33,921 bases of DNA from Verrucomicrobiota bacterium. GTDB lineage: Bacteria > Verrucomicrobiota > Verrucomicrobiia > Opitutales > Opitutaceae. The DNA lies in contig VHCI01000025.1 in assembly GCA_016871775.1 (NCBI GenBank), positions 1 to 33,921 of the forward strand. The letters are read 5' to 3'. The notes beneath the pieces were generated by a model that saw nothing but the letters and a program-made list of their open reading frames with translations, was not told the origin of the DNA and ran no database searches. Below are positions 1-33,921 of this stretch, piece by piece; within the stretch, counting starts at the first letter, position 1; each line of letters starts with the position of its first letter. Both the position numbers and the translations under genes were made by a program.

Positions 1-224
1 CACTTCGCGGTGAGCGTGGCCGTGCCCGCCGCCAGCACGGCCAGCGCGGCGTACGGGCCCACCAGCCGGACCCCGACGAGGTAAAACACCGTCCCGAGCA
101 CCAGCGAATGCCCGAAGAAGACGCCCGGGGCGAACCAGTCGGCATAGGCGGCGAGGCCGCAGAGCACCGCCGTGAGCGGGAGGTCTCGGCCCCACGACCA
201 ACGCTCGGTCTCCGGTGCGCTCAT
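1..224 (-). CDS. Membrane protein N-terminus, possibly a sensor (partial)
   Basis: Only the first 74 codons are present; the gene runs off the left edge. Translation from the ATG at 222-224 gives a short polar start (MSAPETERWSWGRD) followed by at least two hydrophobic segments (about residues 15-30 and 36-70), so this is an integral inner-membrane protein. It starts 16 bases after the stop of the receiver gene on the same strand, so the two are probably co-transcribed. A membrane-bound histidine kinase or cyclic-di-GMP enzyme is a reasonable guess from the partner, but no catalytic domain lies inside the window and the family is not recognised. Confidence 0.6.
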   Translation of the reverse strand, partial: MSAPETERWSWGRDLPLTAVLCGLAAYADWFAPGVFFGHSLVLGTVFYLVGVRLVGPYAALAVLAAGTATLTAK

Positions 225-240
225 CGGCGGGGCGGAGGGT

Positions 241-657
241 TCAGGCCGGACGGGCGCCGCGCCGGGCCCGCCCCTGTTCCACCCAGTAGGCCACCGTCTC
301 TAGCAGGCGCTCCGGATCGAAGGGCTTCGTCAGGTACGCATCCGCCCCGTTCCGCAGGCCGTCGGCGACGTGCCCCTCGTCGGCGCGGGCCGAGATGACG
401 AGCACCGGCAGGTGTCCCAGCCCCGCCGCCGCGCGGACCTGGTGGAGGAGCCAGGGGCCGTTGCCGCCGGGCATTATCATATCGGTCAGCAGCAGGTCGG
501 CGTCGTGGCCGGCGAGGTGGTCGAGCGCCTCCTGGCCGCTGGCGAAGGCGGCCACGGTGTGCCCGCCGAGGGTCAGCAGGTCGTTCGTGGTCGCGCTCAC
601 GTCGGGGTCATCCTTCGCGAGGACGATGCGCGCGGGCGCCGGGGCGGGGGGCGTCAT
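241..657 (-). CDS. Receiver-only response regulator
   Basis: A 138-residue protein consisting of a single CheY-like receiver domain. The signature residues are visible: acidic pair D16-D17 in VLAKDDPDV, phospho-acceptor D59 in LLLTDMIMP, S89 in VLVISARAD, and K111 in LTKPFDPERL. There is no DNA-binding or enzymatic output domain, so it probably acts by protein contact or as a phosphorelay intermediate. An open frame continues upstream, but that part lies antisense to the efflux adaptor, so I start at the ATG at 655-657 (MTPPAPAPARIVLA), which leaves a normal receiver length. The membrane protein gene follows after 16 bases. It is divergent from the mdtABC-type operon, which suggests but does not prove a regulatory link. 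Confidence 0.88.
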   Translation of the reverse strand: MTPPAPAPARIVLAKDDPDVSATTNDLLTLGGHTVAAFASGQEALDHLAGHDADLLLTDMIMPGGNGPWLLHQVRAAAGLGHLPVLVISARADEGHVADGLRNGADAYLTKPFDPERLLETVAYWVEQGRARRGARPA

Positions 658-825
658 CGCGGGAGCTTCGGGTGGAGCCCCGGGGGCAAGTAAAGGCCCC
701 AGTTGCCGGCGACCGGAGTGGATGGAACTCGTTTCTGCCGCGAAATTTCTAGCAACGAGCCCGGCTCCGTGGTCGTCTGTCGCCCCACTGGGCCCGCCTC
801 CGCGACCGCCTGCTCCCCACCCCGT
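658..825. promoter_or_regulatory. Divergent control region with inverted repeat
   Basis: This 168-base gap separates the minus-strand receiver gene from the plus-strand efflux operon, so it should hold both promoters. An inverted repeat CTCGTT (728-733) / AACGAG (754-759) flanks an AT-rich patch that contains the 8-base palindrome GAAATTTC (742-749). This is the only AT-rich spot in the gap and would suit an operator or promoter core. No convincing -35/-10 pair was found. The arms are short (6 bases) and could occur by chance. Confidence 0.3.
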
Positions 826-2136
826 ATGTCCTCCGTCCCCTACCCCCGCCGTTCCTGGCTCCTGTACGGCGCCGTCACCCTCGTTTTCGCCGCTGGGGTC
901 TGGTACTTCGGGATCCGCACCGAGCCCACCGTGCCCGGGGCCGGTCGAATGTCCTTCCGCCCCCGCAGCGGTTCGACCGCCACGCCCGTGCGGGTCGAGC
1001 CCGTGCAGCGCCGCGATCTGGCGGTCCACCTCCGTGCAATTGGCACGGTCACCCCCCGCAACACGGTCACGGTCCGCAGTCGCGTCGAGGGCCAGTTGCT
1101 CAAGGTCCATTTCGAGGAAGGACAGCAGGTGGCTGCCGGGCAACTGCTGGCCGAGATCGACCCGCTCCCCTACGAGATCCGGCTCGCCCAGACCGAGGCC
1201 CGCCTGCGGCAGAATCGAGCCCAGCTGCTCACGGCCAAGGCCGACCTGGAGCGCGTCCGCCTGCTCCACGCCCAGACCCTGATGTCCCAGCAGCAGCTTG
1301 AGGCCGCCCAGGCTCTCGTGGCCGACCGCGAGGGGGCCGTCGCGGCGGATCAGGCCAGCGTTGACGATGCCCGCCGCCAGCTCGCCTACACCCGCATCGA
1401 GGCCCCGCTCGCGGGCCGCCTCGGCCTGCGCCAGGTCGACGCAGGCAACCTCATCCGCCCGGGCGACGCCGGCGGCATCGTGGTCATCACCCAAACGCGC
1501 CCCATCAACGTCCTCTTCACCGTGCCGGAGCAGGATCTCCCGAAGGTCCTCGAGCCCCTCCGCGCCGGCCAGGGCCTGCCCGTCGAGGCCTGGGACCGCG
1601 CTGAGCGGCAGCGCCTCGCCGCGGGCCTGCTCAACACCGTGGATAACCAGATCGACCTCGCCACCGGCACCGTGCGCCTGAAGGCCGAGTTCCCCAATGA
1701 GGACGAGAAGCTCTTCCCCAACCAGTTCGTGAACGTCCGCCTGTGCGTGCGCACCTTGAAGGACTCCGTGGTCGTGCCAGTCGCCGCCGTCCAGTACGGT
1801 TCGCGCGGCACCTACGTGTACTTAATCACCGAGGACAGCCTCGCCGCGGTCCGCGACGTGGTGCTCGGGCCTGCGGAGGAGGGGATGCAGGCGGTGCTCC
1901 AAGGCCTTTCCGGGAGCGAGCGCGTGGTCCTCGAGGGCATCGACCGGCTGCGTGAGGGCCGCCCCGTGACGATTGTCGCGGCGGACGGCACCGTCACGCC
2001 TCCGCCCGCGGGCAAGGGGGAAAAGGGCGGTAAGGGCTGGGGCGCCGGCAAGGGAGGGAAGGGGGAGAAGGCGGATCCGGGCGCCAAGGGGGGCAAGGGC
2101 GGGAAGTCCGATGCCGCACCCCAGAAGGCCGCATGA
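826..2136 (+). CDS. mdtA: RND efflux periplasmic adaptor subunit, MdtA-like
   Basis: A 436-residue membrane-fusion protein linking an inner-membrane RND pump to an outer-membrane channel. An N-terminal anchor or signal (about residues 10-27) is followed by the biotinyl-lipoyl half-motif ([20 protein letters not shown]), the alpha-hairpin, the second half-motif ([18 protein letters not shown]) and beta-barrel/proximal domains with [11 protein letters not shown] and EGIDRL. These follow the order and wording of E. coli MdtA. The start is the ATG at 826; the frame is open further upstream, but the added residues do not look like a leader. The last about 40 residues form an unusual Gly/Lys-rich tail. 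The stop overlaps the next start as ATGA, indicating translational coupling with the pump genes. Confidence 0.93.
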
Positions 2137-5100
2137 GCCCCTCCCGGCCCTTCATCCTCCGGCCGGTCGCGACCAGTCTGCTGATGGTCGCGCTCTTCCT
2201 GTCGGGCATTCTCGCGTACCGGCTCCTGCCGGTCGCCGCACTGCCCCAGGTCGACTTCCCGACCATCCAGATCTTCACCTTTTACCCGGGCGCCAGCCCC
2301 GCGGTGACCGCCAGCGCCATCACCGCTCCCCTCGAGCGGCGGTTCGGGCAGATTCCTGGTCTGAACCAGATGTCCTCGACCAGCTCGAGCGGCGCCTCGG
2401 TGATCACGCTCCAGTTCTCGCTCGAGGTCTCCCTGGGCGTGGCCGAGCAGGAGGTGCAGGCCGCCATCAACGCGGCGAACAACCTGCTCCCCAACGACCT
2501 CCCCGCGCCGCCCATCTACCGCAAGGTCAACCCAGCCGACACCCCGATCATGACCCTGGCCGTCACCTCGGCCAGCCTGCCCCTGCCCCAAGTGCACGAC
2601 CTGGTCGACACCCGCATCGCCCAGAAGCTGGCCCAGATTCCCGGCGTGGGGATGGTCAGCCTCGCCGGCGGCCAGCGCCCGGCGATCCGCGTCCAGATCC
2701 ACCCCGGCGAGCTCGCCCAGCGCGGGCTAAACCTGAGCGACGTCCGCGCCGCCATCGCGGCCGCCAGCGTCAACCAACCCAAGGGCAGCTTCGACGGGCC
2801 CACGCGCACCATTCTGATGGACGCCAACGACCAGCTCCGGTCGGTGGGGGAGTTCCGCAATCTGATCATCGCTTGGCGTGACGGCGCGCCCCTCCGGCTG
2901 GGCGATGTCGCCCGGATCGAGAACGCGGCCGAGGACCGCCGCCTCGGCGCTTGGGCAGACCGCCTCCCGGCGGTGCTGGTCAACATCCAGCGGCAGCCCG
3001 GCGCCAACGTGATCGAGGTGGTCGACCGGGTGCAGGCCCTGCTCCCGCAGCTCTCGGCCACCTTGCCGGCGGCGGCCGAGCTGGCCGTGCTTTCCGACCG
3101 CACCCAGAGCATCCGCGCCTCGGTCCGCGCGGTGCAGCACGAGCTGGTCTTCGCCATTCTGCTGGTCGTGCTCGTGACCTTCCTCTTCCTCCGGAATTTC
3201 GCGGCGACGATCATCCCCAGCATCGCGGTGCCGCTGTCCCTCGTCGGCACCTTCGGGGTGATGCACCTGGCGGGCTTCTCGCTGAACATCCTCACCCTCA
3301 TGTCGCTTACTATCGCCACGGGCTTCGTGGTCGATGACGCGATCGTGATGCTGGAGAACATCGCCCGCTACCGGGAGCAGGGCGAACCGCCGCTCTCCGC
3401 CGCGCTCAAGGGCGCTGCGCAGATCGGCTTCACCCTCGTCTCGCTCACGATCTCGCTTATCGCGGTGCTGATCCCGCTGTTGTTCATGGGCGACGTCGTC
3501 GGCCGCCTCTTCCGCGAGTTCGCGATCACCCTCGCTGTGTCGATCCTGATCTCGCTGCTCGTCTCGCTCTCTCTCACGCCGATGATGTGCGCCCGGATGC
3601 TGCCGGCTCCGGACCACGGTGCCGCGGCCGCCCCCGGCTTCCTCGACGCCGTCATCGAGCGCTACGGCCGCTGGCTCGACTGGGTGCTGGAGCACCAGCG
3701 CCTCACCCTCGCCGTCACCGTTGGCACCCTCGTCCTTACCGCCCTTCTCTGGGCCGTGGTCCCGAAGGGCTTCTTCCCGGTGCAGGACAACGCCACCCTG
3801 CAGGCGGTGACGGAGGCGCCGCAGTCCGTCTCCTTCGCCACGATGGCTGAGCGCCAGCAGGCCCTCGCCGCGCGCATCCTGGAGGATCCCGCCGTCCGCA
3901 GCCTCTCGAGCTTCATCGGCGTCGACGGCACCAACACCACCCTCAACAGCGGCCGGATGCTGATCAACCTTCACCCGCATGGGGAGCGGCGGGACAGCGC
4001 CGGCGCGGTGATCGAGCGCCTTCGCGCCACCGCCCTCGCGATGCCAGGCATCTCCCTCTACCTGCAGCCAGTGCAGGAGCTGACGATCGAGGACCGGGTG
4101 AGCCGCACCCAGTTCCAGTTCACCCTGATGTGCCCCGATGAGAACCTGCTCGAGGAATGGGTGGCCGGCTTCGTCCCGCACCTGCAGCAGCAGCCGGAGC
4201 TTTCGGACGTCGCCAGCGACCTCCAGAACCGGGGCCTGCAGGCCTACGTGGAGATCGACCGGGACACCGCGAGCCGCCTCGGCGTAAGTGTGGCCGAAAT
4301 CGATGACGCCCTCTACAGCGCCTTCGGCCAGCGGCAGATCTCGACCCTCTTCACCCACACCAGCCAGTACCGGGTGGTGCTGGAGGTGGACCCGCGCCTG
4401 ACGCAGGGGCCGGGGGCGCTCGCGGGCATCTTCGTGCGCACCCGGGCCGGCCGCCCCGTGCCGCTCGCCAGCGTGGCGCGCGTGACCGAGCGGCCGACCC
4501 GCCTGCTGATCAGCCACGTCGGGCAGTTTCCGGCGGTCACGATCTCCTTCAATCTTGGGGCGGGCGCCTCCCTTGGCGACGCGGTGCGGGCGATCGAGCG
4601 CGCCGCCGTCGAGCGGGAGCTGCCCCCCGCGGTGGAGATGCGGTTCCAAGGGGCCGCGCAGGCCTTCCGCGCGTCGCTATCCAGCACGCTCCTGCTGGTG
4701 CTGGCGGCGGTGGTGACAATGTACATTGTCCTCGGCGTTCTCTACGAGAGCAGCATCCATCCGATCACGATCCTCTCGACTCTGCCGTCCGCGACGGTGG
4801 GCGCGTTGCTGGCGCTCTGGATCACGGGTCGGCCGCTGGATATGATCGCGATCATCGGGATCATCCTGCTCATCGGCCTGGTGAAGAAGAACGGCATCAT
4901 GATGGTGGACTTCGCACTGGAGGCCAAGCGGCGGGAGGGGCTGGGACCGCGAGACGCGATCCGGCAGGCGGCGCTGCTGCGCTTCCGGCCGATCCTGATG
5001 ACGACCCTCGCGGCGCTCTTCGGAGCCCTGCCGCTGATGCTTTCCACGGGTTCCGGTGCCGAACTCCGGCAGCCCCTCGGCATCACAATGGTCGGCGGCC

Positions 5101-5237
5101 TGCTCGCGAGCCAGGCGCTGACCCTCTTTACGACGCCGGTGGTCTACCTGTATTTCGACCGGCTGGGCCGCCGCTTCGCGGCCCGGCAGGCGGCCGGCGG
5201 GGCCGCGGTGGGCCAACCCGCAGGGGCGCGTTCCTGA
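2133..5237 (+). CDS. mdtB: RND efflux inner-membrane pump, MdtB-like
   Basis: A 1034-residue HAE-1 type RND proton/drug antiporter in the inner membrane, close to the about 1040 residues of E. coli MdtB. The N-terminus ([19 protein letters not shown]), the segment [18 protein letters not shown] and the TM4 motif [13 protein letters not shown], with proton-relay aspartates D401 and D402, match MdtB more closely than MdtC. The TM10 region keeps the lysine and polar residues [13 protein letters not shown]. In Enterobacteria MdtB and MdtC form a mixed trimer with MdtA and TolC. Here the start overlaps the adaptor stop by four bases and the MdtC-like gene follows 19 bases later, so the complex is probably made from one mRNA. 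Substrates cannot be read from the sequence. Confidence 0.94.
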
Positions 5238-5256
5238 GGCGCGCGGAGGCATCCGG

Positions 5257-8200
5257 ATGAACCTCTCCCGACCCTTTGTCCGTCGCCCGGTGGCGAGCAG
5301 CCTCATGGCGGTGGCGCTCGTCCTCGCTGGCGCGCTGGCCTACGGGCTGCTTCCGGTCTCGCCCCTGCCGCAGGTCGACTTCCCGAGCATCCGCATCAGC
5401 GCTGCCCTGCCTGGGGCGAGTCCGGAGACGATGGCCGCGAACGTGTCGGCGCCGCTGGAGCGCGCGCTCGGGAGCATTTCCGGGGTGACGGGCATCTATT
5501 CGGACAGCCGGCAGGGCAATGCCTCGATCACGCTCGAGTTCGCGCTCGGCCGGAACCTGGACTCCGCCGCGCGGGACGTGCAGGCCGCGATCAACGCGGC
5601 GCGGGGCCAGTTGCCGGCGGGGATGCCGGGCAGCCCCGCGTTCCGGAAGTCGAATCCCGCGCAGGCGCCCATCCTCGCCCTCGCCCTGAGTTCGCCCAAC
5701 CTCGCGCCGGGCCGGCTCTACGACCTCGCCTCGACCATCCTCGCCCAGAAGATCGCGCAGATCACCGGAGTGGGGGAGGTCACGATCGGCGGCAGCTCCC
5801 TCCCCGCGGTGCGGGTGCAGCTCAACCCGCACCAACTGGCCCACCACGGCATCGCGCTCGACGAGGTGCGGCGCGCGATCGGCGCCACCAACTCCCTCCG
5901 CCCCCGCGGCGCCATCGACGACGGGGACCGGCAGTGGGAGGTCCATGTCAGCAGCCAGCTCCGTCGCGCCGAGGAATATCTCGGCCTCGTCGTCCGCTAC
6001 CGCGATGGCGCGCCGGTGCGTCTGGGGGACGTGGCGACGGTTACTGACTCGGTGGAGGACGTGCGGGCGAGTGGCTTCCACAACGACCGGCCCGCGGTGA
6101 TCCTTAACGTCAGCCGCCAGCCCGGGGCGAATATCATCGCCACGATCGACGCGATCACCGCGCAGTTGCCGGCGCTCCGCGCCCTCCTGCCCACCGACGC
6201 CAACCTCGCCGTGGTGATGGACCGCTCCCCCGGAATCCGCGCCACCCTCCACGAGTCGCAGCGCACGCTCCTGCTGGCCTCCGGGCTGGTGATGCTGGTG
6301 GTGCTCCTCTTTCTCGGCAGCGCTCGGGCCGCCCTTATCCCCTGCCTCGCGATCCCGGTCTCCGTCGTCGGCACCTTCGGGCTGATGTACCTGCAGGGCT
6401 TCTCCCTAAACAATCTCTCGCTGATGGCGCTCATCGTCGCGGCGGGGCTGGTGGTGGACGATGCGATCGTCGTGCTCGAGAACATTACCCGCCACATGGA
6501 GCGGGGGCTCTCGCCTTTTCGCGCCGCAATGCGCGGCTCGGGTGAAGTGGGCTTCACCCTCCTGGCAATGAACATCTCCCTCGTCGCCGTGTTCGTCTCG
6601 ATTCTCTTTATGGGCGGGATCGTCCAGCGCCTCTTCCGGGAGTTTTCGCTCACCCTCGCGGCGGCCATCCTCGTTTCCCTCGCCGTCTCGCTCACCCTCA
6701 CGCCGAGTCTTTGCTCGCGCCTGCTACGCCGTCGGGACGCCGGGACGCCTTCCCGCTTCCACGCCGCGACCGACCGCTGGTTCGACGCGGTCAAGCGCGG
6801 CTACGACACCTCTCTGGGCTGGGTGCTGCGCCACCCGGCGCTGGTCCTCATCACCCTGCTCGGCACGATCGCCCTCAACGTGGCGGTCTACGTCCGCCTG
6901 CCCAAGGGGTTCCTCCCCGCGCAGGACACCGGCACGCTCTTCGGATTCGTCCGCGGCGATGACGCGTTCTCGTATGAGATCATGCAGCCGAAGATCGAGG
7001 CCTTCCGGCGGCACGTTCTGGCCGATCCGGCGGTGCAGGACGTGATCGGCTTCTCCGGCGGCACCAGCGGCATTAGCAACTCGCGGTTCACGGTCCGGCT
7101 GAAGCCGATGCGCGAGCGCCGGATCTCGGCCAACGACGTGGTGAACCGCCTCCGCCAGGGTGCGCCCATCGTGCCGGGCGGGCAGCTCTACCTCTATGGG
7201 GCCCAGGACCTCGACGGCCCGCGGATGACGGATGGCTCCTCGCAGGAGGTGAACCTGATGGCCGCGGACCTCGGGCTGCTCCGGCAATGGGTGCCCCGCA
7301 TCTCGAACGCGTTCCGGGACCTGCCGGAACTGGTCGACATCGAGGCCCCGTCCGAAGGCGGTACCCAGCAGGTGTCGCTGCATATTGACCGCGAGGCCGC
7401 TCGGCGGCTGGGCGTGGATATGCAGATGATCTCCCAAGTGCTGAACAACTCCTTCAGCCAGCGGCAGATCGCCACGCTCTACGACCGGATGAACCAGTAC
7501 CGGGTGGTAATGGAGCTGGAGCCGCGCTTCACCGCGGACCCGGAGGTGCTCGACCAGGTGCAGGTGATCGCCGCGAACGGCACGCGCGTGCCGCTTTCCG
7601 CCTTCGCCCGCTACGACTACTCGTTGGTGGATGACCGCGTCCGCCACCGGAACCAGTTCGCCGCCGAACGTATCGGCTTCGGCCTCGCCCCGGAAGTCTC
7701 CCTCGAGGAGGGACTTGCTGCCATCGACCGGGCGATGGGGGAGATCATGCTGCCGAACGACATCCAGGTCGTGGTCGGCGGCTCCGGCCAAAACTTCCAG
7801 CGCGCCCTCCAGAGCCAGCCGCTGCTGATCCTCGGGGTGCTGCTCGCGGTCTACCTGGTGCTCGGGGTCCTCTACGAGAGCCTGATCCACCCGTTGACCA
7901 TCCTCTCGACCCTGCCCTCGGCCGGCTTGGGGGCGCTGCTCGCGCTGCGGGTTACCGGCACCGAGTTCTCCCTGATCGCGCTGCTCGGGCTCTTCCTGCT
8001 GATCGGCATCGTGATGAAGAACGCGATTTTGATGATCGATTTCGCGCTCGGCATCGAGCGGCGCGAGGGCGTTTCCCCGCGCGAGGCCATCTTCGCCGCC
8101 GCGCGGCTGCGCCTGCGGCCCATTTTGATGACCAACGTCGCCGCCCTGCTGGGCGCGCTCCCGCTGGTCTTTGCCGCCGGCGAGGGCGTCGAGATGCGGC

Positions 8201-8352
8201 GCCCGTTGGGCCTGACGATCGTGGGCGGGCTTTTCGTGAGCCAATTGCTCACGCTTTACACCGTCCCGGTGGTTTATCTCGCGCTCGACCGGCTGCGGCT
8301 GCATCTTGGTCGCGCGCGGACGGGCTCCGCGGCGGTCCCCGCCTCCGCCTGA
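5257..8352 (+). CDS. mdtC: RND efflux inner-membrane pump, MdtC-like
   Basis: A 1031-residue RND pump, the second inner-membrane subunit of an MdtABC-type system. Features shared with MdtC include the N-terminal [54 protein letters not shown] and the TM4 motif GLVVDDAIVVLEN with D401 and D402. LIGIVMKNAILMIDFAL provides the conserved TM10 lysine. A good ribosome binding site (GGAGG at 5245-5249) sits seven bases before the ATG. It differs clearly from the neighbouring MdtB-like pump throughout, so this is an old paralogue pair rather than a recent duplication. The operon ends here; no TolC-type channel gene follows, so the channel must be encoded elsewhere. Convergent with the transporter at 8362. 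Confidence 0.94.
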   Translation: MNLSRPFVRRPVASSLMAVALVLAGALAYGLLPVSPLPQVDFPSIRISAALPGASPETMAANVSAPLERALGSISGVTGIYSDSRQGNASITLEFALGRNLDSAARDVQAAINAARGQLPAGMPGSPAFRKSNPAQAPILALALSSPNLAPGRLYDLASTILAQKIAQITGVGEVTIGGSSLPAVRVQLNPHQLAHHGIALDEVRRAIGATNSLRPRGAIDDGDRQWEVHVSSQLRRAEEYLGLVVRYRDGAPVRLGDVATVTDSVEDVRASGFHNDRPAVILNVSRQPGANIIATIDAITAQLPALRALLPTDANLAVVMDRSPGIRATLHESQRTLLLASGLVMLVVLLFLGSARAALIPCLAIPVSVVGTFGLMYLQGFSLNNLSLMALIVAAGLVVDDAIVVLENITRHMERGLSPFRAAMRGSGEVGFTLLAMNISLVAVFVSILFMGGIVQRLFREFSLTLAAAILVSLAVSLTLTPSLCSRLLRRRDAGTPSRFHAATDRWFDAVKRGYDTSLGWVLRHPALVLITLLGTIALNVAVYVRLPKGFLPAQDTGTLFGFVRGDDAFSYEIMQPKIEAFRRHVLADPAVQDVIGFSGGTSGISNSRFTVRLKPMRERRISANDVVNRLRQGAPIVPGGQLYLYGAQDLDGPRMTDGSSQEVNLMAADLGLLRQWVPRISNAFRDLPELVDIEAPSEGGTQQVSLHIDREAARRLGVDMQMISQVLNNSFSQRQIATLYDRMNQYRVVMELEPRFTADPEVLDQVQVIAANGTRVPLSAFARYDYSLVDDRVRHRNQFAAERIGFGLAPEVSLEEGLAAIDRAMGEIMLPNDIQVVVGGSGQNFQRALQSQPLLILGVLLAVYLVLGVLYESLIHPLTILSTLPSAGLGALLALRVTGTEFSLIALLGLFLLIGIVMKNAILMIDFALGIERREGVSPREAIFAAARLRLRPILMTNVAALLGALPLVFAAGEGVEMRRPLGLTIVGGLFVSQLLTLYTVPVVYLALDRLRLHLGRARTGSAAVPASA

Positions 8353-8361
8353 GCGGCGCCC

Positions 8362-9264
8362 TTAGCGCCCGTCAACCGTCTTCGCCGCGGCCACCCGGCC
8401 GGCGCGATGGAGCTGCCAGGAGTTCCAGAGGTTGTGCCAGATCACGTAGAAGGTGGGCCCAAGCGCGACCAGCGGGCCGGCGTGGGTGAGGGCAAGGTAA
8501 AGGGTAAAGGTCGTGTTCTTCTGCCCGAGCGCCTGGCTGGCCTCCCGCGCGCGCCCGCCCCCGCCGAGGAGCCGTCCGAGGGCGAAGTTCAGCGCGCACA
8601 CCGCCAAGGAAGCTCCCGCCAATTGCCAGATCAGCGTCCCCGGCGCAGTCGTCTGCTCGCGGATGTAGTGAGAGGCGCTCGCCGTGATGAGGAAGATGGA
8701 AATGTTCCAGAGGCCGAAGGACACGTTGCGCCAGCGCGCCGGCCACGCCGCCGCCGGGGGATGCAGGGCCCGCAGGAGCCACGCTGCCACGAACGGCGCG
8801 AACACGACGAGGGTCACGCTCCCGGTCACCTGCACGAACGCCTCCGGGGTCGGCCGCCCGAGCACGAACGGCAGCAGCAGCGGCAGGAGGCCTGCGACCG
8901 CGAGGTTGGTCAGCAGGAAGGATCCGACCACAAAGGCCACGTCGCCGCCGAGAAAGCTGATGATCACGGGGGCGGCGATCGCCGTCGGGGCGATCCCGCA
9001 GAAAAAAACCGCCTGCGCCACTTCGGGGCCCGAGACGAGCCGCGCGACGCCCCAGGCCGCGAGGCCCACCGCCAGATTCGCGGCCAGCAGGGCGAGGTGT
9101 CGCGCGGTCAGCGAGCTCCGGCCGAGCCGCGTCTCGAGGAAGACAAGGAACAGCATCGTTGGCACCAGCCAGCCCACGAGCCACACTCCCGCCCGGGCCT
9201 CCGGCAACAAGGCGCCGAGGAGCATCGCGGAGAGCAGGGCGGCAGTGCGGCTGAATCCGTTCAC
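8362..9264 (-). CDS. Bile acid:sodium symporter (BASS/SBF) family transporter
   Basis: A 300-residue integral membrane protein with about nine or ten hydrophobic helices over its whole length. The C-terminal segment GQKNTTFTLYLALTHAGP followed by LGPTFYVIWHNLWNSWQL is typical of the SBF/BASS fold, where a GxxN-type crossover motif binds sodium. The conserved mid-protein run GIAPTAIAAPVIISFLGGDV also fits. Members carry bile acids, pantoate, pyruvate or other organic anions; the substrate here is unknown. The start is GTG at 9262-9264. It lies 63 bases downstream of the M3 peptidase on the same strand, so it may be co-transcribed and take up or export a product of peptide breakdown, which is inference. 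Confidence 0.82.
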   Translation of the reverse strand: MNGFSRTAALLSAMLLGALLPEARAGVWLVGWLVPTMLFLVFLETRLGRSSLTARHLALLAANLAVGLAAWGVARLVSGPEVAQAVFFCGIAPTAIAAPVIISFLGGDVAFVVGSFLLTNLAVAGLLPLLLPFVLGRPTPEAFVQVTGSVTLVVFAPFVAAWLLRALHPPAAAWPARWRNVSFGLWNISIFLITASASHYIREQTTAPGTLIWQLAGASLAVCALNFALGRLLGGGGRAREASQALGQKNTTFTLYLALTHAGPLVALGPTFYVIWHNLWNSWQLHRAGRVAAAKTVDGR

Positions 9265-9327
9265 GGGAGCGTCCGCGGACCCAACGCGACGCCCGGCGCC
9301 GAGGCAACGCCCGAACCGTCCGCTGGC

Positions 9328-11463
9328 TTAGCGGGCCGGCTCCGCGCGCGGCTCCAGGCCCCGGCGCTGCAGCAGCGGGCGGAGCTCCGGCTCGGCCCCA
9401 CGGAAGTCCCGATAGAGCTGCATCGCGTCCGCGCTGCCGCCGCGCGACAACACGGTCCGGCGCAGGCGGTCGCCGTTGGCCCGGGTGAAGCCGCCGTTGG
9501 CCCGGAACCACTCCACCGCGTCGGCATCGAGCACCTCCGCCCACAGGTACGAGTAGTAGCCCGCCGAGTAGCCGCTGGAGAAGATGTGCGAGAAGTACGG
9601 GGTCCGGTACCGCGGCGGCACCGGCGCGAAGTCGAGTCCCGCCCGGCGCAGCACCGCGGCCTCGAAGGCCAGCACGCCCTCCGGCCCGGGCACCTCCTCC
9701 GGCGCCAGCTGGTGCCACGCCTGGTCAAGGACCGCGGCCGCGAGGTATTCGGTCGTGCGGTATCCCTGGTGGAACTTGCCCGCCGCGATCACCTTCCCGA
9801 CCAGCGCCTCGGGCAGCGGCTCGCCGGTGCGGTGGTGGCGCGCGTAATGACGGAGCACCTCCGGCCAGGTCGCCCACATCTCGTAAACCTGCGAGGGGAA
9901 CTCCACAAAGTCCCGCGGGACCTTGGTGCCGCTGAAGCGCGGGTACTCGACCGCCGAGAACAGTCCGTGCAGCGCGTGCCCGAACTCGTGGAACAGGGTC
10001 ACCACCTGGTCAAAGGTCAGCAGCGTCGGCTCACCTGCCACCGGCCGGTTCACGTTGAGGTGATTGCCCACCACTGCTCGTGAGCCGAGCAGGCGCGACT
10101 GGTCGACGTAGGAGTTCATCCATGCGCCGCCCCGCTTCGAGGGCCGCGCGTATAGGTCCAGCAGGAATGCCGCGAGGGGCCGCCCGTCCGCGTCCAGGAT
10201 TTCGTACGCCCGCACGGTCTCCTCGTACACCGGCAGGTCGGGCCGCGCGCGGAAGGTGAGGCCGAAAAGCTTCTCCGCCGCGAAGAACACCCCGTCCCGC
10301 AGGACGCGCTCCGCCTCAAGGTAGGGCTTCAGCTCCGCCTCGTCGAAGGCGAAGCGCTCGCGCCGTTCCTTCTCCCCGTAAAAGGGCCAATCCCAAGCTG
10401 CGAGAGTGAAGCCGCCGCCCTCGCGGTCGATGATCGCCTGCATCGCCGCCGCCTCGCGCCGCGCGTTCGCCACCGCCGCCGGTCCGAGGTCCGCGAGCAG
10501 CCGGTTCACCGCTTGCGGGGTCCGCGCAGTCTGGTCCTCCAGCGCGTACGTTGCGTGGTTCGGGTAACCCAACAGCCGTGCCCGCTCCGCCCGCAGCCGC
10601 GCCAGCCGCGACACGACCACTAGGTTGTCGAATTCTCCGCCCCGGCTCCCCCGCGCCAGTGAGGCCTGATGGATGCGCTCCCGCAGCGCCCGGTTCCGCA
10701 ACGAGGCGAGCTCCGGTTGCCCGCTGGTGTTGAGCAGCCGCAGCGCCCACGCCCCCGGTCGGCCCTCGGCCCGGGCCAGCTCTGCCGCCGCCGCGACCTC
10801 CGCCGGCGTCAGGCCGTCCAGATCCTCCGCGCGGTCCACCCACACCAGCGACGCATTCACCTCCTTGAGTACGTTCTGGGTGAAGGTGGTCTGCAGGCTC
10901 GAGATTTCCGCGTTGAGCGCCCGCAGGCGCGCCTTCTCAAGCTCGGCCAGCCGTGCCCCCGACCGCACGAGGTCCGCATGGCTCTTTTCCAGCAGCCGCA
11001 GAGATTCCGGATCGAGCCCCAACTGCGCTCGGTCTGCGAACAGGCGGTCCACCCGGGCGAACAGCCGCGGATCCAGCCGGATGGCGTCCGCGTGGGCCGC
11101 CAGCCGCGGCGCCAGCTGCCGCTCGAGGGCCCGGGTGCGGTCGTTGCCGTGCGCCCCCGCGAGGTTGAAGAACACGCTTCGCGCCCGGGAAAGCGTCTCC
11201 CCGCTCCGCTCCAGGGCCACGAGGGTATTCGCGAAGGTGGGCGCCGCGGAGGCGGAGAGGATCGCCTCCACCTCCCGCCGCTGCTCAGCCATCCCCTGCT
11301 CGAACGCCACCCCGAAATGCTCGTCCCGGATCCGGTCGAACGGGGGATAGGCGAACGCCAGCGTACTGGGCGCGAGCAGCGGGTTCAAGGACGGGGGCGG
11401 GGCGGAAGCGGCCGGGGTGGTCACGGGAAGCAGGAGAGTGGGGAGGAAGGCGGCGCGGAGCAT
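9328..11463 (-). CDS. M3 family zinc metallopeptidase, peptidyl-dipeptidase Dcp-like
   Basis: A 711-residue exported oligopeptidase. It starts with a short signal-peptide-like segment (MLRAAFLPTLLLPVTTPAASA), then the long helical M3 N-domain, and has the zinc motif H492-E493-F-G-H496 in TLFHEFGHALHG. E521 in DFVEFPSQ lies 25 residues after H496, the spacing of the third metal ligand in M3 enzymes such as thimet oligopeptidase. The C-terminal signature YFSHIFSSGYSAGYYSYLWA is the conserved substrate-binding region of this family. Length fits Dcp and oligopeptidase A. With a signal peptide it would trim short peptides in the periplasm. It lies 99 bases downstream of the beta-propeller gene and 63 upstream of the BASS transporter. 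Confidence 0.92.
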   Translation of the reverse strand: MLRAAFLPTLLLPVTTPAASAPPPSLNPLLAPSTLAFAYPPFDRIRDEHFGVAFEQGMAEQRREVEAILSASAAPTFANTLVALERSGETLSRARSVFFNLAGAHGNDRTRALERQLAPRLAAHADAIRLDPRLFARVDRLFADRAQLGLDPESLRLLEKSHADLVRSGARLAELEKARLRALNAEISSLQTTFTQNVLKEVNASLVWVDRAEDLDGLTPAEVAAAAELARAEGRPGAWALRLLNTSGQPELASLRNRALRERIHQASLARGSRGGEFDNLVVVSRLARLRAERARLLGYPNHATYALEDQTARTPQAVNRLLADLGPAAVANARREAAAMQAIIDREGGGFTLAAWDWPFYGEKERRERFAFDEAELKPYLEAERVLRDGVFFAAEKLFGLTFRARPDLPVYEETVRAYEILDADGRPLAAFLLDLYARPSKRGGAWMNSYVDQSRLLGSRAVVGNHLNVNRPVAGEPTLLTFDQVVTLFHEFGHALHGLFSAVEYPRFSGTKVPRDFVEFPSQVYEMWATWPEVLRHYARHHRTGEPLPEALVGKVIAAGKFHQGYRTTEYLAAAVLDQAWHQLAPEEVPGPEGVLAFEAAVLRRAGLDFAPVPPRYRTPYFSHIFSSGYSAGYYSYLWAEVLDADAVEWFRANGGFTRANGDRLRRTVLSRGGSADAMQLYRDFRGAEPELRPLLQRRGLEPRAEPAR

Positions 11464-11513
11464 CTGGAATGAAACGCGCGACTCAAGGTCCGGGGTGCAT
11501 CTTTCGCGCGGAT

Positions 11514-11544
11514 GGCGCGGCCCCGGAGGGGGGCTCTCCGCGCC
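11514..11544 (-). terminator. GC-rich hairpin between two minus-strand genes
   Basis: An inverted repeat GGCGCGG (11514-11520) / CCGCGCC (11538-11544), with further CCCC/GGGG pairing inside, lies just past the stop of the gene ending at 11563 and before the M3 peptidase start. It lacks a downstream U-run, so it would be a weak or factor-assisted terminator or an mRNA stabilising structure. Confidence 0.3.
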
Positions 11545-11562
11545 CGGGGCGGCAGCGGTCGC

Positions 11563-12660
11563 TCAGCGGTCCCGGCGGTCGCCCGGTTCCAACCCGCTGG
11601 CCGTACGGGTGAACTCAATTTCCCAGCGCGAGACGCCCTTCAGGTAAAACCGGGCGAACTTGCCCGCCTCGGTATCGGTGCCGCGCGGGCCGTACCCGAG
11701 CACCTGCGGGTAAAAGTCGGTCCAGCTGGGGATGTCCTCCGTCGCCAGCAGCACCTTGGGCTGCTTCCACGCCTCCGGCCGGCTTAGGTCGTGCGAGTAG
11801 GAGAGGTAGATCCCGCGCTGGGACCAGCCCGGCTCGCCTTGGGCCCGGTTGAGGAGCATCACAAAGGCGTTGAGGTAGGTGTTCCAATGGACCGACGGTC
11901 CCCAGAAGCAGTCCGGGTCGCGGTTCACCCAGCCGCGGCGCGCCGGGAAGATCGGGGTCACCCTCCCGCCGATCCCCGGCTCCTTCCACTCGCCCTCGTG
12001 GTACTTGAAGACCTTGCCCTCGGGATTGAAACGGTCCGCGTACGCCATCCGCGCTACGCACACGCCCTGGGTCTCCTCCGGGCCGGCGTAGTTCGTGAAG
12101 AAGAAATAGAAATGGCTCCGCTCCGGATCCAGCACGACCGAGAAGTCCCCGTGGCCCCCGATGAAGAACCCGTTGGCCGCGAGGGGATCCGGCGGGTCGC
12201 CCGCATCCAGAATCAGGCCCAGGTCATGCACGCTGCGACCCTGTTCGATGGAGATGAGGGCCCCGATCTTGGGCGCCGTGAGCGTGGACTCCTCGATCAG
12301 CCCGGAGGGCTCGTGATGGTACCAGCCGAGTAAAATGCCGTCGGGATCCATCCACACGCCCTCAACCCACGCCGGATGGTGGCGCATCCCGGTCGTATCG
12401 ACCTCGATGGTGGTCCAAGGGTAGAACTGACCCGCGGACCGGCTGAGCTTCAGCGGCCAGCCGATCGAGGTGAAAAGGTGCAACTGTCCGTCCCACCAGA
12501 ATGCCGGGCTGTTGCCATCCGCCTGCGCCGGTAGCTTCACATCCTCCACCCAGTGCAACTGCGCCTCCTGCGCCGCCAGCGGCGCCCCGAGGGCAAGCGC
12601 CAGTCCCAAACGAACGCAAAACCAACGCGCGGGAGGTAAGGTGACACTTATGTCAGGCAC
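11563..12660 (-). CDS. Secreted beta-propeller-like protein of unknown function
   Basis: About 365 residues. An N-terminal positively charged and hydrophobic stretch (RWFCVRLGLALALGAPLAAQ) reads as a signal peptide ending in AAQ, so the protein is exported. The mature part is rich in W, Y, F, H and D with repeated blade-like strands, for example HLFTSIGWPLKLSR, GILLGWYHHEPSG, HFYFFFTNYAGPEE, DCFWGPSVHWNTYLN and GIYLSYSHDLSRP. This pattern resembles five-bladed propellers of the GH43/GH32-like fold, but I cannot assign a catalytic triad. No ATG precedes the leader; I chose GTG at 12658-12660, and TTG at 12697-12699 is the alternative. Divergent from the broken TonB-dependent receptor at 12808, a frequent partner of glycan-active proteins. 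Confidence 0.7.
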   Translation of the reverse strand: MPDISVTLPPARWFCVRLGLALALGAPLAAQEAQLHWVEDVKLPAQADGNSPAFWWDGQLHLFTSIGWPLKLSRSAGQFYPWTTIEVDTTGMRHHPAWVEGVWMDPDGILLGWYHHEPSGLIEESTLTAPKIGALISIEQGRSVHDLGLILDAGDPPDPLAANGFFIGGHGDFSVVLDPERSHFYFFFTNYAGPEETQGVCVARMAYADRFNPEGKVFKYHEGEWKEPGIGGRVTPIFPARRGWVNRDPDCFWGPSVHWNTYLNAFVMLLNRAQGEPGWSQRGIYLSYSHDLSRPEAWKQPKVLLATEDIPSWTDFYPQVLGYGPRGTDTEAGKFARFYLKGVSRWEIEFTRTASGLEPGDRRDR

Positions 12661-12807
12661 GGTAGGCGGGGAGGAATGATCGGAATCGGCGCGACGCAAA
12701 TGAACTTTCTTAAATCCGCGGCCTCCGATGCCCGACGCCTAGGGTCCGCCCGCTGGGAACAGGCTTTCCTCTCGTCCCAGGCCCGCCCAGCCTGCCCACA
12801 CCCCGGT

Positions 12808-15773
12808 ATGACCCCGTTTCGCCGCGCCTTGCTGGCCGCCCTTGCCCTGCTGCCCTGCCTTTCGCCCGCCGCCCCCGTTGGCGCCGTCTCCGGCCGGGTC
12901 TTCCACCCCGCCCGGAGAGAGTACATCGCTAGTGCCGAGGTGCGCGTCGAGGGGGCTGACCTGCTCGCGGTCACGGAACAGGACGGCTCCTACCGGCTCC
13001 CGGCCGTTCCTGCCGGATCCCGCACGCTGGTGGTCACTTACACCGGACTCCCGCCCGCCCGCGCTACCGTCGTGGTTCCGGCGGGCGGCGTGGTCAGCCG
13101 CGACTTCGAGCTGGTGCCCGCCGGCGCCGCCGCGGGGACGGTGCAGCGAATGGATGCGCTCGTGGTCCGCTCCGAGCGCGAGGGCAACGCCAAGGCCATC
13201 ATGGAGCAGCGCCGCTCGATGAACCTCACCAACAGCCTCTCGTCGGATTTCTTCGGGGACGTCGCCGAGGGCAGCGTGGGCGAGTTCCTCAAGAACGTTC
13301 CGGGGGTCGACGTGGACTACGTGGGGCCGGACGCCCGTGGCCCCCGCCTGCGGGGCCTCGACCCGCAGTACGTTGGGGTCAGCGTGGATGGGATGAGGAT
13401 GGCGAGCGCGGACGGCTCCCAAGGCACCGGGGGCGGCGCGCGATCCTTCAGCTTCGATCAGGTCTCGGTGAATAGCGTCGACCGCATCGAGGTCAACTAC
13501 ACCACGAGCGCGGACCAGGATGCGGATGCTCCGGCGGGCACGATCAACCTGAAGACCAAGCGGGCCTTCGAGCGCCGCGGCCGCCGGATCGCCTGGCAGA
13601 TGCACCTGATGGCCAACGGCGACCACTTCACGCCGGCGCGCGATTACGGTCCCGGCGACGTTCGCACGCACAAGTTCCGCCCGGGCGGCATCCTCGAGTA
13701 TGCAGACGTCCTCCTCGGCGGCCGGCTTGGCTTCGTCCTCAACATCAGCGAATCCAGCCAGTACGTGGTCCAGAGCCGCGTGGACCACACCTACAACGCG
13801 GCCGCCACCGCCGCCGATCCCCGCCCGCGGGTCATCACCGGCCTCACCTTCACCAGCAACCCGCGCTTCACCGAGCGCTTCACCCCCTCGCTGACCCTCG
13901 ACCTGAAGGCCGCCCCGGGCCTCGTCCTCTCGCTCAGCGCGATGTACAATCACTTCGATGCCTACATCGATGCCCGCGTCCTGACCTTCACCACGACGGG
14001 CCGCGCGGCCGTGGCGGGCGATGGGCTGAACAACTTCAGCGTGATCAACGGCGGTGCGACGCTGGGCCTGAGCACCAACCACGAGCACAAATTCGCCCGC
14101 ACGCGTACCGTCACCCCGCGCTTCGAGCTCCGGCGCGGCCCGTGGCTGGTCGATGGCGGCCTGCACTACAGCATTTCCTCCAACCAGTACGTGGCCCTGC
14201 CCCGCGTCGGCCCGCAGACCCTGCCCGTCGCCAACCTCACGGGGCTCTCGCTCGACCTCCGCCGTTCCTCGCTGAGGGATGTCGACTGGCAGGTAACGCA
14301 GACCGGGGGCGCGATTTCGCGTACCCCACGAACTTCATCAATCCCCGGATCGGCGACGATATGCGCTTTGCCGAGGGGGAGATCCAGCAGGCGCACCTGA
14401 ACGCCCGCTTCACGCCCACGTGGTCGCTGCCGGCCTGGTTCAAGGTGGGCGCGAAGGCGACCGAGCAGTACCACCGCTTCCGCAACCCCAACGCCTTCCT
14501 CACCTGGCGCTACGACGGCCCGGGCGGCGGGCCGACGGGCAGCTTCGCGTCCGTCGCCTTCCCGGAAAACGCGTGGCAGCTCGAGAACGGCGTGCGCATC
14601 GCCTCGCTCTCGGGGGGCGTGCCGGTGTTCGCGAACCGCACGGAGCTGGGGCGCCGCTTCCGCGAGTCGCCCGAGCAGTTCACGCCGCTGGCCACGCCGG
14701 CAAACTACTTCACCGCCTTCATCGACACTCCCAGCTACGTGAAGGAGACCCTGCGCGCCGCCTACGCGCTCGCCCACGTGCGGGTCCGCGGGCTCTCGTT
14801 GCAGGCTGGGCTGCGCGGTGAGGAAACCTGCTTCGCCAGCCGCGAATTCGATGCCCGCAGCGCCGCCGAGGTGCGCGCGGCCGGCTTCGCCGTCACCCCC
14901 GCGAATGGCCGCGCGACGACCGTGCCTGGTCTCACCTATCAGTATATGAGCCGGCCGAAGACCACGCGGCGGAGCGGCTACCCCCATCTGTTCCCCTCCG
15001 CTTCTGCCAAGTACTCGTTCACCGAGAACCTGCAGGCCCACCTCGGCTACAGCGCCACCCTCTCGCGCCCGGCGATCGGCAACCTCGGCGGCGTCTGGAT
15101 CTTCAACGAGACCAACGAGACCGTCAGCGTGCCGAATCCCGACTTGCGCCCGGAACGCTCCCGCAACCTCTCCGGCCGGCTGGCCACCTATTTCGAGCCG
15201 GTCGGCAGCGCCGCCCTGACGCTCTTCCAGAACGATATCTCGGATAGCGTGACGTCCGCCGAATTCCCCGCCGCGGCCTTCGGCTACGAGGGCGATCCCG
15301 CCTACGGCTCGTACCGCTTCCTGTCCATCGGCAACCGCCCGGGCAAGACGCGCGTGCGTGGAATGACTTGGGAGTACAGCCAGGCCCTGTCGTTTTTGCC
15401 TGGGGCGTGGTCCGGCGTGAACGTGGCCGCGAACTACACCCGCACCTACGCCTCGCTGACGCGCGCCGCGATGGTGCCGCACATGGCCGGGGCGACGCTG
15501 AGCTACCGTTGGCGCCGGCTTGCGTTCGGCGCGAGCGGCAAGTGGACCGACCACACGCCGATGACATCCGCAGGCACGATCACCTACCGCAAGCAGCGCA
15601 CGATGATCGACCTTAACGGCAGCTGGCAGGCGGGCGCGCGGCTGGGCCTATTTTTCCAAGTGCGGAACCTGTTTAACGTCGCCGAGTACCGCTACCAGGT
15701 GGACCCGTCCTACGTGCTCTCGAACATGGTCGTCGGGACTTTCTATACCTTTGGGGTGAAGGGGGCCTTCTGA
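12808..15773 (+). pseudogene. TonB-dependent receptor broken by a single frameshift
   Basis: Two overlapping frames together encode one receptor of about 988 residues. The first part (from the ATG at 12808) has a signal peptide (MTPFRRALLAALALLPCLSP), a carboxypeptidase-regulatory-like domain (about residues 24-105, AVSGRVFHPARREYIASAEV), a plug domain (LKNVPGVDVDYVGPDARGPR; SVDRIEVNY) and the first barrel strands. Near 14305-14309 (a run of five G) the frame must move back by one base: the first frame then degrades to a stop at 14400, while the second continues as RDFAYPTNFINPRIGDD through the barrel to a C-terminal phenylalanine (YTFGVKGAF). Adding one G restores TGGRDFAYPTNF. This may be a true frameshift mutation, a slipped homopolymer under phase variation, or a sequencing error. 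Substrate unknown. No TonB box is obvious. Confidence 0.85.
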
Positions 15774-16162
15774 CCGGGCAGCGGGGCGAATCGTGCCCGC
15801 TCGACCGCATGAGGAACTAAATACGGCGCAGCAAGCTGCTCGTTGTCGCCGCGGCCTCTTGGCCAGGCGCGGCGGGCTGAGACGAGGGCTCGAGCGGCGG
15901 TGCTTTTCCCCGATTCGCTCCGGACCCGCTGCGAGCCCCTCGGGCCGGATCACGCCCCTCCGGACCCCCGTCCTGGGATATCCGCGGTGTCTTGGGAATC
16001 CCCTTGCAGCGGGGTCTGCGTCCACCCGTTCCGGGAGCCTTTCGTGGCCATCTCCTGGCGGAGCCCTGGCGCAGGAGAGCCCGCCCGCGCCTTTACACGT
16101 CCTTAACAATTCCCCCGGCCCGCGCGCACAAAGGCCAAACACCCGCGCGGCACGCTCGGAAG
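15774..16162. other. Intergenic region, 389 bases, nothing convincing
   Basis: The stretch between the receptor and the sigma factor gene has no protein-like frame. Frames open across it are low-complexity Arg/Pro-rich translations. A GGGCA/TGCCC pairing just after the receptor stop has a long loop and no U-run, so I do not call a terminator. The part before 16163 should hold the sigma factor promoter, but I see no clear -35/-10. Confidence 0.5.
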
Positions 16163-16813
16163 ATGATCCAGCCCCACGGCGATACCTCCGCCCCCGCTGC
16201 CTCGCTTCCGGTCGGCTCCGGCGCACCCCCGGTCGACCTAGTGCGCCGCGCCCGCGCCGGCGACGCCCCCGCCCAGACGGAACTGGTCGTCCGCTACTCC
16301 CGCCGCATCACCGGCTACCTCCGCAGCCTCTGCCGGCGCGAGGAGGCGATCGAGGACCTCGCGCAGCTCACGTTCATCAAGATGTTCCGCCGCCTGCGCT
16401 GGCTGCGCGACCCCGCGGTCTTCGAACCGTGGCTCTTCCGCATCGCCCGCAACACCGCCTTCGACGCGGGCCGCCGCCGCGCCTGCCGCCCCGCCACGGT
16501 TGCCCTCGATCCCGAGGCCCTGCGCATCCCCGACCCCGGCCACGAGTTCGCCACCCGCGAGATCCTCGGCGCCTTGGAAACTGCCCTCGATCAACTGAAG
16601 CCAATTGACCGCCAACTAGTCCGGATGATCGTGGCCGGCGAAAGCTACGCGGAGGCCGCCCGCCGCCACGGGCTCACGCTCGCGTCCGTCAAGGTCCGCC
16701 TCCATCGCGTGCGGCCCTTCCTGCGCACCACGGTCGGCGGCCTCACCGGCACTCGCGCGCCCGATGCCGCGGGCTGGCGCCCCGCGAGCCGCCCGGTGGC
16801 CTTGGCCGCTTAA
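16163..16813 (+). CDS. ECF-type RNA polymerase sigma factor
   Basis: A 216-residue sigma-70 family regulator. Region 2 spans about residues 37-105, with EDLAQLTFIKMFRRLRWLR (core binding and -10 recognition) and EPWLFRIARNTAFD. Region 4 spans about 134-188, with LKPIDRQLVRMIVAGESYAE and the helix-turn-helix AARRHGLTLASVKVRLHRVR for -35 recognition. A Pro/Ala-rich N-terminal extension (residues 1-25) and a roughly 28-residue C-terminal tail after region 4 are unusual features. I start at the ATG at 16163; the frame is open further upstream but that part is low complexity. There is no anti-sigma gene next to it: the downstream neighbour is a convergent amidohydrolase 21 bases away. The receptor upstream lacks the N-terminal signalling domain of FecA-type systems, so a FecI-like role is not supported. 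Confidence 0.9.
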   Translation: MIQPHGDTSAPAASLPVGSGAPPVDLVRRARAGDAPAQTELVVRYSRRITGYLRSLCRREEAIEDLAQLTFIKMFRRLRWLRDPAVFEPWLFRIARNTAFDAGRRRACRPATVALDPEALRIPDPGHEFATREILGALETALDQLKPIDRQLVRMIVAGESYAEAARRHGLTLASVKVRLHRVRPFLRTTVGGLTGTRAPDAAGWRPASRPVALAA

Positions 16814-16834
16814 ATTGGCCGCGTTGGCCCCGCC

Positions 16835-18574
16835 TCAGCCGCCGGCCGGACCGTGCACCCGGCGCCCGTCCACCCATGTCGCCAGCACGCGCGTCCCGCG
16901 CAGGTCGTCTTCCGGGCATCCGAGCAGGTCGCGATCCACGATGATGAAGTCCGCCCGCTTGCCCGGCTCCAACGAGCCGATCTCGGTCTCCCAGCGCAGC
17001 AGGTAGGCATTGTTTCGAGTGTAGAACTCGATCGCCTGCCGCCGCGTGAGCGCCTCCTCCGGGTGCAACCGGCCCTCGTGCCAACGCGCGCGCCGCGTCA
17101 CCGTCGTCCACATCGCCAGGAACGGATTGTACGGGTTGATCGCCCGGAGATCGCCGATCTTGAGCATATGGTCCGAACCGCCCCCGGCCACGCCCCCCGC
17201 CGCAAAGATCGAGCGCAGCGGCTGAAAGTAGCGCAACCGGTCGTAGCCGAACTGTCCCACCAAGGTCCGGGTGTCCAAATACAGCCAGATGGGCTGGATA
17301 TCCAGGACCACGCCCAGCCGTGCGGCCTCGAGCACGCTTGCGCGCGTCATAAAGTTGGAATGGGTGATGCCCATCCGCAGTGGCTTGACGGGAACTTCCC
17401 GGTCGACGGCCGCGTAGGCCTCCAACAAGGTCATCCCCGCGGCGTCGCCCACCGCATGCGCCGTGAACTGCATTCCGTGCCCGGCCACTCGCCGCACCAT
17501 CTCGCGCAGCCGGTCCGGCGGGACGTTCAGGACCCCGCGGTAGGCGTCGTCCCGAATCCCGTAGGCCTCGTTGCGGCCCCACGGCTGGAGCATATAGGCG
17601 CTGCCGGTCAACATCCCGCCATCCAGCCAGATCTTGGTGCCCAACAGGCGCAGCCACGGGTGCTCGCCGCGCAACGGGCTCGCCGCGATCTGGTCGATCG
17701 CCGTCAGGATCGAGGCCATCGGCCCGACGGTCGGGAAGGTCTGCGATAACGCCACGCGCACGGTCAGGCCGTCCCGGTCCCGCAGGGCCTCATAGTCGCG
17801 GATGGAGGAAGGTGACGCGCCCCGGTCCGCCACGGTGGTGAAGCCGATCCGGTTGTAATCGCGGAACAGCGCCTGCAGGCGCGACTGCTGCTCGGCCCGC
17901 GGGATTGCCCGGGGGGACGGGGTCTTGATGTACCGGCCCAGTCCCCGCGTCAGGCCGTTCGGCTCGCCCATCGCATCCAGCTCCAGATGCCCTGGTCCGC
18001 CGTCGGTCACCTTGAATTCCCGGGTGAAGCCGCACCGTGCCAGCGCGAGCGAGTTCAGCATATTGTCCGGGCCGGTCCGGAAGTTCACCGGATGCCGCGG
18101 CGCCGCCGCGTCCAGTTCCGCCCGGGTCGGGTAGCGCGACTCGCGCAGGCGGGTGATGAACACCTGCGAGGTCTGGATCCACTCGCCGGCCGGCACCACC
18201 TGCGCCCGCGCCCGGATGTAAGCGAGGACGTCCGCGATGGTCTCCATATCCGGCACCTCGTGGTCCGCCTCGAACACCGCCGCCGCGGGCGCGTGGACGT
18301 GCGAATCGATCAGCCCCGGCAACAGCATCCGGCCCCCCAGCTCGTGCACCGTCGTTCGACCCGGGTCCGCCAAGGCCCGGATGCTAGCCGTGGAACCGAT
18401 GGCCACCACTCGGCCCCCGCGGATGGCGAGGGCCTCGTGCACGGCGAAGCCAGCGTCCACCGCCAGCACCTTCCCGCCCACGAAGACGACATCCGGCGCC
18501 TCCGCACCGGAGGACAGAAGGGCGGGGCACAGCAGCAGGCAGAGTCGCGCCAGGGCGCGGGTCGGGGACCTCAT
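16835..18574 (-). CDS. Exported amidohydrolase 3 family (YtcJ-like) metal-dependent hydrolase
   Basis: A 579-residue amidohydrolase. A signal peptide (MRSPTRALARLCLLLCPALL, cleavage near SGAEA) is followed by the small beta domain (VVFVGGKVLAVD, HELGGRMLLPGLIDSHVH). H92 and H94 of the HxH motif are the first metal ligands of the TIM barrel, and later HAVGD and GGGSDH provide further metal-site residues. The family hydrolyses amide or related C-N bonds in diverse substrates; the real substrate is unknown. The frame is open upstream, but that part overlaps the preceding gene, so I start at the ATG at 18572-18574. The gamma-glutamyltransferase stop lies only 20 bases upstream on the same strand, so both are probably one operon acting in the periplasm. 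Confidence 0.88.
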   Translation of the reverse strand: MRSPTRALARLCLLLCPALLSSGAEAPDVVFVGGKVLAVDAGFAVHEALAIRGGRVVAIGSTASIRALADPGRTTVHELGGRMLLPGLIDSHVHAPAAAVFEADHEVPDMETIADVLAYIRARAQVVPAGEWIQTSQVFITRLRESRYPTRAELDAAAPRHPVNFRTGPDNMLNSLALARCGFTREFKVTDGGPGHLELDAMGEPNGLTRGLGRYIKTPSPRAIPRAEQQSRLQALFRDYNRIGFTTVADRGASPSSIRDYEALRDRDGLTVRVALSQTFPTVGPMASILTAIDQIAASPLRGEHPWLRLLGTKIWLDGGMLTGSAYMLQPWGRNEAYGIRDDAYRGVLNVPPDRLREMVRRVAGHGMQFTAHAVGDAAGMTLLEAYAAVDREVPVKPLRMGITHSNFMTRASVLEAARLGVVLDIQPIWLYLDTRTLVGQFGYDRLRYFQPLRSIFAAGGVAGGGSDHMLKIGDLRAINPYNPFLAMWTTVTRRARWHEGRLHPEEALTRRQAIEFYTRNNAYLLRWETEIGSLEPGKRADFIIVDRDLLGCPEDDLRGTRVLATWVDGRRVHGPAGG

Positions 18575-18594
18575 GGGGGTGAAGGGGAAGAGAT

Positions 18595-20319
<1,725 letters not shown>

Positions 20320-20419
20320 AGGCGGACCGTGCGGGCTCCGCGCCCCGGGGTCAAACCGCGGCGTGCGCGGCCGAATGCCTTTGCGGTCCCGCACCGCCTG
20401 TGCCTCCGTGCGGCCGCCG

Positions 20420-22615
20420 ATGCCCAACGCCCTCGCCGACCAAAAATCCCCTTACCTCCTTCAGCACGCCGACCAGCCGGTCGAGTGGCTGCCGTGGGGC
20501 GAGGCCGCCTTCGCCCGCGCTCGCGCCGAGGACCGCCCGATCTTCCTCAGCATCGGCTATTCCACCTGTCACTGGTGCCACGTGATGGCGCACGAATCGT
20601 TCGACGACCCAGAGATTGCCGCCGCCCTCAACGCGGGCTTCATCCCGGTGAAGGTGGATCGCGAAGAGCGCCCGGATGTGGACAAGGTCTACATGACCTA
20701 CGTGCAGGCCGTGACGGGTCGCGGGGGCTGGCCGTTGAGCGTGTGGCTCACGCCCGAATTGAAGCCTTTCTATGGCGGTACCTATTATCCGCCCAAGGAC
20801 CTGCCGGCCCGACCGGGTTTTCCGCGCGTGCTCGCGGCGCTGAGCAAAGGGTGGCGGGAGGACCGCGCCACGCTGCTGGCCGAGGGCGACCGGGCGCTGG
20901 AGGCGATCCGCGGCCACATTGCTGCGGAGACCGCCCCGCCAGAGGGCGAGGACAAGCCGTTGTTCGAACGGGCCGGGACGGCCTTTGACGCGGCTCTCCG
21001 CCATGCGTTCGAGTCATTTGATCCCGAGCACGGCGGCTTCGGTGGCGCCCCCAAGTTCCCGCGCCCCGCGCAGCTCGCGTTCCTCCTCCGCGCGGCCGCC
21101 CTCCAGGACCCCGCCAGCGAGGCCGGCGCCGAGGCGCTCCGCCCCGTGACCGCCACGCTGCAGGCGATGGCCCGCGGTGGCATCCACGACCACGTCGGGG
21201 GCGGCTATCACCGCTACGCGGTCGATGGCGGCTGGTTCGTGCCCCATTTCGAGAAGATGCTCTACGACCAGGCCCAGATCGCCGTGGTCTGCCTGGAGGC
21301 CCGCCGGGCCACTGGGGACGAGCGCTACGCCTGGATGGCCCGCGACATCCTCGGCTACGTCGAACGCGACCTCACCAGCCCGGGCGGGGCCTGCTTCACC
21401 GCCGAGGACGCCGATTCCGCGGATGCCCAAGGCCACCTGACCGAAGGCGCGTTCTACCTTTGGAGCGCCGCGCAGCTCCGCGGGCTCCTCGGGGCCGATT
21501 TCCCGCTGCTCGCGGCGCATTTCGGCGTGCAGGACGAAGGCAACGTCCCCAACGAACTCGACCCGCAGGGGGAATTTCGCGGCGGCAACATTCTCGCGCA
21601 GATCCGACCCCTCGCCGCGACCGCCGCCCAGCTTCAGCTGGATCCCGCCTCGGCGAACGACCGGCTGGTGCTGCTGCTCGAGCGCCTCCGGGAGGCCCGC
21701 CGCGCCCGGCCCCGGCCCCATCTGGACGACAAGATCCTCGCCGGGCCCAACGGCCTGATGCTCTCCGCCCTTGCCCTAGCCCACCGCACGCTGGGCGACG
21801 GGGGCCGTTACCTCGCGGCCGCTACGCGCATCGCCAAATTCCTCCGCCGGGAGATGCACGACGAGGCCACCGCCACCCTCTACCGGGTCTGGCGAGCCCC
21901 CGCGCCCGCCGACCCGTGCGGCGGGCGGGGCTCCACGCCCGCCTTCGCTGAGGACTACGCCGCGGTTATTCAGGGTCTGCTCGACCTCTACGAGGCCGGG
22001 TTCGAGATCCGCTGGCTCCAGTGGGCCGAACGCCTCCAAGCGCGGATGGACGCTCGATTCTGGGACGAGGCCGCCGGGGGCTACTTCAACTCGGCCGCGG
22101 ATGATCCCTCCCTGGTCCTGCGCCTTAAGGAGGACTACGACGGCGCGGAACCGGCCCCGAGCAGCCTCGCCGCCCTCAATTTGCTCCGGCTGAGCGCCCT
22201 GTTAGGCAAGGATGCTGGGTTCCGGGAGCGCGGCGTCCGCACGATCGAGGCGTTTCGCGGCCGCTGGGAGCGGGCCCCGCACGCCGTGCCGCAGCTCCTA
22301 TGCGCATTCGAACTGGGGCTGGAGTCCCCGCGCCTCGTGGTGCTGGCCGGCGATCCGGCCGACCCCGCTTTCCAATCGCTCGCAGCGGTGGTCGCGGAAA
22401 GTTTCGGCCCGCGCCGTAACGTCGTGGCCGCTGATGGCAGCGAGGGCCAGCGCTGGCTCGCGGAACGCTCTCCGTGGCTCGCCGAGCTCCGGCCCCCGGG
22501 CGGTCGGCCGGCGGCCTTTGTCTGTGAGGACGAGCGTTGCCTGCCGCCGGTCGCGGATCCGGCCGCCCTGCGGGACCTGCTGGCGGTGCCGGCCGGGAGG
22601 AGCGAGGCGCAATGA
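20420..22615 (+). CDS. Thioredoxin-domain protein, YyaL / DUF255 family
   Basis: A 731-residue protein with the usual two-part build of this family. An N-terminal thioredoxin-like domain (about residues 1-160) begins [21 protein letters not shown] and has the C50-H-W-C53 motif in [10 protein letters not shown] long alpha/alpha-barrel resembling N-acylglucosamine 2-epimerase and six-hairpin glycosidases follows, with [31 protein letters not shown] and [20 protein letters not shown]. These are the hallmark strings of YyaL and human SPATA20. The biochemical role is unsettled. There is no signal peptide, so it is cytoplasmic. I start at the ATG at 20420 because the family motif begins right after it. 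Its stop overlaps the slyX start (ATGA). Confidence 0.92.
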
Positions 22616-22809
22616 GCGAGGACCGCCTGCTACGCCTTGAGGAGAAGATCGCGTACCTGGAGCGGCACGTCACCGCGCAGGATCGCGCGATGCTGGAGCT
22701 GACCGAGGAACTGGACGCCCTGCGTCGCGAGCTGCGGCGCGTCCGCGAGGCGAGAGCTGACGCGGGCGCGGCGCCGGAGCCGGCGGACGAGCGGCCGCCG
22801 CATTACTAA
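22612..22809 (+). CDS. slyX: SlyX family protein
   Basis: A 65-residue protein that is almost entirely one coiled coil (about residues 3-47, [20 protein letters not shown] onwards) and ends in PPHY, the conserved C-terminus of E. coli SlyX. SlyX proteins are small cytoplasmic coiled coils of unknown function. The ATG overlaps the stop of the YyaL-like gene by four bases, and GGGAGG at about 22596-22601 provides a ribosome binding site, so translation is probably coupled. Confidence 0.85.
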
Positions 22810-22839
22810 GCTGGAGCGACCGGCGCCCGAGCTCTTGGC

Positions 22840-24342
22840 TCAGAACGAGGCGGTGACTTCTTGGAGGTAGCCGGGATCGAGCACCTGTTCACCCAAGGCT
22901 GAACACTCGAGCTCGTCGTTCTTGTACAAGCGAAAGCGGATCGGCCCGCCGGCCTCGGCCGTTTCCCAACGCCACTTTCCAATGGAGATGAATTGCAGCG
23001 GGACGCCGCGTTCCCAACTCAGGCCTGGCCCCTCGCCGCGAATGAACAACCGGTTGCCGATACCGATGTAGGCGGTGGCCAGCAACCGCGTCGCGCCGTC
23101 TGAAGTGAGGGTGCGTTCGACCGAAGCTCGCGCTCCGGGAGAGCTGTCCTCGATGCCGAGCTCCAGCGCCGGCTCGGGCTCCGGCCGGCGGGCGGCCCGC
23201 TTGCGCGGCAGAGCCGCTGGCGGGGGCAACTCCGGTTCGCTAGGTGCGACCATTGGGCCAAGGGCAGGTGACTGTTGCTCCGGTTCCGCGGTCTTCACCG
23301 GTTCGGACGGAGTCGCGGCGACCACGGGGCGCTCTTTTGGCGCGGGCGCTAGCGGCTCTGGCACGGCCGGGGAGGGGCCTGGCGCGGGCGCGGCGGGGGC
23401 CGTCTCGACGACCGTGGCTTTCGGCTCCCGCGCGACGGCGGGGGGAGCTGCGGGAGCAGCTTCCGCCGGTGCGGCTTCGGCCGCTTCCTCGCGGCGTGGT
23501 CGGCGCGGCTTGCGCGGGGCAGGGGTCGCGGTCTGCGGAGGCACCGCGACCGAGATCGGAGCCTCGATGACGGTCGTTGGCGCGGCAGGCGGCGGAGCCG
23601 ATGAGAGTTGGTCGGGGCCTGGATCGAAGACCTCCGGCGGTTTCCGGCTGGCTTCTCGCCGAGGAACTTCGCCTTCCGCAGCTCGGGCGGACCGGCTCGC
23701 GTGGACCTCGCGCGCGGTCCCGGATCCTTCGCGGGCGGCAGCGAGCACGCGTTCCAGCTTGGCCGCGCTGTCGGCGGCCTCGCGTTGCAGGGCCGCCACC
23801 TGTTTGGCCGCGGCGGTCTCCAGCCGGGTAAGTTCAGTGGCGGTCCGCGCCAGCTGGTTCAGGGCGGCTTCGATCCGCCCGAGCTCGCTGGTCCGCAACG
23901 CCGCGATCTCTTCCTCCAAGGCGGCCCGGGCCCCATCCTCTGCCTCGGCCAGCTGGCTTTGGAAAGCCGACACCCGTTGCTGCAGTTTTTCCGGTAACTC
24001 CTCTGCCTCGCGCAGCGTGCGGCGCGCTATTTCCGCGATCCCGTTCAGACTGCCCGTGGCGATGCTCACTTGTTGCGCGGATTCCCGCACGGTCTCGGCC
24101 AAGGCCTCGAGGGCCCGCTGCCGCTGGTCGAGCGCCTCGTTCTTCTGCCGCTCCAGCCGCGCCACTAGCGGCACCAGGCCCACCAAGACGCCCAGCAGCA
24201 CGCAGGCGACGATCGCTACCACCGCGCCGGTGGACAACGGCAGGGGGCTCGTCCACGCCACAATTGCCGCGGTGCCGAGCAACGCCAGGTCGGTGAGGAT
24301 GAAGAGCCAGGTGGGCAGGCCGGGGGACGGAGAAGACTTCAT
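22840..24342 (-). CDS. Membrane-anchored coiled-coil protein with C-terminal carbohydrate-binding-like domain
   Basis: A 500-residue protein I do not recognise by name. Order seen: two transmembrane helices (about 10-31, LPTWLFILTDLALLGTAAIV, and 38-62, STGAVVAIVACVLLGVLVGL); a long coiled coil (about 63-210) rich in A, E, L, Q and R; a disordered Pro/Ala/Glu linker (about 210-400); and a compact C-terminal domain (about 414-500). The last contains LFIRGEGPGLSWERGVPLQF, KWRWETAEAGGPIRFRLYKN and a final VTASF, a pattern similar to the immunoglobulin-like CBM20/CBM48 starch-binding fold. With both helices spanning, both ends should be cytoplasmic. The domain assignment is inference. It is convergent with slyX 30 bases away; no partner gene is obvious. 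Confidence 0.78.
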   Translation of the reverse strand: MKSSPSPGLPTWLFILTDLALLGTAAIVAWTSPLPLSTGAVVAIVACVLLGVLVGLVPLVARLERQKNEALDQRQRALEALAETVRESAQQVSIATGSLNGIAEIARRTLREAEELPEKLQQRVSAFQSQLAEAEDGARAALEEEIAALRTSELGRIEAALNQLARTATELTRLETAAAKQVAALQREAADSAAKLERVLAAAREGSGTAREVHASRSARAAEGEVPRREASRKPPEVFDPGPDQLSSAPPPAAPTTVIEAPISVAVPPQTATPAPRKPRRPRREEAAEAAPAEAAPAAPPAVAREPKATVVETAPAAPAPGPSPAVPEPLAPAPKERPVVAATPSEPVKTAEPEQQSPALGPMVAPSEPELPPPAALPRKRAARRPEPEPALELGIEDSSPGARASVERTLTSDGATRLLATAYIGIGNRLFIRGEGPGLSWERGVPLQFISIGKWRWETAEAGGPIRFRLYKNDELECSALGEQVLDPGYLQEVTASF

Positions 24343-24492
24343 GGGAGGGCCCGGGGCGGCGTCATCCGGTTTGCTCGCGGTGAAACCGGGGGCGCCTCGC
24401 CGGCGGGTGGGGAGGGTTTGCGCCCGCGTTTCCCCCGGCTCAAGGGCAAAACGGCGTTTGCCTCGGCCCTGGCCAAGGCCACGCTCCGCTCC

Positions 24493-24774
24493 ATGGACTC
24501 CTCAGCCTTTGTCCGGATCGAGCGGGAAGCCCCCGGCGGGGTCCGCCATTATGTCGTCCACGCCCACGATCCGCAGTTTAGCCTAGAGCTGAGCCCGGAC
24601 GATGCAGCTCCCGACCGGCGGGGGCGCGGGGTGCTGCGGCGGCTGTCCGTCCCGAATTCCTGGGCGGGCGACTACACCCGCTACGCGCGGCTGGTTTCGG
24701 CTGCGCAGGAGTTTTTCGCCCAGTCGCTGGAGGAGCCCGCCCCTAAGGCCGAGTCGCGCCGCTGGGTCCGCTGA
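24493..24774 (+). CDS. Small hypothetical protein
   Basis: A 93-residue soluble protein with no family I can name. The middle (RHYVVHAHDPQFSLELSP) reads as beta strands and the C-terminal half (RLSVPNSWAGDYTRYARLVS, AAQEFFAQSLEE) as amphipathic helices. I start at the ATG at 24493; a TTG at 24418 preceded by GGAGG would add 25 basic residues (RPRFPRLKGKTAFASALAKA) and cannot be excluded. It is divergent from the coiled-coil protein, so a shared promoter region lies at about 24343-24492. Codon use is like that of its neighbours, which supports real coding. Confidence 0.6.
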   Translation: MDSSAFVRIEREAPGGVRHYVVHAHDPQFSLELSPDDAAPDRRGRGVLRRLSVPNSWAGDYTRYARLVSAAQEFFAQSLEEPAPKAESRRWVR

Positions 24775-25074
24775 AGCGTCCCGGCTTAAAGGCGTCGCCA
24801 AGCTGGCGCCCCGAGGGATAATAACAGCCCTACGGGGGCGGGAGTCACCGCATTGGCTCGGGGTGTCGTTCTGGGGAGGGCCTATGAAAATGGGTCTTGC
24901 CCCACTGGAGCGGGACCTGGCGGCGCGGCGGGGTTAAGTTCATCGACCCCCCTCCCGGGTGGTGGCCGTGAACTTCGCGCCGTGGAATTCGGCGCGGAAG
25001 CGGTCGCGGAGGGTGCGGGCCTGGTAATCGAGGGAGTAAAGGTAGGAGGCGCCCCACTCAGGGCGCTGCCCCGG
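24775..25074. other. 300-base gap after gnd with coding-like remnant and a hairpin
   Basis: No complete gene. On the minus strand the first 135 bases after the gnd stop (25074 down to 24940) are open in the gnd frame and look coding. A small hairpin GCGCCC (25049-25054) / GGGCGC (25061-25066) sits about 10 bases past the gnd stop but has no U-run. The rest (24775-24939) shows nothing convincing; a 32-codon frame 24943-24845 on the minus strand has a good GGAGG spacing but a low-complexity Pro/Arg product. Confidence 0.4.
24940..25074 (-). pseudogene. In-frame coding-like remnant directly after gnd
   Basis: Immediately after the gnd TGA the same frame stays open for 44 codons to a second TGA. 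The translation (for example EWGASYLYSLDYQARTLRDR and FRAEFHGAKFTATTRE) is not low complexity, and its third codon positions are nearly all G or C as in real genes here. There is no ATG, GTG or TTG start. It may be the 3' end of a decayed gene, or gnd may once have been longer. The protein family is not recognised. Confidence 0.3.
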
Positions 25075-26580
25075 TCACTTGATCGCCAGCTGGGGCCGGC
25101 CGGCCTCCGGCCAGTCGATGTGGAAGAACTCGCCGCGGGGGCGGTCCGTCCGCTCGTAGGTGTGCGCCCCGAAGTAGTCGCGCTGCGCCTGCAGCAGGTT
25201 CGCGGGCAGGCGGGCCGAGCGGTAACCGTCGTAGTACGACAGCGCCGAGCTGAAGGTCGGCACGGGCACGCCGCACTCCACCGCCAGCGCCACGACCTTC
25301 CGCCAGTTCTCCTGCGCCTGCCGCACGGTCTTGTTGAAATACGGGTCGAGCAGCAGGTTCGCCAGGTCCGGCTTTCCTGCGTAGGCCTCGGTGATCTTCT
25401 GCAGGAACACGGCGCGGATGATGCACCCGCCCCGCCACATCTGCGCGATCTCGCCGAAGTTGAGCTTCCATTTGTACTCCTTCTGCGCCTCCCGCATCAG
25501 CTGGAAGCCCTGCGCGTACGAACAGATCTTCGAGCAGTACAGCGCATCGTGGATCGCCGCCACCAGCGCCTTGCGCGAACCTTTGTACTTGCGGGACGGC
25601 CCCTTCAGCATCTTCGCCGCCGCCACCCGCTCCTCCTTAATCGCGCTCAGGCACCGCGCGAAGACCGACTCCGCGATCGTCGGCGCCGGTACCCCCATAT
25701 CGAGCGCGTTCACCGACGTCCACTTGCCCGTGCCCTTCTGGCCCGCCGTGTCCAAAATCACGTCCACGATCGGCTTCCGGGTCACCGGATCCTTCTGCTT
25801 CAGGATGTCCGCGGTGATCTCGATCAGAAAGCTGCCCAGCATCCCGCGGTTCCATGCGGCGAAGATCTCGCCCATCTCGGGGGCCTTCATCCCCAGCAGG
25901 CCCTTCATCACGGCGTAGGCCTCGCAGATCATCTGCATATCGCCGTACTCAATGCCGTTGTGGACCATCTTCACGTAATGGCCCGCGCCATTCTCACCGA
26001 TGTAAGCCGCGCACGGCACCCCCCCCTGGATCGGCTGGCCTGGCGCCGCCCCCGTCAGAGGCCGGCCCGTCTTCGCGTCCACCTTGGCTGCGATCGCGTT
26101 CCAGATGGGCTCCAATTCCTTGTAGGCCGCCGGATCACCGCCCGGCATCAGCGCCGGACCGAACCGCGCGCCCTCCTCGCCGCCGGAAACGCCCGAACCG
26201 ATGAACCGCAACCCCTTCGCACGCAGGGCCTGCTCGCGCCGGATGGTGTCCGTCCACAGCGCGTTTCCTCCGTCGATCACGATATCGTTTTTGTCCAGCA
26301 ACGGCACTAAGCTGTCGATCACGGCATCCGTGCCCTTGCCGGCTTGGACGAGGATCACGATTTTGCGCGGGCGCGAGAGGGACTGGACGAACTCTCCAAG
26401 GGTCTCGGCCCCGTGCAGGCCGCCCGGCGTGGCCGGGTTCTCGGCGACGAACTTCTCCGTCTTCTCGGTGGTCCGATTGTAAACCGAGATTCGGAAGCCG
26501 TGATCGGCGATGTTGAGGGCAAGGTTCTGACCCATCACGGCGAGGCCGATGAGTCCGATGTCCGAGGGTGTCTTGGCCAT
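25075..26580 (-). CDS. gnd: 6-phosphogluconate dehydrogenase, decarboxylating
   Basis: A 501-residue cytoplasmic enzyme of the oxidative pentose phosphate pathway: 6-phosphogluconate + NADP to ribulose 5-phosphate + CO2 + NADPH. The N-terminal dinucleotide fold has [19 protein letters not shown] and VYNRTTEK. The substrate loop is [20 protein letters not shown], and the catalytic region is [35 protein letters not shown] and [13 protein letters not shown] follow, and the C-terminal tail [20 protein letters not shown] completes the family signature. Length fits the long 470-500-residue form. The start is the ATG at 26578-26580, with no strong ribosome binding site. It lies downstream of pepT on the same strand with a 76-base gap, so co-transcription is possible. 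Confidence 0.96.
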
Positions 26581-26656
26581 GGCGAGGAAAGTAAAAAGGG
26601 GGGGCGAGGTTGGCCCGCGCCCCGCCGAAAACCAACCTGATTCTGGCTGACTTGGC

Positions 26657-27916
26657 TTAGGCCACTGGGGGCGCGGGGGGCCGCTCTTCCCAGACGCGGG
26701 CGAGCTGGATGAGCATCTGGGTGGCGCGGCTCATATCCTGCAGGGAAACCCACTCTCGCTGGCTATGCACCTGGTGCATCCCGCAAAACAGATTCGGGGT
26801 CAGCAGGCCGCGGGCGGTCAGCTGCGAGCCATCGGTGCCGCCGCGGATACGATGGCGGAACGGCGTGAGGCCCGCCCGGCGGATCGCCTCCAGCGCGTAG
26901 TCCACTGGCCGCGGATCGCGGTCCAGCGAGTAACGCATATTGCGGTACTGCTCGTGGAACGCCACCTCGACGCTGGCGCCAGGTTCCGCCGCCTGTACCG
27001 CCGCCCCCGCCTGCTCCACCAGGCGCCGCAGCTCGGCCAGCCCCGCCAGTTCAAAGTCGCGCAGGATCAGGCGCACGGTCGCTCGCTCGCTGTTGCCGCG
27101 GATCTCGGTCGGATGAATGAACCCTTCCCGGTCCGCGGTCCGCTCTGGGGAACGGGAGAGAGGCAGCGCCGCGGTGAAGCGCGCCGCCAGCCGCAGCGCG
27201 TTCACCATCACATCCTTCGCCCAGCCTGGATGCGCCGCTACGCCGCGGATTTCCACGACCGCCGCGTCCGCCGAGAAGGTCTCGTCGTCCAACTGCCCCC
27301 GCGCCTCGCTGTCCAAGGTATACGCGAAGTTCGCATCCAGCTGCGCCAAATCCAAGGTGCGCAGGCCGTGACCGATCTCCTCGTCGGGATTAAAGCAGAT
27401 CCGGATCCGCCCGTGAGGGATCCCCGGGTGCTGCACGAGGTACCGCGCCGCGCCCATGATCGCCGTTACCCCCGCTTTGTCGTCCGCCCCGAGCAGGGTC
27501 TTGCCGCTGGCGGTGATGATGTCCTCGCCGATCGATTCCCGCAGGTGCGGGATGGTCTCCACGGTCAGCACCTGCGTGGGATCGTCCGGCAATACGATCG
27601 GCCGCCCATCGTACGCGCGGTGCACGATCGGCGTCGCCCCGCCGGGAAGTTCCGTCGCGGTGTCGACGTGCGCCAGCCACGCCAGGGTGGGCACGTCCGC
27701 CCGGCGGGTCGTGGCCGGGATGGTCGCGAGCAGGTAGCCACCCCGCGTAAGCTCAATCTCTGGTACGTCCAGCGCCCGTAGCTCCGCCTCCAGCAAGCGC
27801 AGGAGGTCCCACTGGCCCTGTGAACTCGGGGTTATCCCCGCGTGGGGATCACTGCGGGTGTCGAACCGGACGTAGCGACAGAAACGTGCCAGCAGGTCCT
27901 CGGTATCGATGTTCAT
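26657..27916 (-). CDS. pepT: Peptidase T (tripeptide aminopeptidase)
   Basis: A 419-residue M20 family di-zinc aminopeptidase that removes the N-terminal residue from tripeptides in the cytoplasm. Metal and catalytic residues are in place: H83 and D85 in LAHVDTA, D145 in [16 protein letters not shown]179-E180 in [12 protein letters not shown]202 in LDSEARGQ, and a C-terminal histidine in [11 protein letters not shown]. The PepT-specific strings [14 protein letters not shown] and [20 protein letters not shown] are present. The frame is open upstream but reads as low complexity there, so I start at the ATG at 27914-27916 ([20 protein letters not shown]), the typical PepT beginning. Divergent from the Gfo/Idh gene at 28083. 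Confidence 0.95.
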
Positions 27917-28082
27917 TCCGCGAGGAAAGTCCGCCGCTCCCTGCTGGCGAACGCAAATGCGTGCGCCCGCCCCGATGCGTGCGCCAGGGCTGCCTCCCGG
28001 CTTGTCCCCGCCGGCGCCGGGCGTACAGTTCCCGCCGTGGGCGGGTTCCCCCTGCGCCCCGCCCGTCTTTACCCCCGTGCCT

Positions 28083-29552
28083 ATGCCCTCCCTCTCGCGC
28101 CGCTCCTTCCTCCGGCAGTCCGCCCTAGCCGCCGGGGCCGCCCTCACCTCCGGCCTCCGCCCCTCCGTCTACGCCGCCGCGCCCGGCGCCAACGCCGCCA
28201 TCCGCCTCGGCATGATCGGCCTCAACGGCAAGGGCTCTGCCCACCTCAAGAACCTCGTCAAGATGCCCGGGGTGCGCATCGCCGGGCTCTGCGACGTCGA
28301 TCCCCAGGTGCTCGCCCGCGTCGCCCGCAACCTGCCCGAGGGCACGCCCGCCCCCTTCCAGACGACCGACGCCCGCGAGCTGATCGGCCGGGCGGACATC
28401 GATGCGGTGATGATCGTCACCAGCAATCACTGGCATGCCCTGCTCACGGTCTGGGCCTGCCAGGCAGGCAAGGATGTTTACGTTGAGAAACCGATGTCCC
28501 GCACGGTCTGGGAAGGCCGCAAGATGATCGAGGCTACCGCCAAGTACGGCCGCATCGTCCAGGTCGGCACCCATTACCGTTCCGAGACCGGCCTCGCCCA
28601 GGCGATCCAGTACCTGCATTCGGGCGAGCTGGGCAAGGTGCAGCACATCCGCGCCATCGTCTACAATCTCCGCCAGTCGATCGGCAAACGCCTCCCTTGG
28701 TACCCCGAGGGGGTCAATTATGACCTCTTCTGCGGGCCCACCCCGATGGTGCCGCTCACCCGCGGCAAGCTGCACTACGACTGGCACTGGTCCTGGGACA
28801 CCGGCAACGGCGAGCTCGGCAACAACGGGGTCCACGTCCTCGACATCGCCCTCCGCATCGCCCGCCACAATGGCCCGCCCCGCCGCATCGTCAGCTTCGG
28901 CAACCGCTACTCGATCCAGGACGCGGCCGAGACCCCGAACACGCACGTCGCGGTCTATGACTACGCCCAGATCCCGCTGATCTTCGAGCACCGGGCGCTG
29001 CCGGCCAAGCCGGGGGTGAATTACCTCGACCAAGTCGGCGGCCTCCGCACCGGAGTCATCGCCACCTGCGAGGGCGGGACGGTCGCCGGGTTGGTGGGCG
29101 CCACCGCCTTCGACAAGGCGGGCAAGCAGATCCGCAAGTTCGCGGGCGACGGCGGAGCCACCCACGTCCAGAACTTCTTCGATGCCGTGCGCTCCCGGCG
29201 GACCCAGGACCTCGCCGCCCCGGTTGAGACGGGCCACCTGTCAGCCTCGCTCTGCCATTTCGGCAACATCTCCTATCGGACCGGCGAGGCCACCCCGACG
29301 GCCGCGATCGACGCCACGCTCGGGGACTTCCCCGCCGCCGGGGCGATCCACCGGGAGCTGCAGACGCACCTGCAGGTGCACGGGATCGATCTCGCCCGCC
29401 AGCCCTTCCGGCTCGGCCCCTGGCTGTCGCTCGATGCGGTCGGCGACGGCATCACGGCGGTCTCTGGCCAGCAGGAAGGCGCGCTCGAGTACGCCCGCTT
29501 CCTGCTCAAGGAGACGCAGCGTCCTCCCTACGCTATCCCGGAGCAGGTCTGA
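28083..29552 (+). CDS. Tat-exported Gfo/Idh/MocA family oxidoreductase
   Basis: A 489-residue NAD(P)-dependent oxidoreductase of the type common in Planctomycetes and Verrucomicrobia. A twin-arginine signal SRRSFLRQSALAAGAALTSG (R6-R7) predicts export folded with its cofactor. The Rossmann fold follows (IRLGMIGLNGKGSAHLKNL, IAGLCDVDP), then VTSNHWHALLTVWACQAGKD and the family motif E135-K136-P137 in VYVEKPMSRT. The C-terminal alpha/beta domain includes GELGNNGVHVLDIALRI. The likely substrates are sugars or sugar acids, but the specificity is unknown. I start at the ATG at 28083 because the Tat motif follows it directly. It is divergent from pepT and convergent with the HisN-type phosphatase 28 bases away. 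Confidence 0.93.
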   Translation: MPSLSRRSFLRQSALAAGAALTSGLRPSVYAAAPGANAAIRLGMIGLNGKGSAHLKNLVKMPGVRIAGLCDVDPQVLARVARNLPEGTPAPFQTTDARELIGRADIDAVMIVTSNHWHALLTVWACQAGKDVYVEKPMSRTVWEGRKMIEATAKYGRIVQVGTHYRSETGLAQAIQYLHSGELGKVQHIRAIVYNLRQSIGKRLPWYPEGVNYDLFCGPTPMVPLTRGKLHYDWHWSWDTGNGELGNNGVHVLDIALRIARHNGPPRRIVSFGNRYSIQDAAETPNTHVAVYDYAQIPLIFEHRALPAKPGVNYLDQVGGLRTGVIATCEGGTVAGLVGATAFDKAGKQIRKFAGDGGATHVQNFFDAVRSRRTQDLAAPVETGHLSASLCHFGNISYRTGEATPTAAIDATLGDFPAAGAIHRELQTHLQVHGIDLARQPFRLGPWLSLDAVGDGITAVSGQQEGALEYARFLLKETQRPPYAIPEQV

Positions 29553-29580
29553 ATCGCGCCCGCCGGCGGGCCGCGTTGGA

Positions 29581-30372
29581 TCAGGTGGCGCCGGCGCCCG
29601 GGCTTCCGCCCCGCAGCGCCGCCAGCACCGCCGCGTGCAGCGCCGGGGTGGCCGCGGCCACGGTGGAACTGGCCGGATAGGCCGGTCCCCCCTGCCAGTC
29701 CGTGATCACCCCGCCCGCGCCCCGCAGGATCGGCACCAGCGCCGCGATGTCCCAGGGGTTCATCACCGGATCGAGCATCACGTCCGCCCAGCCCCCGGCC
29801 ACCAGCAGGTAGCCGTAACAGTCGCCCCAAGTGCGAACCAGCCGCGCCTGGCGGATCAGCGGCTCAAAGCCGGAACCCGGCTGGTAACGCTCCGGATTGA
29901 GCGGGTCGCTGGTCAGCACCGTCGCCGCCTCCAGCCCCGCCACCGCCCGGCAGCGCACGGGACGATCATTCAGCGTCGTGGTGTGCCCGTCCCCCAGCAT
30001 CAGTTGGCCGAGGATCGGCTGGTGGATGCACCCGAGCACCGGTCGGCCCTCGTGGAGCAGGGCAATCAGCGTGCCCCAGAGCGGGACACCGGTGATGAAA
30101 GACTTGGTGCCGTCGATCGGATCGAGCACCCAGGTGAAGTCCGCCCCGGCGTTTTCCGCTCCGAATTCCTCCCCAAGGATGCCGTGTCCGGGAAACACCT
30201 GTGCGATCCGTGCGCGCATCAGCTGTTCCGCCCCGCGGTCGGCTGCGGTCACGGGGGAGGCGTCCGCCTTGGTCTCCACCGCAAGCCCCGGCTGGCCCCA
30301 AGGGCCGCGCAGGAACTCCCCGCTGGTGGCGGCCAATTCGCGCAATAGGGCCCGGTGCGGGGTCAGATCCAT
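29581..30372 (-). CDS. hisN: Inositol monophosphatase family, histidinol-phosphatase HisN type
   Basis: A 263-residue Mg-dependent phosphatase. Metal-binding motifs are visible: E68-E69 in ILGEEFG, D84-P-I-D87-G-T in WVLDPIDGTKSF, and W207-D208 in MNPWDIAALVPILRGAGG. The string TWGDCYGYLLVAGGWADVML (about residues 181-200) is characteristic of the HisN branch, which hydrolyses histidinol phosphate in histidine synthesis; inositol phosphate or another sugar phosphate remains possible. No other histidine genes lie nearby, so the role rests on sequence alone. I start at the ATG at 30370-30372; the few in-frame codons before it do not belong to the fold. Confidence 0.85.
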   Translation of the reverse strand: MDLTPHRALLRELAATSGEFLRGPWGQPGLAVETKADASPVTAADRGAEQLMRARIAQVFPGHGILGEEFGAENAGADFTWVLDPIDGTKSFITGVPLWGTLIALLHEGRPVLGCIHQPILGQLMLGDGHTTTLNDRPVRCRAVAGLEAATVLTSDPLNPERYQPGSGFEPLIRQARLVRTWGDCYGYLLVAGGWADVMLDPVMNPWDIAALVPILRGAGGVITDWQGGPAYPASSTVAAATPALHAAVLAALRGGSPGAGAT

Positions 30373-30450
30373 CGCGCCCTTCAAACGTCGAACGCCCGCG
30401 ATGGCACGCCTAATCCCCGGCGGAGGCACCCCGGAGGCCCGGGTCCGGGG

Positions 30451-30481
30451 AAAAAAAGAGCCGGGCCTGCAGGCCCGGCTC
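30451..30481 (-). terminator. Intrinsic terminator of the TonB-dependent receptor gene
   Basis: A perfect palindromic hairpin, GAGCCGGGCC-TGCA-GGCCCGGCTC (30458-30481), is followed on the minus strand by seven U residues (the A run at 30451-30457). It starts 38 bases after the receptor stop. This is a textbook Rho-independent terminator and the only clear one in the window. Confidence 0.92.
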
Positions 30482-30519
30482 AGAACGGTGGGCGCTGGCC
30501 GTCGGCTGCGCCCGCAAGA

Positions 30520-33273
30520 TCAGAACTTGTACTTGATCGAGCCGTAGATGTAGCGGCCGATCGGGTCGTAGCTGCTGATGTCGTGGGACTGGTTGCCCTC
30601 GGAGCGGATGAGCGGCGGGAACTTGTTGAACACGTTGTTCACGCCGATCGTCGCCTTCAGGCCCTTCAGCCAGCGGTTCGAGGAAGCGGAGAAGGAGTGG
30701 CCCACGCGCAGGTCAAACGTGTGGTAGCTCTTCACGCGGTACTCGGTCGACCAGGCCAGGTCGTCCAAGTCGGGCACCCAGGTGTGGCCGATGGTGGCAT
30801 TCCAGCGGTTGTTTGCGGAAACCCAGTCGAGGTTCGAGCGGGTCCGGTAGCGGGGATAAACCGCCGAGCCGGAGAAGCCGTCCTGATAGCGGGCGACGGC
30901 GCCGTTCGGGAGGCTCTGCACCGCGTACTCGCGGATGTAGGTGCCGGCCAGCGAGGCGTTGAAGTTGCCCAGGCCCTGCTGGGTCCACTTGTAGCTCGCC
31001 GCGAGGTCCATGCCGTCCTGCCAGTAGCCGGCGACATTGACGATCGAGTTGGAGATCCAGATCTCGTCGGAGGGCCGGTTGGTCATCTGGCCGGGCGAGG
31101 TGATCGCCGCGCCCGAGCCGAAGTACGTCTCACCCGCGAGGCTGGTGCCGAGGCGGACCAAGCTGGCGTACGGCGAGGCCGGACCCTTCTGCTCGACGTC
31201 GGACACGATCAGGCTCGAGCTGATCGAGGAGATCAGGTCGCGCTCGTCGATGTTGAACCAGTCAGCCGAAACCGAGAGGCCCTTGATGGCCTTCGGGGAC
31301 CAGACCACACCGGCGGACCAGTTGCGGGACTCCGAGGGGTTCAGACCCGGGTTCGAGCCGGACTGCGAGCGGTACTGACGGGAGCCGGAGGCCACGCCGA
31401 GGGAGGTGCCGCCGGTGTTGTAGCGGGTGGTGTTGATCGAGCCCGTGAAGCCCACGGAAACCGGCCCGAACAGGTCAAACAGGGTTGGTGCGCTGAAGGA
31501 CTCCGAGTACGAGCCGCGAATCGCGAACTCGTCGTTGAAGGGCAGCCAGCGCAGCGAGTACTTCGGGACCGTCGGGTCGGAGGTCTTGCTGTAGATGTCG
31601 TGGCGGACGGCCGCGGACAGCTCCAGCACGTGGAAGCCAGGCATCGAGTTGCCGCTGCCGAAGACCGGCACGCGGACCTCGGTGAAGAAGCCGTCGGTGG
31701 TCGAACGGGCCGAGAACGGCTGGCGCGGGGTCGCCTGCAGCCACTGGCCAGTCTGGTCGAAGCGGTCATTTACGAAGCTGAGGGATTCCCAGCGGGTCTC
31801 GGCGCCGATGCCGATCTGGACGTCGCCGGCGGGCAGCCGGAAGACGCTGCCGTTGAGGCGGAAGTCGAAGCTGTTCAGCTGGCTGTCGTAATTGCGGAAC
31901 TGGATGCCCAGCATACTCTCGATCACGCCTGGGTTCTGCCGGATCGCGAACGGGTTGTAGGCGCCGGAGTTTACCAGCTCGGTGTACTTCACGCCGTCGA
32001 TCAGGTTCCGGTTGCGGTAGGCGTGATCGGTGCGGTTGAAGTTGCCAGCCAGCTCATAGCTCCAGTTGTTGGTGATCTTGCCCTTGATGCCCGCCACACC
32101 GCGGATGCTCGTGGACTGGTTGGCATAGATGCGGGGGAAGTTCACGAACCGGTTGCGGGCCGTGACCGTCACGTTGAGCGGATTGTTCGGATTGGTGCCG
32201 ACCACGTTGCCGGAAACCGGCTGGGCGTTGAGGACGGACTCGGTCTCGTTCAGCGAGTAGATGAAGTCGCCGAAGATGGAGGTCGCGTCGTTGAGCTTAT
32301 GCTCGAGGGCCGCGGTGAAGCTGCGGCGCTGGGCGCGGAGCAGCATCGTCGGGTAGTTGGCCAAATCGAAGAACTGCGCCACCTGGTCCTGCGTCAGCGG
32401 GCCCTGGTAGATGCCCTGCGCGACGGCCTGCGCCGGCGTCAGGTCAAGGTTCTGCGGGGGAGCGTTCCGGTTGCCGGCCAGGAAGTAAAAGTCCGTGGTG
32501 CCGGCGAGGTTGATCGATCCCGCGAAGGAAGGGGTGCGGAACTGGCCCTTGGCGAAGTCGCGCTCCCGCTGGATGAGCGGGTCGCTGCGCTTCCACTCGG
32601 TCGTGATGGTCAGGCTGGTCGGGCCGAAGCTTGCGCCGGCCACACCAAAGTAGCTGCGGGTCGCCCACTTGCCGTCATTCGGGCTCCAGCCGTAGGTGCC
32701 GCCAATCTCCGCACCAGCGTAGTTGGTCTTGAGGATGACGTTCACCACGCCCGAGACCGCGTCCGAACCGTAGGTCGCTGAGGCGCCGTCCGACAGGACC
32801 TCGATGCGCTCGACGGCCGAGATCGGGATCACGCTTACGTCGACGAAGCTCGCGCCACCGCTGGCCAGCACCGGCGAGATGTTCGCCCGGCGGCCGTTGA
32901 TCAGCACCAGCGTCGCGCGGTTGCGCAGCGAGACCTGCGAGCCTCCGTTCGTCGAGCCCGAGGAGATGTTGCCGTTCTCGGAACCGATGTTGTTTGAGCC
33001 GAAGAACGCCGGCTGGGCCTTCTTCAAGACGTTGAGGAGGTCGGTGCTGACGCCGGTCTTCTCAATTTCCGGCGCGCCGAGGACGGTCACGGGAATCGCG
33101 GGGGAGCCGGCCGCGATCGGGATCAGGGACCCGGTCACGACGAATTTCTCCATCGTCTGGACTTCGTTGGTCGAGACCGTGGGCTGGGCGGCGAAGGCGA
33201 CGCCCGCGACGACGGAGGTGGTAAGGCCGAATCGCCCCAGAGAGGCGACGGCGAGGTGCTGCAGTTTGCTCAT
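30520..33273 (-). CDS. TonB-dependent receptor, intact
   Basis: A 917-residue outer-membrane receptor for energised uptake of large or scarce ligands. A signal peptide (about 1-29, LGRFGLTTSVVAGVAFAAQ) is followed by a TonB-box-like start (VQTMEKFVVTGSLIP). The plug domain (about 45-185) includes VSLRNRATLVLINGRRANIS, VIPISAVERIEVLSDGASAT and YGSDAVSGVVNVILK, and a 22-strand-type barrel ends in YIYGSIKYKF with the terminal phenylalanine needed for barrel assembly. The frame is unbroken, unlike the receptor at 12808. There is no carboxypeptidase-like N-terminal domain and no sigma-signalling domain. No SusD or other binding partner is encoded nearby, so the ligand cannot be inferred. It is transcribed alone, with its own terminator. 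Confidence 0.95.
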   Translation of the reverse strand: MSKLQHLAVASLGRFGLTTSVVAGVAFAAQPTVSTNEVQTMEKFVVTGSLIPIAAGSPAIPVTVLGAPEIEKTGVSTDLLNVLKKAQPAFFGSNNIGSENGNISSGSTNGGSQVSLRNRATLVLINGRRANISPVLASGGASFVDVSVIPISAVERIEVLSDGASATYGSDAVSGVVNVILKTNYAGAEIGGTYGWSPNDGKWATRSYFGVAGASFGPTSLTITTEWKRSDPLIQRERDFAKGQFRTPSFAGSINLAGTTDFYFLAGNRNAPPQNLDLTPAQAVAQGIYQGPLTQDQVAQFFDLANYPTMLLRAQRRSFTAALEHKLNDATSIFGDFIYSLNETESVLNAQPVSGNVVGTNPNNPLNVTVTARNRFVNFPRIYANQSTSIRGVAGIKGKITNNWSYELAGNFNRTDHAYRNRNLIDGVKYTELVNSGAYNPFAIRQNPGVIESMLGIQFRNYDSQLNSFDFRLNGSVFRLPAGDVQIGIGAETRWESLSFVNDRFDQTGQWLQATPRQPFSARSTTDGFFTEVRVPVFGSGNSMPGFHVLELSAAVRHDIYSKTSDPTVPKYSLRWLPFNDEFAIRGSYSESFSAPTLFDLFGPVSVGFTGSINTTRYNTGGTSLGVASGSRQYRSQSGSNPGLNPSESRNWSAGVVWSPKAIKGLSVSADWFNIDERDLISSISSSLIVSDVEQKGPASPYASLVRLGTSLAGETYFGSGAAITSPGQMTNRPSDEIWISNSIVNVAGYWQDGMDLAASYKWTQQGLGNFNASLAGTYIREYAVQSLPNGAVARYQDGFSGSAVYPRYRTRSNLDWVSANNRWNATIGHTWVPDLDDLAWSTEYRVKSYHTFDLRVGHSFSASSNRWLKGLKATIGVNNVFNKFPPLIRSEGNQSHDISSYDPIGRYIYGSIKYKF

Positions 33274-33350
33274 ATGCTGGTTTGGTGCTTTTGCTTGGAG
33301 GGGCTCTTTGCGCGAGGCAACAAACGGGCTTTCGAAGACAAATCCCCGTA

Positions 33351-33377
33351 ATTTTGCAACCCCTGTCCTTTTAACAA
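33351..33377 (-). promoter_or_regulatory. Possible promoter of the TonB-dependent receptor
   Basis: On the minus strand TTGTTA (33377-33372) and CAAAAT (33356-33351) are separated by 15 bases, in an AT-rich patch that stands out from its GC-rich surroundings, about 80 bases before the start codon. The spacing is short of the ideal 17, so this is tentative. Confidence 0.3.
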
Positions 33378-33722
33378 GAGCGTCAGTCGTCGGGCGCGGT
33401 GCCCCTGCTTCCCCCGCTCCGCGACTGCCCCCCCTCCGCCCGCCCGGCCAAGGTCTTGCGGTTGTAATCGAATCAGCATCGACCCGCGCGCAGCAGCGCT
33501 TGTATGCCCTTGCGGCCCGCGTCGCCTCTCTCCACTAGGCCGCGGCCACCGTGCAGGCGGCGGATAACGTAACGCTGCCGAACCGGATCAGGTGGGGCGG
33601 GTGCTGGATTCGGAGTTTGATTTCCGAGCGGCGCCGACGCCAGTGCTGCGGGAGTTGCGCCGCGAGCGAGCGAGTTCAGGGGTGCGGTCCGCCGATCCCG
33701 GAAGATGCTTTTGCCCAACGTT
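33378..33722. other. Intergenic region upstream of the receptor, no clear gene
   Basis: About 345 bases between the receptor promoter area and the gene end entering from the right. Several short frames are open on both strands, but their products are Arg/Ala/Pro-rich and none has a good start with a ribosome binding site. I see no hairpin with a U-run and no RNA gene. Confidence 0.4.
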
Positions 33723-33921
33723 CTAGGCCTCGGGGAGATACCGTTCAAACTGCGCCGCCGGCGGCGGCGGCTGGAGCACGACAGCCTTGCGATCTACCAG
33801 CCCCACCGGGGACTGCAGGAGCACGATGATGGGGTGAAGATCGCCGCGAAACGCATCACCCTGGGATGATTATCTGGGCGCTGATGATCGGGTCGCCGGG
33901 GAATGTGACGACGGGCATCCA
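33723..33921 (-). pseudogene. C-terminal end of an unknown gene, frame broken (partial)
   Basis: Reading in from the right edge, one minus frame gives a protein-like stretch (MPVVTFPGDPIISAQIIIPG) that stops at TGA 33858-33856. The next frame continues in the same style (DAFRGDLHPIIVLLQSPVGL, then AAQFERYLPEA) to TAG 33725-33723. Removing one G from the GGG at 33859-33861 joins them into one 65-residue C-terminus. The second frame has no upstream start of its own. The family is not recognised. This may be a mutation, a sequencing error, or simply the first frame ending naturally. Confidence 0.4.

Follow-up and report, generated by a model that had tools for sequence, protein, structure and literature searches.

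The window analysed here, a stretch of 33,921 nucleotides from a Verrucomicrobiota bacterium of the family Opitutaceae (contig VHCI01000025.1), encodes a 500-residue protein, hereafter the long form, whose parts are listed with their coordinates in Table 1. A full-length AF2 model, built on a 46-row alignment of the window and related loci, places helices at residues 12-31 and 38-217 and strands between residues 409 and 498. From about residue 218 to about 405 there is no predicted structure, in blocks mostly of pLDDT <50, and the composition of residues 206-413 is lopsided, with 46 prolines and 44 alanines among 208 positions; from residue 411 on, the blocks have pLDDT values of 94-98. The parts are to be read singly, as the pTM of 0.31 for the whole protein makes their mutual placement meaningless. 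Every part of the layout given in the preliminary description of this DNA (a two-helix anchor, a coiled coil, seen here as a long helix, a Pro/Ala linker, and a terminal domain) is present by AF2 and composition, and the motif quoted there, RGEGPGLSW...VPLQF...RLYKND, sits within residues 435-476. A terminal domain, assigned there to residues 414-500, does exist, but AF2 sets its start nearer residue 409 than 414. Along the whole long form, no match to a Pfam or NCBIfam model passes the cut-off of that family and, judged on this protein alone, its billing as the window's best candidate for a function not yet described has been fair so far.

Table 1. Position and basis of the features discussed, in the window unless another locus is named
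Feature	Coordinates	Strand	Basis or remark
Long-form gene (membrane hairpin, long helix, linker, CBM20-like domain; 500 aa)	22840..24342	(-)	ATG-start ORF
Membrane helix 1, residues 12-31	24250..24309	(-)	AF2 helix; Kyte-Doolittle up to 1.9
Membrane helix 2, residues 38-61	24160..24231	(-)	AF2 helix 38-217; Kyte-Doolittle up to 2.9
Long cytoplasmic amphipathic helix, coiled-coil-like, residues 62-217 (predicted)	23692..24159	(-)	AF2, periodicity, positive-inside counts
Pro/Ala-rich disordered linker, residues 218-408	23119..23691	(-)	Composition, AF2
CBM20-like domain, residues 409-500	22843..23118	(-)	AF2 (alone as 414-500), Foldseek, VIA, profile-profile
Trp443 codon; aligned with W543 (A. 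niger glucoamylase) and presumably W293 (STBD1)	23014..23016	(-)	Profile alignments
SlyX-like gene	22612-22809	(+)	Directly downstream of DsbH-like thioredoxin-domain protein; convergent with long form
93-aa ORF divergent from long form	24493..24774	(+)	Relative in 25/48 related loci with enough flank
Own-genome short paralogue (L031, G000:C124)	4146-4823 (incl. 4149-4403)	(-)	Complete site-1 residues

Modelled alone as residues 414-500 from 75 aligned sequences, the terminal domain reaches a mean pLDDT of 96.3 and takes on, in the model, the antiparallel beta-sandwich of the CBM20 fold. When this model is compared with the PDB by Foldseek, the CBM20 of STBD1 ranks first (two rows, E 3.1e-4 and 6.5e-4; no other row has E <0.001), and rows 3-9 are modules of glucoamylase, GPCPD1, CBM25, and CBM41, all of the first nine being starch- or glucan-binding modules. 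From rank 10 on, unrelated proteins appear too (rhamnogalacturonan lyase, HGSNAT, DUF3823, and others), and the chains of AMPK-beta, SNF1-beta, and SEX4 rank below the first CBM20 rows. VIA-align, run again over what Foldseek had matched, returned among the 50 matches listed 47 CBM20 proteins (CGTases, STBD1, glucoamylases, a beta-amylase, GPCPD1, and amylases, the family label of some entries being our presumption) and 3 CBM25, with Z scores of 8.9-10.7, rmsd of 2.1-3.0 over 80-86 residues, and identities of 10-18%; none of these 50 is a CBM48 or AMPK chain. The preliminary description had proposed CBM20, CBM48, and AMPK-beta as the folds against which to hold a predicted structure of residues 414-500, and CBM20 supplies the top rows of the comparison, with STBD1 first in Foldseek. 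As a name for the predicted fold, "CBM20-like" is correct.

Comparison at the sequence level gives the CBM20 relationship modest backing. A Pfam search with the domain stays empty even up to an E value of 10, and Pfam CBM_20 (PF00686), by which a CBM20 is recognised, finds nothing in any of 57 genomes. Profile-profile comparison aligns CBM20 in register with a profile of both forms of the family together, namely, the long form and a short paralogue taken up below (E 2.2e-4, HH probability 45%), and with the short form by itself at E 8.7e-5 (HH probability 60%); for neither profile did any of 200 column-shuffled controls equal the match. Close long forms alone reach an HH probability of 7%, and 1 of 200 shuffles was equally good. 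A sequence search of the PDB gave 0 matches with the mixed profile and, with the short-form profile, AmyA as the best one, which is of the right kind and not significant (E 0.23). The shape of the domain could be a coincidence of small beta-sandwich folds of the immunoglobulin or E-set type, a view with which the low VIA identities, the mere pair of Foldseek rows with E <0.001, the empty CBM_20 search, and the AmyA result would all agree, but which has to contend with the starch- or glucan-binding nature of the first nine Foldseek rows and of the 50 VIA matches listed, with the in-register profile match, and with the spacing of the site-1 Trp, Lys, Trp, and Asn/Asp, which all 69 short forms retain. 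We hold such a coincidence to be very improbable.

With the long-form protein as query, 51 of 57 genomes gave a match at E<=1e-3, its own included, some of them through the domain or the paralogue alone. Many genomes have a second locus with the same domain, encoding a short protein that begins with a tail rich in Lys, Ala, and Pro and ends in the domain. Among 105 genomes of the order that are >=90% complete, a match turned up in 92: both forms in 52, the short form without the long in 22, and the long without the short in 18. The forms in this sample were told apart mainly by the length of the open frame, with exceptions made by hand, and one short entry (G371) is a contig-end fragment. The 18 genomes of the order of no more than 1.4 Mb comprise 12 with the short form only and 6 with no match. 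Across a sample of the phylum, 43 of 288 genomes matched, and all 43 come from the order of the window; 245 had no match, and the 20 of these listed belong to the same class and to other orders. A named genome collection yielded 385 relatives, of which the 80 retained bear the titles Opitutae, Opitutaceae, Opitutus, Verrucomicrobia, Cephaloticoccus, or Geminisphaera, or unspecific ones. One genome, G373 (2.3 Mb, a single contig, labelled 95% complete), matches none of four queries and is possibly of odd code or a mislabelled assembly.

Short and long forms separate in a tree of 223 distinct domains with a support of 0.977 and two misplaced rows, the sorting into forms having been made by tail charge and membrane helices with six rows re-assigned by hand. 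The two sites of CBM20 consist, in glucoamylase numbering, of Trp543, Lys578, and Trp590 (site 1) and of Tyr527, Tyr556, and Trp563 (site 2; PMC9920598; PMC10180094). Profile alignment puts Trp543 at column 30 of our domain, Lys578 at 58, Trp590 at 66, Tyr527 at 15, and Trp563 at 44. Asn595, which we take to be a further site-1 residue, falls on column 71. The aromatic binding residues on which the preliminary description made its glucan-binding proposal depend are partly in place in the window protein: W443 at the Trp543 position (site 1) and W457 at the Trp563 position (site 2) are kept, but E479 occupies the Trp590 position and I428 that of Tyr527; R471 stands at the position of Lys578.

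The same division runs through the family. Of the 154 distinct long domains, 109 have Trp at column 30, 114 Lys or Arg at column 58, 6 Trp at column 66, and 13 Asn or Asp at column 71, so that the first site-1 Trp is missing in 45 and the second in 148; an aromatic residue is found at column 15 in none and at column 44 in all 154, and Trp stands at column 46 in 141. The 69 distinct short domains all have Trp at column 30, Lys at 58, Trp at 66, and Asn or Asp at 71, and 67 of them have an aromatic residue at column 15 and 67 Trp at column 44. The site-1 triad, with Lys or Arg allowed at the second place, is complete in 6/154 long and 69/69 short domains, the window protein being among those that lack it; these counts cover distinct domains with <15 gaps, drawn from related sequences and so not independent events, and include the move of two further rows that the tree had placed in the other clade (before it, 68/70 short and 7/156 long). 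Arg22, Gly23, Asn62, and Asp63 of the domain are invariant in 30/30 rows. In the long form, the fold is kept together with around half of the CBM20 sites, and the short form, from its residues, looks like a full glucan binder.

What this implies for the long form can be argued in two directions. W443 presumably corresponds to W293 of STBD1, an equivalence that we draw from the alignment and a residue count from the chain end. In STBD1, W293 is reported to be a requirement for amylose binding (PMC4076837), and potato SBDSt2, a CBM20 without Trp590, is reported to have raised starch affinity 5-fold in a fusion (PMC9920598). With W443 kept, with W293 mattering in STBD1, and with SBDSt2 adding affinity for starch in spite of its missing Trp590, glucan binding by the long form is possible. 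Conversely, because the second site-1 Trp is absent from 148/154 long domains, whereas the paralogue keeps both Trp residues in 69/69, the long form may have lost that activity. The closest rival to a glucan-tethering function builds on this loss and supposes that the long-form domain gave up glucan for protein binding, its partner being, for example, a glycogen enzyme, the short paralogue, or the domain itself, and that the protein now serves as a membrane scaffold. Strong conservation elsewhere in the domain, at Arg22, Gly23, Asn62, and Asp63 and at the Trp of column 46, would suit a protein surface of this kind, as would the rarity of Trp at column 66 and the lack of any aromatic residue at column 15. 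Against it count the Trp at column 30 and the Lys or Arg at column 58, kept in most long domains and in the window protein too (W443, R471), and the gain in starch binding by SBDSt2 without the second Trp (PMC9920598). We regard this scaffold as a serious contender that is somewhat more probably wrong than right.

The long helix and the membrane topology bear on where the domain would act. Hydrophobic periodicity of residues 63-205 rises above shuffled sequences at periods of 3.5 (0.5% of 2000) and 3.6 (0/2000) and not at 3.3, 3.4, 3.67, or 3.7, six periods having been tried. Such periodicity fits an amphipathic, coiled-coil-like helix, but the coiled coil named in the preliminary description is not itself proven by it. 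Lys and Arg are richer after helix 2 than in the loop in 128/129 long forms and fewer in none (145 were examined and 16 dropped with a helix under the script threshold), and the predicted topology is therefore N-in/C-in. The cytoplasmic location earlier ascribed to the terminal domain holds as a prediction from these counts and the AF2 anatomy, which together give the combination of membrane anchor and cytoplasmic CBM20-like domain that characterises an STBD1-like tether. A membrane anchor and a long linker fit envelope proteins as well, and the helix has a weak likeness to DUF948 (E 0.008, under the cut-off), so the domain might bind another glycan or ligand, such as a periplasmic or cell-wall sugar or a nucleotide sugar, in an envelope role apart from glycogen. 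Since the Lys and Arg counts place the domain in the cytoplasm in all but one of the long forms counted, and the 50 VIA matches listed are alpha-glucan binders, we consider an envelope role improbable.

The reading that we put forward, at about even chances, is that the long form ties either glycogen or an enzyme bound to glycogen to the inner membrane, in the manner of STBD1. Computation gives the anatomy, the CBM20-like model fold, and the conservation across the order; to these we add, by inference, a glucan ligand, oligomerisation, and tethering, in the following manner. The N-terminal two-helix hairpin would anchor the protein in the inner membrane with its other parts in the cytoplasm, the long helix would oligomerise or dock a partner, and the CBM20-like end would dock on cytoplasmic alpha-glucan (glycogen) or a glycogen-bound enzyme, as in STBD1 and PTST, which would keep the handling of glycogen close to the membrane. 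The fold, the in-register profile match, W443, W457, and Arg471, the STBD1-like order of parts, the precedent of SBDSt2, and the glycogen genes of the genome itself speak for such a tether; the site-1 Trp losses, the few strong Foldseek rows and the unrelated proteins from rank 10 on, the low HH probabilities, the lack of covariation with glgA, and the lack of an adjoining glycogen gene speak against it.

The genome of the window encodes GlgA, GlgB, and glycogen phosphorylase, PF00534 having been set aside as a marker of glycogen synthase for being too general. Over the 105 genomes of the order, the domain and glgA do not covary (82 with both, 10 with the domain only, 10 with glgA only, and 3 with neither; Fisher p 0.20). 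This result is uninformative rather than negative because almost all genomes of the order have glycogen genes, and we dropped co-occurrence with glgA as a way to judge a link to glycogen. A search for GlgP and GlgB covered 18 of the 105 genomes; in the ten with the domain only, GlgP is present in 10/10 and GlgB exceeds the cut-off in 9/10. As a separate observation, six of the eight genomes of family f21 (G056, G182, G206, G366, G376, and G384; 96-100% complete) have no glgA over the cut-off and retain GlgB and glycogen phosphorylase, and another glycogen synthase may for this reason act in them. No glycogen gene adjoins the long form in the window, and its neighbours, encoding SlyX, a DsbH-like protein, 6PGD, and a gamma-glutamyltransferase, have no glucan link and persist only partly. 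The 93-aa ORF, read from a TTG start, matches no Pfam family over the cut-off, and its relatives lie on the strand opposite the long form in every related locus that has one.

Several known systems combine the same kinds of parts. The CBM20s of glucoamylase, CGTase, and bacterial amylases are joined to secreted enzymes; the long form shares their predicted fold (Z up to 10.7) and keeps the W543 and W563 positions, but it has no catalytic domain and its W590 and Y527 positions are not aromatic. STBD1 is reported to run from a hydrophobic N-terminus through a putative leucine zipper to a C-terminal CBM20 facing the cytosol and, when overexpressed, to bring glycogen to ER membranes (PMC4076837; PMC5358331). 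The long form resembles it in having an N-terminal membrane anchor, a long helix, a C-terminal CBM20-like domain, and, in W443, the putative W293 equivalent; it differs in having two membrane helices rather than one, in residing predictedly at a bacterial inner membrane rather than the ER, in the lack of an autophagy context, and in the missing second site-1 Trp; apart from the fold, a weak profile match is all that links the two. With the plant starch granule proteins PTST and FLO6 the long form has in common a coiled coil, in its own case a coiled-coil-like helix, and a starch-binding-type module. PTST, a scaffold with a coiled coil and a CBM48, belongs to the chloroplast stroma, carries CBM48 instead of CBM20, and has no membrane anchor mentioned in the available part of its account (PMC4339375).

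Four short proteins were checked against the histone-H1-like HC2 model: two match below the cut-off (E 2.2e-6 and 2.8e-6), and the own-genome copy and one other match nothing. A scan of viral contigs for short forms produced 25 pattern matches and no relative. The short paralogue, a putative glucan and DNA binder, pairs its predicted polymer-binding domain with a positive tail, a design for which PhaM is similar in role and which recalls PhaF, where a polymer-binding part is joined to a highly positive histone-like tail (PMC5658603), although the polymer that PhaF binds is polyhydroxyalkanoate. By this analogy, the short paralogue may tie glycogen to the nucleoid as PhaF and PhaM tie PHA granules.

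Dedicated scaffold proteins exist for PHA granules and for plant starch, and to our knowledge the spatial organisation of glycogen in bacteria has been little studied. We therefore set out, as a speculation that is on balance unlikely, a two-protein placement of glycogen in the Opitutales, in which the histone-tailed soluble CBM20-like protein would bring glycogen to the nucleoid as a counterpart of PhaF and PhaM while the long form would fix the polymer or the enzymes that act on it at the inner membrane. If true, such a system would give bacteria a counterpart of STBD1 and would be the first that we know of in bacteria to be dedicated to positioning glycogen. Among the titles and abstract openings of the open-licence papers listed, we found no description of this assembly in bacteria. 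Its parts are of known kinds; what is new is a divergent CBM20-like domain in an STBD1-like membrane layout in bacteria, which adds a divergent CBM20-like family absent from Pfam. A widespread, order-specific pair of CBM20-like proteins, one with a membrane anchor and the other with a histone-like tail, would offer a direct genetic handle on glycogen placement. Around the short form, the commonest recurring neighbour is found in 26/70 loci, mostly downstream and on the opposite strand.
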